DNA of 64,000 nt, from NCBI RefSeq assembly GCF_041022165.1, contig NZ_CP163302.1, forward strand, positions 2,976,001-3,040,000, given 5' to 3'. Of the stretch, positions 1 to 64,000 are shown piece by piece. The position numbers and the translations under genes are program-made. The notes beneath the pieces were generated by a model, which was not told the DNA's origin, ran no database searches, and was given only the letters and a program-made list of their open reading frames with translations. Numbering within the stretch: the stretch's first letter is position 1; each line of letters begins with the position of its first letter. This DNA is from Sinomonas sp. P10A9. Its GTDB lineage: Bacteria; Actinomycetota; Actinomycetes; Actinomycetales; Micrococcaceae.

Positions 1-459
1 GGTTCCCGTGGCCGCGTTGAAGGCAGGCTCGCCGTCCGCGAGGGACTCAGGAAGGCGCAGCCAGCCTGCGAGCACCGCGTCCGACGTCGCGTACCGCACC
101 CACCCTGCCATCGAATGCGGTGAGTCCTCGAGCAGCAGCCGGCCCGTGCGGGTGAGGGTGAAGCCACCGCGGCGGTCGAGCCTGACGAGGCCGAACACTG
201 CGAGGCCGCGCAGCACGCGGTGCACGGTGTCGGCGTGCAGGCCCAGCTCCGCGGCAACCTCCGGCGCCGTCCGCCGGCCGCCTGCGAGCGGCTCGGCGAG
301 GCGAGTGTTCACGGCCGCGCGCATGAGCGCGATGGCCGCGACTCCCCCGCTGACCTCGAGGAAGCGCGCCTGCGGCGGCTTGAGCGCCGCGGCAGTCCGT
401 TCAAGGGCCCCGCTGAGGCTTTGGACGGCTCGGACGACGGCGGGCGGCGGCGTGCGCAT
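1..459 (-). CDS. SAM-dependent O-methyltransferase family protein, N-terminal part (runs off left edge)
   Basis: The minus-strand frame opens at an ATG at 459 and stays open for 153 codons to the window edge, so only the N-terminus is present. The visible protein starts MRTPPPAVVRAVQSLSG and contains a winged-helix-like stretch (ELGLHADTVHRVLRGLAVFG, then LVRLDRRGGFTLTRTGRLL). That is the dimerisation domain that precedes the methyltransferase fold in the plant-type/hydroxyneurosporene O-methyltransferase family. The SAM-binding domain is outside the window, so the substrate cannot be inferred. It lies 36 bases downstream of glmM in the same direction. The family call rests on the N-terminal domain alone. 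Confidence 0.6.
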   Translation of the reverse strand, partial: MRTPPPAVVRAVQSLSGALERTAAALKPPQARFLEVSGGVAAIALMRAAVNTRLAEPLAGGRRTAPEVAAELGLHADTVHRVLRGLAVFGLVRLDRRGGFTLTRTGRLLLEDSPHSMAGWVRYATSDAVLAGWLRLPESLADGEPAFNAATGT

Positions 460-495
460 GAGCCGAGCGTACCGTCCCGCCCAAGGTGCTTGGGC

Positions 496-1851
496 TCAGG
501 CCGTCTCGAGCGCGAGTTGGCTTTGCACCACGCGCGCGAGTCGCTCGGCGATGGCCTGGGCGGTGCCCTCGTCGGCAGCCTCCACCATCACGCGGACCAC
601 GGGTTCGGTGCCGGAGGGGCGCAGGAGCACCCGCCCCGTCTCCCCCAGCTCTGCCTCGGCGGAAGCGACAGCCGCGGCCACGCCGTCGTCCGCGGAGACG
701 CGCGCCTTATCCACGCCCTTGACGTTGATGAGCACCTGCGGGAGGCGGGTCATGACGGAGGCGAGGTCCCTGAGGGGCTTGCCGGTGCGGGCCACCTGGG
801 CGGCGAGCTGGAGGCCGGTGAGGACTCCGTCGCCGGTGGTGGCGTAGTCGGAGAAGATGACGTGGCCGGACTGCTCGCCGCCAAGGGAGTAGTCCCCGGC
901 GCGCATCTCCTCGAGCACGTAGCGGTCGCCCACGGCGGTCTCGCGGACGGCGATGCCAGCGTCGCGGAGCATGAGCTTGAGGCCCAGGTTGCTCATCACG
1001 GTGGCCACGAGCACGTTGTCGCGCAGCTTCCCGGCCTCCTTGAGGGCCAGGCCCAGGACGGCCATGATCTGGTCGCCGTCCACGATGGTGCCCTCATGGT
1101 CCACGGCGAGGCAGCGGTCGGCGTCGCCGTCGTGCGCGATGCCCAGGTCCGCGCCGTGCTCCAGCACTGCCGCCTGCAGCGGGCCGAGGTGGGTGGAGCC
1201 CACGCCGTCGTTGATGTTGAGCCCGTCTGGCTCGGCCCCGATCACGATCACGTTGGCGCCAGCGTCCTTGAACACCTGCGGCGAGCAGCCCGAGGCGGCT
1301 CCGTTGGCGCAGTCGAGGACCACGGTGAGCCCGTCGAGGCGGTGCGGAAGGGTGGTGAGGAGGTGGACGATGTAGCGGTCCTCGGCATCGGCGAACCGCT
1401 GGATGCGGCCCACGCCGGCGCCCGTGGGGCGGTGCGGCTCCTCGATCAGGAGCGCCTCGATCTGGTCCTCGACCTCGTCGGGGAGCTTGTGGCCCCCGCG
1501 GGCGAAGAACTTGATCCCGTTGTCCGGCGCCGGGTTGTGCGAGGCAGAGATCATGACGCCGAAGTCCGCGCCCAGGTCCGCCACGAGGTAGGCGGCGGCA
1601 GGAGTCGGGAGAACGCCGGCGTCGTACACGTCCACGCCCGCGCTCGCGAGGCCGGCCTCAACGGCGGCGCTGATGAACTCGCCCGAGGCCCGGGGGTCGC
1701 GGGCCACGACGGCGCGCGGCCGGGCGCCGTCCGCAACCTGCCGGTGGCCGAGGACGACAGCCGCCGCCTGGGAGATCTTGAGGGCGAGCTGGGCATCGAG
1801 GAGGCCATTGGCCAGCCCCCGCACGCCGTCGGTACCGAAGAGCCTAGTCAC
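496..1851 (-). CDS. glmM: phosphoglucosamine mutase
   Basis: Converts glucosamine-6-phosphate to glucosamine-1-phosphate in the cytosol, on the route to UDP-GlcNAc for peptidoglycan. The 451 residues match the family length. The start GTG at 1851 gives the typical [12 protein letters not shown] opening. The phosphoserine loop [12 protein letters not shown] is present (Ser104 is the phosphorylated residue), followed by the metal loop HDGDADR near residue 240 and the C-terminal phosphate-binding [11 protein letters not shown]. In many actinobacteria glmM lies just downstream of rplM-rpsI; here about 6 kb of other genes separates them. Identification is firm. Confidence 0.95.
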
Positions 1852-1899
1852 CGGGTCAGTCTACTGGCTGGCTGGAGGGCCTTCCTTGTCACAGCCGGG

Positions 1900-2886
1900 C
1901 TATGCCCCAGCCCGCAGCACGGGGAACTGTGCGGTGTAGGTCTCGCCTTCCTCGAGGACCTCGGCGGCGGTGCCGACGATCAGCGGATCCGGGGCGTGCG
2001 CCACCTTGGTGTCCTTGCGGTCATACGGGGTGACGTTGAGGATGTACCGCATGGCCTCGAGGCGGGCGCGCTTCTTGTCGTTGCTCTTGATGACGGTCCA
2101 CGGGGAGTCCCCGGTGTCCGTGTAGAAGAACATGGCCTCTTTGGCGGCGGTGTAGGCGTCCCACTTGTCCAGGCTCGCCATGTCGGTGGGTGAGAGCTTC
2201 CACTGCTTCACAGGGTCCGTCTCGCGGGAGGCGAAGCGGTTGAGCTGCTCCTCGCGGCCCACCGAGAACCACAGCTTGTGCAGGTGGATTCCGGAGTTGA
2301 CGAGCATGCGCTCGAACTCGGGCGCCTCGCGCATGAACTCGTGGTATTCGGCCGCGGTGCAGTAGCCCATGACCCGCTCGACGCCGGCCCGGTTGTACCA
2401 GGAGCGGTCCATCATCACGATCTCCCCGCCGCTGGGCAGATGGGACACGTAGCGCTGGAAGTACCACTGGGTGCGTTCGGCGTCGGTGGGCTTCTCGAGG
2501 GCCACAATCCGAGCGCCGCGGGGGTTCAGGTGCTCGTTGAACCGCTTGATGGCCCCGCCCTTTCCAGCAGCGTCGCGACCCTCGAAGAGGATGAGGACCT
2601 TCTGGCCGGTGTCCTTGACCCACAGCTGGAGCTTGAGGAGCTCGATCTGGAGGGCGCGCTTCTGGCGTTCGTAGGCGGGCCTGGTGAGCTTCTGCTCGTA
2701 GGGGTAGCTGTGCCGCCACGCGTCGGGGTCGGCGCTGGGCCTGACCCTGTGGTCGACCTTGCCGATCTCGCGCAGCTCGTCGAGCTCGGCCGCGTAGTCT
2801 TCGGTCACAGAAAGGCGTGGATCCTCGGGAACCATGGATTCAGGGTAACGCCGCGCCCCGGTGTTGAGCCGGGCGAAGTTGGGCAC
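1900..2886 (-). CDS. ppk2: polyphosphate kinase 2 family protein
   Basis: A cytosolic PPK2-type kinase that transfers phosphate between polyphosphate and nucleotides. The Walker A region EGRDAAGKGGAIKR is at about residues 102-115 and the Walker B/lid motif MMDRSWYNRAGVERVMG follows. The length of 328 residues is normal for the one-domain class. The longest frame starts at a GTG (2886). An internal ATG at 2835 is a possible start and neither has a strong Shine-Dalgarno sequence. The gene lies 48 bases upstream of glmM. The nucleotide preference (ADP, GDP or AMP) cannot be read reliably from the sequence. Confidence 0.88.
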   Translation of the reverse strand: MPNFARLNTGARRYPESMVPEDPRLSVTEDYAAELDELREIGKVDHRVRPSADPDAWRHSYPYEQKLTRPAYERQKRALQIELLKLQLWVKDTGQKVLILFEGRDAAGKGGAIKRFNEHLNPRGARIVALEKPTDAERTQWYFQRYVSHLPSGGEIVMMDRSWYNRAGVERVMGYCTAAEYHEFMREAPEFERMLVNSGIHLHKLWFSVGREEQLNRFASRETDPVKQWKLSPTDMASLDKWDAYTAAKEAMFFYTDTGDSPWTVIKSNDKKRARLEAMRYILNVTPYDRKDTKVAHAPDPLIVGTAAEVLEEGETYTAQFPVLRAGA

Positions 2887-2964
2887 TACTTGGCCACCCT
2901 GTCGTGTACTCGATTCTCCGCATCAGCTAGTACGTACCCCCACGCGCACCGTAGCTTTGAACGC

Positions 2965-4206
2965 ATGACTGAGGTCCATGGGGGGCCGGCCATCGACATT
3001 GTCGTGCCGGTGCACAACGAAGAGGATGCGCTGGCTGGCTCCGTCACGTCGCTCGTCGCCTACCTCGAAGAGGCGTTCCAGATTCCGTGGGTCGTCACCA
3101 TCGCGGACAACGCGAGCACTGACGGCACCCGCGCCATCGGCGAATCGCTCGCCGCCCAGCTCGAAGGGGTCCGTTACCTGCGCCTCGAGACGAAGGGCCG
3201 TGGCTTCGCGCTCAGGCAGGCGTGGATGGAGTCCACGGCGAAGGTCGTCGCCTATCTGGACGTCGATCTCTCCACTGACCTCGCAGCGCTCCCGCCGCTC
3301 ATCGCCCCACTGCTGTCCGGGCATTCGGATATGTCAATCGGCACCCGGCTGGGCCGCACCGCACGTGTGGTGCGCGGGCCCAAGCGGGAGATCATCTCGC
3401 GGACGTACAACGTCATGCTCAAGGGCACCCTCGGTGTGAGGTTCTCGGACGCCCAGTGCGGGTTCAAGGCACTTCGAGCGGACGTGGCGCGCACCCTGCT
3501 CCCGCACGTCGAGGACAACGCGTGGTTCTTCGACACCGAGCTACTGGTCCTGGCCGAGCGGGCAGGCCTTCGCATCCACGAGATCCCGGTCGACTGGACC
3601 GACGACCCCACGAGCACGGTGGACATTGCCCAGACAGCCATGGACGACATGCGCGGGATCGTCCGTGTTGCGAAATCCCTCGCCCTGGGCCGGATCCCCC
3701 TCGCCGCCATCTACGCCGAGCTGGGCCGTCGCCCCTTGCTCCCCGTACGGCCGCCGTCATTCTTCGGCCAAGTCCTGCGCTTCGGCGCGGTGGGGGTCGC
3801 CTCTACGATCGCCTACGCCGTCCTCTACCTCATGCTTCAGCCGCTCATGGGAGCCCAGCCGGCCAACTTCTCGGCGCTGCTTATTACCGCCGTGCTGAAC
3901 ACTGCCGCGAACCGGCGCTTTACCTTCGGCATCAGCGGCCCTGCGCACTATGGCGTCCAGCAGTTCCAGGGCCTCATCGTCTTCGGGCTCGCGTGGGGCC
4001 TTACGTCCTCGTCTCTCGTGGTGCTTCACGCCCTGAATACGGATCCCGGCGCGACTGCCGAACTGGTGACCCTCACGGCCGCCAACGTCGTGGCCACCGT
4101 CATGCGCTTCGCGCTGCTCAAGGCGTGGGTCTTCCGAAGGCGCACGACGGCGGGTGGCCGGGTCCGCGCCGACACCGCCTCCGCGCGGGCGATGGATGCA
4201 GCCTGA
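2965..4206 (+). CDS. GT2 polyprenyl-phosphate glycosyltransferase fused to a GtrA-like membrane domain
   Basis: Residues 1 to about 240 form a GT-A glycosyltransferase of the dolichol-phosphate-mannose-synthase type. It opens IDIVVPVHNEEDAL and carries the DXD metal motif in YLDVDLSTD (Asp99/Asp101). From about residue 265 a GtrA-like domain begins (FFGQVLRFGAVGVASTIAY) with four predicted membrane segments. The inferred role is to make a polyprenyl-phosphate sugar on the inner membrane face and help flip it outward. The ATG at 2965 was chosen because homology begins directly after it, although the frame is open far upstream. Its stop codon abuts the start of the next gene, so the two are almost certainly co-transcribed. 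The family is certain; the sugar is unknown. Confidence 0.85.
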   Translation: MTEVHGGPAIDIVVPVHNEEDALAGSVTSLVAYLEEAFQIPWVVTIADNASTDGTRAIGESLAAQLEGVRYLRLETKGRGFALRQAWMESTAKVVAYLDVDLSTDLAALPPLIAPLLSGHSDMSIGTRLGRTARVVRGPKREIISRTYNVMLKGTLGVRFSDAQCGFKALRADVARTLLPHVEDNAWFFDTELLVLAERAGLRIHEIPVDWTDDPTSTVDIAQTAMDDMRGIVRVAKSLALGRIPLAAIYAELGRRPLLPVRPPSFFGQVLRFGAVGVASTIAYAVLYLMLQPLMGAQPANFSALLITAVLNTAANRRFTFGISGPAHYGVQQFQGLIVFGLAWGLTSSSLVVLHALNTDPGATAELVTLTAANVVATVMRFALLKAWVFRRRTTAGGRVRADTASARAMDAA

Positions 4207-6069
4207 ATGGCGGCTCTCGCTGAATCCGCGGTGCATTCGGACCGCCGGTTCGGATCGCTCGAGCGGGCCGGGCTCGCGATCATCCTGGCCGCAAGCGCGT
4301 TCCTGAACATCTGGAATCTCCCGGCGAATGGCTGGGCAAACGCCTACTACTCGGCCGCAGTGCAGGCCGGGCTGCATGACCCCGTTTCGTTCTTCTTCGG
4401 TTCCAGTGACTGGGGCAATGCCATCTCGGTCGACAAACCGCCGTTGAGCCTGTGGCTCATCGGGCTCTCGGTCCGCGTGTTCGGGCTGAACAGCTGGGGC
4501 CTCCTGCTCCCGCAGGCTCTCTTGGGAGTGGCCACGACGGCGCTCGTCTTCGTCATGGGTCGCCGATACCTCTCCCCCGTAGCCGGGCTGGTCGGGGCAG
4601 CAGTCTTCGCGACCACGCCGATCGTCGTCCTCATGTCCAGGTACAACAACCCTGACCCGCTCATGATGTTCCTGCTGCTTCTCGCGCTGGCTGGCGCCCT
4701 GAGGGCGGTCGATACGGGGCGGGCGAGGTGGGCGGTGGCCGTAGGCGTAGCCCTCGGCCTGGCCATCCTGACCAAGCAGCTCCAGGCCCTGCTGGTGGCT
4801 CCAGCTCTTGCAACCGTTCTGATTGCGGGCGCGTGGGGTCGGGCGCGCGAGATGCTGCGGCTGGCCACATCTGCCGCGCTGCCATTCGTGGTGACGGCGG
4901 CGAGCTGGTTCGCAATCGTTGAGCTGACTCCCAAAGATCAGCGCCCGTACATGGGCGGGTCGACGACGAACAGCGCCATTGAGCTCACCTTCGGTTACAA
5001 CGGGATGCAGCGGATCGTGAGCCAAGACGACCCGGTGGCGATGCTAATACCCTCCCAGTACCGCGATGTGGCAAGTGACGCGGGATTCTTGCGCCTAATC
5101 AACGCCAACTACGCTCAGGAGGCGGCCTGGCTCCTCCCGGCGGCGTGTGCGGGCGTCATCTTGCTCGCGCTCGCCATCCGCCGAGTTCAAGGGCGGATCG
5201 CGCAGTTGTTCGCTGCGGCTGCAGGGGTCTGGCTCATCACCGCGTTCGCCACTCTGAGCTTCATGGGCGACCAGATCCATACGTACTACACGGCCAGTCT
5301 GGGCGTGCCGATCGCGCTGGTAGTGGGGGCGGCAGTACATATCCTCGTCGCACAAGACCACAAGCCCCTGATCCGAGTCATCGCGGGTTTGGGGGTGCTG
5401 GCAACGGCGCTCACGTCGGCAGGGATCCTGCTGTCAGTAGCCCTGTGGCCCCGGTGGCTGGCTTGGCTCGTTCTGGGATCAGGGTTGGCCGCTAGCATCG
5501 TCACGTTGGTGAAGCCCCCCTGGAAATCGGTCGATCGGTTGGCTGCCTGCCTTGCGGCGCTCTCCCTGTTAGCAGCGCCCCTGGCAACATCTTTCGTCAA
5601 CGCGGTCACACCCCATCAGGGTTCCAATCCGCTCTCTGGCGGAGTGACTGCACGGGAGGGCAGTATTAGCCGATTCCTGGCAGATGTGGGCCGCGGCGAC
5701 CCGCGCTGGGCGCGAGACATCGCGATGGGAGCCGACCCCAGTGAAAACCTGGTCCAGACGCTCAAGAACAGCTCTGAATCGTGCAGATGGGCGGCCGCTA
5801 CCTTGCCGTCGCAGAGTGCCGCAAAGCTCCAGCTGGCGACGGGAAGGCCTGTCATGGCCGTCGGAGGCTTCTCGGCTGTTGATCCGTGGCCAACTCTGGA
5901 CGTCTTCAAGGCATGGGTGGCAGACGGCAAGATCTGCTATTTCATAGATGATCCGTCTATGGACACAGCTTTGCTCCACGATTCCCCAGCCCGCCAGGTC
6001 ACCGGCTGGGTTCGAAGTGTGTACTCAGGCACCGACGTTGGCGATATCCGTGTCTATCGGCTTTCGTGA
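4207..6069 (+). CDS. GT-C (ArnT/PMT-like, YkcB-type) membrane glycosyltransferase
   Basis: A 620-residue polytopic membrane protein of the PMT_2/ArnT superfamily. These enzymes move a sugar from a polyprenyl-phosphate carrier to an acceptor on the outer face of the membrane. The first external loop contains VDKPPLSLW, where the Asp is the expected catalytic residue. About ten hydrophobic segments follow, then a soluble C-terminal domain from about residue 490 ending DVGDIRVYRLS, as in YkcA/YkcB-like proteins. The ATG directly follows the TGA of the GT2-GtrA gene, which supports translational coupling and use of that gene's product as donor. The acceptor (wall polymer, lipid or protein) is not indicated. 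Confidence 0.82.
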   Translation: MAALAESAVHSDRRFGSLERAGLAIILAASAFLNIWNLPANGWANAYYSAAVQAGLHDPVSFFFGSSDWGNAISVDKPPLSLWLIGLSVRVFGLNSWGLLLPQALLGVATTALVFVMGRRYLSPVAGLVGAAVFATTPIVVLMSRYNNPDPLMMFLLLLALAGALRAVDTGRARWAVAVGVALGLAILTKQLQALLVAPALATVLIAGAWGRAREMLRLATSAALPFVVTAASWFAIVELTPKDQRPYMGGSTTNSAIELTFGYNGMQRIVSQDDPVAMLIPSQYRDVASDAGFLRLINANYAQEAAWLLPAACAGVILLALAIRRVQGRIAQLFAAAAGVWLITAFATLSFMGDQIHTYYTASLGVPIALVVGAAVHILVAQDHKPLIRVIAGLGVLATALTSAGILLSVALWPRWLAWLVLGSGLAASIVTLVKPPWKSVDRLAACLAALSLLAAPLATSFVNAVTPHQGSNPLSGGVTAREGSISRFLADVGRGDPRWARDIAMGADPSENLVQTLKNSSESCRWAAATLPSQSAAKLQLATGRPVMAVGGFSAVDPWPTLDVFKAWVADGKICYFIDDPSMDTALLHDSPARQVTGWVRSVYSGTDVGDIRVYRLS

Positions 6070-6097
6070 CGCGAATACCCGAACGCGCAACCGCGTG

Positions 6098-7903
6098 ATG
6101 CGTGTCCTCGTCAGCCGCGACGCGCAGGTGGCCGCATTTGTTTTTGTAACTGGTATCGTATGGCTCGGCTGGAATGTCAGCATCAATGGCTTGGGGAATC
6201 CTTACTACGCCGCTGCTACACAATCAGCCTTGGCAAATCCCCACAATCTATTCTTCGGCGCCTCCGACCTCTCGGGCGGCGAGTCCATCGACAAACCCCC
6301 GTTTACGGTCTGGCTGACGGTGCCACTCGTCGCGGTCTTCGGCCTTGGATCCTTCCCCGTGTTGCTGCCCAGCATCATCATGGGTGCGGGCAGCGCGTCC
6401 TTGGCCTACTTCATCGCACGCACGTACACGAGCCACGTATGGGCACTACTCTCTGGGATTCTGGTGTTAGCGGTGCCTGTCCACGTGAGCATGTCGCGGA
6501 TCAACAATCCTGACGCGCCTCTCGTTTTCTTCTGCACTGCGGCGGTCTTGGCGGTGCTGCGCCTCAAGAGGCTCTCCACGGCCAGCCTCGTGACGGGGTT
6601 CCTGCTAGGCCTCGGCATCCTCACCAAGCAGCTACAGGCCCTGCTGATCGTACCCTCCCTGATGGCAGTGATGGTTCTCCGCTTCCCCGAGTGGAAGCGA
6701 CTCACACGTGCAGTCGTCGGGGCGGCGCTGGCCAGCGTCGGACCGTCACTCCTTTGGATGGTGCCTGTCATGGCGACGCCCGCACAGAACCGCCCATGGG
6801 TAGGGGGCACCAAAAACAATGACCTCATCGACCTCACAATCGGCTACAACGGTATCGGACGGCTGAGCGGTGCGATCGACCAAGGCGATATCCAAGTGGT
6901 TGGCGCAAGCGGACCGACCGAATCGTCAGGAAGCTTGACGCGACTATTGACACTCAACTACGCCCCTGAGCTGTTGGGGTTCCTCATCGTTGGAGTCCTC
7001 GGCGTCATTCTGCTCTCGTCCCACGCTGCCAGATCCCGCAAGACTCACGCCGCACTCGCTGCCCTATGCCTGTGGTTTGCAGTCGGGTTTATTGTATTCA
7101 GCTTCATGGAAGGCGGAATGCACCCGTATTACCTGTCATTCATCGCCATACCCGCCGCGCTCCTTGGCGGATGGGTCATTGAGTCCATAATCAAAGGAAG
7201 ACATACCGCCACCGCTTGGCGCACCGCTCTCGCCTTGGGCATCGCCACAATATCGATACTTCTCGTGGTGTGGATGTCCTGGTTCCCACCGGGATGGGAA
7301 TACCTCGCGAAGTTGTCCTTCATCACCGGCTCTGTCGCCGTGCTTGGGCTATTTCTACCCGGACGATTACGTCACAGTGGTCGGCGCATCACCACCATGG
7401 GGCTGGTTTTCTTGCTCGCTGTTCCGGCTGCAGGATTCGATGTGGCCACTATGACCAATCCGCAGGATGGAACTTTCTTTCTCTCGGGACCAGTCCCTGC
7501 CGTGGACAGCTTTCACCTCGACGACGCCCGCAAGAGGTCGGTGCAATCCGCAGCAGAACGTAATTCGGACGATCTGTTCACGCTCATTCAGCACGCAAAA
7601 GCGCGGAAATGGGCGGCCATAACCCTAGGCGGGGAGGCGGCCGCGCGGTACCAACTCGACACAGGGGTGCCGGTCATTGCGCTGGCTGGATTCAACGGAG
7701 CGGATGGCTTTCCGTCTCAAGGGCAGCTTGAGTCCTGGATCGCCGGTGGTGATGTCCAGTACTACATTCACAGGGCCGACGTCGCTGACTCATTGCCACT
7801 ATCTCATCGCACGCTCCAGATGGTGGACTGGATCACGACCCACTTCAGCCGTACGGATGTCAGTGGGGTTGCCGTCTACGATCTGACAGAGCCATTGTCT
7901 TAA
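6098..7903 (+). CDS. second GT-C (ArnT/PMT-like) membrane glycosyltransferase
   Basis: A paralogue of the preceding gene: 601 residues with the same loop motif (SIDKPPFTVWL), the same transmembrane layout and a similar C-terminal soluble domain ending SGVAVYDLTEP. The frame is open from 5948, overlapping the previous gene, but homology starts at MRVLVSRDAQ, so the ATG at 6098 is chosen (a GTG at 6095 is adjacent). By eye the gene looks poorer in GC than its neighbours, with more A/T third positions, which could mean a different history from its upstream paralogue. It is probably the last gene of a three-gene transcription unit closed by the hairpin at 7911. Confidence 0.8.
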   Translation: MRVLVSRDAQVAAFVFVTGIVWLGWNVSINGLGNPYYAAATQSALANPHNLFFGASDLSGGESIDKPPFTVWLTVPLVAVFGLGSFPVLLPSIIMGAGSASLAYFIARTYTSHVWALLSGILVLAVPVHVSMSRINNPDAPLVFFCTAAVLAVLRLKRLSTASLVTGFLLGLGILTKQLQALLIVPSLMAVMVLRFPEWKRLTRAVVGAALASVGPSLLWMVPVMATPAQNRPWVGGTKNNDLIDLTIGYNGIGRLSGAIDQGDIQVVGASGPTESSGSLTRLLTLNYAPELLGFLIVGVLGVILLSSHAARSRKTHAALAALCLWFAVGFIVFSFMEGGMHPYYLSFIAIPAALLGGWVIESIIKGRHTATAWRTALALGIATISILLVVWMSWFPPGWEYLAKLSFITGSVAVLGLFLPGRLRHSGRRITTMGLVFLLAVPAAGFDVATMTNPQDGTFFLSGPVPAVDSFHLDDARKRSVQSAAERNSDDLFTLIQHAKARKWAAITLGGEAAARYQLDTGVPVIALAGFNGADGFPSQGQLESWIAGGDVQYYIHRADVADSLPLSHRTLQMVDWITTHFSRTDVSGVAVYDLTEPLS

Positions 7904-7910
7904 GTGACGA

Positions 7911-7942
7911 AAGGCCCGCCCCGCAGATGCGGAACGGGCCTT
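7911..7942. terminator. bidirectional intrinsic terminator
   Basis: Arms AAGGCCCG (7911-7918) and CGGGCCTT (7935-7942), with a smaller CCGC/GCGG stem inside the loop. It sits between the convergent 3' ends of the GT-C gene and rpsI, so it can serve both strands. Confidence 0.8.
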
Positions 7943-7961
7943 CGGCATGAATGGCTAGGAA

Positions 7962-8468
7962 TCAGCGCTTCGAGTACTGCGGTGCGCGGCGGGCCTTCTT
8001 GAGACCAGCCTTCTTGCGCTCCACGACGCGGGCGTCGCGGGTGAGGAAGCCGGCCTTCTTGAGTGCCGGACGGTTGTTCTCGAGGTCGATCTCGTTGAGC
8101 GAGCGCGAGACGCCGAGGCGCACTGCACCGGCCTGGCCCGACGGGCCACCGCCGTGGATGCGGACGATCACGTCGTAGGCGCCCTCTAGGTCGAGGAGCT
8201 TGAACGGGTCGTTCACCTCCTGCTGGTGCAGCTTGTTCGGGAAGTAGTTCTCGAGCGTGCGGCCGTTGATGGTCCACTGGCCGGTGCCGGGGACAACGCG
8301 GACGCGGGCCACTGCCTCCTTGCGACGACCGACGGCGGCACCGGCAACCGTGAGGGCGGGGCGCTCACGCTTGGCTTCCTCGGCGGCCGCCGGGGCGCTC
8401 TCGGACGTGTAAGTGGTGGGGGTCTCCTCAGCCTCGGCGGCCGGGGCAAGCTCTTCGTTCTGAGCCAC
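7962..8468 (-). CDS. rpsI: 30S ribosomal protein S9
   Basis: A small-subunit protein whose basic C-terminal tail reaches the decoding centre. The core begins at about residue 46 ([13 protein letters not shown]) and ends in the classic [12 protein letters not shown]. Ahead of it is a 45-residue Glu/Ala/Thr-rich extension, longer than in E. coli S9 but common in the Micrococcaceae. The start is a GTG at 8468 with GGAGAA upstream. It is co-transcribed with rplM, 38 bases away. Confidence 0.95.
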
Positions 8469-8506
8469 AGTGTTCTCCTTGATGAATTCTTTGGAAGTGG
8501 CCAGTA

Positions 8507-8950
8507 CTACTGGGCGACCTGGGTGATCTCGAAGGTCTTGGGCTGCTGGGCAGCGTGCGGGTGGTTCGGGCCCGCGTAGACCTTGAGCTTGGAAATCTGC
8601 TGGTCAGCCAGCTTGTTGTGCGGGAGCATGCCCTTGATGGCCTTCTCCACGGCGCGGACCGGGTTCTTCTCGAGCAGCTCCGCGTAGGTGACGCTGGTCA
8701 GGCCGCCCGGGAAGCCCGAGTGGCGGTAGGCGCGCTTCTGCTGGAGCTTGGCGCCGGTGAGGGCCACCTTGTCCGCGTTGATGATGATGACGAAATCGCC
8801 CATGTCCATGTGGGACGCAAAGGTCGGCTTGTGCTTCCCGCGCAGCAGTGTTGCGGTCTGGCTGGCAAGGCGACCCAGAACGACGTCGGTGGCGTCAATG
8901 ACGTGCCACTGACGGTCGGCGTCGCCGGGCTTCGGTGTGTACGTACGCAC
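8507..8950 (-). CDS. rplM: 50S ribosomal protein L13
   Basis: An early-assembly large-subunit protein. The GTG at 8950 gives 147 residues starting [10 protein letters not shown], the usual length, and has GAAGG eight bases upstream. The frame is open 16 codons further, to 8998, but that stretch is not L13-like. Conserved core motifs include [32 protein letters not shown] and KGMLPHNKL. It is the first gene of the rplM-rpsI pair. Confidence 0.95.
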
Positions 8951-9442
8951 AGTTATTGCCTTCGTTTCTTGGTCTGGTAGGGGGTCGGTGAGATACACCC
9001 CTATGTCTTCGGTGCGCTACCGGACCAGAGGTGAGGGCTCCCAGACCAGTCATCCCGTGCTACTCGATAGCACCCCGGGAGCCTGCGTCCTGCAACTGGA
9101 CACTCCCGCGGCGCGCATCATCGAGTCAGGACACGCACAACGACTACCTAGGATATCCCGCCACAGCACGGCGGGTCAAAGCGGCACCACCGACCGTTGC
9201 TGGCCCGCCTTCGAGGGGCACGCCTGCGCGACGCCCGACTACCCAAATCACAGCTTTCACGAACTGAGTACATGCGGGCCTAGCACTAGGTAGTTCTTAG
9301 GTTACTCGAAACGAAAAATTCGAGTACAGAGGAGTAGTGCGCCAGCGCGGATGGGGATGACAGTCTGACGGCTGTAGACCCGACGGCGCTCATAAGGGGG
9401 CAACGTTGCCATTGGTCTCACACGCTTGAAAAGGACCCCATC
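8951..9442. other. divergent intergenic region between rplM and the pilus operon
   Basis: No convincing gene is visible. This 492-base stretch must hold the rplM promoter (minus) and the pilus-operon promoter (plus). Visible structure includes CCTAGCACTAGG at 9279-9290, a 5-bp inverted repeat, and the A/T-rich palindrome at 9303-9326. The first pilin is preceded by AAAAGGA eight bases before its ATG. No known riboswitch pattern was recognised. Confidence 0.6.
9303..9326. promoter_or_regulatory. perfect 8-bp inverted repeat upstream of the pilus operon
   Basis: TACTCGAA (9303-9310) and TTCGAGTA (9319-9326) flank an eight-base A-rich loop, about 120 bases before the first pilin start. There is no upstream plus-strand gene for it to terminate, so it could be an operator for a dimeric regulator or a hairpin in the pilin leader. 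The inverted repeat is seen; the function is inferred. Confidence 0.4.
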
Positions 9443-9640
9443 ATGGACAAGCTCATGGTCTCCCTCATGACGTTCTGGAACGACCTCACCAGCACCGACA
9501 AGGAGAAGGGCGCCACGGCCACCGAGTACGCGCTCCTCGTCGGCCTCATCGCGCTCATCATCGCCGTCGGCGTCCTCGCCTTCGGCAACGCACTGAACAC
9601 CTGGTTCAATGCGCTCGCCACCAAGGTCGCCACCTGGTAG
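9443..9640 (+). CDS. flp: Flp-family type IVb pilin (first copy)
   Basis: A 65-residue prepilin. The leader of about 22 residues ends in KEKG; processing is expected after that Gly, leaving ATATEYALLVGLIALIIA with the conserved Glu at mature position 5 and one hydrophobic helix. The AAAAGGA ribosome-binding site is strong. It is the first gene of the Tad operon. Its mature part is nearly identical to that of the next gene, so the two are a tandem duplication, but its leader is partly hydrophobic (MDKLMVSLMTFW), unlike that of the neighbour. Confidence 0.92.
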   Translation: MDKLMVSLMTFWNDLTSTDKEKGATATEYALLVGLIALIIAVGVLAFGNALNTWFNALATKVATW

Positions 9641-9678
9641 TAGATGCACCGAAACAGATCCACAGCCAGGGGGGATAG

Positions 9679-9864
9679 ATGGAAAAGGGACAGACAGTCC
9701 AAGTAGAGCCGATCACCGTTACAGGTGAAGAGGGTGCCACCGCCACTGAGTATGCGCTCCTCGTCGGGCTCATCGCGCTCATCATCGCCGTCGGCGTGTT
9801 GGCCTTCGGCGGCGCGCTGAACACGTGGTTCAACAGCCTCGCGACAACAGTCGCAACCTGGTGA
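9679..9864 (+). CDS. flp: Flp-family type IVb pilin (second, tandem copy)
   Basis: A 61-residue prepilin with the same cleavage and helix motif as the first copy (GEEG, then ATATEYALLVGLIALIIA). Its C-terminus ends LATTVATW, against LATKVATW in copy 1. The leader MEKGQTVQVEPITVTGEEG is hydrophilic and acidic. It starts 38 bases after the first pilin, with AGGGGGGA upstream. The DNA of the mature region remains close to copy 1, consistent with recent duplication or gene conversion. It is either a major pilin or a partner subunit. Confidence 0.92.
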   Translation: MEKGQTVQVEPITVTGEEGATATEYALLVGLIALIIAVGVLAFGGALNTWFNSLATTVATW

Positions 9865-9925
9865 ACCGGCTGGCGGCTGGGCGGCAAGCCGCCCAGCCGC
9901 GCAGACATCCCATGGAGGGGGGATC

Positions 9926-10297
9926 ATGAAGTCCAGACGTGCAGCGAAAGACCGTGGCGCGGTCGCGGTCGAATTCGTCCTCGTCGCCCCGCTCTTCTTC
10001 GCGGTGATGCTCGGCATCGTCGAGTTCGCCAACTTCTTCCGCGTGCAGATCAGCGTCACCCAAGCGGCCAGGGAAGCCGCCCGGTCCATGGCGATCAGCA
10101 ACAGCCAATCCACGGCGGCAGCGGCCGCCACGGCGGCCGCACCGACGGTCGGACCGCTGAGCTATTCGTTCTCCCCTTCGTCCTGTGCACCAAACCAAAC
10201 CGTGACCGTAAGCATCCAGTATTCGATGCCAAGTCTCACGGGCATTGCCGGGCCGTGGACCGTCTCGGGCGTCAGCGCTATGAGGTGTGGGGGATGA
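9926..10297 (+). CDS. tadE: TadE-like pseudopilin
   Basis: A 123-residue minor pilin-like protein. After a basic leader (MKSRRAAKDRG) comes AVAVEFVLVAPLFFAVML, the TadE-type prepilin signature with Glu at position 5, then a conserved FRVQISVTQAAREAAR segment and a short external domain. A strong GGAGGGGGG precedes the ATG. Its last four bases overlap the start of the TadG-like gene (ATGA), implying coupled translation. Confidence 0.88.
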   Translation: MKSRRAAKDRGAVAVEFVLVAPLFFAVMLGIVEFANFFRVQISVTQAAREAARSMAISNSQSTAAAAATAAAPTVGPLSYSFSPSSCAPNQTVTVSIQYSMPSLTGIAGPWTVSGVSAMRCGG

Positions 10298-11343
10298 TCC
10301 GGGGCACCCGCGCCGACGGGGAGCGCGGTGCAATCGCCATCCTGTCCGTCGTGCTCATGCTCGCCCTCATAGGGGTCGGCGCGGTGGCTGTCGATCTCGG
10401 TCAGGTGTATGCCGAGCGGGCTCAACTCCAGAATGGAGCCGACTCAGCCGCCATCGCCATCGGGCAGCAGTGCTATAAGAACCAGACCTGCTCTTCGTCT
10501 TACGCGGGCGCTTGGACTGCTGCTGCGCAGCCACTGGTCAACGGCAACGCGAATGACAACGCCTCGGCGATCCAATCGGTGACGTTCCCGGTAGTCAACG
10601 GCCTCCAGGAGGTTGTCGTCACAACCTCGACGAGGGATGGCGCGAGCGGGGCAGGATTCCTCACGCCCCTCTTCGCCAAGGCCCTCAACGTAGCCCCCGC
10701 AACCGTGGGGGCGCAGGCGACCGTCAGTTTGAAGCCACCCGGAAACGGAGGTGGCTTTCCCCTCGCCTTCGCCAACAGTTGCTTCGACCTCCAGAGCGGC
10801 CAGAAGGCCGGGAACATCATGCAATTGGAGTGGAAGCCCGGCATGACCTGTACGGGTCCGTCTGGTGCGGTGATTGCAGGGGGTTGGGGATGGCTTTCGC
10901 AGTCGGGGCCGTGCCAAGCAACTACGGCGAGTGGGACTGACTACATCCCATCCAATCCTGGGAACGGAGTGGCACAGCTTCAGGCGTGCCAGCCGATCCT
11001 GCAAGGATGGATCGACACCATCAACGCCGGCGGCCAGGTCAACGTGGTCTTTCCCGTCTTCGATCAGGCCATCGCTCAAGGGGCCGGGGGTCAATTCCAC
11101 ATCCTCGGTTACGCCACCTTGCGGATCTACGGTTGGCACTTCGCCAACGCAGGCTCGCCCTACGAGTTCCATGACAAGGCCTCGGACCTGACAGCCCTGG
11201 GAATCAATCCCCTGTACGCGTGCAGCGCCGGCGACGATCGCTGCGTCATCGCGCAGTTCGTCCGCTTCGACACCGTGGACCCCTCCACTGGGACCGGTTC
11301 AGGGCAGGACCTCGGCACCACCGTGGTCACCCTCATCAAGTAG
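10294..11343 (+). CDS. tadG: TadG-like pilus assembly protein
   Basis: A 349-residue protein with one N-terminal membrane helix (GAIAILSVVLMLALIGVG) followed by AVDLGQVYAERAQLQNGADS, the hallmark of the putative Flp pilus-assembly TadE/G-like N-terminus. The rest is a large exported domain containing several Cys residues that could form disulfides. It lacks the von Willebrand A domain of the longest TadG proteins. The ATG at 10294 is chosen because it overlaps the tadE stop and follows GTGTGGGGG; the frame itself opens at 10255. Confidence 0.8.
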   Translation: MIRGTRADGERGAIAILSVVLMLALIGVGAVAVDLGQVYAERAQLQNGADSAAIAIGQQCYKNQTCSSSYAGAWTAAAQPLVNGNANDNASAIQSVTFPVVNGLQEVVVTTSTRDGASGAGFLTPLFAKALNVAPATVGAQATVSLKPPGNGGGFPLAFANSCFDLQSGQKAGNIMQLEWKPGMTCTGPSGAVIAGGWGWLSQSGPCQATTASGTDYIPSNPGNGVAQLQACQPILQGWIDTINAGGQVNVVFPVFDQAIAQGAGGQFHILGYATLRIYGWHFANAGSPYEFHDKASDLTALGINPLYACSAGDDRCVIAQFVRFDTVDPSTGTGSGQDLGTTVVTLIK

Positions 11344-11364
11344 CAATCATCTAAGGAGATACCC

Positions 11365-12126
11365 GTGAGGACCCGCCTACTGGGAGGCGTGGCCGCTCTG
11401 ATTGTCGCAATCATTGGCGCCGCACTTCTCATCATTTATGTCAACGGAGCCGACGCCCGCGCGTTCGCCAACACGGAGACGCAGGACGTCTACGTCGTGC
11501 AGAAGCCAGTCATTGCCGGCACTGCGGTCGGAAGCCTCGGGGATTCCGTCGCCAAGAAGCCCGTTCCCAAGGGCGTCCTCGCAGCTGACGCAGTCGCGGA
11601 CCTCGGGGCCATCCAGGGGAAGGTCGCGTCGGTGGCCCTCCAGCCGGGAGAACAACTCCTTGCGTCCCGATTCGTGGAAGCTGGCGCACTCAATGGTCCC
11701 GGCCGCGCGGCCGTCCCGGCCGGAATGCAGGAAGTCACGGTCCGGCTCCCCATCGAACGGGTCGTCGGAGGAGCCCTCTCCGCCGGCGACACGGTAGGCG
11801 TCTTCCTCTCGTTCTCCAAAGAGGAAAACGCGCCCTCGCAGACCCAACTCTCGTTCCACAAAGTGCTCGTGACCGGCATCCAAACCACATCGGGGGTTGC
11901 GGCGCAGAACAATGCGACAGCCTCCCCACAGCCGAGCAGTGGAGGCGGCATCAACAGCGGCGGTGGTGGTGGCACCTCCGAATACCTCGTGACCATAGCC
12001 CGTACAGCCGCTGACGCCGAGAAGATCGTGTTTGCTGCCGAGTTCGGCAAGCTGTACCTCTCGAAGGAGCCCTCGTCCGCGGTCGAGAACGGCGGCGGCA
12101 TTGATCGGGCGAAGGTCTTGCGATGA
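11365..12126 (+). CDS. cpaB: CpaB/RcpC-like Flp pilus assembly protein
   Basis: 253 residues: an N-terminal membrane anchor (LLGGVAALIVAIIGAALLII) then a SAF-type domain (VYVVQKPVIAGTAVG, later VTVRLPIERVVGGALSAGDTVGVFLSF). A Gly/Ser-rich insert lies near residues 190-205. In diderms RcpC works with the secretin; in this presumably monoderm host it may guide the pilus through the wall. The GTG start at 11365 follows AAGGAGAT. Its stop overlaps the cpaE start. Confidence 0.85.
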   Translation: MRTRLLGGVAALIVAIIGAALLIIYVNGADARAFANTETQDVYVVQKPVIAGTAVGSLGDSVAKKPVPKGVLAADAVADLGAIQGKVASVALQPGEQLLASRFVEAGALNGPGRAAVPAGMQEVTVRLPIERVVGGALSAGDTVGVFLSFSKEENAPSQTQLSFHKVLVTGIQTTSGVAAQNNATASPQPSSGGGINSGGGGGTSEYLVTIARTAADAEKIVFAAEFGKLYLSKEPSSAVENGGGIDRAKVLR

Positions 12127-13325
12127 GCCGCTTCGCTCTCATCACAGCAGACGCTGATTTCGAACACCGAATCCGGCTGGCTGCGGCGAGCCTTCCCGGT
12201 GCCCTCCAGACGTTCCAGGCGAACTTCCTGCCCGCCAGCATCGACGACGTGTTCAACCAACTCGTGGGTGAGCCTATCGAGGTGTTGATCCTCGGGCCGG
12301 ACCTGCGCTCCGACGACGCTTTCAAATTCGCCACGGCGGTTGATGCGCGTCATCCGCATGTGAGCCTCATCTACGCGGCCCAGCCGACGCCTGATCTGGC
12401 TCTGTCGGCCATGCGATCGGGCGTCAGGGACCTCGTGATCCCAACGGCCGACTCAGAGTCCCTCCGCAGCCACCTTGAACAGGCTGCGGCCTCGGCTACC
12501 TCTCGGCTCGCAGCGGCACCGCCGATCGGCACCATCGGCGATGAGTCGGAGCACGCGCACGGGCGGATCATCGCGGTGATGTCGCCCAAGGGAGGTGTTG
12601 GCAAGACCACGATAGCCACTAACATCGCCGTCGGGCTTGGCAAGATTGCGCCGATGTCGGTGGTCATCGTGGATCTCGACCTGCAGTTCGGCGACGTCGC
12701 GAGCGCCCTCATGCTCAACCCCGAACGGACCATTCTCGATGCAGCGAGCGGGCCGATGGACTCCCTTTCGCTCAAGACCTATCTCGCCCCGCATCCAACG
12801 AACATCTATGCGCTGTGCGCCCCGAGGAATCCGGCCGACGCCGACAAGATCTCCCCGGACGGGATTGCGGAACTCATCAAGCACCTTGCGGCGGACTTCC
12901 AGTACATCATCATCGACACATCGCCCGGCTTGGGGGAGCATGTTCTGGCGACTCTGGACCAGGCGAGCGACGTGGTGTGGGTTTGCGGCATGGACATTCC
13001 GAGTGTGCGCGGCCTCAAGTCGGGCCTCGAGATCCTCAACGAGCTTCATATGCTCCCCGAACATCGGCATGTGGTGCTGAACATGGCGGACCGCAGGACT
13101 GGCATCACGCTCCAGGACGTTGAGGCCACCCTCGGGGTGCCAGTCGACGTCGTCCTCCCCCGCTCGCGCTCGCTCCCGCTTTCGACGAATCGCGGTGTCC
13201 CGGCGCTCCAGGACGGCCTGCGGGATCCCGTAGTCAAGGGTCTGCGCAAGCTCATCGATCGGTTCAGGCCCCAATGGGACAACCGTGACCACAAGCAATT
13301 GCACCGAAGGGCGGACTTCCAGTGA
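12123..13325 (+). CDS. cpaE: CpaE/TadZ-like ATPase with pseudo-receiver domain
   Basis: 400 residues. The N-terminal 130 form a receiver-like domain (FALITADADFEHRIRL) without a typical phosphorylation site. The C-terminal MinD/ParA-like ATPase has the deviant Walker A SPKGGVGKTTIATN near residues 157-170 and VVIVDLDLQFGD. TadZ proteins localise the Tad machine to its site in the cell. It overlaps both neighbours by four bases, so it is embedded in a tightly coupled operon. Confidence 0.88.
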   Translation: MSRFALITADADFEHRIRLAAASLPGALQTFQANFLPASIDDVFNQLVGEPIEVLILGPDLRSDDAFKFATAVDARHPHVSLIYAAQPTPDLALSAMRSGVRDLVIPTADSESLRSHLEQAAASATSRLAAAPPIGTIGDESEHAHGRIIAVMSPKGGVGKTTIATNIAVGLGKIAPMSVVIVDLDLQFGDVASALMLNPERTILDAASGPMDSLSLKTYLAPHPTNIYALCAPRNPADADKISPDGIAELIKHLAADFQYIIIDTSPGLGEHVLATLDQASDVVWVCGMDIPSVRGLKSGLEILNELHMLPEHRHVVLNMADRRTGITLQDVEATLGVPVDVVLPRSRSLPLSTNRGVPALQDGLRDPVVKGLRKLIDRFRPQWDNRDHKQLHRRADFQ

Positions 13326-14845
13326 ACCTATCAGACCGCCTTCTGGATGCCCGCGGTGAGCGACGCCCGCCCGCTGTGTTCGCGGCGCCGCCGGAAGAAC
13401 ACGGGAATCTTGAGACGACGGCGCTGCCCGTCACCGAGCTAGAACTTGCCGCGCCCGAACACACCGCGACGAACCTCAGCACCCGTGTTCAGGCCAAAGC
13501 CGCAGCCGACGCCGAAGCCCGCCTCGCCGTCCACGACGTCGCCACGCCCGGGAGCGTGCGGACGAGCCTCGCGCTGAGAGAGCTCAAGCAGAGGGTAAGC
13601 GTCGAGCTGTATGAGCGCGTCGGGAGTCGCATCACCGACTCGGCACTCAGCGAGGCCGACCTCCACGACTTTGTCCGCACCGAGCTTCGTTCCATCGTCT
13701 CGGACCAGTCGGTGCCACTGTCCGCAAGTGAGCGCGAGCGGCTCATCGACGAGACGATGGACGATGTCCTCGGACTCGGGCCGCTTCAACGATACATTGA
13801 CGATCCGAGTGTCACTGAGGTGATGGTCAACCGCGCCGACCAGGTCTACATCGAGCGCCACGGCCAGCTCTTCGCTACTGAGACGACGTTCTCCTCCGAG
13901 GAGCAGCTGCGCCGCGTCATCGAGCGAATCGTCTCGCGCGTGGGCCGGCGCATCGACGAATCGTCGCCCCTTGTCGACGCGCGTCTCTCAGACGGTTCTC
14001 GTGTCAACGCAATCATTCCGCCGCTCGCCGTGAACGGAGCGGCACTCACGATCCGCAAATTCTCGCGCGAAGCCCTCAGTGTCAATAAGCTCATCGAACT
14101 GGGCACGCTGAACCCCGAGATGGCTGAATTGCTTGATGCTTGCGTGCGGGCACGCATGAACATCATCGTTTCGGGCGGTACGGGCACAGGCAAGACCACC
14201 CTCCTCAATGTGCTCTCCTCGTTCATCCCGCACGACGAGCGGATCGTGACGATCGAGGACGCCGTAGAACTCCAGCTCCAGCAGGAGCACGTGATTCGCC
14301 TCGAGAGCCGCCCGCCCAACATCGAGGGCCAGGGCGCTATTACGATCCGCGACCTTGTGCGTAACACGCTCCGCATGAGGCCGGACAGGATCATCGTCGG
14401 AGAGGTCCGTGGAGGCGAGACCCTCGACATGCTCCAAGCCATGAACACGGGGCACGACGGCTCGCTCTCGACAGTCCATGCCAACTCCCCTCGTGACTCG
14501 ATCGCACGCCTCGAGACTCTCGTGCTCATGGCCGGAATGGACCTGCCCCTGCGGGCGATCCGCGAGCAGGTTGCATCGGCCGTCAACCTCATCGTGCACC
14601 TCACGCGCCTCCGCGACGGAACGCGGCGTGTCACCCACGTGACCGAAGTCCAGGGCATGGAAGGAGACGTAGTCACTCTGCAGGATGCATTCCTGTTCGA
14701 CTACGCAGCCGGACTCGATGCCGACGGGCGATTCCTGGGCAAGCCGATCCCCACTGGAGTGCGCCCACGGTTTACGGAACGATTCCGCGATCTGGGAATC
14801 CAGATCAGCCCATCCATCTTCGGCCAACATTACGGGAAGATGTGA
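13322..14845 (+). CDS. cpaF: CpaF/TadA secretion ATPase
   Basis: A hexameric GspE-superfamily ATPase that powers Flp pilus assembly. 507 residues: a helical N-terminal domain, then Walker A GGTGTGKTTLLN near residue 285, the His-box and Walker B region RMRPDRIIVGEVRGGETLDML, and the GHDGSLSTVHANSPRDS motif. The start is a GTG overlapping the cpaE stop (GTGA). A single secretion ATPase with TadB and TadC is the normal core of the system. Confidence 0.92.
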   Translation: MNLSDRLLDARGERRPPAVFAAPPEEHGNLETTALPVTELELAAPEHTATNLSTRVQAKAAADAEARLAVHDVATPGSVRTSLALRELKQRVSVELYERVGSRITDSALSEADLHDFVRTELRSIVSDQSVPLSASERERLIDETMDDVLGLGPLQRYIDDPSVTEVMVNRADQVYIERHGQLFATETTFSSEEQLRRVIERIVSRVGRRIDESSPLVDARLSDGSRVNAIIPPLAVNGAALTIRKFSREALSVNKLIELGTLNPEMAELLDACVRARMNIIVSGGTGTGKTTLLNVLSSFIPHDERIVTIEDAVELQLQQEHVIRLESRPPNIEGQGAITIRDLVRNTLRMRPDRIIVGEVRGGETLDMLQAMNTGHDGSLSTVHANSPRDSIARLETLVLMAGMDLPLRAIREQVASAVNLIVHLTRLRDGTRRVTHVTEVQGMEGDVVTLQDAFLFDYAAGLDADGRFLGKPIPTGVRPRFTERFRDLGIQISPSIFGQHYGKM

Positions 14846-14849
14846 CGCT

Positions 14850-15794
14850 GTGGATTCCCCCTTCATGCTCGTCGCCGGCATTCTGGCCATCTACGCGGGG
14901 CTCCTGCTCTTCGTGATCGTTGTTCTGCGTTCCCGGAAGACCGTCGCCATTGGGCGACGCCGGCCTCAACAGCAGGAAACCTCTTCGTCGGCCCTGACCA
15001 AACTGACCAACACCGCAGTCAGTGCCATCACCAGGTCGTTGCAGGGACGGCAGCTCCGATTCGCGAACGCAGACAAGTTCGAGCAGGCCGGCCTCAAGAT
15101 CCGCGTTGGCGACTTCGTCCTCATGGCCGGGGCAGGCACCCTCGTGGGTGCCATTCTGGGCTTCGTTCTCGGTGGCTTGGCCCTCGGCCTCCTTTTCGCC
15201 GTGGTGGTTCCCATCCTCTTCGTTGTGGGCCTCAACACCCTCGCTTCACGTCGGCAAGCCAAGTTCGCGGAGCAGCTGCCGGACACGCTGCAGATGCTCT
15301 CCGGAAGCATGCGAGCTGGCCACAGCCTCCTGCGGGCCGTCGATGGAGCGGCGAGCGAGGCAGAATCTCCCATGGGTGAGGAGTTGCGGCGCGTGGTCAA
15401 CGAATCGCGTATCGGCCGTGACCTCACGGAATCGCTGCTCGAGACTGCGTCGCGCATGAAGAGCGAGGATTTCCTCTGGGTGGCCCAAGCCATAGAGACC
15501 CATCGGGAAGTCGGCGGCAATCTCGCCGAACTCCTCGACAACGTGAACGAGACCATCCGCGAACGAGCTCAGATCGCCCGCCAGGTGCGGGCCCTGAGCG
15601 CTGAGGGCCGTACGTCTGGTGTAGTGCTCGTGTCGCTGCCGATCATCATGTTCTTCCTCATGATGCTGGTGAATCCGTACTACGCGACCACCTTCCTCAC
15701 GACCGTGCCGGGTTGGATCATGCTCACCGTCGTCGTCATCATGCTGCTCGTGGGCACCTTCTGGCTCAGCCGACTCATCAAGCCGAAGTACTGA
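14850..15794 (+). CDS. tadB: TadB-like inner-membrane platform protein
   Basis: About 314 residues with an N-terminal membrane helix, a T2SSF domain (MLSGSMRAGHSLLRAVDGAASEAESPMGEELRR) and C-terminal helices (LMMLVNPYYATTFLTTVPGWIML). It forms the membrane platform with TadC, on which CpaF acts. The GTG at 14850, five bases after the cpaF stop, is preferred; an ATG at 14865 is also possible. The frame extends upstream into cpaF, but that part is unrelated. Confidence 0.85.
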   Translation: MDSPFMLVAGILAIYAGLLLFVIVVLRSRKTVAIGRRRPQQQETSSSALTKLTNTAVSAITRSLQGRQLRFANADKFEQAGLKIRVGDFVLMAGAGTLVGAILGFVLGGLALGLLFAVVVPILFVVGLNTLASRRQAKFAEQLPDTLQMLSGSMRAGHSLLRAVDGAASEAESPMGEELRRVVNESRIGRDLTESLLETASRMKSEDFLWVAQAIETHREVGGNLAELLDNVNETIRERAQIARQVRALSAEGRTSGVVLVSLPIIMFFLMMLVNPYYATTFLTTVPGWIMLTVVVIMLLVGTFWLSRLIKPKY

Positions 15795-15804
15795 GGAGCT
15801 AGAC

Positions 15805-16683
15805 ATGAACGTCTTAGCAATTGGAGCAATCCTTGCGATCGTGCTTCCAGTCGCCTTCCTGACCTGGAGCATCGTCACACCAGACCGGAGCGCGCGAGCC
15901 GCGATCGAGAAGAACCTCGGACTCCTCAAAGCCGGGCCGAAGCATTCCACGACGTCGATCTCGGAGGCCCTCACGGCTCTGTCTCGCAGGATCACTCCCG
16001 TCGGCTACACCGCATGGCTCGACGGAAAGCTTGCAGGCGCCGGTCGGCCTCGGTCATGGCCCCTGGACCGCGTGCTCGTCGCCAAACCGCTTCTGGCCCT
16101 CCTCGGGCTCTTCCTCGGCATACTTGTTCTGCTCCCCCACCCGGACGGCCCTCGCTTCCTCCTGCTGATCGCCCTCGGAGCGCTGTTCTACTTCGTGCCC
16201 GACATCCTCCTGAACAACTCCGCCCAGAAGAGGCGGCACGCGATGCAACTGGCGCTGCCCAACATGCTCGACCAAATGCTCATCTCGGTCGAGGCAGGCA
16301 TCGGATTCGAAGGCGCCATGGCTAGGGCTTCTGAAAGCACGACGGGTCCATTGTCCGATGAATTCGTCAGGACACTGCAGGATATCCAGGTGGGCCGCTC
16401 ACGCCGCGAGGCCTATACGGATCTGGCCGCTCGGGCCAGCTTCCCGGACATCAGGGCGTTTGTTCGATCCATCGTCCAAGCCGACCAGTACGGCATCGCC
16501 ATCGCCAAGGTCCTCAAGACGCAGGCCCAGGAGATGCGCCTCAAGCGACGGCAGCGGGCCGAGGAGCATGCCATGAAGATTCCCGTGAAGATCCTCTTCC
16601 CCCTGATTTTCGCGATCCTTCCGGCCATGTTCATCATCATCCTCGGCCCAGCAATTATGGGCATCATCAAGACCTTCTCGTAG
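15805..16683 (+). CDS. tadC: TadC-like inner-membrane platform protein
   Basis: 292 residues with the T2SSF-type motif ALPNMLDQMLISVEAGIGFE, cytoplasmic helices and a final pair of membrane segments ending IIILGPAIMGIIKTFS. It is the partner of TadB. The ATG follows TGAGGAGC with good spacing, ten bases after tadB. Confidence 0.86.
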   Translation: MNVLAIGAILAIVLPVAFLTWSIVTPDRSARAAIEKNLGLLKAGPKHSTTSISEALTALSRRITPVGYTAWLDGKLAGAGRPRSWPLDRVLVAKPLLALLGLFLGILVLLPHPDGPRFLLLIALGALFYFVPDILLNNSAQKRRHAMQLALPNMLDQMLISVEAGIGFEGAMARASESTTGPLSDEFVRTLQDIQVGRSRREAYTDLAARASFPDIRAFVRSIVQADQYGIAIAKVLKTQAQEMRLKRRQRAEEHAMKIPVKILFPLIFAILPAMFIIILGPAIMGIIKTFS

Positions 16684-16692
16684 AGATCCGCC

Positions 16693-16893
16693 GTGGAACT
16701 TCACAGATCTGAGCGCAGTTTTCGGCGAGGCGCAGAACACCCTGAACGAGGAGCGACTGCGACCGAGTATGCCGCACTGTTAGGCCTGATCGCCGTGGTC
16801 ATTTCGGTGGGAATTGGTCTATTCGGCGCGGCCTTGGGAACGTACTTCACAACAGCGGCGACATCGATCAGGACCATTCTCGGTATCCCGTGA
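16693..16893 (+). CDS. Flp-like pilin (third, divergent)
   Basis: A 66-residue prepilin-like protein. The leader is basic (RSERSFRRGAEHPERG) and is followed by ATATEYAALLGLIAVVISVG, with the cleavage Gly and Glu at position 5. It is more divergent from the two 5' pilins than they are from each other, and sits at the far end of the operon, nine bases after tadC. The GTG start has only a weak ribosome-binding site, which would fit a low-abundance minor pilin or tip subunit. That role is inferred. Confidence 0.78.
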   Translation: MELHRSERSFRRGAEHPERGATATEYAALLGLIAVVISVGIGLFGAALGTYFTTAATSIRTILGIP

Positions 16894-16926
16894 CGCCCTC
16901 ACACGCCCGTTCTGGGCCCTACAGAC

Positions 16927-16963
16927 GGAGCCCCCTCACGGAACCCAGACCGGAGGGGGCTCC
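16927..16963. terminator. terminator closing the Tad operon, convergent with truA
   Basis: An 11-bp perfect stem: GGAGCCCCCTC (16927-16937) with GAGGGGGCTCC (16953-16963). It lies 33 bases after the third pilin and 45 bases beyond the truA stop, so it can act on both strands. Confidence 0.85.
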
Positions 16964-17008
16964 TCCATTGTGGCTTCAATGGCGTGCCTCGGGGTTTCGA
17001 CTGCGCGC

Positions 17009-17989
17009 TCAACCACCGATAAGGTCGCGCCGCGCCCTTGTCTGCTCCGCTCGCTCGGCCATCTCCGCGGGGGATTCCGGGTACCCGACCTCCTCGAGCA
17101 CGAGCGGGTGCGCCGGGGCGAGGCGCGTCTTCGCGTCCCGCACGCGCGCGAGCATCCGCTCGTGCAGCCACTCAACGCTCTCGAGCCCCTCCCCCACCCG
17201 CAGCGCCGAGCCGACGAGGGCGCGCACCATGTTGTGGCAGAAGGCGTCCGCGCGCACCCGGGCAACCACCACGCCGCCGTCCAGCCGCTCGAACGAGAGC
17301 TCCTCGAGCGTCCGGACCGTCGTGGACCCCTCCCGCGGCTTGCAGAACGCGAGGAAGTCCTGGAGCCCCAGAAGCTGCTCGGCGGCGGCGTTCATGCGCG
17401 CCACGTCCACCTCCGCGCGGTGCCACAGCGTCGTACCGCGCAGCACCGGGTCCCAGTCCTCGGGCCGGTCCGCGATCCGGTACGAATAGCGCCTCCACAG
17501 CGCCGAGAACCGCGCGTCGAACCCCGGCGGAGGAACGACCGCGCGATGCACCACGAGCGCGCCCGTCGCCTCCCCGAGCACTCGGCTCAGAGCGCCGCCC
17601 AGCCTCCGAACGAGGGCGTGCTCCGGCGACTCCGATGACCGACGCGAGAGACCGGCCCACTCGTCCCCCGTGAGATCCAGATGCACCACTTGCCCGCGCG
17701 CGTGCACCCCGGCATCTGTGCGCCCGGCCACCACCACACGGACCGGCCGACGCAACAGGAGCGCGAGCGCCTCCTCCAGTGTCCCCTGAGCCGTGCGAAG
17801 CCCTGGCTGCAGGGCCCACCCGCTGAACGGTGCGCCGTCGTACGCGAGATCGAGCCGGACGCGCACAGCGCCAGCCAGCCCCGCGCCGTCGTGCGCCCCG
17901 GAGACCACCAGGGGCGTCCCAGAACCCCCCGCAGACGCCGGAAGGCCCCCGTTCCCAGAATCGGGAACGGGGGCCTTCTCTGCACTCAT
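17009..17989 (-). CDS. truA: tRNA pseudouridine(38-40) synthase
   Basis: Isomerises uridines 38-40 in the anticodon arm. The catalytic Asp is in AGRTDAGVHARGQV, with LAYDGAPFSGWALQPG ahead of it and FCHNMVRALVGSALRVG further on. The longest frame (326 residues, ATG at 17989) is given, but residues 4-16 are encoded by a 16-bp perfect hairpin that looks like the rplQ terminator, and residues 1-40 are low complexity. GTG codons at 17908 or 17866 would give 285-299 residues, the usual family size, and are more credible starts. It is the last gene of the alpha-operon region, as in many bacteria. Confidence 0.9.
   Translation of the reverse strand: MSAEKAPVPDSGNGGLPASAGGSGTPLVVSGAHDGAGLAGAVRVRLDLAYDGAPFSGWALQPGLRTAQGTLEEALALLLRRPVRVVVAGRTDAGVHARGQVVHLDLTGDEWAGLSRRSSESPEHALVRRLGGALSRVLGEATGALVVHRAVVPPPGFDARFSALWRRYSYRIADRPEDWDPVLRGTTLWHRAEVDVARMNAAAEQLLGLQDFLAFCKPREGSTTVRTLEELSFERLDGGVVVARVRADAFCHNMVRALVGSALRVGEGLESVEWLHERMLARVRDAKTRLAPAHPLVLEEVGYPESPAEMAERAEQTRARRDLIGG
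17942..17979 (-). terminator. rplQ terminator lying inside the 5' end of the longest truA frame
   Basis: A 16-bp perfect stem, GAAGGCCCCCGTTCCC (17942-17957) with its complement at 17964-17979 and a 6-base loop. It begins 44 bases after the rplQ stop in the direction of transcription. Its strength and position are those of an operon terminator. Confidence 0.8.
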
Positions 17990-18022
17990 GAGCCCCAGTC
18001 TATCGAGGCGTCACGGCGCGAT

Positions 18023-18667
18023 TCAGCGGGAGCGCTTCTCGGCGTTCTCGTTGGCAGCAGCCTCGGCCTCGGCGGACTCGGCCTCGGCTGCGGTCTCGCG
18101 GGAAGCCTCAGCAGCGGACTCGGCCTCGGCGGCCTCCTCCTTGACAACCTCGGTCTCCGACTCGGCGACCTCAGCCTCGACAGCCTCGGTCTCCTCGACC
18201 TCAACGGCCGGAGCCTCGACGGTGGCCTCAGCCTTGGGGGCAGCCTTGGCGGTGGCCGAGGAAGCCTCCTTCACCACAGCCTGCTTGCCCGAGACCGGCT
18301 CGAGCACGAGCTCGATGACAGCCATGGGCGCGTTGTCGCCCTTGCGGTTGCCGATCTTGGTGATGCGGGTGTAGCCACCGTTGCGCTCCGCCATCTGCGG
18401 GGCGATCTCGGTGAAGAGCTCGTGGATGATGCCCTTGTTCGTGTTGGTGCGCGCCGAGATGGCGGCCTGGACACGGCGGCGCGAGGCGAGGTCGCCGCGC
18501 TTCGCGAACGTGATGAGGCGCTCGGCGACCGGGCGGAGGCGCTTGGCCTTCGTCACGGTGGTGGTGATCCGCTTGTGCTCGAAAAGAGCCGTAGCAAGGT
18601 TCGCGAGCATGAGGCGCTCGTGAGCAGCGCCACCGCCCAGACGCGGGCCCTTGGCGGGTGCTGGCAT
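18023..18667 (-). CDS. rplQ: 50S ribosomal protein L17 with long acidic tail
   Basis: The first 120 residues are a standard L17 ([25 protein letters not shown] opening, [27 protein letters not shown]). From about residue 125 to 214 there is an Ala/Glu-rich, low-complexity tail ([10 protein letters not shown] type), nearly doubling the protein compared with E. coli L17 (127 residues). Similar tails occur in Micrococcaceae. It lies downstream of rpoA as in the classical alpha operon. Confidence 0.95.
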
Positions 18668-18689
18668 AGTAGTTTCTCCTCGTGTGGGA

Positions 18690-18714
18690 CGCTGCCGGCA
18701 CGGGACCGGCAGCG
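18690..18714 (-). terminator. intercistronic hairpin between rpoA and rplQ
   Basis: CGCTGCCGG (18690-18698) pairs with CCGGCAGCG (18706-18714) across a 7-base loop. It occupies most of the 59-base gap. It may be an attenuator, an mRNA-processing or stability hairpin, or a weak terminator; no U-tract follows. Confidence 0.5.
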
Positions 18715-18726
18715 GGCAGAATTGTC

Positions 18727-19740
18727 TTAGAGCTCGTCGTCGCTGAAGGCAGCGTCGTCCTCGTCGCCCGCGGCAGCGCGCGCGGCGAGGGGGTCGAATC
18801 CGACGGGCGAATCCTTCAGCGAGAGGCCGAGCTCGAGGAGCTTGGCCTTGACCTCGTCGATCGACTTCGCGCCGAAGTTCCGGATGTCCATCAGGTCCGC
18901 CTCGGAACGGGCCACGAGCTCACCCACGGAGTGGATGCCCTCGCGCTTGAGGCAGTTGTACGAACGGACGGTGAGGTCCAGATCCTCGATCGGAAGCGCC
19001 ATGTCCGCGGCGAGTGCGGCATCCGTCGGGGACGGGCCGATCTCGATGCCCTCGGCGGCGGTGTTCAGCTCGCGGGCGAGACCGAACAGCTCCACGAGGG
19101 TGGTGCCGGCGGAAGCAACGGCGTCGCGCGGCACGATGGCCGGCTTCGTCTCGACGTCGACAATGAGCTTGTCGAAGTCGGTGCGCTGCTCAACACGGGT
19201 CGCCTCCACGCGGAAGGTCACCTTCAGCACGGGCGAGTAGATCGAGTCCACCGGAATCCGGCCGATCTCCGCATCCCCGGACTTGTTCTGCGCCGCAGAC
19301 ACGTAGCCGCGGCCGCGCTCGATGGTCAGCTCGAGCTCGAACTTGCCCTTGGAGTTCAGGGTGGCGATGTGCAGATCCGGGTTGTGGATCTCCACGCCGG
19401 CCGGCGGCGCGATGTCCGCGGCGGTCACGACGCCGGGGCCCTGCTTGCGCAGGTACGCGACGACGGGCTCGTCCTGATCTGAGGAAATCGAGAGGCTCTT
19501 GAGGTTGAGGATGATCTCGGTGACATCCTCCTTGACCCCCTCGACCGTGGTGAATTCGTGCAGCACGCCGTCGATGCGGATGCTGGTCACTGCCGCCCCC
19601 GGGATCGAGGAGAGCAGCGTACGGCGCAGCGAGTTGCCCAGGGTGTACCCGAAGCCCGGCTCCAGCGGCTCGATGACGAAGCGGGAGCGGTTTTCGGATA
19701 CTACTTCTTCAGACAGGGTGGGGCGCTGTGCAATGAGCAC
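18727..19740 (-). CDS. rpoA: DNA-directed RNA polymerase subunit alpha
   Basis: 337 residues. The N-terminal assembly domain has [20 protein letters not shown] and [16 protein letters not shown]. The C-terminal domain has [20 protein letters not shown] and [13 protein letters not shown], which contacts UP elements and activators. The C-terminus is acidic ([13 protein letters not shown]). The start is a GTG at 19740. Unlike the classical order rpsM-rpsK-rpsD-rpoA, rpsD is absent here. Confidence 0.97.
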
Positions 19741-19844
19741 TTGGTTTTCCTTTCAGGAAGCATCCGCTATATGACGCAACACAGATGGATGGGGTCTGAA
19801 CTAAGTAATGAAGCCAGGCGGGGCATCCGTTCGAGGCGGGCACT

Positions 19845-19878
19845 CGGCGTCGTGCGCCATTTCTGACGCACGACGCCG
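19845..19878 (-). terminator. hairpin between rpsK and rpoA
   Basis: A 12-bp stem: CGGCGTCGTGCG (19845-19856) with CGCACGACGCCG (19867-19878) and a 10-base loop, 45 bases after the rpsK stop. It would separate infA-rpsK from rpoA transcription. The arm carries the GTCGTGCG core found in several other gaps of this window. Confidence 0.7.
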
Positions 19879-19923
19879 GGCGGTCACCTCTCGCGGACGG
19901 GTCCCACCGGCCCCGGCAACTTG

Positions 19924-20325
19924 TTAGACGCGGCGGCGCTTGGGCGGGCGGCAGCCGTTGTGCGCGCTCGGGGTCACGTCCGAGATGGAACCGACCTCGA
20001 GGCCAGCGGCCTGCAGCGCGCGGATCGCGGTCTCGCGGCCCGAGCCCGGACCCTTCACGAACACGTCGACCTTGCGGAGGCCATGCTCCTGGGCGCGCTT
20101 CGCAGCCGACTCCGCAGCCTGCTGGGCGGCGTACGGGGTGGACTTGCGGGAGCCCTTGAAGCCGACCTCGCCGGCCGAGGCCCACGAGATCACAGCACCG
20201 GACGGGTCCGTGATGGACACGATGGTGTTGTTGAAGGTGCTCTTGATGTGCGCCTGACCGAGCGCGATATTCTTCTTGTCCTTGCGGCGCGGCTTGCGGA
20301 CCGCAGCACGAGTCTTCGGGGGCAT
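19924..20325 (-). CDS. rpsK: 30S ribosomal protein S11
   Basis: A platform protein of the small subunit. 133 residues with [18 protein letters not shown], the [17 protein letters not shown] segment, [15 protein letters not shown] and the C-terminal [18 protein letters not shown]. Length and motifs are typical. It follows rpsM by 44 bases. Confidence 0.97.
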
Positions 20326-20369
20326 TTAGCTCTCTCCTACCTGAGGTTTCTGGGTGACCGAAGCCGCTA

Positions 20370-20747
20370 TCAGCGGCCGGCCTTCTTCTTGCCGGCGACG
20401 GTGCGCTTCGGACCCTTGCGGGTGCGAGCGTTGGTCTTGGTGCGCTGGCCGCGGACCGGGAGACCCCGGCGGTGGCGCAGACCCTCGTAGCTGCCGATCT
20501 CGACCTTGCGGCGGATGTCGGCGGCCACCTCGCGGCGGAGGTCACCCTCAACCTTGTAGTTGCCCTCGATGTAGTCACGCAGCTGGACCAGCTCGGCGTC
20601 CGTCAGGTCCTTGACCCGGACGTCCGCGCTGATGCCCGTGGCAGCGAGCGTTTCCTTTGCACGGGTGCGGCCCACGCCATAGATGTAAGTAAGCGCGATT
20701 TCCAGCCGCTTTTCGCGGGGAATGTCAACGCCAGCGAGACGAGCCAT
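20370..20747 (-). CDS. rpsM: 30S ribosomal protein S13
   Basis: A head protein contacting the P-site tRNA. The ATG at 20747 gives 125 residues opening [20 protein letters not shown], the usual length; the frame is open 15 codons upstream but that part is not S13. The C-terminus is [20 protein letters not shown] followed by a basic tail. Confidence 0.96.
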
Positions 20748-20770
20748 AGTGGCGGTTCTCCTTGTGTTCA

Positions 20771-20823
20771 CCGGAGGTCGTAGGCAGTACACCCGCTCGT
20801 TCTCGAGCGGCCCCAGCCTCCGG
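20771..20823 (-). promoter_or_regulatory. nested hairpins in the rpmJ-rpsM gap
   Basis: The outer arms CCGGAGG (20771-20777) and CCTCCGG (20817-20823) enclose an inner stem CCGCTCG (20793-20799) / CGAGCGG (20804-20810) with a TTCT loop. The structure sits in the 5' leader of rpsM, whose gap to rpmJ is 185 bases, unusually wide for this operon. A leader control element or an internal terminator/promoter are both possible. Confidence 0.45.
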
Positions 20824-20932
20824 ACCGGGGGTCAGCTGTCCGGGCCCATTCGTCCCAGCGCAGCTTGTGCTGCCTTCTCTAGTTGTTGCGTGGGCGTTGC
20901 CCGGGTTGGTCCCTCTCCCTGACGGGGAAGGA

Positions 20933-21046
20933 TCAGCCCTGGCGCTGCTTGTGGCGCGGGTTCTCGCAGATCACCATGACCCGCCCGTTACGGCGGATCA
21001 CCTTGCACTTGTCGCAGATCTGCTTGACGCTCGGCTTGACCTTCAT
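20933..21046 (-). CDS. rpmJ: 50S ribosomal protein L36
   Basis: A 37-residue protein found by direct translation: [19 protein letters not shown] at the start and [11 protein letters not shown] at the end. The zinc ligands Cys11, Cys14, Cys27 and His32 are all present, so this is the zinc-binding (C+) form. It lies between infA and rpsM as in most bacteria. Confidence 0.95.
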
Positions 21047-21084
21047 GGTGTTCCCTTTGCGTGTTCTGCAGGTGGTCAGCATGA

Positions 21085-21106
21085 ACGCCCGGGTGCCCCC
21101 GGGCGT
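21085..21106 (-). terminator. intercistronic hairpin between infA and rpmJ
   Basis: ACGCCCGGG (21085-21093) pairs with CCCGGGCGT (21098-21106) across a 4-base loop, starting 6 bases after the infA stop. It may reduce readthrough or stabilise the infA mRNA. Confidence 0.5.
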
Positions 21107-21111
21107 GCTGC

Positions 21112-21333
21112 TTACTTGTAGCGGTAGACGATCCGGCCGCGGGTCAGGTCGTACGGGCTGAGCTCCACCACTACGCGGTCCTCAGGGAGGATGCGGATGT
21201 AGTGCTGGCGCATCTTCCCCGAGATGTGAGCGAGTACGACGTGCTTGTTCGTCAGCTCAACGCGGAACATCGCGTTGGGCAGCGCTTCAGTCACGACGCC
21301 CTCGATCTCGATGACACCGTCCTTCTTGGCCAT
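21112..21333 (-). CDS. infA: translation initiation factor IF-1
   Basis: A 73-residue OB-fold protein that occupies the ribosomal A site during initiation. It opens [20 protein letters not shown] and contains [19 protein letters not shown] and [13 protein letters not shown]. It is the first gene of the infA-rpmJ-rpsM-rpsK string, divergent from the NYN-domain gene. The 262-base gap upstream must hold both promoters; no strong consensus promoter stood out. Confidence 0.97.
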
Positions 21334-21595
21334 AGCCTCCGCTTACTGTCTGCCGCCGGGCGCACTGTGCCCCCGACGGACGTGTATGGTTTGACGACTG
21401 GCGTCCCCGCACCCCCAAAAGGGCATGGGAGGACCGACAGCCAACACACAACTGTACGCCTCATGGGACCGGAAGTTAAATCGGCCCATGGTACACGGGC
21501 CCCTGCCCGACCGGTCCGCCCGCGGCCGCCCGAGACCGAGTCCTGCACGCGGCATGGGAGAATTCCTCAATCTGAGGGACCGCTTGGGGGGACGA

Positions 21596-22726
21596 ATGGC
21601 CGAGGCTGCTCAGCGTCAGGGAAACGCTGCCGTATTCATTGATCTGGAGAATCTGTTCGGAGGGTATTCCAAGGACGTGGGCTCGGTTCCACTGGCGCCG
21701 ATTGCCACGCAGCTCCAGGGCCTCCTCCGCAACGGGAGCCGGGCCCGGGCCACGGCTATCCGGGCCTACGCGAACTGGGCCCAGCCGGCCATGCACTCGT
21801 ACCAGGACGATCTCCTCGCCCACGGGATCGAGGCCGTCCAGGTCTTCTCGTTCACCCGGAACGTCAAGAACGCGGCGGACATCCAGATGTGCGTCGACGT
21901 CCTTGCTGAGGCTCAGGACCGGCCGTGGACGGATACCTTCGTCATCGTGAGCGGTGACGGCGGATTCGTCCCGCTCGTCCGCCGTCTCCGACAGCTCAAC
22001 AAGCGCGTAATTGTGGCCTCGACGAACCACGCGGCCGCCGGCACCGTCAACCACCTCCTGGCATCGGCTGCCGACGAGTACCACGTGCTCGAGGTCGCCC
22101 CGCCTGACCCGGCACCAGCGAAGCCGGCCGCCGCGCCGGGCCGCACTACCGGTCCGACCCTCAAGGAATACCGCGCCGAGATCCTCGCGGCGATCGAACG
22201 CAATCCCGGGATGCGGGTCAAAGGCAGGGTCGACGGCTCTCCCCTCGGCCAGCATCTGCGGCGCAAGTGGCCTTCCGTGACGTTCAAGGACTTCGGCTCG
22301 CCCGCGCTCGGCGCCTTCGTCGAGAAGCACTGTGGGCTTGCTGTCCACCGGCCCGCTGCCCCCGAGGCACCTGCCGCCCCTCCGGAACCCCAGCGCCGGG
22401 TGAGGCCACCAGCGCAGGCCGGCACGCCGCCGTCGTCCGCGGAGCCCTTCGACAACGAGAACCGAACGGCCTACCTTCGTGCCGTTCGGGCCCTCTTCTT
22501 GAGCGGACCGCTTGGCGCGGTGGTGGACGCAAAGAAGCGGCTGCCCGCCGCCGAGGCCGGGTTGCTCGTGCGCCGGCATGTTGCCGGAACCGACTTCAGC
22601 GACGTCGGGTACAGCAAGTTCGCCGGAATGCTCCAGGATGCGCTCGTGGCAACGCCGTTTGCGCTCGACCGCGACGAGAGGCATGGCTACGTGGTGCACC
22701 GGCGTTCGGCGTCTGCCGCGGGCTAG
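21596..22726 (+). CDS. NYN-domain (PIN-like) protein with C-terminal OST-HTH/LOTUS-type regions
   Basis: 376 residues. Residues 10-160 match the NYN/DUF88 nuclease fold, with acidic residues in AVFIDLENLFGG, MCVDVLAEA and VIVSGDGGFVPLV at the expected metal-binding positions. The C-terminus holds two regions resembling OST-HTH/LOTUS RNA-binding modules (TLKEYRAEILAAIERNPG, and NRTAYLRAVRALFLSG), joined by a Pro/Ala-rich linker. The ATG at 21596, after GGGGGGA, is chosen because the domain starts right after it; the frame is open from 21425. Such proteins are thought to act on RNA, but the bacterial targets are unknown. Its stop overlaps that of the convergent SRPBCC gene. Confidence 0.75.
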   Translation: MAEAAQRQGNAAVFIDLENLFGGYSKDVGSVPLAPIATQLQGLLRNGSRARATAIRAYANWAQPAMHSYQDDLLAHGIEAVQVFSFTRNVKNAADIQMCVDVLAEAQDRPWTDTFVIVSGDGGFVPLVRRLRQLNKRVIVASTNHAAAGTVNHLLASAADEYHVLEVAPPDPAPAKPAAAPGRTTGPTLKEYRAEILAAIERNPGMRVKGRVDGSPLGQHLRRKWPSVTFKDFGSPALGAFVEKHCGLAVHRPAAPEAPAAPPEPQRRVRPPAQAGTPPSSAEPFDNENRTAYLRAVRALFLSGPLGAVVDAKKRLPAAEAGLLVRRHVAGTDFSDVGYSKFAGMLQDALVATPFALDRDERHGYVVHRRSASAAG

Positions 22727-23631
22727 GACTGGCTGGCCCCTGCCTCAGCAGTGGCCTTGATCTTGGCGAGCAACTCCTTCTGGCTGCGCTCCGACATCTT
22801 CATCACGAGGGAGTCCACGGCCGCATCAGCCCAGTTGGACGGGAGTACCTCGTATGCGTACGTGAGCTTGGTCCCGCTGCCCTCCGGAGCCACGGAGATT
22901 CTGAACTCGGGGCCAAAGGAGGACTTCGAGGTGAAGTGCTCGTCCGGGACGTACTCGGTGTACTCGTGGGTCGTCTTCAGCGGGATGCCCAAAACCTTCC
23001 AAGACGCCGTGAACGTTGTCCCAACACCCGCGGGTGTGACCGTGTGGTTTGAGATCTCGACGTCTTCCCCCAGCCACACCGAGGGGTCCTTGACGATCTC
23101 GAACACCCTCTCGACCGGCGCCGCGATGCTGATCTCGTCCGACGCGGCCAGGAGGTGAGTGCCCCGGGGCTTCTCGTCGGCAGCGGTGACCGCCTTCTGC
23201 CCGGTCTCGACGAGGCTCTTGACGTTCGCCACCATTGCCTCAATGTCGCCTTCGGTCCATTTGACCAGCAGCGCGTGGAGCGGGACGCGAACGAGCGGCG
23301 TCTGAACGTCGATGTCTTCGTCAACCGTGAGGGCGGTCCCGCCTTCGACCGGCTCGAGGGCAAACGTCACAACGGGTCCGGCCGAGGCCTTGGACACGAT
23401 GCGCTGGTTGGGGATCACTTCCCGATACTCGTGAGTCACAGACATGTTGACGCCGAAGATCTTGGCGGTCCATTTGGCCGACGTACCCACTCCGCCGGGC
23501 TTGATGTCGAGGTCGGTGACCTCTGATTCACTGGGGAACGCGAGCATCCAATCGGTCGGATCGCTCAAGAAGGCGAACACCTTTTCCACGGGGGCATTGA
23601 TCGTGACGCTCCGGACGAGGCTCTGTGCCAT
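22723..23631 (-). CDS. double SRPBCC-domain protein
   Basis: 302 residues made of two similar START/SRPBCC-like halves. One starts at SVTINAPVEKVFAFLSDPTDW and the other at EISIAAPVERVFEIVKDPSVW; each is followed by a GVGT segment and a HEY(R/T)E strand. The family binds hydrophobic ligands; no substrate can be assigned. The ATG at 23631 is chosen over 23640 because GAGGAG lies 9 bases before it but directly abuts the other. The stops of this gene and the convergent NYN gene share one CTAG. Confidence 0.75.
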   Translation of the reverse strand: MAQSLVRSVTINAPVEKVFAFLSDPTDWMLAFPSESEVTDLDIKPGGVGTSAKWTAKIFGVNMSVTHEYREVIPNQRIVSKASAGPVVTFALEPVEGGTALTVDEDIDVQTPLVRVPLHALLVKWTEGDIEAMVANVKSLVETGQKAVTAADEKPRGTHLLAASDEISIAAPVERVFEIVKDPSVWLGEDVEISNHTVTPAGVGTTFTASWKVLGIPLKTTHEYTEYVPDEHFTSKSSFGPEFRISVAPEGSGTKLTYAYEVLPSNWADAAVDSLVMKMSERSQKELLAKIKATAEAGASQS

Positions 23632-23882
23632 CGTTCTCATCTCCTCTGGGAGGGCGGCCAGGCCGCCTTCGGATCGGCTGCGCCTTCAGTCAAGCGAATC
23701 GCGGACGGCCGGCCCAGAGGAGAAGGTCCCCGGGGTCGCGATGCCGACGGCCGCAGAAGCCATCGGCCGGAGGCCGACAAGCCGGGGCCGGGGCGCCGAA
23801 CCCGCAACCCGCAAGAGGGAGGCCCGTAGGCGCCGCTGCAAGCTGGGGCCCCGGAGCCGGCGGCCGCAGGATCCCGCGCGTC

Positions 23883-23995
23883 CCTCCCCACCTTTCGGTA
23901 CCGAGCTCCCCAGCTTTAGCCTTCAACCCGCAGGATCCCGCGGAACCCGCGAGCGCCGAGCGCCGGCACGCGCCAAGAGCTGGGGAGCTCGGTAC
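23883..23995. repeat. 113-bp stem-loop element, copy 1
   Basis: The arms CGGTACCGAGCTCCCCAGCT (23896-23915) and its exact complement (23978-23997) form a 20-bp perfect inverted repeat around a 62-base loop. A second element of the same 113-bp length and orientation lies at 25178-25290. Counted by eye, the first 61 positions differ at about 10 sites and the last 25 at two, while the central loop has diverged. Confidence 0.75.
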
Positions 23996-24095
23996 CGATC
24001 AGCCATACATGCAGCACCCAGAGAGAGCGGACCGGGTGCCGTCTCATCCGAGACCTGGGGAGCACGGTACCGATCAGCCATCCGTGCAGCACCCA
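23980..24095. repeat. 41-bp imperfect direct repeat
   Basis: The segments 23980-24020 and 24055-24095 match at 38 of 41 positions. Both begin CTGGGGAGC and end TGCAGCACCCA. The first overlaps the right arm of the 113-bp element, so the second is a partial copy of that arm plus flank. Confidence 0.7.
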
Positions 24096-24321
24096 CCGGA
24101 CTCGGGCCGCCCTAGAGGTCCTCTCGCGAAGAGTGCTTCCTGCGCGGAAGGCCCTCGAAGGCCTTCTCGGCTGCCAGCCGGCCGCAACGCGTCCCTTCGC
24201 GTCGATGCGGCACGTTGCCCACGCCGGACCACGCTGTCGCGCCTTGTCCACATATGAGTTGTTGTCCACATAGGAGTTGAAGCCGTCGCAGTACCGGATT
24301 GGAGCCAGCGACGATGAGGGC

Positions 24322-25167
24322 ATGCCCGACGTCAAGGAGCTCGTCGCTCTGAGGAATGGTGCCGCCCGCACCGGGGAGCTCCTGTCCCTGGGCGTGAGCC
24401 GCCGTCAGCTGCAGGCAGCGCTGGCGAAGGGCTCGATCGATCGGCCGGCGCGGGGCGTCGTCGCACTTCCCGACGCCGACCCCCTGCTCGTGCGGTGCCT
24501 GACGACCAACTCCCTCCTGACCTGCGTGTCCGCAGCCGAGTGTCACGGACTCTGGGTGCTGCACGAGCCCGAGAAGGTGCATCTGCTGCGGTCCGACGGG
24601 CGCCTGGTGTCGGACCGAGCCGTAGTGCACCGGCAGTCGTGGGTCGCTGCCGATCTGGGGAGCCGGCTCGCGTCCCTCGCCGATGTGGTGCTGCATGCCC
24701 TCTCCTGCCTGCCGGAGCTCGAGGCCCTCGTGATTGCCGAGTCTGCTGTCCAGAAGGGATTGTCGAAGGACTACCTGCTCGCGCAGTTGCCAGGGCGCCG
24801 CAACGGCCGTGCACGCGCGGTGCTCGATCTGATCGAGCCGGGGGCCGACTCGCTCGTGGAGACTCTTGCCCGGACCCATCTGCGCCGGGCAGGCCTGCGC
24901 GTACGGTCGCAGGTAGAGATTGGAGGCGTCGGTTGGGTGGATCACCTCATAGAGGAATGCGTGATCCTCGAGACCGACGGCAAGGAGCACCAGAAGCCCG
25001 CGAGCCGGTACAAGGACTACGCGCGTGATGCCCACGCGCAGACGCTGCGTCTGGCGGTAGTTCGGGTCGGCTACGGCGATTTGGTGCATCATCCGGATCA
25101 GATGGTTGAGCGGGTCAAGGCCGTCGTGGCGGCTCGGCTTTCCATGGGCAGGCTGCCAGTCCTGTGA
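24322..25167 (+). CDS. AbiEi-like winged-helix protein with DUF559/Vsr-like nuclease fold
   Basis: 281 residues. The N-terminal 50 (LVALRNGAARTGELLSLGVS, then RRQLQAALAKGSIDRPARGV) resemble the AbiEi antitoxin winged helix. The C-terminal half resembles DUF559, a PD-(D/E)XK-like fold, with VDHLIEECVILETDGKEHQ supplying the Asp and Glu-x-Asp of the expected metal site. No AbiEii nucleotidyltransferase toxin is adjacent, so a working AbiE pair is not supported. The ATG at 24322 follows GATGAGGG; the frame opens at 24277. It is bracketed by the two 113-bp stem-loop elements. Confidence 0.7.
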   Translation: MPDVKELVALRNGAARTGELLSLGVSRRQLQAALAKGSIDRPARGVVALPDADPLLVRCLTTNSLLTCVSAAECHGLWVLHEPEKVHLLRSDGRLVSDRAVVHRQSWVAADLGSRLASLADVVLHALSCLPELEALVIAESAVQKGLSKDYLLAQLPGRRNGRARAVLDLIEPGADSLVETLARTHLRRAGLRVRSQVEIGGVGWVDHLIEECVILETDGKEHQKPASRYKDYARDAHAQTLRLAVVRVGYGDLVHHPDQMVERVKAVVAARLSMGRLPVL

Positions 25168-25177
25168 GGCGTGCGTT

Positions 25178-25290
25178 CCTCCCCACCTTTCGGTGCCTTC
25201 GTCCCCAGCTTCTGCCTTCAACCCGCATGATCAAGCGGCTCGCGGACGCCCTGCACCGCGGGTGGCCCCAAGAGCTGGGGACCTCGGTAC
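25178..25290. repeat. 113-bp stem-loop element, copy 2
   Basis: Same length and orientation as copy 1 at 23883. It starts CCTCCCCACCTTTCGGT and ends AGCTGGGGACCTCGGTAC. Its own perfect stem is shorter, GTCCCCAGCT with AGCTGGGGAC. It begins 11 bases after the AbiEi/DUF559 stop codon, so it may also act as that gene's terminator. Confidence 0.7.
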
Positions 25291-25395
25291 ACGCTCGCGG
25301 CGCCGCCTCCGGGCCAACCGCAGCACGCGCAAACCTCTATCCGCGCGTAAGCCTCGAGCCGACAGGCCCCCCGCCGCCAACCCACCAGTCAGCCC

Positions 25396-26430
25396 TCACG
25401 CCGCCGGGTACGGCTCCCAGGAACCTGCTGGCGTGGTGACAGCAGTAGCCGAACGGACTCCGTCGAGGATCGCCTCGCGCACAGCTTGTGCGGCGGCGAT
25501 CTGGACCATCATGAGCCCCACGACGCGCCCCGCGTCCGTCGAGCGGTCGAACTCGATGGCCCTCGTCGAGACACCGAAGATCGTGTCGCCGTCGACCTGC
25601 GTATGGCTGGGGTCCAGGGCCCGGGCCAGGCCCGAGTGCGCGGCGGTCGCGAGCCGCCTGCTCTCCGCCGGTGTCAGTGCCGCGTTGGTGGCGACCACCG
25701 CGAGAGTCGTGTTCAGCGACTCGGGCGAGCGGGCGGCGTCGTGCACGGTGCCGCTGACCACGGGCGCGCCGGACCAGCCCTCCCGCGTATGCGCGCCGGC
25801 CTCGGCGAAGACCGGGAACCCCGCGGCGTTCACGACGGCGATCGCTCCCACGACGATCCCCTCAGGCAGCGAGACCTCGGGCGCCCCGGGCGGACCCGGC
25901 ACGGCCCCGCCGGGAAGTCGCACGGAAGCCATCCCGACGCCGCCCTTGTACTGCCCCCTGCCGAGCACCGCACCGGTGCCGGCCCCGACGCAGCCACGGA
26001 GACCGCCGTCTGGCGCGTCCTCGAGGCCCACGGCAGCGGCAGCGGCCGAGTACCCCATCGCGGCATCGGGTCGCGCGCGGAAGTCGCCCCCGCGGCCGAG
26101 GTCGAAGATCACAGCCCCCGGCACGATCGGCACTACCCCGCCCATCACAGGATGCCCCTGACCCTGCTCCTCGAGCCACAGCTGGACACCGCTGGCGGAC
26201 GCGAGCCCGTACGCGCTCCCGCCGGTCAACGCGATCCCGTCCACGGTCTGCACGAGGGTCGAGGGGTCGAGGGCGTCAGTCTCGATCGTTCCAGGCCCGC
26301 CGCCCCGGACGTCCACCCCTCCGGCGCTGCCGGGAGGAAGCACGACGGCGGTCACTCCCGTGAGCCACCCACCGTCCGTGCGCTGTGCGTGTCCAACCCG
26401 GAGCCCGGGCACATCGAGAAGGGATCCCAT
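25396..26430 (-). CDS. P1 family peptidase (DmpA/BapA-like, Ntn-type)
   Basis: 344 residues, an aminopeptidase/amidase of the self-processing DmpA family. Typical motifs are MGSLLDVPGLRVGHAQR, GGPGTIETDALDP, IALTGGSAYGLASASGVQ and SLNTTLAVVATNAALT. The Asn-Thr within the last is where this family normally cleaves itself to expose the nucleophile. The ATG at 26430 is chosen because the conserved MGSLLDVPG begins there; the frame runs up to 26559. It is divergent from the sugar ABC transporter. The substrate is unknown. Confidence 0.82.
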   Translation of the reverse strand: MGSLLDVPGLRVGHAQRTDGGWLTGVTAVVLPPGSAGGVDVRGGGPGTIETDALDPSTLVQTVDGIALTGGSAYGLASASGVQLWLEEQGQGHPVMGGVVPIVPGAVIFDLGRGGDFRARPDAAMGYSAAAAAVGLEDAPDGGLRGCVGAGTGAVLGRGQYKGGVGMASVRLPGGAVPGPPGAPEVSLPEGIVVGAIAVVNAAGFPVFAEAGAHTREGWSGAPVVSGTVHDAARSPESLNTTLAVVATNAALTPAESRRLATAAHSGLARALDPSHTQVDGDTIFGVSTRAIEFDRSTDAGRVVGLMMVQIAAAQAVREAILDGVRSATAVTTPAGSWEPYPAA

Positions 26431-26523
26431 GGGCCCATTCAACGCGGGGGCCCGTGATGTTGGCCACTCCCGATACCAACACAGGGTTAACTCTCGGATA
26501 CACGAGGGGAAATTCATCCCACG

Positions 26524-26551
26524 TTCACCAGATTTCGGTGACCCGTAACAT
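26524..26551 (+). promoter_or_regulatory. possible promoter of the sugar ABC operon
   Basis: TTCACC (26524-26529) and TAACAT (26546-26551) with a 16-base spacer resemble weak -35/-10 hexamers. A 5-bp inverted repeat TCACC/GGTGA spans the same site, and a second small repeat AAGACC/GGTCTT lies at 26594-26612. This is pattern matching only. Confidence 0.3.
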
Positions 26552-26645
26552 CGCGCCATGATCCACTATCTCGGGGGGTTTTGGAGTATGCCCAAGACCG
26601 AAGGAAGGTCTTCTCAATGTCCTATGCCATCCGCCGGGTTCGTCC

Positions 26646-27599
26646 ATGAGCGATCTAACACTGGAACGCAGTTCGCAGTCCCCATCAGCTCAGCCGAAGC
26701 CAGAGCACCGGCGCCCACGATTCGCAGGCCGCACGCGGCGCGATTTCTGGGTCTTCCTCGCGTTCGCCCTCCCGAACCTGGTGCTGATCGGGGTGTTCAC
26801 GTACAGACCGCTCTTCACGAACCTCCAGTACTCGTTCCTCGACTGGACGCTCGGCTCGAAGACCGCCCGAAACATCGGGCTCGACAACTACGTCACGTTC
26901 TTCACGAGCGACGACGCCCCCCGAGTCCTCGGCACCACGGGCCTCTTCACGGTACTCACCGTGGGGCTCTCCATGGTCTTGGGGATCCTCGTGGCCCTCG
27001 CCCTGAACGCGAAGGTCCGCGGCACCACATTCGCGCGGTCAGCGGTGTTCGCCCCCTACGTCCTCTCGGGCGTTGGCGTGGGCCTCGTCTGGATGTTCAT
27101 CTTCGACCCCGGCTACGGCGCCCTCTCGTGGGTCCTGCGGAGCTTCGGCGCGAAGAGCCCGGAGTGGTTCAACAACCCGCAGCTCGCGCTGACCATGGTC
27201 ATCGTCGTGTATGTCTGGAAGAACCTGGGCTACTGCGCGGTGGTGTACCTCGCAGGGCTGCAGTCCCTCCCGAACGACGTCATGGAAGCCGCGTCGCTCG
27301 ACGGCGCCGGGCCTGTGCGCCGCTTCCTGAGCATCAGCCTCCCGCTGCTCTCCCCCACCACGTTCTTCCTGCTCATCACCACGATCATCTCGAGCCTCCA
27401 GGCCTTCGACCTGATCAGGATCATGACCCCGCTCGGCAACGGGACGAGCACCCTGATCTACGAGGCCTACCTCCAGGCCTTCGGCGCGTACAACCGCGCC
27501 GGCTACTCGGCCTCGATCTCCGTGGTCCTCTTCGTGATCCTGCTCGTGATCACCGTGGTGCAGATCCGTTTCGTCGAGAAGAAGGTGCATTACGCATGA
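26646..27599 (+). CDS. carbohydrate ABC transporter permease (UgpA/MalF type)
   Basis: 317 residues with six predicted membrane helices and the permease EAA loop MEAASLDGAGPVRRFLSISLP, which docks the ATPase. It belongs to the CUT1 family, closest in feel to UgpA. The ATG at 26646 follows a low-GC leader. It overlaps the next permease by four bases (ATGA). No ATP-binding subunit is nearby. Confidence 0.88.
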   Translation: MSDLTLERSSQSPSAQPKPEHRRPRFAGRTRRDFWVFLAFALPNLVLIGVFTYRPLFTNLQYSFLDWTLGSKTARNIGLDNYVTFFTSDDAPRVLGTTGLFTVLTVGLSMVLGILVALALNAKVRGTTFARSAVFAPYVLSGVGVGLVWMFIFDPGYGALSWVLRSFGAKSPEWFNNPQLALTMVIVVYVWKNLGYCAVVYLAGLQSLPNDVMEAASLDGAGPVRRFLSISLPLLSPTTFFLLITTIISSLQAFDLIRIMTPLGNGTSTLIYEAYLQAFGAYNRAGYSASISVVLFVILLVITVVQIRFVEKKVHYA

Positions 27600-28495
27600 G
27601 CGCCCCCGCACCCGTCGAAGTCTCCGCCCACGCCGGTGAACCCGTTCGCCCGCGGCCGTTCTCGTCGCAGAACCTCGTCCGCACGATCGCGGGCGGCTAC
27701 CTGCCGCTCATCATCGCGACGCTCATCATTGCCCTGCCCCTGCTGTGGATGGTGCTGAGCTCGTTCAAGACGCCGCACGAGATCCTCACGACGGACCTCA
27801 AGATCCTCCCCGACTCGGTCACCCTGGACAACTACGCCACGGCCATGACCACCGTGCCGTTCGGGCGGTTCTTCCTCAACTCGGCGATCGTCACCGCCGT
27901 CGGAGCCACCGTCAAGGTCACCCTTGCGATCATGACTGCGTACGCCCTCGTGTTTGTGCGCTTCCCGTTCAAGAACGTGATCTTCGTGCTCATCCTCGTG
28001 GCGCTCATGGTTCCCTCGCAGGTCTCGATCCTGCCGAACTACGTGCTCATCGCGGGCATCGGCGGGAAGAACACCCTCTGGGGCATCATCCTCCCGGGCC
28101 TCGGCACGGCGTTCGGTACGTTCCTCCTTCGACAGCACTTCATGACGCTGCCCGGCTCGATCCTCGAGGCGGCGGAGATCGACGGCGCCGGTCACTGGAA
28201 GCGCCTGTGGCAGGTCGTGGTGCCGATCTCGGTCCCCTCGATCGCCACCGTGGCGCTCGTGACGATCGTGTCCGAGTGGAACGACTACATCTGGCCCCTC
28301 ATCATCACGGACAAGCCCGAGGTCATGACGCTGCCCGTAGGCCTGACCCTGCTGCAGAACTCCGAAGGCGGTGGCGGCACCTGGGGCATCCTCATGGCGG
28401 GCGCTGTCCTCGTGATCCTTCCGGTGCTCATCGTCTTCGCGATGCTCCAGCGCTACATCGTCGCCGGCCTCACCCAGGGCTCCGTCACCGGCTAG
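27596..28495 (+). CDS. carbohydrate ABC transporter permease (UgpE/MalG type)
   Basis: 299 residues with six predicted helices and the EAA loop LEAAEIDGAGHWKRLWQVVVP. It is the partner of the preceding permease, sharing an ATGA overlap at 27596. The open frame extends far upstream through the first permease in another phase; homology begins only at the chosen ATG. The C-terminus is LQRYIVAGLTQGSVTG, as in the family. Confidence 0.88.
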   Translation: MSAPAPVEVSAHAGEPVRPRPFSSQNLVRTIAGGYLPLIIATLIIALPLLWMVLSSFKTPHEILTTDLKILPDSVTLDNYATAMTTVPFGRFFLNSAIVTAVGATVKVTLAIMTAYALVFVRFPFKNVIFVLILVALMVPSQVSILPNYVLIAGIGGKNTLWGIILPGLGTAFGTFLLRQHFMTLPGSILEAAEIDGAGHWKRLWQVVVPISVPSIATVALVTIVSEWNDYIWPLIITDKPEVMTLPVGLTLLQNSEGGGGTWGILMAGAVLVILPVLIVFAMLQRYIVAGLTQGSVTG

Positions 28496-28500
28496 GCGCT

Positions 28501-28571
28501 GCGGGCGGAGTCGGCGCACGACGCCGCCCGCTCGCCTCGAGCGCGACGCTGGCCACCCGCCGTCGTGCGCC
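28501..28571 (+). terminator. hairpins between the second permease and the binding-protein gene
   Basis: GCGGGCGG (28501-28508) pairs with CCGCCCGC (28524-28531), starting 5 bases after the permease stop. An alternative longer stem pairs GGCGCACGACG (28513-28523) with CGTCGTGCGCC (28561-28571). It could terminate, attenuate, or protect the mRNA end so that permease and binding-protein levels differ. Confidence 0.5.
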
Positions 28572-28613
28572 CCCAGACCCGTTCCCCAAAGCACCCATAA
28601 CGAAAGGCACACC

Positions 28614-29960
28614 ATGTCATTCCGACTCGACCGCCGCCATTTCCTGGGCCTGGCCGGAGCCGGCACAGCCGCTGCGGCCCTCGCCGCGTGCGGCGGCCCG
28701 GACACCTCGGGCACCGCGGCAACCACCGCCGCAGCGGACATCGACTTTTCGGGCGTAAAGCCCGCCGCGATGTTCGACTTCTGGTCGAGCCACCCGGGCA
28801 AGTCCGAGGACGTCGAGAAGCAGCTCATCTCCAAGTTCGAGGCAGCCAACCCGAACATCAAGGTCAACCTCGTCACGGCGGGCGCCAACTACGAGGAGAC
28901 CGCTCAGAAGCTCCAGGCCGCCTTGGCCGCGAACACGGGCCTGCCGGCCGTCTCGGTGCTCTCGGACGTGTGGTGGTTCCGCTTCTTCATCAACGACAGC
29001 ATCATCTCGCTGGACTCGCTCAACAAGCAGCTGGGCGTCAACGTGGGCGACTACCGCGACTCGCTCGTGCAGGACTACCAGTACAACAGCAAGCAGTGGG
29101 CCATGCCGTATGCCCGGTCCACGCCGCTGTTCTACTACAACAAGGACCACTTCAAGGCCGCTGGTCTGCCTGACCGTGCGCCGACCACATGGACCGAGTT
29201 CGCTGAGTGGGCCCCCAAGCTCAAGGCATTGGGCGCTGCGCAGAACGCATTCCAGTACGGCCCGCTGGCGGGCTACGCGGGCTGGACCATGCAGAACAAC
29301 CTGTGGGGCTGGGGCTCGGGCTGGTCCAAGGGCTGGGACATCACGTGTGACTCGGACGACGCCGTCGCCGCGATGCAGTGGATCCAGGACTCGGTCTACA
29401 AGGACAAGTGGGCCGGCGTGTCCTCGAAGGATCAGGGCGCCGACTTCGCGGCAGGCATCGCCTCTACCACGATCAACTCGACCGGCGGACTCGTGGGCAT
29501 CCTCAAGGATTCGAAGTTCAACGTGGGCGTCGGCTTCCTCCCGGGCGGCCCCAAGGCCTCCAAGCCCGTGGTCCCGACCGGCGGCGCCGGGCTCGCGATC
29601 TCCGCGGGCGTGACCAAGGAGCAGCAGCTCGCCGCGGCCATGTTCATCAAGTTCGTGGGCGAGCCCGAGAACGCCGCGCTCTTCTCCTCGGCAACCGGCT
29701 ACATGCCGGTGCGCAAGTCCGCGGACATGACCGCAGTGCTGGCCAAGACACCGCAGATCCAGACCGCGATCGACCAGCTCGCCGTGACCAAGGTCCAGGA
29801 CAACGCCCGCGTCTTCCTCCCGGGTGCGGACCAGGAGATGGGCAAGGCCGTCGCCAAGATCGTCACTCAGCAGGGCGACGTCAAGGCCACGCTCGCGGAC
29901 CTCAAGAAGACGCTGACCGGCATCTACGAGAAGGACGTCAAGCCGAAGCTGAAGGCCTAG
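28614..29960 (+). CDS. extracellular sugar-binding lipoprotein (UgpB-like)
   Basis: 448 residues. The N-terminus combines twin Arg (DRRHFLGLAG) with a lipobox ALAACGG at Cys26, so a membrane-anchored lipoprotein, possibly Tat-exported, is expected. The mature part is a CUT1 binding protein (FDFWSSHPGKSEDVEK, PYARSTPLFYYNKDHFKAAG) closest to glycerol-3-phosphate/UgpB-type proteins; the true ligand is uncertain. It lies downstream of both permeases, separated by a hairpin. Confidence 0.88.
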   Translation: MSFRLDRRHFLGLAGAGTAAAALAACGGPDTSGTAATTAAADIDFSGVKPAAMFDFWSSHPGKSEDVEKQLISKFEAANPNIKVNLVTAGANYEETAQKLQAALAANTGLPAVSVLSDVWWFRFFINDSIISLDSLNKQLGVNVGDYRDSLVQDYQYNSKQWAMPYARSTPLFYYNKDHFKAAGLPDRAPTTWTEFAEWAPKLKALGAAQNAFQYGPLAGYAGWTMQNNLWGWGSGWSKGWDITCDSDDAVAAMQWIQDSVYKDKWAGVSSKDQGADFAAGIASTTINSTGGLVGILKDSKFNVGVGFLPGGPKASKPVVPTGGAGLAISAGVTKEQQLAAAMFIKFVGEPENAALFSSATGYMPVRKSADMTAVLAKTPQIQTAIDQLAVTKVQDNARVFLPGADQEMGKAVAKIVTQQGDVKATLADLKKTLTGIYEKDVKPKLKA

Positions 29961-29989
29961 CCTCCGCCTGCGGCAACCGCACACAACGG

Positions 29990-30017
29990 CGCCGCTCACC
30001 TCCCGGGGTGAGCGGCG
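29990..30017. terminator. bidirectional terminator
   Basis: GCCGCTCACC (29991-30000) pairs with GGTGAGCGGC (30007-30016), extended by one C-G pair. It lies between the convergent ends of the binding-protein gene and the oxidoreductase gene. Confidence 0.75.
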
Positions 30018-30048
30018 TCGTCGCGCTTCACGGGCGTCGGAGGACGGA

Positions 30049-30972
30049 TCAGACCCGGACGACGAGCTTGCCGCGCACGTGGCCGGTCTCGAGCCTGCGG
30101 TAGGCCTCGGCGGCATGGTCGAGCTCGAAGACATCGGCAATCTCGACCTTGAGCGTTCCCTCGGCCGCGAGCTGTGCCAGCTCGGCGAGCTGCTCCGAGT
30201 GGGGGCGGACCCACACGTACTGGCCGCCGTAGGTGTCGCGGGCGCGAGGGTCGGTGATCGAGGCAACCATGCCGCCCTCGCGGAGCAATTGCGGGACCAT
30301 GTCCATCGCGTCGCCGCCCACGAAGTCGAGGATCACGTCGAAGCCCTCGGGGGCCAGGGCCCTCGCGGCGTCCACGAGGCCGTCTCCATAGGCGACAGGC
30401 TCCGCCCCGAGCGAGCGGAGGTAGCCGTGGTTGGGCTCCGACGCCGTGCCGATCACACGCGCGCCCGCGAGGACCGCGAGCTGGACTGCGAAGGAGCCCA
30501 CGCCGCCCGCGGCGGCATGAATGAGCACGGTCTGCCCGGCCGAGACGCCCGCCCGCCGCACGGTCTGGAGCGCCGTGAGGCCAGTGAGCGGCAGCGCGGC
30601 GGCGGCCTCGAAGCTCAGGCCCTCAGGCTTCCGGGCCGCCGTCCGCACGGGAACCTCCACGTACTCGGCAAGCGTCCCGCCGGAGATCACGTCCTTGCGG
30701 GCATAGGCGAGGACCTCGTCGCCCGCGGCGAACTCTGGAGTGTCCAGGCCCGGCCTGACCACGACGCCAGCGACGTCCCAGCCCGGCACCGCGGGGAACA
30801 CGGTATCGAGCACGCGGCGGAGGTAGCCTTCGCGGGCCTTGTAGTCCACAGGGTTGATGCTCGCGGCCTTCACCTTCACGAGCACGGAATCGGAGCCCGG
30901 ATGAGGCGTGGGGAGGTCAGTGAGCTCGAGGACGTCCGCGGAGCCGTAGGTGCTGTAAGTCAATGCCTTCAT
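30049..30972 (-). CDS. zinc-free NADP-dependent quinone oxidoreductase-like protein
   Basis: 307 residues of the medium-chain dehydrogenase superfamily. It opens MKALTYSTYGSADVLELTD and has the GroES-like fold, the nucleotide-binding HAAAGGVGSFAVQLAVLAGA motif and the C-terminal HAAEAYRRLETGHVRGKLVV. No zinc-ligand cluster is seen, placing it with quinone oxidoreductases. The ATG at 30972 is chosen; upstream codons are unrelated. It follows map by 37 bases in the same direction and may be read through from it. Confidence 0.85.
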   Translation of the reverse strand: MKALTYSTYGSADVLELTDLPTPHPGSDSVLVKVKAASINPVDYKAREGYLRRVLDTVFPAVPGWDVAGVVVRPGLDTPEFAAGDEVLAYARKDVISGGTLAEYVEVPVRTAARKPEGLSFEAAAALPLTGLTALQTVRRAGVSAGQTVLIHAAAGGVGSFAVQLAVLAGARVIGTASEPNHGYLRSLGAEPVAYGDGLVDAARALAPEGFDVILDFVGGDAMDMVPQLLREGGMVASITDPRARDTYGGQYVWVRPHSEQLAELAQLAAEGTLKVEIADVFELDHAAEAYRRLETGHVRGKLVVRV

Positions 30973-31009
30973 GACTGTGGCCAACCCGGTGCTGCCGAGA
31001 GGTATTCCG

Positions 31010-31843
31010 TCAGGAGGGGATCGGGACCGGGGTGACCCCGAGGGGCTCCAGTTCGGAGGCGCCACCGTCCTCCGCCGTGAGCACCCAGATGCCGCCCGTG
31101 TGCCGGGCCACGGAGTGCTCCCACTGGGAGGCGCGCGCGCCGTCCGTCGTCACGACGGTCCACTCGTCGTCGAGGGTCTTGGTCTCGATGGATCCACGCA
31201 CAAGCATCGGTTCGATCGCGAGGGCCATGCCCGGCTTGATCTTGGCGCCGCGGTGGCCGGTGCGGTAGTTCAGCACGTCGGGCGCCATATGCATCTCGGA
31301 GCCGATGCCGTGCCCCACATAGTCCTCGAGGATGCCGAGCGGAGCGCCGTCCTGGGCAGACACGAAGTCGTCGATCGCGTCACCGACGTCGCCCACGTGG
31401 GACCCGGTGGCAAACGCCGCGATGCCCCGCCACATGGCCTGGCGCGTCATCTCGGACAGGCGCACGTCCTCCGGATCGCCCTCCCCCACGATCACTGTCC
31501 GGGCCGAGTCGGCATTCCAGCCGCGCACGATGCACCCGCCGTCAATCGAGAGGATGTCGCCGTCGACGAGCTTCCGCGGGCCGGGGATGCCGTGGACCAC
31601 CTCGTCGTTGACGGACACGCAGATGTGCTTCGGGTAGCCGTAGTAACCGAGGAAGTTGTACTGGGCGCCGGCGGCGTCGACCACTTCGGCGAACGCCGCG
31701 TCGATCTCGTCGGTCGTGGCTCCCGGCTTCACGGCGGCCACGGCCGCGTCCAGCGCCCGGCTCAGCAGGACGCCGGCCTCCGCCATGATCCGCAGCTGCC
31801 CGTTGTTCTTGTACTCGATCTTCCGCTGGCTGCCCACAGCCAT
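31010..31843 (-). CDS. map: type I methionine aminopeptidase
   Basis: Removes the initiator Met from nascent proteins. 277 residues, starting MAVGSQRKIEYKNNGQLRIM at an ATG (31843) preceded by GGAGAGG; the frame extends upstream to 31912 without homology. The metal-site region DILSIDGGCIVRGWNADSAR and the GHGIGSEMH motif are present. It follows adk by 92 bases in the secY-adk-map string. Confidence 0.95.
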   Translation of the reverse strand: MAVGSQRKIEYKNNGQLRIMAEAGVLLSRALDAAVAAVKPGATTDEIDAAFAEVVDAAGAQYNFLGYYGYPKHICVSVNDEVVHGIPGPRKLVDGDILSIDGGCIVRGWNADSARTVIVGEGDPEDVRLSEMTRQAMWRGIAAFATGSHVGDVGDAIDDFVSAQDGAPLGILEDYVGHGIGSEMHMAPDVLNYRTGHRGAKIKPGMALAIEPMLVRGSIETKTLDDEWTVVTTDGARASQWEHSVARHTGGIWVLTAEDGGASELEPLGVTPVPIPS

Positions 31844-31935
31844 CCTCTCCTCGTCACTCACCCTCAGGACTGACGAAGCGCCGCCCGGAGGTTGCCCGCC
31901 GGACGGCGCCACGCGTCGTCGTGCTCAAAAAGCCT

Positions 31936-32517
31936 TTACGAGGCCGACTTGACGGACTCGATGGCCGCCAGCACGCGCTCGGTGACCTCGTCGACGGCGC
32001 CGATGCCGTCCACGCGGGTCAGCGTGCCGCGGTCCGCGTACTGCGACACCACGGCCTCAGTCTGCGTGTGGTACAGGTGGAGGCGGTGACGGATCACGGC
32101 CTCGGTATCGTCGCTGCGGCCAGTCTCCTTGGCGCGGTTCAGGAGGCGGGCAACCAGCTCGTCGTCGTCCGCGGTGAGCTGGAGCACGACGTCGAGCTGC
32201 TGGCCCTTCTCCGCGAGGATCCCGTCGAGGTACTCGACCTGGGCCACCGTGCGGGGGTAGCCGTCGAGGAGGAAGCCGTTGGCGGCGTCGTCCTCGAGGA
32301 GGCGGTCACGCACCATGTTGTTCGTCACGGAGTCCGGGACGAAGTCGCCTGCGTCCATGAACTTCTTGGCCTCGATGCCAAGCGGAGTCTGCTCCTTGAC
32401 GTTGTAGCGGAAGATGTCTCCCGTGGAGATCGCTACGATCTCGAGGCGCTCGGACACACGTTCTGCCTGGGTGCCCTTGCCGGAGCCGGGAGGGCCAATA
32501 AGGAGCATTCTCGTCAT
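31936..32517 (-). CDS. adk: adenylate kinase
   Basis: Interconverts ATP + AMP and 2 ADP. 193 residues with the P-loop LLIGPPGSGKGTQAERV and DGYPRTVAQVEYLD. The LID is short and lacks the zinc Cys cluster, the form usual in actinobacteria. The ATG overlaps the secY stop (ATGA), so translation is coupled to secY. Confidence 0.95.
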   Translation of the reverse strand: MTRMLLIGPPGSGKGTQAERVSERLEIVAISTGDIFRYNVKEQTPLGIEAKKFMDAGDFVPDSVTNNMVRDRLLEDDAANGFLLDGYPRTVAQVEYLDGILAEKGQQLDVVLQLTADDDELVARLLNRAKETGRSDDTEAVIRHRLHLYHTQTEAVVSQYADRGTLTRVDGIGAVDEVTERVLAAIESVKSAS

Positions 32518-33830
32518 CGCAATAGTCCTTCGTAGTGCCGCTGTTGGAGCTGCGCATCGATCTGCTTGACCGTCTCCAGGCCAACGCCCACCACAATCAG
32601 GATCGACGTGCCACCGAACGGGAAGTTCTGGTTCGCGTTGACGAGCACGAGCGCGATGAGCGGGATGAGAGCCACGATTCCCAGGTACAGGGCACCCGGC
32701 ATCGTGATGCGCGAAAGTACGTACTGCAAGTAGTCCGCAGTGGGCTTCCCGGCACGGATGCCGGGGATGAAGCCCCCGTACTTCTTCATGTTGTCGGAGA
32801 CCTCTTCAGGGTTGAAGGTGATCGCGACGTAGAAGTATGTGAAGAAGATGATCAGCAGGAAGTAGATGACCATGTACATCGGGTGATCGCCGCGGGTCAG
32901 GTTGTTGTTGATCCACTCGACCCAGCCCGCGGGCGCGGAGCCGTCATGCGGGGTGTTGAACTGCGCGAGGAGCGCGGGCAGGTAGAGCATGGACGAAGCG
33001 AAGATCACGGGGATCACGCCGGCCATGTTGACCTTGATCGGGATGTACGTGCTCGTCCCGCCCACGGTGCGGCGGCCGATCATGCGCTTCGCGTACTGAA
33101 CAGGCACGCGGCGCTGGGACTGCTCGACGAAGATGACGAGCGTCATGGTGACGAGGCCGATCACGAGCACAATGAAGAACGTGCCCGGGCCCTTCGAGGT
33201 CCAGATCGCGCCCAGCGAGGACGGGAACTGCGCGGCGATGGACGTGAAGATCAGCAGGGACATGCCGTTGCCGATGCCCTTCTCCGTCACGAGCTCGCCC
33301 ATCCACATGATGAGGCCGGTTCCGGCCGTGAGCGTGATGACCACGAGGATCGTGGCGACGATGCTCGTGTCCGGGATGATCGGCAGCTGGCAGTTCGGGA
33401 ACAGCTGGCCCGAACGGACGAGCGAGACCAGCGTCGTCGCGTTCAGCAGGCCCAGCGCGATCGTGAGGTAGCGCGTGTACTGGGTCAGCTTCGTCTGGCC
33501 GGACTGGCCCTCGTCGTACAGCTCCTGGAACCGCGGAATGACCACGCGGAGCAGCTGCACGATGATCGACGCCGTGATGTACGGCATGATGCCGAGCGCG
33601 AAGATCGACACCTGGAGGAGCGCGCCGCCGCTGAACAGGTTCAGCATCTGGTAGATACCGGTCTGCTCGCCCTGGACGCCCGGGGAGATGCACACCTGGA
33701 CGTTGTGGTAGTTCACTCCCGGCGAGGGGATGAAGGCCCCGAGGCGGAAAATGGAAATGATCGCGAGCGTGAACAGCAGCTTGCGCCGCAGGTCGGGCGT
33801 CCGGAATGCCCGGCCAATCGCAGAAAGCAC
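32514..33830 (-). CDS. secY: protein translocase subunit SecY
   Basis: The ten-helix channel subunit of the Sec translocon. The GTG at 33830, following GGAGGAGAAGC, gives 438 residues starting MLSAIGRAFRTPDLRRKLLF. Motifs include FRLGAFIPSPGV, the cytoplasmic-loop QRRVPVQYAKRMIGRR and the plug-region SGGALLQVSIFALGIMPYI. The frame is open to 33899 but without homology. A strong hairpin separates it from rplO upstream, so it probably has its own promoter. Confidence 0.96.
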   Translation of the reverse strand: MLSAIGRAFRTPDLRRKLLFTLAIISIFRLGAFIPSPGVNYHNVQVCISPGVQGEQTGIYQMLNLFSGGALLQVSIFALGIMPYITASIIVQLLRVVIPRFQELYDEGQSGQTKLTQYTRYLTIALGLLNATTLVSLVRSGQLFPNCQLPIIPDTSIVATILVVITLTAGTGLIMWMGELVTEKGIGNGMSLLIFTSIAAQFPSSLGAIWTSKGPGTFFIVLVIGLVTMTLVIFVEQSQRRVPVQYAKRMIGRRTVGGTSTYIPIKVNMAGVIPVIFASSMLYLPALLAQFNTPHDGSAPAGWVEWINNNLTRGDHPMYMVIYFLLIIFFTYFYVAITFNPEEVSDNMKKYGGFIPGIRAGKPTADYLQYVLSRITMPGALYLGIVALIPLIALVLVNANQNFPFGGTSILIVVGVGLETVKQIDAQLQQRHYEGLLR

Positions 33831-34137
33831 GCTTCTCCTCCCCCGAGTCGAGGAATGTAGAGTCGTCACTCCGAGACGCGGGTGAGCGCGTCGGAGCATG
33901 GGTCCAGCTCACGAGTCTAGCGGCACGGGCCCCTGAGCGGATAATTGGGCGCCCCGTCCCGGGCCGAGCGGCGCCTACGGTGCGGCGAACGGAGAAGGGC
34001 CCGGTCGCCGTCGTGCGCCCCGCGCCGCCGCACGCTGGGGCCGCCTTAAAGCGCGGGGCCCCGGTCGGCGTCGTGATTAATCACGACCCCGACCGGGGCC
34101 TTTGTGCTCACGGCGTCAGCCGGGTGCCACTAGCGTC
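33831..34137. other. secY upstream region
   Basis: 307 bases between rplO and secY with no gene. It holds the 44-base palindrome at 34057-34100, a copy of the GCCGTCGTGCGCC motif at 34007-34019, and presumably a secY promoter; TAGACT-like hexamers are visible on the minus strand but no matching -35 was convincing. Confidence 0.55.
34057..34100 (-). terminator. very long palindromic hairpin after rplO
   Basis: GGCCCCGGTCGG (34057-34068) pairs with CCGACCGGGGCC (34089-34100). One C-C mismatch inside the arms is followed by the uninterrupted palindrome GTCGTGATTAATCACGAC (34070-34087). It sits 38 bases after the rplO stop. As RNA it would be an extended hairpin with almost no loop; as DNA it could extrude a cruciform. 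Confidence 0.75.
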
Positions 34138-34632
34138 TCAGAGGACGTTCGCGGAACCGCCGGCAGCGACGATCTTCTCCGAGGCGGACGCCGAGAAGGC
34201 GTGCGCCGTGACGTCGACCTTGACGGTGATGTCGCCGGAGCCGAGAACCTTGACCGGCTCGTTCTTGCGAACGGCGCCCTTGGCCACGAGATCCTCGACC
34301 GAAACAGCGCCACCCTCCGGGAAGAGCTCGGAGAGACGGTCCAGGTTCACCACCTGGAACTCGACGCGGAACGGGTTCTTGAAGCCACGGAGCTTCGGCA
34401 GGCGCATGTGCAGCGGAAGCTGCCCGCCAGCGAAGCCAGCCTTGACCTGGTAGCGGGCCTTCGTGCCCTTGGTGCCACGACCGGCGGTCTTGCCCTTGGA
34501 GCCCTCACCGCGACCCACACGGGTCTTCGCGGTCTTGGCGCCAACGGCGGGACGCAGGTGGTGGACCTTGAGCGCGGAAGACTTCTCAGCCTTCTCAGTC
34601 TCTGCCTTGGCAGCGTTTTCGTTCTCAGCCAT
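34138..34632 (-). CDS. rplO: 50S ribosomal protein L15
   Basis: 164 residues. A short Glu/Ala/Lys-rich N-terminal extension precedes [20 protein letters not shown] and the Gly-rich [20 protein letters not shown]; the C-terminus is [18 protein letters not shown]. It is the last gene of the spc-type string here, starting directly after the rpmD stop. Confidence 0.96.
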
Positions 34633-34839
34633 TTACTTCGCCTCCTCAACCTTCACGAGGTGCGGAACCGTGTTGACCATGCCAACGGTGACCGCGTCTG
34701 CCTTACGGGTGACCGTGTGGCCGATCCGCTTGAGGCCGAGCGACCGCAGGGTATCGCGCTGGTTCTGCTTGGCGCCGACGACGCCCTTGATCTGCGTGAT
34801 CTCCAACGTGGCGTCGGAGGGAGCCAGGTTCTTCGCCAT
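34633..34839 (-). CDS. rpmD: 50S ribosomal protein L30
   Basis: 68 residues with [20 protein letters not shown] and GLKRIGHTV, the compact L30 fold. It lies 3 bases after rpsE and abuts rplO, matching the universal rpsE-rpmD-rplO order. Confidence 0.95.
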
Positions 34840-34842
34840 GAC

Positions 34843-35547
34843 TCATGCACCTGCCTTCGTGTTCTGGAGGTTCCGCACGAGTGCAGCCGGAGCGACATCT
34901 TCCAGCGGAAGGCCACGGCGCGCAGCCACGGCCTGCGGCTCCTCGAGGTTCTTGAGCGCCTTGACCGTCGCGTGGACGATGTTGATGGCGTTCGAGGACC
35001 CGAGGGACTTGGACAGGACGTCGTGGATGCCGACGCACTCGAGCACGGCGCGCACCGGACCGCCGGCGATAACGCCGGTACCCGGGGCAGCCGGACGGAG
35101 CAGGACGACGCCTGCAGCGGCCTCACCCTGCACGAGGTGCGGGACGGTCGTGCCGACGCGCGGCACGCGGAAGAAGGACTTCTTGGCCTCCTCCACGCCC
35201 TTGGCGATGGCCGCGGGGACCTCCTTGGCCTTGCCGTAGCCGACGCCGACCATGCCGTTGCCGTCGCCAACCACCACGAGGGCGGTGAAGCTGAAGCGAC
35301 GGCCGCCCTTGACGACCTTGGCGACGCGGTTGATGGTCACCACGCGCTCGATGAACTGGCTCTTCTCGGCATCGCGACCACCGTCGCGGCCACCACGGCC
35401 ACCACGGTCGCCGCGGCCCTGGCCACGACCCTCGCCACGACGTCCGCCGCGGCGGTCGTCGGTGGCGGGAGCGGACTCAGCAGCCTCGGGTGCATTCTGC
35501 TCAGACACGTTGTCCTTCTCTGCGTTCACTGCGTTCTCTGCGCTCAC
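34843..35547 (-). CDS. rpsE: 30S ribosomal protein S5 with RG-rich N-terminus
   Basis: The core from about residue 62 ([20 protein letters not shown]) to NLQNTKAGA is standard S5, including [18 protein letters not shown]. Ahead of it is a roughly 60-residue extension with an Arg/Gly-rich block ([20 protein letters not shown]), absent from E. coli S5. It overlaps the rplR stop by four bases. Confidence 0.96.
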
Positions 35548-35927
35548 AGGGCCAGCCCACCTTCACGTGCGCCGTCCGCGATCGCAGCAACGCGGCCGTG
35601 GTACTTGTTGCCACCGCGGTCGAACACGACGGCCTCGATGCCAGCAGCCTTCGCACGCTCGGCGATGAGCTCGCCCACGCGCTTGGCCTTGGCGGTCTTG
35701 TCGCCGTCGAACGCGCGGAGGTCGGCCTCGAGGGTCGAGGCGGAGACCAGCGTGATGCCCTTGCTGTCGTCGACAACCTGGACGAACACGTGACGCGAGG
35801 AACGGTTCACCACGAGACGGGGACGCTCGGCAGAGCCGATGACCTTCTTGCGGAGACGGAAGTGGCGACGGGTCCGAGCCTGCTGCTTGGACTTGGCGGC
35901 GCGCTTCTTGTTGATACCCAGAGCCAT
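35544..35927 (-). CDS. rplR: 50S ribosomal protein L18
   Basis: 127 residues, a 5S rRNA-binding protein. Motifs are [33 protein letters not shown] and [20 protein letters not shown]. It overlaps rpsE by four bases and follows rplF closely. Confidence 0.96.
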
Positions 35928-35929
35928 GG

Positions 35930-36466
35930 TTACTTACCAGCCTTTCCGACCTTGCGGCGGACAATTTCGCCGGCGTAGCGGATGCCCTTGCCCTTGTACG
36001 GGTCGGGCTTGCGCAGCTTGCGGATGTTGGCCGCAACCTCACCGACCTGCTGCTTGTTGATGCCGGAGACCGAGAACTTCGTCGGGTTCTCGACCGCGAA
36101 GGTGATGCCCTCGGGGGCATCGACGTTCACGGGGTGCGAGAAGCCGAGCGCGAACTCGAGGTTCGAGCCCTTGGCCTGCACACGGTAACCGGTGCCGACG
36201 ATCTCGAGCTTCTTCTCGTAGCCCTTGGTCACGCCCTCGATCATGTTCGAGATCAGGGTGCGGGTCAGGCCGTGCAGCGAACGCGAGGCGCGCTCGTCGT
36301 TCGGGCGGGTCACCGAGAGGGTCGTGTCGTCGAGGGAGACCTCGATCGGGCTGGCCACAGTGTGGGTCAGCTCGCCCTTGGTGCCCTTGACGGTCACCAC
36401 GGAGCCGTCGATCTTGACCTCGACGCCGGCGGGGACGGTGATGGGGAGACGTCCAATGCGGGACAT
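35930..36466 (-). CDS. rplF: 50S ribosomal protein L6
   Basis: 178 residues with two homologous halves. It opens [20 protein letters not shown] and ends [20 protein letters not shown]. Length and motifs are as in E. coli L6. It lies 18 bases after rpsH. Confidence 0.96.
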
Positions 36467-36484
36467 ATCTTCTTCTTCCTTCCC

Positions 36485-36883
36485 TTACCAGACGTACGCG
36501 AGGACTTCGCCGCCGACGCCCTTCTTGGCGGCCTGACGGTCAGTCAGGAGCCCAGAAGAAGTCGACAGGATGGCGATGCCGAGGCCGCCCAGCACGTGCG
36601 GGAGGTTCGTGGACTTCGCGTACACGCGGAGGCCCGGCTTGGAGATGCGGCGAACACCGGCGATCGAACGCTCACGGTTCGGGCCGAACTTGAGGTCCAG
36701 GGTCAGCTTCTTGCCGACCTCGGCGTCCTCTTCCTTCCAGCTGGCGATGTAGCCCTCTGCCTTCAGGATGTCTGCAACACGGACCTTGAGCTTCGACGAC
36801 GGCATGGAGACCGTGTCGTGGTAGGCCGAGTTGGCGTTGCGCAGACGGGTAAGCATGTCTGCGACGGGATCAGTCATAGTCAT
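36485..36883 (-). CDS. rpsH: 30S ribosomal protein S8
   Basis: 132 residues: [20 protein letters not shown] at the start and [20 protein letters not shown] near the end. In E. coli S8 also represses its operon. The 75-base gap to rplE upstream does not contain rpsN/rpsZ (S14), which is found here in many bacteria. Confidence 0.96.
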
Positions 36884-36958
36884 TGTGGGCTCATGCCCTT
36901 CCTCGTAACGGTTTCCGGCTGTGCCCTCTTGGGCGCGCCGGACCTTTCACGCAGTGAT

Positions 36959-37537
36959 TCAGTCTTCGGTCTTGAACGGGAAGCCGAGGTGCTTCAGAAG
37001 CGCACGGCCCTCGTCGTCGGTCTTCGCGGTCGTGACAACCGTGATGTCCATGCCACGGAGGCGATCGATCTTGTCCTGGTCGATCTCGTGGAACATCACC
37101 TGCTCGGTGAGGCCGAACGTGTAGTTGCCGTTGCCGTCGAACTGCTTGCCCGAGAGGCCGCGGAAGTCGCGGATACGGGGCAGCGCGAGGGTGACGAGGC
37201 GGTCCACGAACTCCCACATGCGGTCGCCGCGAAGCGTCGTGAAGGCGCCGATCGGCATACCCTCACGGAGCTTGAACTGGGCGATCGACTTGCGGGCCTT
37301 CGTGACCTGCGGCTTCTGGCCAGTGATCAGGGTGAGGTCGCGGACGGCGCCCTCGATGATCTTCGAGTCCTTGGCGGCGTCACCGACGCCCATGTTGACG
37401 ACAACCTTGACCAGGCGGGGAACCTGGTTGACGTTCTCGTACTTGAACTCTTCCTGGAGCGCCTGCTTGATGTTCTCCGCGTACTTCGTCTTCAGACGAG
37501 GAACGACCTTCACCGGAGTCTCGACAGTCTCAGTCAT
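36959..37537 (-). CDS. rplE: 50S ribosomal protein L5
   Basis: 192 residues, a 5S rRNA-binding protein: [40 protein letters not shown] and [19 protein letters not shown]. Its start overlaps the last base of the rplX stop, so translation is coupled. Confidence 0.96.
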
Positions 37538-37899
37538 CAGATGTCCTTCCCGGTGGCCTTGGAGTAGCGGACGCGGACGGTCTTCGCGACGCCGTCCTTC
37601 TCCACCGTCTCGACGCGGAAGCCAACCCGGGTGGGCTTCTTCGTCTCGGGGTCCACGAGGGCCACGTTGGAGACGTGGATCGGGGCTTCGACCTGCTCGA
37701 TGCCGCCGGTCTTGGTGCCGCGCTGCGACTGGCCGACCTTGGTGTGCTTCGTGACGCGGTTGATGCCCTCGACGAGCACGCGGTTCGTCTCGGTGAACAC
37801 CTTCAGGACCTTGCCCTGCTTGCCCTTGTCACCGCCCTTGTCCTGCTTGGTACCGGTGATGACCTGGACCAGGTCGCCCTTCTTGATCTTTGCGCCCAT
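37537..37899 (-). CDS. rplX: 50S ribosomal protein L24
   Basis: 120 residues with the KOW motif [20 protein letters not shown] near the start and [20 protein letters not shown] after it. It lies 3 bases after rplN, in standard order. Confidence 0.96.
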
Positions 37900-37902
37900 A
37901 AG

Positions 37903-38271
37903 TCAGAGCACCTCCGGAGCCAGCGAGACGATCTTCATGAACTTCTTGTCACGCAGCTCGCGGCCGACCGGGCCGAAGATGCGTGTGCCACGGGGGTCGC
38001 CGTCGTTCTTGAGGATGACTGCAGCGTTCTCGTCGAACTTGATGTAGGAGCCGTCCGCGCGGCGGCGCTCCTTCTTGGTACGGACGACGACGGCCTTGAC
38101 CACGTCGCCCTTCTTCACGTTGCCGCCAGGGATCGCGTCCTTGACGGTGGCGACGATCACGTCGCCGATGCCTGCGTAGCGGCGGCCAGATCCACCGAGA
38201 ACACGGATGGTGAGGATTTCCTTCGCACCCGTGTTGTCGGCGACCTTGAGCCGCGACTCCTGCTGAATCAC
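37903..38271 (-). CDS. rplN: 50S ribosomal protein L14
   Basis: 122 residues: [40 protein letters not shown] and [20 protein letters not shown]. It is the first gene of the spc-type string. In most bacteria rpsQ lies directly upstream; here about 2.5 kb separates them, so rplN needs its own promoter in 38272-38548. Confidence 0.96.
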
Positions 38272-38548
38272 TTCTACTCCTTACGTCACGCCGGTTCTCG
38301 TACCGCGTTGCAGCATGCGGCCGAGCCTTGCGGAACGGTTGTTGGGGCGTCTCTCGACCCGTCTGGATGTGGCCAGAACGGGCCTGAATCACCGTGCCGA
38401 GCGCATTTGTCCCCTTCCTGCCCGAGAGCAGCGCCGGGGCGCTCCCCTTCGGCAGAAGGGCATTATGCGGTGGCACGATGGTTCACGAGGTACTGACGGC
38501 ATGGCGAAGCCAACCGTACAAGCTCAATATCGTACCACGGCGCTCCTG
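38272..38548. other. rplN upstream region
   Basis: 277 bases without a gene, ending at the 59-bp repeat array. It should contain the promoter of the rplN-rplO operon. A CATAAT hexamer on the minus strand near 38463 resembles a -10 box but lacks a clear -35 partner. Confidence 0.4.
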
Positions 38549-38763
38549 TCCACCCCGAACGCTCACGGAGCAGCCGGCGCAGGCGGGAACGGCCGACGCC
38601 GCTCATCTCCACCCCGAACGCTCACGGAGCGCCGGCGCAGGCAGGAAACGCCCGGCGCCGCTCATGTCCACCCCGAACGCTCACATCCACCCCCAACCCT
38701 CGCCTCCACCCCGAACGCTCACGGAGCAGCCCGCCCAAGCGGGAACGCCCGACGACGCCGCTG
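38549..38763. repeat. 59-bp tandem repeat array
   Basis: Two complete 59-bp units (38549-38607 and 38608-38666) start TCCACCCCGAACGCTCACGG and continue into a GGAAC...GCCGCTCA tail. They are followed by two truncated units of about 19 bp (38667, 38686) and one further full unit (38705-38763). Units are directly adjacent with no unique spacers, so this is not a CRISPR array. Confidence 0.8.
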
Positions 38764-38789
38764 GGGTCCCGACGTCGTGCTCCCACTGG

Positions 38790-38848
38790 CAGTGCTGCGA
38801 TAGCGGACAAGCGCCCTTCAAGCGCGCTTGTCCGCTACGGCAGCACTG
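38790..38848. terminator. 23-bp stem hairpin at the 3' end of the AbiEi-like gene
   Basis: CAGTGCTGC (38790-38798) pairs with GCAGCACTG (38840-38848), and TAGCGGACAAGCGC (38801-38814) pairs with GCGCTTGTCCGCTA (38824-38837), with one 2-base internal mismatch. The gene's stop codon falls in the loop. The core TTGTCCGCTACG recurs in the hairpin at 40610-40664. Confidence 0.75.
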
Positions 38849-39864
38849 CTGGCTGGTCGCAGGCCCATCTGGATGAGCTTCGCGCGAAACTGGGCAGGCC
38901 TTTCAAGATCGGACCAATCGAGCCGCAGCACGGGATGGTTGAGACCGAGGAGCCGATTCTCCCGCTTCTTCTCGCGGCGGATGATCTCGCGGGGGTCCTC
39001 GCCGTGCGTGAGCTCGGTGCGGAAGTACTTGCCCCAGCCATCGAACTCGCCCACCGGCTCGAGCTTCCCCGGAGCCGTCACTGCACGGTTCCCCTCAACG
39101 TCGCCCCAGTAATAGTCAGTGCGTCCCACGAATCCGAGCTGGTCGAAGTGTTCCGCCTGGAGCATCGGTTCCGGGAAGCCGAAGAGCAGCATCAGCGCCC
39201 GCCCCACGGACTCACCCGGCGACTCGGCACCCGAACGTGCCAAGAGCGCGATCCGCTCCGCCCGAGCTCGGTGGGAGCGGTGCGGAAGCGCTGCGATCGC
39301 ATCGGCCACGGCAGCGCGGTCAAGCAGCGGGACATCGGGCTGACGGCGAAGAACCCCATCTGCGACGGTCAGCGCCCGTGCGAACTTCGCCGTAGCAAGA
39401 ACCTCCGCAAGGGCATCGGCGAGCGGGACGGCTTCGAACTCGCCGACCGCGATTGACTTGATGGTGTCGTGGTGGTGCCGTCGGATCTGGTGCGAACCAC
39501 GTTCTCTGGCCTGCCTTGCGGACGCCGATTCCCCCCGGACGTCAAAGGTGCTCGGCCGCACGCCAAGCCTGCTGGTCGTCGATGTCGCAACGTCTACCGT
39601 CAACGGCGCCTTCACCGTGGGAACCCCATGAAGGAACAAGGCGGTCTCGCCGCAGAAGACCACGCCTGGATTGGCCAGCGCATGCGCCGCCAACGTCAGT
39701 CGGAAACGGTCATCGGTCTCGAGGCCGCTCCACACGCCGGTCGGGACGCAGAAACCACGGCGCAACCTCGCGATCGACCCGGCCGCGAACTGGCTCCGCG
39801 GATCGGCCGAAGGCCCGTGGAGGTCGCGGCGCGACGTGTCAATGAGATGTCCGAGTGGCTCCAT
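38818..39864 (-). CDS. AbiEi-like protein with DUF559/PD-(D/E)XK-like C-terminus
   Basis: About 348 residues. The N-terminal half (SIARLRRGFCVPTGVWSGL, ANPGVVFCGETALFLHGVP) resembles AbiEi-family proteins. The C-terminal half has GFVGRTDYYWGDV and EPVGEFDGWGKYF, spaced like the Asp and Glu-x-Asp of DUF559/Vsr-like nucleases. No AbiEii partner is present. The ATG at 39864 (MEPLGHLIDTS) is chosen; ATG 39900 or a GTG at 40119 are possible. The last would add octapeptide repeats (GVGAGPKP) encoded by the 24-bp array, which looks artefactual. It lies between rpsQ and rplN in the same orientation. Confidence 0.65.
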   Translation of the reverse strand: MEPLGHLIDTSRRDLHGPSADPRSQFAAGSIARLRRGFCVPTGVWSGLETDDRFRLTLAAHALANPGVVFCGETALFLHGVPTVKAPLTVDVATSTTSRLGVRPSTFDVRGESASARQARERGSHQIRRHHHDTIKSIAVGEFEAVPLADALAEVLATAKFARALTVADGVLRRQPDVPLLDRAAVADAIAALPHRSHRARAERIALLARSGAESPGESVGRALMLLFGFPEPMLQAEHFDQLGFVGRTDYYWGDVEGNRAVTAPGKLEPVGEFDGWGKYFRTELTHGEDPREIIRREKKRENRLLGLNHPVLRLDWSDLERPAQFRAKLIQMGLRPASSAAVADKRA

Positions 39865-40030
39865 GACCACGAGTTTCACGGTCCAGAACGCGGCGCGCAT
39901 GTCCGAGTCCGCGCTATGTGGACAACACGCGCTACGGTCAGTCTGTGGAGGACGAGGGACCGAGTCCAGTCCATGGGCCCGCGCTGCGCAGTCGTGCCGA
40001 CGGACCCGAGCGGACTGACCGACAGGCCCG

Positions 40031-40320
40031 GCGCCCACGCCCGGCTTAGGCCCAGCGCCCACGCCCGGCTTAGGCCCAGCGCCCACGCCCGGCTTAGGCC
40101 CAGCGCCCACGCCCAGCACCTAGCCCGGCGCCCACGCCCGGCTTAGGCCCAGCGCCCACGCCCAGCACCTAGCCCGGCGCCCACGCCCAGCACCTAGCCC
40201 GGCGCCCACGCCCAGCACCTAGCCCGGCGCCCACGCCCAGCACCTAGCCCGGCGCCCACGCCCAGCACCTAGCCCGGCGCCCAGCACCTAGCCCGGCGCC
40301 CACGCCCAGCACCTAGCCCG
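40031..40320. repeat. 24/25-bp tandem repeat array (two interleaved unit types)
   Basis: All units start GCGCCCACGCCC. The 24-bp type continues GGCTTAGGCCCA (copies at 40031, 40055, 40079, 40128). The 25-bp type continues AGCACCTAGCCCG (40103, 40152, 40177, 40202, 40227, 40252, 40296), plus one 19-bp copy with a 6-bp deletion (40277). The isolated 24-bp unit at 40128 among 25-bp units shows shuffling by recombination or slippage. Confidence 0.9.
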
Positions 40321-40342
40321 GCGCCCAAGTCCAGCACTCGGG

Positions 40343-40578
40343 CCCGGCACCCCCGGCACCCCGGGCCCGGCACCCACCAGCCCGGCACCCCCGGCACCCC
40401 GGGCCCAGCACCCACCAGCCCGGCACCCCCGGCACCCCGGGCCCAGCACCCACCAGCCCGGCACCCCCGGCACCCCGGGCCCAGCACCCACCAGCCCGGC
40501 ACCCCCGGCACCCCGGCACCCCGGGCCCGGCACCCACCAGCCCGGCACCCCCGGCACCCCGGGCCCGGCACCCACCAG
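40343..40578. repeat. 38-bp tandem repeat array with G-quadruplex potential on the minus strand
   Basis: Six units, at 40343, 40381, 40419, 40457, 40495 (46 bp, with 8 extra bases) and 40541. On the minus strand each reads, in order, GGTGGG, TGCY, GGG, CCC, GGGG, TGCC, GGGGG, TGCC, GGG: five G-tracts of three or more with 3-4-base loops. Copies differ mainly at one A/G position. 38 is not a multiple of 3, so a coding role is unlikely. Confidence 0.92.
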
Positions 40579-40609
40579 CTCAGCGCCCCGGGCCCGGCAC
40601 CCCGGCGAA

Positions 40610-40664
40610 GCGCTGACGTAGCCGACGAGCGCGCTTGAGAGGGCCTTGTCCGCTACGTCAGCGC
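40610..40664. repeat. 13-bp perfect inverted repeat
   Basis: GCGCTGACGTAGC (40610-40622) and GCTACGTCAGCGC (40652-40664) flank a 29-base loop. The right part, CTTGTCCGCTACGTCAGCGC, matches CTTGTCCGCTACGGCAGCAC in the hairpin at 38790-38848, so the two belong to one family. Confidence 0.7.
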
Positions 40665-40710
40665 CGCCCGAGTAGTGATTGTGCGGAGCAGGGATTGCGG
40701 CGCAAAGGCG

Positions 40711-40746
40711 GAAGGCCCGCCCCCTCCGAAGAGGGAACGGGCCTTC
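40711..40746 (-). terminator. terminator after rpsQ
   Basis: GAAGGCCCG (40711-40719) pairs with CGGGCCTTC (40738-40746), with an inner CCCTC/GAGGG stem and CGAA loop. It starts 36 bases after the rpsQ stop and would end the S10 operon here. Confidence 0.85.
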
Positions 40747-40781
40747 GCAGCACTGCAGGGATCCGCGGGAGCCGCGAGTCC

Positions 40782-41075
40782 TTACTTGGCCTTCTCGAGG
40801 ATCTCGACAAGGCGCCACCGCTTGGTGGCGGACAGCGGCCGGGTCTCCGCGATGAGAACAAGGTCGCCGATACCGGCGGAGTTGTTCTCATCGTGGGCCT
40901 TGCGCTTCTCGGTACGGCGGATGACCTTGCCGTAAAGCGAGTGCTTCACGCGGTCCTCAACCTCGACGACGATCGTCTTGTCCATCTTGTCGGACACGAC
41001 GTAGCCGCGGGCGGTCTTGCGCTGACCGCGCTCCTGGGCAGAAGCGTTCTCCGTCACGTTGTTCTCTTCGCTCAC
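40782..41075 (-). CDS. rpsQ: 30S ribosomal protein S17
   Basis: 97 residues. A short polar N-terminal extension precedes [20 protein letters not shown]; then come [13 protein letters not shown] and [20 protein letters not shown]. Its start overlaps the rpmC stop. It is the last gene of the S10 string in this genome. Confidence 0.95.
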
Positions 41076-41392
41076 TTGGCGTCCTCCTCGGCAGCCTCGG
41101 CCTGCTCGGCCTTGGCAGCCTTCTTAGCCGCCTTCTTGTCGTCCTTCGCCTCGACGACCGCCGGAGCGGCCTCGGCACGAATGCCGAGCTCGCGCTCGCG
41201 CAGGATCGTGTAGATGCGGGCGATGTCCTTCTTGACCGCACGGAAGCGGCCATGGTTCTCGAGCTGGCCGGTGGCCGACTGGAAGCGCAGGTTGAACAGC
41301 TCTTCCTTGGCCTTCTTGAGCTCCTCGAAGAGGCGCTCGTTGTCCAGCTGGTCGAGCTTCTCAGCCGTCAGGTCCTTCGAACCGACTGCCAT
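41072..41392 (-). CDS. rpmC: 50S ribosomal protein L29 with Ala/Glu/Lys tail
   Basis: The core ([58 protein letters not shown]) is typical. A low-complexity tail of about 35 residues follows, making it 106 residues rather than about 65. The ATG at 41392 is chosen because AAGGTGG lies 9 bases before it; an ATG at 41398 overlapping the rplP stop is the alternative. Confidence 0.95.
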
Positions 41393-41394
41393 TC

Positions 41395-41811
41395 TCATTC
41401 ACCACCTTCGCGGCGCACGATGCGCGCCTTCAACGGGAGCTTGTGGATGGCGAGGCGCAGGGCCTCGCGCGCCACCTCGTCAGAGACACCGGAGAGCTCG
41501 AAGAGCACACGGCCGGGCTTGACGTTGGCGATCCACCACTCCGGAGAACCCTTACCGGAACCCATGCGGGTTTCGGCAGGCTTCTTGGTCAGCGGACGGT
41601 CCGGGTAGATGTTGATCCAGACCTTGCCGCCACGCTTGATGTGACGGGTCATGGCGATACGAGCGGACTCGATCTGACGGTTGGTCACGTAGGCAGGCGT
41701 GAGGGCCTGGATGCCGTACTCGCCGAACGAGACCTTGGTGCCGCCGGTAGCAGCGCCGGAACGACCCGGGTGGTGCTGCTTGCGGTGCTTCACACGACGC
41801 GGGATAAGCAT
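41395..41811 (-). CDS. rplP: 50S ribosomal protein L16
   Basis: 138 residues: [60 protein letters not shown]. It binds near the peptidyl transferase centre. It directly follows rpsC. Confidence 0.96.
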
Positions 41812-42666
41812 TTAAGCCTCTCCTCCTTCTGCCGCCGGAGCAGCGGCTCCTTCTGCTGCCGAGGCTGCAGGGGCCTCGGCTGCCGCGGGGGCAGCCTGAG
41901 CCGGACGGTCGCCGGCCGGACGACGGCGGCGCTCGCCACCGGGACGACCCGGACGGTCGCCGCGGTCGCCACGATCGCCGCGGGGGCCGCGGGACGGAGC
42001 GGCGGCTGCCTGGGCAGCCAGCTCCTTCGACGTCACGTCGCCCTTGTAGATCCAGACCTTCACACCGATGCGGCCGAAGGTGGTCTTGGCCTCGTAGAAG
42101 CCGTAGTCGATGTTCGCGCGGAGGGTGTGCAGGGGCACACGGCCCTCGCGGTAGAACTCCGAGCGAGACATCTCGGCGCCGCCGAGGCGGCCCGAGCACG
42201 CGATACGGATGCCCTTGGCACCGGCGCGCTGCGCCGACTGCATGGCCTTCTTCATCGCGCGGCGGAACGCGACGCGGCTCGAGAGCTGCTCCGCAACGCC
42301 CTGGGCGACGAGCTGTGCCTCGATCTCGGGGTTCTTGACCTCGAGAATGTTCAGCTGGACCTGCTTGCCGGTGAGCTTCTCGAGCTCGCCGCGGATGCGG
42401 TCCGCCTCGGCGCCGCGGCGGCCGATCACGATACCCGGACGGGCCGTGTGGATATCCACGCGGACACGGTCGCGGGTGCGCTCGATCTCGACCTTGGCGA
42501 TGCCGGCGCGCTCCATGCCGTTGGTCATGAGCTGGCGGATCTTGACGTCCTCACGGACGAAGTCCTTGTAGCGCTGACCGGGCTTGCTGCTATCGGCAAA
42601 CCAGTGCGAGACGTGGTCGGTGGTGATGCCGAGTCGGAACCCGTGCGGGTTGACCTTCTGTCCCAT
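41812..42666 (-). CDS. rpsC: 30S ribosomal protein S3 with RG/Ala-rich tail
   Basis: The first 215 residues are standard S3 ([20 protein letters not shown], the KH motif [40 protein letters not shown]). A tail of about 70 residues follows, first Arg/Gly/Asp-rich then Ala/Pro-rich, absent from E. coli S3. It directly follows rplV. Confidence 0.96.
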
Positions 42667-43032
42667 TTAGCGGGCCTCCTCGTTCTCCGGGGTCGCCACG
42701 ACCACAGTGATGTGGCTGGTGCGCTTCTTGATGCGGTATGCGCGACCCTGGGCACGCGGCTGGAACCGCTTCATGGTCGGGCCCTCGTCGACGAACGCCT
42801 CAGAGATGTAGAGGTCGCTCTCGTCGAACGCGACGCCGTCGCGGTCGGCGAGGACACGGGCGTTGGCCATCGCCGAGGCGAGGACCTTGTAGACCGGCTC
42901 CGAAGCTGCCTGCTGGGCGAACTTCAGGATTGCCAGAGCCTCATTCGCCTGCTTGCCACGAACAAGGTTGACGACGCGCCGGGCCTTCATCGGCGTTACG
43001 CGGATGTGACGCGCAATTGCCTTGGCTTCCAT
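42667..43032 (-). CDS. rplV: 50S ribosomal protein L22
   Basis: 121 residues from the ATG at 43032 ([20 protein letters not shown]), which has AAGGAAA upstream; 15 further open codons are not L22. The exit-tunnel beta-hairpin region [20 protein letters not shown] is present and lacks obvious macrolide-resistance insertions. Confidence 0.95.
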
Positions 43033-43085
43033 TGCTTTCCTTCTCTTTCTCAGAGCTAAGCGCTGCTGCTGCCTCACGGCAGGGA

Positions 43086-43367
43086 TCAGCGGCGCTTGCC
43101 CTTCTTGTCGTCCTTCACGTGGCCGCGGAATGTCCGCGTCGGGGCGAATTCGCCGAGCTTGTGCCCGACCATCGACTCGGTGACGAAGACCGGGATGTGC
43201 TTGCGCCCATCGTGCACGGCGATCGTGTGCCCGAGCATGTCGGGGATGATCATCGAGCGGCGGGACCAGGTCTTGATGACGTTCTTGGTGCCCTTATCGT
43301 TTTCCCTGGCGACCTTCACAAAGAGGTGCTGGTCAACGAAAGGACCCTTCTTCAGGCTGCGTGGCAT
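43086..43367 (-). CDS. rpsS: 30S ribosomal protein S19
   Basis: 93 residues: [40 protein letters not shown] and [21 protein letters not shown] head protein. It lies between rplB and rplV in standard S10 order. Confidence 0.96.
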
Positions 43368-43379
43368 GTGTCCAGGCTC

Positions 43380-44219
<840 letters not shown>

Positions 44220-44249
44220 TTACCTGTTCCTCGTTAAAGTGGTCTCCGC

Positions 44250-44558
44250 TCAGGCGAGCGGACCGCCGAAGATGTCGATCGTGCTGCCGTCCTTGAGGGT
44301 GACGATGGCACGCTTGGTGGACTTGCGCTGGCCCCAGCCGAACTTGGTCCGCTTGCGCTTACCCGGACGGTTGAGGGTGTTGATCGAGTCGACCTTGACC
44401 GAGAAGATGCGCTCGATGGCGATCTTGATCTCGGTCTTGTTGGAGCGCGGGTCCACCAGGAAGGTGTACTTGCCCTCGTCGATCAGGCCGTAGCTCTTCT
44501 CCGAGACAACCGGCGCGATGACGACGTCGCGCGGGTCCTTGTAGCTGGATGCGTTCAC
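44250..44558 (-). CDS. rplW: 50S ribosomal protein L23
   Basis: 102 residues: [40 protein letters not shown] and [20 protein letters not shown]. It lines the tunnel exit and docks trigger factor and SRP. Its start overlaps the rplD stop. Confidence 0.96.
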
Positions 44559-45190
44559 TTGGAAGCCTCCTCATTCGCAGTGCTGTGTCCCTGGGACTTT
44601 GACGCCACGAACGCATCGAATGCAGCCTTCGTGAAGACCACGTCGTCGGAGACGAGAACGTCGTACGTGTTCAGCTGGTCGGCGTAGATCGCGTGGACCT
44701 CGGCGAGGTTGCGCACCGAAAGGGCAGCGGCCTCGTCGGCACGGTCGATCACGACGAGCAGGTTCTTGCGGTCCGAGAGGGAGCGCAGGGTGCTGAGTGC
44801 GTCCTTCGTGCTCGGCTTCTCACCGGAGACGAGGGACTCGACGACGTGGATGCGGCCGTTGCGGGCGCGGTCAGAGAGGGCGCCGCGGAGGGCAGCAGCC
44901 TTCATCTTCTTGGGGGTGCGCTGGCTGTAGTCACGCGGCACGGGACCGTGGACAACGCCGCCGCCGGTCATGTGCGGGGCGCGGATCGAACCCTGACGGG
45001 CGCGGCCGGTGCCCTTCTGCTTGAACGGCTTGCGGCCGGCGCCGGACACTTCGCCGCGGCCCTTCACCTTGTGCGTGCCCTGGCGTGCAGCGGCCAGCTG
45101 GGCAACGACGACCTGGTGCAGCAGCGGGACGTTCGTCTGGACGTCGAAGATCTCTGCGGGGAGATCAACGTTGACAGTTGCGTTAGCCAT
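44555..45190 (-). CDS. rplD: 50S ribosomal protein L4
   Basis: 211 residues: [20 protein letters not shown], the tunnel-loop region [20 protein letters not shown] followed by [20 protein letters not shown], and the C-terminal nucleotide-like fold. In E. coli L4 represses its own operon; no such leader could be recognised here. Confidence 0.96.
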
Positions 45191-45194
45191 GAGT

Positions 45195-45845
45195 TCAGGC
45201 TCCCTTCACGGCGGTGCGGACGAGGACGACCGAGCCGCGGGCACCCGGGAGGGCGCCCTTGATGAGGAGCAGCGAGTTCTCGGCATCCACGGCGTGCACG
45301 GTGAGGTTCATGGTCGTCTGGCGCTCATTGCCCATGCGACCGGCCATGCGGAGGCCCTTGAAGACGCGGCCCGGGGTGGCGCAGGCACCGATGGAACCGG
45401 GCTTGCGGTGGTTCTTGTGGGCACCGTGGGAGGCACCGACGCCGTGGAAGCCGTGACGCTTCATGACACCGGCGAAGCCCTTGCCCTTTGTGGTGCCGAC
45501 GACGTCGATCTTCTGGCCGGCCTCGAAGGTCTCCACGGAGATCTCCTGGCCCAGCTCGTACGAGTCGGCGTCGGCGGTGCGGACCTCGACGAGGTGACGG
45601 CGCGGGGTCACGCCAGCCTTCTCGAAGTGTCCGGTCAGCGGCTTGTTGACCTTGCGCGGATCGATCTGGCCGTAGCCGATCTGGACCGCGGTGTAGCCGT
45701 CGGTCTCGGGGTTGCGCAGCTGGGTGACGACGTTGGAGTCGGCCTTAACAACAGTGACGGGGATGAGCTTGTTGGTCTCGTCCCAGACCTGGGTCATGCC
45801 GAGCTTCGTGCCCAGCAGGCCCTTCACATTACGGGTAGCGGTCAT
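45195..45845 (-). CDS. rplC: 50S ribosomal protein L3
   Basis: 216 residues: [40 protein letters not shown] and the conserved GQ-loop area [20 protein letters not shown]. It follows rpsJ by 20 bases. Confidence 0.96.
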
Positions 45846-45865
45846 AGTTTTCTCAGCACCTCCCT

Positions 45866-46174
45866 CTAGAGCTTGATTTCGATGTTGACGTCAGCCGGCA
45901 GGTCGAGGCGCATGAGCGAGTCGACCGCCTTCGGCGTCGGGTCGATGATGTCGATCAGCCGCTTGTGCGTGCGCATCTCAAAGTGCTCGCGGCTGTCCTT
46001 GTACTTGTGCGGAGAGCGGATGACGCAGTACACGTTCTTCTCCGTCGGCAGCGGAACGGGGCCCACTACCGTTGCGCCTGCGCGCGTGACCGTCTCAACG
46101 ATCTTCCGAGCTGAAGTATCGATGACCTCGTGGTCATACGACTTCAGCCGGATGCGGATCTTCTGTCCCGCCAT
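45866..46174 (-). CDS. rpsJ: 30S ribosomal protein S10
   Basis: 102 residues: [20 protein letters not shown] and [20 protein letters not shown]. First gene of the S10 operon; in E. coli S10 also acts as the transcription factor NusE. Confidence 0.97.
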
Positions 46175-46569
46175 ATCGCCTGACTCGCTTTCGTCTGTCT
46201 AGCCCTGCTGGTGTCAGTTCACTGTTCTGTTGGCTGTGGCTGCCGAAGCATTCAAGGTTGTAACCACCACCGGCCGCACTGCCTGAATCCGGATTCCCGG
46301 GTTCCTCAGACAACCGGCCACTCCGACCCCCGCGGTCGGGCGTGTCGCGCCGATTGGCACGCACGTACCCTTAGCCTTTTGCGAAGGTGGGTCATATTTG
46401 GTCTCCAGCCTGGACCCTGCACCCGGCATTATCCGGATCGGGACGCGAAGGAGCGCTTGAACAACTCATCTAGTCTGCCAGACAACTGCCCGTAGCGCCA
46501 ATCGGCGCACGCGCACGCGCATCACCGCGCCTCTTGGCGGACCCGCGCGGTCGGCGCGAAGATAGGCGC
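46175..46569. other. S10 operon leader / divergent gap before the beta-glucosidase
   Basis: 395 bases without a gene. On the minus strand GATAAT (complement of 46428-46433) resembles a -10 box, which would leave a leader of about 250 bases before rpsJ. A hairpin CCGACC/GGTCGG lies at 46323-46339. No known leader motif or riboswitch was recognised. Confidence 0.45.
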
Positions 46570-48003
46570 ATGCCGCGTGCCGCCGTCGAACGCCTCGCCA
46601 GCCTGATTCCACACGACTTTACTCTCGGTGTCGCGACTTCCGCGTTCCAGATCGAGGGCGCCCTCGACGAGGATGGCAGAGGATCCTCGAGCTGGGATGA
46701 ATTCGCGGCGCGCCCGGGCGTGATCGACTCCGACGGCTCCCCCGCCCTCGCGTGCGACCACTACCACCGAAGCGGCGAGGACTTGGACCTCGTGGCGGGC
46801 CTCGGAGTGGACGCCTACCGTTTCTCCATCGCATGGTCCCGTGTGCAGCCCGAGGGCCGCGGCGCGTGGAACGAGAAGGGGTGGGACTTCTACGACCGGC
46901 TCATCGACGGCATGCTCGCGCGCGGCCTCTCACCCATGGCCACGCTCTTCCATTGGGACACACCGCTCGCCCTCGAGCACGACGGCGGGTGGCTGGCCCG
47001 GGCGACCGCCCTGCGGTTCGCCGAGTATGCCGCCGAGGCCGGCAGGCGGTTCGGCGACCGGGTGGACCGCTGGGTCACGCTCAACGAGCCGGTCTCACTG
47101 ACCCTCAACGGCTATGCACTCGGCATCCACGCGCCGGGGAGGCAGCTGCTCTTCGACGCCCTGCCTGCCGCTCACCACCAGCTCCTGGGCCACGGACTAG
47201 CGGTCCAGGCGCTGCGCGCAGCACGTGTGCGCGGGCAGATCGGCATCACGAACATGCACGCGCCGGTCCACCCGGCGAGCCGCGGCCCGCTCGACTGGAT
47301 CCATGCCAAGAGTGCCGACGTCCTGCTGAACAGGCTCTACGCAGACCCCGTGCTGCTGGGCCGCTACCCGAGGATTCCGTCCCTGGGCCGGCGACTCAAC
47401 CCCACCGACCGCCGCACGCGCGCGGACGATCTCGCGACCATCCACGCGCCGCTCGACTTCTACGGCCTCAATTACTACTACCCCGCACGGATCCGTACGG
47501 GCCCAGGTCCGACCCCCAACGGGGTCCAGCACACGGCCGCCATCGGCAAGACGCCATTCCACCTCGCCGAGCTCCCCGAATACGCGGTGACCGGCTTCGG
47601 GTGGCCCATCTCGCCTGAGTACTGCGGGGTGGTGCTCGGCGAGCTCAAGCAGCGCTACGGTGCTTCCCTGCCGCCGGTCTACATCACCGAGAGCGGGGCG
47701 AGCTTCCCGGAGCCGTCCCAATCGGACGGCATGATGCACGACGACGCGCGCGTCGCCTACCTCGCGTCGCATCTTGAGGCTGCGCTCGCAGCCGTCGGAC
47801 CGGGCGGCCCTGCCGAAGGGGTCGACCTGCGCGGCTGGTACGTGTGGACCCTCACCGACAACTTCGAGTGGGCCGCGGGCTACACCCAGCGGTTCGGGCT
47901 TGTGCACACCGACTTCGCGACGCTCGAGCGCACGCCGAAGGCCTCGTACTACTGGCTTCAGCAGCTGGCCCGGGCTCGGCACCGGCCAGCCGTGAGCGCG
48001 TGA
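46570..48003 (+). CDS. GH1 beta-glucosidase
   Basis: A 477-residue family 1 glycoside hydrolase, cytosolic (no signal peptide). The acid/base is Glu173 in VTLNEPVS and the nucleophile is Glu374 in YITESGAS. FTLGVATSAFQIEGALDEDG at the start and YVWTLTDNFEWAAGYTQRFG near the end are signature segments. The start is the ATG at 46570; an in-frame TTG lies 12 codons upstream. It probably hydrolyses cello-oligosaccharides or aryl/alkyl beta-glucosides taken up by the cell. No sugar regulator or transporter is adjacent. Confidence 0.92.
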   Translation: MPRAAVERLASLIPHDFTLGVATSAFQIEGALDEDGRGSSSWDEFAARPGVIDSDGSPALACDHYHRSGEDLDLVAGLGVDAYRFSIAWSRVQPEGRGAWNEKGWDFYDRLIDGMLARGLSPMATLFHWDTPLALEHDGGWLARATALRFAEYAAEAGRRFGDRVDRWVTLNEPVSLTLNGYALGIHAPGRQLLFDALPAAHHQLLGHGLAVQALRAARVRGQIGITNMHAPVHPASRGPLDWIHAKSADVLLNRLYADPVLLGRYPRIPSLGRRLNPTDRRTRADDLATIHAPLDFYGLNYYYPARIRTGPGPTPNGVQHTAAIGKTPFHLAELPEYAVTGFGWPISPEYCGVVLGELKQRYGASLPPVYITESGASFPEPSQSDGMMHDDARVAYLASHLEAALAAVGPGGPAEGVDLRGWYVWTLTDNFEWAAGYTQRFGLVHTDFATLERTPKASYYWLQQLARARHRPAVSA

Positions 48004-48111
48004 GGCCCGCGCCGGCGTCGCGCCAGCCCGACTGGCGCCGGACCCACCCGTGCCCGCGCTGCCCCCACCCGCGCTACCCCAAGCCGGGGCCCGCACTCAA
48101 GCGGACCGGCC

Positions 48112-48237
48112 CTACTCCCCGCGGTCCGATCTGCGGATCTGCCGGAAGCGCTCGATTTCGCGCTTGAAGTTCTTGCGCACCCAGAAGTAGCCAGCCACCA
48201 GGACGATGGCGAAGGCGATGACGACGATCCAGCTCAC
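48112..48237 (-). CDS. 41-residue single-pass membrane protein
   Basis: A small frame not obvious from length alone: a GTG at 48237 with GAGGGAAGG eight bases upstream. It encodes MSWIVVIAFAIVLVAGYFWV (one membrane helix) then a charged cytoplasmic tail (RKNFKREIERFRQIRRSDRG). It follows the 1438-residue membrane protein by 46 bases in the same direction, which suggests co-expression. The function is unknown; the strong ribosome-binding site and membrane/charged architecture argue that it is real. Confidence 0.6.
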   Translation of the reverse strand: MSWIVVIAFAIVLVAGYFWVRKNFKREIERFRQIRRSDRGE

Positions 48238-48283
48238 GGCGAAGGCCTTCCCTCGGTTGGCTCACGGGACTCCGGGCCTGCGC

Positions 48284-51200
48284 CTACCGTAGCAGGGTGC
48301 CACGCGGGCGGCGCGCCAGCCACCAGACGGCCGCCGCGATGATCGCGAGGCCGAGGATGCCCAGCAGCGCGTACACGTAGGCGCGTACGGACCAGAGCAC
48401 ACACGCCACCACGCCGGCCACGCCCCAGATCGTGAAGCGCCTCTCGCTCAGGAGGAGCCCTGCCAGCGTGAGCACCGCGAAGGCCACGAGGAGCCAGACC
48501 TGCTGGGCGTTGTCCCCCTCGAAGAGCGTCCACAGGCCCGTGAGCGTCAGGGCGCCGGAGGATCCCTCGAACCAAGCCCTGCCGACGGCCACGGAGCGTC
48601 GGACGTAGTAGCGCAGCAGGGCTATGACGGCGGCGACCACCACGTACCACTGCACGAGCCAGAAGGTGCTCGGGTCAGGGCCACCGGCAAAGACCGCGCG
48701 CTGCACAGCGGCGGTCAGGACGACCGCGCCCACCTCGACGCCGAGCCGGCGGAACCTGGGCCACAGCTCGGGTACGACGACGGCGACGAGCGCTGCGACG
48801 AGGAACGGGAGGACTACGGCGGCGGGCGCATCCCATGCCGTCGTGCCCGAGGCCGCGAGGGCCACGACTGCGGCGCCCGAGAGCGACCAACGGCGGACCG
48901 GATCGGCGGCAAACCGACCCGCCGCCCCGACGCGCTGCCCCCGGCGCCCGGGCCACCTGCCCGACCAGCGCAGCGCAACAGCTGCGGCCGCGGGGACGAG
49001 AGTTCCGGCCATGACCCGCACCGGCTCGCGCCAGACCACCGGAAGCCCATCGACGAGATCGAGCGCAATGGACGACCCGGCGGACAGGGTGAGGAGGACG
49101 CCGAGCGGGAAGGTGATCACGCTGATCCACTCAGTCGCCGTCCACACGTAGCTCGCGGCGAGAAGCACCGCCGCGGCCGCCCCGACCGCCACGCCGAGAA
49201 CCCACGAGCGCTCGGGCATGGCAAGGACGACTGCGTACACCGCAAAGGCTCCAGCACCGGCCGTCCACGCCCAGGGAAGAACCTGCCCACCCCGCCGCGC
49301 GCGCGGCTCCCACCGGGCCATGCCCGCGATGTGGGCGAGCGCGACCGCGGCGAGGAGGAGCGCGGTCGACTGGCCGCTGAGCAGAGGATGGACAAGGATC
49401 TGCCCGGCCTGGAAGTGCATGCTGGGCCCGAGTGCCACGGCACCGAGAAGGAGCCCCGCGACACCCACGTACCCTGCCCTAGGGTGGCTCCGGAGCGTCG
49501 CGAGGACACTCACCACCACGAACAGCGCCTCGAGCAGGATGACCCAACGGCCGCCCTCTGGCCCCTGCCGGGCCAACAGGAGATAGCCGAGCGGCACCGC
49601 GAGCTGGCCCGCGAGGCCGCTCCAGTAGGTCGCCTCTTGGAACGGCAGCGCCGCCGTCGCGCGGGCCAGGACGCGGCGGACGACGTGCTGGAGCGCCAGC
49701 CCCACGGCGAGGACGATGCTGATCCATGTGGGCGACGCCGTGGCGTCCTGGGCCACCAGCATGGCCAGCGCCACGGGGAGGGCGCGGGCAGCCACGAGGT
49801 GCGCTCCCTTGGATGCGGCCTGGGGAGCGAGATACACCATGGCGGCCGAGAACACCGTGAACAGCGCGGTGAGGATCTCGAGGACCCGGAGGTCTCGAGC
49901 CGCGACGACGGCCATGACCGCCAGCGCCACCGGCGCGACGGCGGCCGAGGCACGCCGTAGACGGAGCGCCATCCCTGCGAGCGCCGAGGCTACGGCGAAG
50001 GCGACCACGATGATCGCGGCGAGGTGGCTGAGCGAGTCGGTCATGCCGACACCGCGGAGGCGCTCCATCGCCACCGCGGCGGTCGCAGGAAGGGCGACGC
50101 CGAGGACGACTGCCGCGTCCTCGAGCGTCCACCGGAAGCGGCGTCCCGTGCGGTGGCCCCACAGCTCGACCGCGATGGGGACGGCAACCTGTACGAGGAC
50201 CACCGCGGCGAAGACGTGCACGCCCGTGATGCGCTCGCCGAAGGCCACCGGCCGCCACCCGTCGAGCTCGAGCTCTCGGAACGCACCGAGGGCCAGGAGT
50301 GTCGCGGCACCCCGGGCCAGCCAGATGTATGCCCAGCGCCGGATGGTGGACGACGCACGCCACGCGGAGATTCCGAGCACCGAGACGGAAAGGGCCAGCA
50401 CCGCGTTGGAGAGCCCGCCTTCGCCGACGAGGAAGGCCTCGAGGGCAAGCACACCGAGCAGGAGGTTCGGCACGGACTCCCCCACCGCTGCCTGCGCCGG
50501 ACCGCCGGTGGTGGAGCCGTCGCGATCCAGGCCGACCGGCGCCGACGGCACGAGGAAGAGCCCAGCCCAGAGGGCCACGGCACCCGCGCAGGCGACAGAC
50601 ACGGCAGGACCGTAGAGTGGCGACAGATGGCTCGCCGGGGCGAACAAGGTCCCACCCGCGACGCCGACTGTCGTCACGGACACGAAGGCGGTCGAGGCCA
50701 GCACCCACGTCATCGCACCCCGACGGTACTCCGGAAGCCGCGCTGCCCCCAGCACGCCTGTCCCGGCCAGTTGGGCGGCGGCTGTGGCCAGGACCGCAAA
50801 CGCGACGGCCGCGACCCTGGATGAGGGGCGCGTCGAGTCGGGCAGGAGCGCCGCCACGATCGAGGGCACGGCAAGCAGGGATGCGAGCCGCGCGGCCGCA
50901 ACGAAATGGATCCGTCCCCAGACGGGCAGGGAATCTTCGACCGCAGGAGCTGGCGGCCACACCGCCCTCGAGGCGAAGTAGAGGCACCCCTCCACGGCGA
51001 GGACAGCGAGGGGCCAACGGGCCAGATCGAGGAACGGCAGCACCGCGAACGCGAGGACCGGCAGCCAATCGGCCGGCGCACCCCACCGCCAGGCCACGAA
51101 CTGCGCCGTGACCCCGAACACGGCCGCGGCAATGAAGAGGTAGCCGTCCGCCCCCGGAGTCGACACGGCCGAGGCAACGGCGACCAGCGCGGCCTGCACG

Positions 51201-52600
51201 AAGACCCCGGTCGCCTGTTCCACCCGTGCCACGCGCGGCGACAGGCCAAGCCCGGGCGCCGCCCGCCACTCGAGCGCGGCGGAGGCGAGAGTCCCCAGCG
51301 CGATCATGACGACGGCGGCCACCGCCCCGGCCGCCAGGGCGGAGTGTCCGAACCAGGTCAGCCCGGCGTCCACCGCCTGCGCCGCGCCGACCCCGGCGGC
51401 GATCGCCGACGTCGTGCGTGCGCCCCACCACGAGAGGCGTCGCATGAGCGCACGCCCGGTGAGGAACGAGGTGGCGGCAAGGTAGACGCTCATCGCCGCA
51501 ACAAGGCCCGGATACTGCCAGCGGTCCAAGATTTGGACCGTGACGGTGGCGGCAACGAACGTCGATGGCACCACGTACGGGTGCAGCTGTGCGATGGGCC
51601 GGAGATACAGGGGCGGCACCCATCTGGGCTCAACGGCGGAGACCACCGCGAGGACTGCCGCGGCCCCGATGAGGGCGGCATAGTCCGCCGCGAGGGCCCC
51701 GCCGAGCACTTCCGTGCCAGACCAGGCTGTGGTGAACACGAACGTCAGGCTCAGGTAGACGAGGACCCGGCTTTCGATGCGGACGGCGGCAAAGCCGAAG
51801 GCGACGAGCCCCACCAGGCTCGTGATGAGCCACGAGAGGCTGGGCCTGTGCAGCACGACGATATCGAGGCCGAGGCCCGTGACCGGTAGGAGCGCGAGGC
51901 CCGTCCCGGCGAAGGCAACGGCCGCAGGGCGGAGCCTGGGGAACCGCGCATGGACCACCAGGCCGGCGACGTAGAACAGTGCGGTGACCCCCGCCAGCCC
52001 GGCGAGACGCAGGCCCTTGTCGACGCTGCTCGTGAGGAAGAGCGCGGCTGCCGCCACCATCAGGAGCGCAGCAGCGTACAGGGCGATGTTCGCACTCTGG
52101 ATCCCGCGCCGTTCCCTGCGGCGTGCGGCCTCCTCGGCCATTTCCTCAGGAGACCGGCTGGGCATGGGCGAGGGCGCCTGGAGGCGGGGAGCCGTCGGAA
52201 TGGACATCACCCGGCGGCCCGCGCGCGGCATTGCTGCCGCTCCGGGCTGGGCTGGGCCCCAGACGGTGGGCGCACCGGGCGACGCCATGGGCGGCGCTCC
52301 CGATCCGACAGCCGGCCAACTGCCTGGCACCGCGACGGCCGACGGCGCCGCCGGCGTGGGCACGGCGGCAGGGGCCTTGGGCACCACGGGCGCCGGGGCG
52401 GACGTCCGCAGGGCCTGGGCCCAACCGGCACGGTGGCCCTCGTAGTACCCAGCGCGGTGCCCTTCGAGGTATCCCGCCCGATGACCGTCCGTGTAGCCGG
52501 CCTCGTAGGGACCCTGCCCTCCTGGTGCCCTAGCGTCCACGACTGCCTCCGTCGCCTGCGGTCTGCCCGATCGGGCAACGTCTATCCGATCGGGCATCAT
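48284..52600 (-). CDS. very large polytopic membrane protein with N-terminal GxxxG repeat
   Basis: 1438 residues. Residues 35-59 carry seven Gly at exact 4-residue spacing, in repeats GYTDGHRA, GYLEGHRA, GYYEGHRA. A Pro/Ala-rich linker and an Arg/Glu-rich segment (EEMAEEAARRRERRGIQ) follow. The remaining roughly 1260 residues are almost entirely hydrophobic helices, more than 30 predicted. The C-terminal part (RAYVYALLGILGLAIIAAAV) resembles the SCO7613-type membrane proteins of actinobacteria, whose function is not established. ATGs at 52600 and 52597 are alternative starts. A 14-base palindrome, TGCCCGATCGGGCA, lies in the first codons (52564-52577). Confidence 0.75.
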   Translation of the reverse strand: MMPDRIDVARSGRPQATEAVVDARAPGGQGPYEAGYTDGHRAGYLEGHRAGYYEGHRAGWAQALRTSAPAPVVPKAPAAVPTPAAPSAVAVPGSWPAVGSGAPPMASPGAPTVWGPAQPGAAAMPRAGRRVMSIPTAPRLQAPSPMPSRSPEEMAEEAARRRERRGIQSANIALYAAALLMVAAAALFLTSSVDKGLRLAGLAGVTALFYVAGLVVHARFPRLRPAAVAFAGTGLALLPVTGLGLDIVVLHRPSLSWLITSLVGLVAFGFAAVRIESRVLVYLSLTFVFTTAWSGTEVLGGALAADYAALIGAAAVLAVVSAVEPRWVPPLYLRPIAQLHPYVVPSTFVAATVTVQILDRWQYPGLVAAMSVYLAATSFLTGRALMRRLSWWGARTTSAIAAGVGAAQAVDAGLTWFGHSALAAGAVAAVVMIALGTLASAALEWRAAPGLGLSPRVARVEQATGVFVQAALVAVASAVSTPGADGYLFIAAAVFGVTAQFVAWRWGAPADWLPVLAFAVLPFLDLARWPLAVLAVEGCLYFASRAVWPPAPAVEDSLPVWGRIHFVAAARLASLLAVPSIVAALLPDSTRPSSRVAAVAFAVLATAAAQLAGTGVLGAARLPEYRRGAMTWVLASTAFVSVTTVGVAGGTLFAPASHLSPLYGPAVSVACAGAVALWAGLFLVPSAPVGLDRDGSTTGGPAQAAVGESVPNLLLGVLALEAFLVGEGGLSNAVLALSVSVLGISAWRASSTIRRWAYIWLARGAATLLALGAFRELELDGWRPVAFGERITGVHVFAAVVLVQVAVPIAVELWGHRTGRRFRWTLEDAAVVLGVALPATAAVAMERLRGVGMTDSLSHLAAIIVVAFAVASALAGMALRLRRASAAVAPVALAVMAVVAARDLRVLEILTALFTVFSAAMVYLAPQAASKGAHLVAARALPVALAMLVAQDATASPTWISIVLAVGLALQHVVRRVLARATAALPFQEATYWSGLAGQLAVPLGYLLLARQGPEGGRWVILLEALFVVVSVLATLRSHPRAGYVGVAGLLLGAVALGPSMHFQAGQILVHPLLSGQSTALLLAAVALAHIAGMARWEPRARRGGQVLPWAWTAGAGAFAVYAVVLAMPERSWVLGVAVGAAAAVLLAASYVWTATEWISVITFPLGVLLTLSAGSSIALDLVDGLPVVWREPVRVMAGTLVPAAAAVALRWSGRWPGRRGQRVGAAGRFAADPVRRWSLSGAAVVALAASGTTAWDAPAAVVLPFLVAALVAVVVPELWPRFRRLGVEVGAVVLTAAVQRAVFAGGPDPSTFWLVQWYVVVAAVIALLRYYVRRSVAVGRAWFEGSSGALTLTGLWTLFEGDNAQQVWLLVAFAVLTLAGLLLSERRFTIWGVAGVVACVLWSVRAYVYALLGILGLAIIAAAVWWLARRPRGTLLR

Positions 52601-52656
52601 TTATCCATTTGTCAGACGAAGAATATCGCTCCGCGCAGGCACCCCATAGAGCCGAA

Positions 52657-52688
52657 AGGACCCCGTCGCGGTGAAGCGACGGGGTCCT
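52657..52688 (-). terminator. tuf terminator
   Basis: A 13-bp perfect stem AGGACCCCGTCGC (52657-52669) with GCGACGGGGTCCT (52676-52688) and a 6-base loop, 46 bases after the tuf stop and 57 bases before the start of the large membrane protein gene. Confidence 0.88.
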
Positions 52689-52733
52689 CTGGGACCAGCC
52701 CTGAAGGGCGGCAGTTCCTCGAAAGTGAGGAGA

Positions 52734-53924
52734 CTACTTGATGATCTTGGTCACGCGGCCCGAGCCAACGGTGCGGCCACCCTCACGGATAGCGAAGCCG
52801 AGGCCCTCTTCCATGGCGATCGGCTGGATGAGCGCAACGGTCATCTCAGTGTTGTCGCCGGGCATGACCATCTCGGTGCCCTCGGGGAGGGTGATGACGC
52901 CGGTCACGTCCGTGGTACGGAAGTAGAACTGCGGGCGGTAGTTCGAGTAGAACGGGTTGTGACGGCCGCCCTCATCCTTGGAGAGGATGTAGACGTTCGC
53001 CTCGAAGTCGGTGTGCGGGGTGATGGAACCCGGCTTCACGACGACCTGGCCGCGCTCGACGTCCTCGCGCTTGATGCCGCGGAGCAGAAGGCCACAGTTC
53101 TCGCCGGCCCATGCCTCGTCGAGCTGCTTGTGGAACATCTCGATACCCGTGACCGTGGTCTTCTGGACCGGGCGGATGCCGACGATCTCGACCTCGGAGT
53201 TCAGGGCGAGGGTACCGCGCTCGGCGCGGCCCGTCACGACGGTGCCACGACCGGTGATCGTGAAGACGTCCTCGATAGGCATGAGGAACGGCTTGTCGCG
53301 GTCACGGATCGGGTCCGGAACGTTCTCGTCCACAGCCTCCATGAGCTCCTCGACCGACTTGACCCACTTGGGATCGCCCTCGAGAGCCTTGAGGCCCGAG
53401 ACGCGGATCACCGGGGCGTTGTCGCCATCGAAGCCCTGCGAGGAGAGGAGCTCGCGCACCTCCATCTCGACGAGGTCAAGGAGCTCCTCATCGTCGACCA
53501 TGTCGGCCTTGTTGAGGGCGACGAGCAGGTACGGAACACCAACCTGGCGGGCAAGCAGAACGTGCTCACGCGTCTGGGCCATCGGGCCGTCCGTCGCAGC
53601 AACCACGAGGATGGCGCCGTCCATCTGCGCCGCACCCGTGATCATGTTCTTGATGTAGTCAGCGTGACCCGGAGCATCGACGTGAGCGTAGTGGCGCTTC
53701 TCCGTCTGGTACTCGATGTGGGAGATGTTGATGGTGATGCCGCGCTGGCGCTCCTCAGGAGCGGAGTCGATCTGCGCGAAGTCGCGCTTCTCGTTGAGAT
53801 CGGGGTACTTGTCGGCAAGCACCTTCGAAATGGCAGCGGTCAGCGTCGTCTTGCCGTGGTCAACGTGGCCGATAGTGCCGATGTTGACGTGCGGCTTAGT
53901 CCGCTCGAACTTTGCCTTCGCCAC
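52734..53924 (-). CDS. tuf: elongation factor Tu
   Basis: 396 residues. Delivers aminoacyl-tRNA to the ribosome. G1 [14 protein letters not shown], the DCPG-equivalent [20 protein letters not shown] and NKADMV are all present, and the C-terminus is [15 protein letters not shown]. The start is a GTG with GGAGGAACCA upstream. Separated from fusA by a terminator, so it is likely transcribed mainly from its own promoter. Confidence 0.97.
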
Positions 53925-53992
53925 TGGTTCCTCCTAGAACTGATACAGAAGACTTGCTTCCAGCCGCGACTGTCGCAGCTGAAACTTTTGCA

Positions 53993-54022
53993 AGTCTACT
54001 GTGGGCTGTGTTTTTTCGTGAA
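53993..54022 (-). promoter_or_regulatory. possible tuf promoter
   Basis: On the minus strand TTCACG (54022-54017) and TAGACT (53998-53993) with an 18-base spacer containing an A-run. It lies between the fusA terminator and tuf, leaving a leader of roughly 60 bases. Pattern match only. Confidence 0.35.
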
Positions 54023-54060
54023 ATCACGCGGAAGTATACCCCCGCGCGGAGGGTGACCCA

Positions 54061-54108
54061 CCGCCGTCGTCCGCGTTCTCCCGTGCGGGAGAGCACCCAC
54101 GACGGCGG
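54061..54108 (-). terminator. terminator between fusA and tuf
   Basis: The outer stem CCGCCGTCGT (54061-54070) pairs with ACGACGGCGG (54099-54108); the inner stem is TCTCCC/GGGAGA (54077-54092). It starts 18 bases after the fusA stop. Confidence 0.75.
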
Positions 54109-54125
54109 CGAGCCGCGGTCCAGAA

Positions 54126-56240
54126 CTACTCGCCGCGCGACTTCTGGATGATCTCGTCGGCAACAGCCTTCGGGACCTCAGAGTAGCTGTCGAACTGCAT
54201 CGAGTAGACAGCACGGCCCTGGGTCTTCGACCGAAGGTCGCCAATGTAGCCGAACATCTCGGACAGCGGCACGAGGGCGCGGATGACCTTGACTCCGACA
54301 GCGTCCTCCATGGCCTGGATCTGGCCACGGCGGGCGTTGAGGTCGCCGATGACGTCGCCCATGTATTCCTCAGGCGTACGGACCTCGACGGCCATCAGCG
54401 GCTCGAGGAGCACAGGGTTGGCGCGGCGTGCGCCCTCCTTGAACACCTGCGAACCGGCGATCTTGAACGCCATCTCCGAGGAGTCGACGTCGTGGTAGGC
54501 GCCATCGGTGATCGACGCCTTGACGCCGACCATCGGGTAGCCGGCAAGGATGCCGAACTGCATGGCGTCCTGGATGCCCGCGTCGACGCTCGGGATGTAC
54601 TCGCGCGGCACGCGGCCACCCGTGACGGCGTTCACGAACTCGTACATCGTGCCCTCGGCGGTGTCGAGCGGCTCGAACGTGACCTGCACCTTGGCGAACT
54701 GGCCGGAACCGCCAGTCTGCTTCTTGTGCGTGTAGTCGACCTTCTCGACCTTCTTCTTGATGGTCTCACGGTACGCGACCTGGGGCTTGCCCACGTTCGC
54801 CTCGACCTTGTACTCGCGGCGCATGCGGTCCACCAGGATGTCCAGGTGGAGCTCGCCCATGCCGCCGATCTCGGTCTGGCCCGTCTCCTCGTTGTGGGAG
54901 ACGGTGAACGTCGGGTCCTCGGCGGAGAGCTTCTGGATGGCCGTGGACAGCTTCTCCTGGTCACCCTTGGTCTTCGGCTCGATGGCCACGAAGATCACCG
55001 GCTCCGGGAAGGACATCGACTCGAGGACGATCGGCGCGTTGACGTCGCAGAGCGTGTCACCGGTCGTGGTGTCCTTGAGGCCGATCACCGCGTAGATGTG
55101 GCCGGCGTGGACCTCATCGACGGGGTTCTCCTTGTTGGCGTGCATCTGGAAGAGCTTCCCGATGCGCTCCTTCTTGCCCTTCGTCGAGTTCAGCACCTGG
55201 ATGCCCGAGGTGGCCTTGCCCGAGTAGACGCGGATGAAGTTGAGCTGCCCGAAGAACGGGTGCGCCGCAATCTTGAACGCGAGAGCCGAGAACGGCTCGT
55301 CCTCGCTCGGCTTGCGGGTGAGTTCGATCGACTCGTCCTTGGGGTCGTGGCCGACCATGGCCGGGACGTCCAGCGGGGACGGGAGGTAGTCGATGACGGC
55401 GTCGAGCATCGGCTGGACACCGCGGTTCTTGAACGCAGAGCCACAGAAGACCGGGTAGATCTCGGAGTTGACCGTGAGCTTGCGGATGCCCGCCTTGAGC
55501 TCGTCGACCGAGACCTCTTCGCCCTCGAGGTACTTCTCCATGAGCTCTTCGGAGGCCTCGGCAACGGCCTCGACGAGGTCGGCGCGGTACTGCTCGGCCT
55601 TCTCCTGGAGGTCGGCAGGGATCTCCTGCGTCTCGTAGGAGGCACCCATGGTCACGTCGCCCTTGGCGTCGCCGGGCCATACGAGGGCCTTCATGGTCAG
55701 CAGGTCCACAACACCGATGAAGTCGCTCTCGGAGCCGATGGGCAGCTGCATGACGAGCGGCTTGGCACCGAGGCGCTTGATGATGGTGTCTACGGTGAAG
55801 TAGAAGTCGGCACCGAGCTTGTCCATCTTGTTGACGAAGCAGATGCGCGGGACGTCGTACTTGTCAGCCTGACGCCACACCGTCTCCGACTGGGGCTCGA
55901 CGCCCTCCTTGCCGTCGAAGACGGCAACGGCGCCATCGAGGACACGCAGGGAGCGCTCAACCTCAACCGTGAAGTCCACGTGGCCCGGCGTGTCGATGAT
56001 GTTGATCTGGTTGTTGTTCCAGAAGCAGCTCACGGCGGCAGACGTGATCGTGATGCCGCGCTCCTTCTCCTGCTCCATCCAGTCGGTCGTCGACGCGCCG
56101 TCGTGCGTCTCGCCGATCTTGTGCGTCATGCCCGTGTAGAAGAGGATGCGCTCGGTCGTGGTGGTCTTGCCGGCATCGATGTGCGCCATGATGCCGATAT
56201 TGCGGACCCTGCTGAGGTCGGTAAGCACGTCGAGTGCCAC
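54126..56240 (-). CDS. fusA: elongation factor G
   Basis: 704 residues, the translocase GTPase. G1 [50 protein letters not shown] and domain IV motif [20 protein letters not shown] sequence ([19 protein letters not shown]) are present. The start is a GTG at 56240. It follows rpsG by 75 bases across a hairpin. Confidence 0.97.
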
Positions 56241-56276
56241 GGTGTCTCCCTGTTTGTCCCTAATTGGCTGCGCGCC

Positions 56277-56305
56277 CGCCGCCGGCCCTCGTGGGGCCGG
56301 CGGCG
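56277..56305 (-). terminator. strong hairpin between rpsG and fusA
   Basis: A 12-bp perfect stem CGCCGCCGGCCC (56277-56288) with GGGCCGGCGGCG (56294-56305) and a 5-base loop, 10 bases after the rpsG stop. It could attenuate or process the rpsL-rpsG-fusA transcript. Confidence 0.65.
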
Positions 56306-56315
56306 AACCCTGGTC

Positions 56316-56786
56316 TTACCAGCGGTAGTGGGCGAAGGCCTTGTTCGACTCGGCCATCTTGTGAGTGTCCTCGCGTCGCTTCACCGCGGCGCCGAGGCCG
56401 TTGGAAGCGTCGAGGATCTCGTTCTGGAGACGCTCGGTCATCGTCTTCTCGCGGCGGGCCTTGGAGTAGCCAACGAGCCAGCGGAGGGCCAGCGCGGTCG
56501 CGCGGCCCGGCTTGACCTCGACCGGAACCTGGTAGGTCGCGCCGCCGACGCGGCGGGACTTGACCTCAAGGGTCGGGCGGACGTTGTCCATGGCCTTCTT
56601 CAGCGCGGCGACGGGATCGCCGCCCGTCTTCTGGCGCGCGCCCTCGAGGGCACCGTAGACGATGCGCTCGGCGGTGGACTTCTTGCCGTCGACGAGGACC
56701 TTGTTGATGAGCTGCGTCACGAGCGGCGAACCGTAGACCGGATCGACGACGAGAGGACGCTTCGGGGCCGGGCCCTTACGAGGCAT
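56316..56786 (-). CDS. rpsG: 30S ribosomal protein S7
   Basis: 156 residues: [40 protein letters not shown] and [20 protein letters not shown]. It nucleates head assembly. Its ATG overlaps the rpsL stop by one base. Confidence 0.96.
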
Positions 56787-57160
56787 TACTTCTTCTCCTT
56801 CTTGGCGCCGTAGCGGCTGCGTGCCTGCTGGCGGTTCTTGACACCCTGGGTGTCAAGCGCGCCGCGGACGATCTTGTAGCGGACACCCGGGAGGTCCTTG
56901 ACGCGGCCACCGCGGACGAGCACGATCGAGTGCTCCTGGAGGTTGTGGCCGACGCCGGGGATGTACGCCGTGACCTCGACGCCGCCGTTGAGGCGGACAC
57001 GCGCAACCTTGCGGAGGGCAGAGTTCGGCTTCTTCGGGGTCGTGGTGTACACACGGGTGCACACGCCACGACGCATGGGGCTGCCCTTGAGGGCAGGAGC
57101 CTTGGTCTTGGAGACCTTCGGCGTGCGGCCCTTACGGACCAACTGCTGAATAGTAGGCAC
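56786..57160 (-). CDS. rpsL: 30S ribosomal protein S12
   Basis: The GTG at 57160 gives 124 residues, [20 protein letters not shown]; a further 50 open codons upstream are not S12. Lys43 ([13 protein letters not shown]) and Lys88 ([13 protein letters not shown]) are both wild type, so no classical streptomycin-resistance change is present. First gene of the str string. Confidence 0.96.
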
Positions 57161-57602
57161 TTTCGCTCCGTACTTTGTACTTGCGTACTTCGTTGAACTT
57201 TCGCCGACGCGGGCCCCTGTCGGGGATTCGGTAGACGCTGTCGGTTGCTTCGCACTTCCGCGGGCAACCAACCGTAGGCGTGCAAAAGTGTGGCATCCGT
57301 TGCGCACCAACCCCGCAACCCGGAAACAGGCCCCGTCATCGCCGCGCGGACGCGTCCAATCTGACGGCCTTCATCCATTGCCACACAGAAACAATCGAAG
57401 AAAGCCTATCACGGCCGTGGTCTCCGACTGAAAACGGCGCACGACGGCGGCCCTCGCCGAACGCCGTGCACTCCCTTGCCGCGGGAGCCAGCCGAGGCGA
57501 GGCGAGGCGGGCAGACGCCGGCGGCCGGCACCCCGCGAAGGGTACCGGCCGCCGTCGTGCGCACGAGGCGCGTGCGCCGTTAACGCTATGAACGCTACGA
57601 AC
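57161..57602. other. rpoC-rpsL intergenic region
   Basis: 442 bases with no gene. Contains the rpoC terminator (57520-57553), two inverted copies of the GCCGTCGTGCGC motif (57436-57448 and 57551-57562), the palindrome CACGGCCGTG (57410-57419) and, by necessity, the rpsL promoter. No consensus promoter was convincing. Confidence 0.55.
57520..57553 (-). terminator. rpoC terminator
   Basis: GGCGGCCGG plus ACCC (57520-57533) pairs with GGGT plus CCGGCCGCC (57540-57553), with one C-A mismatch and a 6-base loop, 50 bases after the rpoC stop. Confidence 0.8.
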
Positions 57603-61502
<3,900 letters not shown>

Positions 61503-61562
61503 TGTGGTCCCTTATCTCTCGTGTCTCTAAAGTCTTTGCTGCTGCCGGTGGTGGCGGAGGGA

Positions 61563-64000
<2,438 letters not shown>

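Follow-up and report, generated by a model that had tools for sequence, protein, structure and literature searches.

A G-tract-rich 38-bp tandem array beside ribosomal genes of Sinomonas sp. P10A9 as a probable length-variable minisatellite

The spacer between rpsQ and rplN in the genome of Sinomonas sp. P10A9 contains a tandem array of 38-bp units, most of it missing from the one other genome of the species that we found. The explanation that we consider likely is a GC-rich minisatellite (VNTR) of variable length, which probably expanded recently in a weakly constrained spacer and whose units would be gained and lost through slippage or unequal recombination. It appears to lack a selected function. 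The window, that is, the whole stretch of 64,000 nucleotides analyzed here (positions 2,976,001 to 3,040,000 of contig NZ_CP163302.1), holds the following features around the array, with coordinates counted from its first letter.

37903–38271, minus strand: rplN, ribosomal protein L14 (Pfam PF00238, open reading frame).
38514–38538, minus strand: block upstream of rplN, recognized by its conservation.
38537–38722, minus strand: third tandem array, with units of 59 bp and 19 bp, directly adjoining the conserved block that precedes rplN (TRF, alignment).
38801–38837, no strand: palindrome that overlaps the accessory gene's stop codon (sequence).
38818–39864, minus strand: accessory gene, 348 aa plus stop codon, with the 38-bp array upstream (open reading frame; the AbiEi-like name comes from the sources of some homologs).
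40026–40352, minus strand: 25-bp array, 13.4 copies, G-rich on the minus strand, abutting the 38-bp array (TRF, alignment).
40342–40593, minus strand: 38-bp tandem array, composed of five full units and a divergent one, plus an 8-bp extra piece and a partial unit (TRF, G-tract chain, unit split).
40610–40664, no strand: imperfect palindrome between the 38-bp array and the rpsQ hairpin, sharing TAGCGGACAAG with the palindrome at 38801–38837.
40711–40746, minus strand: terminator-like hairpin after rpsQ (fold of 40705–40770: MFE −40.5 kcal/mol, z −4.0).
40782–41075, minus strand: rpsQ, ribosomal protein S17 (Pfam PF00366, open reading frame).

TRF assigns the array a period of 38 bp, with 6.4 copies and 90% matches over 40342–40593, and the unit split confirms the head-to-tail succession of units of tens of bases that characterizes minisatellites and VNTRs. 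A preliminary description of this DNA had already noted such an array, with six units of five G-tracts each and loops of 3–4 bases. The count of five tracts holds for the five complete units, which on the minus strand carry tracts of 5, 3, 3, 3, and 4 G separated by loops of 4, 5, 4, and 3 bases; the loops thus span 3–5 rather than 3–4 bases. The sixth unit (40556–40593) is divergent, with four tracts and one 12-base loop. A quadruplex motif in every unit, the hallmark of CEB1-like repeats, is thus found in the five full units, and only the divergent sixth, taken alone, does not fit. The units also differ from one another by a T/C change, and the array further contains the extra piece of 8 bp and a partial unit of 16 bp. 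The roughly 30 G-tracts within 240 bp of the same description were counted as 31 tracts of 3–5 G between 40343 and 40578, lying, as it stated, on the sense strand of the neighboring ribosomal genes; with loops of up to 7 bases allowed, they form a single unbroken quadruplex-type chain (40343–40573). The description overlooked the abutting 25-bp G-rich array.

The density of this chain was compared with 464 kb of the single-contig, 4.29-Mb genome, consisting of the window, 18 evenly stepped 20-kb stretches, and two stretches placed on purpose at palindromes. Among the 67 quadruplex-type matches in this sample, the second-longest chain has 7 tracts against the 31 of the array, and the array also has the most extreme mean G4Hunter score over 252 bp (−1.29, against −0.99 at the next separate place). 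When the whole array was shuffled with its dinucleotides preserved (n = 1000), the longest chain had 6.6 tracts on average and 17 at most. Similar shuffles of two units (n = 5000) contained a quadruplex motif in 77% of cases, so that the motif in a single unit is unsurprising given the composition of the unit. The unusual feature is the repetition of the 38-bp unit, not the unit itself.

Other identities were considered for the array. A dispersed repeat was rejected, as the array is not scattered in its own genome: at E up to 0.001, matches were confined to the array site, the abutting array, and one place of 34 bp. A coding repeat was also rejected. Since a period of 38 bp is not divisible by 3, the frame shifts with every unit and the units cannot hold one reading frame; the open frames across the array resemble the chance frames of GC-rich DNA. 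Rfam at gathering thresholds gave no match in the whole window. The array is not named in the titles or abstract openings of the literature searched, among the matches listed, and the sole match for Sinomonas together with tandem repeats concerns Stenotrophomonas by its title.

Evidence for a VNTR comes from the comparison within the species, which rests on two genomes, that of the window and a draft of about 20 contigs (G038), the only conspecific found. The order of elements is the same in both: rpsQ, hairpin, palindrome, array, accessory gene, palindrome, third array, and rplN. In the draft only a stub of the 38-bp array is present, roughly two units long (a match of 89 bp, against about 250 bp in the window; TRF, 29 bp × 2.4), and the alignment shows the 25-bp array to be missing. 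The spacer from rpsQ to the accessory gene measures 494 bp in the draft and 918 bp in the window, and the whole distance from rpsQ to rplN 2177 bp and about 2511 bp. By eye (the aligner paired the stretches differently), both genomes share the divergent unit, on the rpsQ side of which the draft has a standard unit and the window only a short piece. The presence of the divergent unit in both genomes points to a change in the number of units and not to the insertion of a complete element. Change is not confined to this array or to one direction. In the alignment, the third array is longer in the draft, with a different pattern of copies of its 59-bp units, and a 26-bp array at 773.8 kb of the genome of the window (G000:C1) is rearranged between the two conspecifics, with a net change of +18 bp across the region that matches. 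Arrays therefore vary in length and content within this species, in both directions, and the 38-bp array differs in unit number between strains, as expected of a VNTR, in two genomes of which one is a draft. As G038 is a draft and the only conspecific compared, a collapsed assembly is possible there; the draft does resolve the comparable 26-bp array.

Comparison within the genus covered 13 other Sinomonas species, 12 of which have a readable rpsQ–rplN interval (that of G011 runs off its contig). Neither the 38-bp array nor the 25-bp array of the window is present in any of these 12 intervals. Tandem repeats of other kinds do occur there: TRF reported at least one row in six of the 12, namely unrelated 31–32-bp arrays in G005, G006, and G009, an unrelated 25-bp unit in 2.5 copies in G008, and short arrays in G003 and G007. 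A search of the genus with 40020–40610 hit 10 of the 15 genomes. Beyond the own genome and the draft there were 14 such matches, 30–170 bp long and 70–91% identical; nine of these loci carry GC-rich tandem repeats of about 12–30 bp, and in one sequence that was found twice (L153 and L161) the chains comprise 9 and 7 tracts. The copy-number comparison called for by the preliminary description has thus given about two units in the conspecific and none in the 12 congeners.

Tandem arrays also occur elsewhere in the genome of the window. At a TRF score of at least 120, seven of the 20 sampled stretches contain an array of 21–26-bp or 42-bp units (6/18 of the evenly spaced stretches and 1/2 of those chosen). 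Most of these arrays fall inside some stop-to-stop open frame, and, since open frames say little at 69% GC, we make no claim that they are intergenic. Repeats of 21–22 bp (or 42 bp) lie at 16499–16585 in L170, 14342–14426 in L175, 5281–5419 in L179, 19564–19700 in L181, 5531–5750 in L184, and 11489–11598 in L186, which are different places in the genome; some similar units occur in more than one of them.

As to mechanism, the array is located in a spacer that would be under low constraint, with the rpsQ hairpin on one side and the accessory AbiEi-like gene on the other. Units would be gained here, or lost in the relative, by replication slippage or by unequal recombination between neighboring units. 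When single-stranded, the G-rich strand could adopt a quadruplex or a GC-hairpin fold, and either fold would stall or misalign replication and so favor changes in length. The G-rich minus strand is probably the lagging-strand template: the first gene of the contig, recognized by its sequence, is presumably dnaA, and, with dnaA at contig position 1, this strand would be exposed as that template if the terminus lies near the middle. The five full units have G4Hunter means of 1.26–1.34, and quadruplex formation by the array is possible. The G-strand of the units is also C-rich (GGGCCC, CCCGGG), which favors hairpins, and the ViennaRNA model for RNA, with quadruplexes allowed, still picks hairpins throughout, at −18.6 kcal/mol for one unit, −44.2 kcal/mol for two, and −156.0 kcal/mol for the array. 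Within 170 bp, the G038 stub still has 14 G-tracts, grouped into chains of 5, 4, and 5, so that quadruplex capacity has not been lost within the species. Instability does not require quadruplexes, as the rearranged 26-bp array lies outside the 15 longest G-tract chains listed.

A narrower version of this explanation would make the array a bacterial counterpart of the human CEB1 minisatellite, whose unit is about 39 bp. Ribosomal genes are normally very highly transcribed, and quadruplexes on the G-strand of the lagging-strand template beside them would directly drive expansion and contraction, the length of the array then recording quadruplex-linked replication trouble. We regard this as rather unlikely. 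CEB1 is reported to form G-quadruplexes and to be unstable in yeast lacking Pif1, both by experiment, whereas the G-rich hRAS1 minisatellite neither forms quadruplexes nor becomes unstable without Pif1, so that G-richness alone proves nothing (PMC2673046). CEB1 as described there resembles the 38-bp array as a polymorphic, G-rich minisatellite with quadruplex signature motifs in each repeat, but its quadruplexes and instability were established at the bench and the present array is known from sequence (PMC2673046). The 38-bp array differs further in lying in a bacterial spacer and in having a G-strand that, being C-rich as well, favors hairpins. Bacterial tandem repeats of G-tracts, mostly non-coding and variable in unit number, have been described as GGGNATC-type repeats in Xanthomonas and Nostoc; they consist of 7-base units spread genome-wide, with four units preferred, and the loci near them are reported to have increased, not decreased, stability (PMC4692102). 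Our array, with its 38-bp unit and single site, does not belong to this type. Given the behavior of hRAS1 and the greater stability reported near the Xanthomonas repeats, we keep quadruplex-driven instability conditional. Should it apply, the array would be a handy natural bacterial system in which to test whether quadruplexes destabilize repeats outside eukaryotes.

The simpler minisatellite reading also has bacterial precedents. The MIRU-VNTR loci of mycobacteria are minisatellites that differ in unit number from strain to strain, as the 38-bp array does between the two genomes compared here; the latter is unusually dense in G-tracts.

The preliminary description had suggested a possible working role for the array, as a back-up terminator, a fork barrier, or a platform for proteins or recombination. 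It had placed the array just after the rpsQ terminator, inside the ribosomal super-operon. The array does lie downstream of the rpsQ hairpin in the rpsQ–rplN gap, but it is a separate element, 117 bp away, with the palindrome at 40610–40664 in between. A hairpin directly after rpsQ is present in 12/12 of the other Sinomonas with a readable interval, so that it probably terminates the rpsQ unit. A consensus scan of 38200–41150 that requires a T-run did not list the hairpin at 40711–40746; it gave three terminator-like sites, none of them within the array, which accordingly lacks the hairpin and T-run of a terminator. On the other side, the block at 38514–38538 is conserved in the six congener intervals inspected, the window, and G038, and its conservation suggests a possible spc operon promoter; a consensus promoter scan, weakly informative in a GC-rich actinobacterium, found nothing. 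With a probable terminator at one end and a possible rplN promoter at the other, the array probably lies in a spacer between two transcription units rather than within one.

In this position, sense-strand quadruplexes, in RNA or in DNA, could act as a transcription insulator, halting polymerases that leak past the rpsQ hairpin and shielding the accessory gene and the rplN promoter. The strand of the G-tracts, their place between rpsQ and the next gene at about 190 bp downstream of rpsQ, and the quadruplex motifs retained in the G038 stub would all suit such a device. We nevertheless find it improbable: all 12 readable congeners have the hairpin without the array, most of the array is gone from the conspecific, hairpins beat quadruplexes in the RNA model, and any quadruplex-type match occurs in only three of the 12 congener intervals (one each in G004, G007, and G013, that of G004 being on the other strand). 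The existence of the hairpin without the array and the near loss of the array in a conspecific weaken any terminator or insulator function, and absence from the congeners together with the stub leaves a conserved role as terminator, insulator, or protein platform unsupported and is better explained by repeat instability. A dense quadruplex motif beside essential genes thus need not be regulatory, when one comparison within a species removes most of it.

Equally improbable, in our judgment, is a recombination platform in which the G-rich array provokes breaks that drive the turnover of the whole spacer, in which the accessory gene is gained, lost, and inverted. The model for this is pilE of Neisseria gonorrhoeae, which has a single short quadruplex with a small transcript and silent donor copies. 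This quadruplex is reported to promote recombination and, like our array, is a G-rich element on one strand of a spacer upstream of a gene, the array being long where the pilE element is short. The interval does change often within the genus, the accessory gene being present in six of the 12 readable congeners and inverted in two of these six (G003 and G012). None of the 12 carries the array, however, so the turnover of the spacer does not need it. Least probable is that the length of the array is an assembly artefact, to which repeats are commonly prone, given that the genome is one contig, that the units differ from one another (T/C change, 8-bp extra piece, divergent unit), and that the conspecific holds the same divergent unit.

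The rpsQ–rplN interval itself, which changes often and in which an accessory gene comes, goes, and flips, may hold more biological interest than the array. It measures about 2511–2514 bp in the window, 1725–1964 bp in the six congeners with the accessory gene, and 417–672 bp in the six without it. In named loci of Arthrobacter, Paenarthrobacter, and Pseudarthrobacter it is 346–489 bp, except in L054 (131 bp), in Kocuria and Rothia 360–574 bp, and in named Microbacteriaceae loci below 60 bp. Glutamicibacter uratoxydans (L060) has a gap of 3438 bp, another large insertion at the same place. The S17 proteins of the window and of Sinomonas notoginsengisoli share 93% identity. A contig labeled Stenotrophomonas maltophilia P13 (L032) encodes S17 and L14 proteins 79% and 89% identical to those of the window; the contig probably represents contamination from an actinobacterium, or else its genome is misnamed.

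The accessory gene looks like a mobile, flipping gene, judging from its distribution. In G012 it is in two pieces, and close homologs (58–64%) are found elsewhere in the genomes G001, G005, G007, G009, and G010. The named close homologs of its product are Sinomonas proteins, and searches of the protein against Pfam and NCBIfam gave no match. A reading of 433 aa, starting inside the 25-bp array, was rejected in favor of the ATG at 39864 (348 aa), because the homologs in the same species (P0001) and in S. flava (P0003) are 348 aa long and are covered over 100% of the query. Upstream of the gene, at 39917–39925, lies TTGTCCACA, which we take to resemble an actinobacterial DnaA box.

Two related palindromes, at 38801–38837 and 40610–40664, flank the accessory gene and the arrays, and in several, but not all, congener copies of the gene palindromes lie near an end. 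Copies of the palindrome pattern also occur at 773767–773803 and 3178723–3178759 of the genome (G000:C1), and the 26-bp tandem array starts 39 bp past the first of these. In the third array (38537–38722), the 59-bp units repeat TTCGGGGTGGA. A 21-base piece of this unit, with up to three mismatches, was found only in this array, three times. By eye, the TTCGGGGTGGA element itself is seen once in each of the six congener intervals inspected, exactly in two and with one change in four, and it stands directly ahead of the conserved block that precedes rplN.
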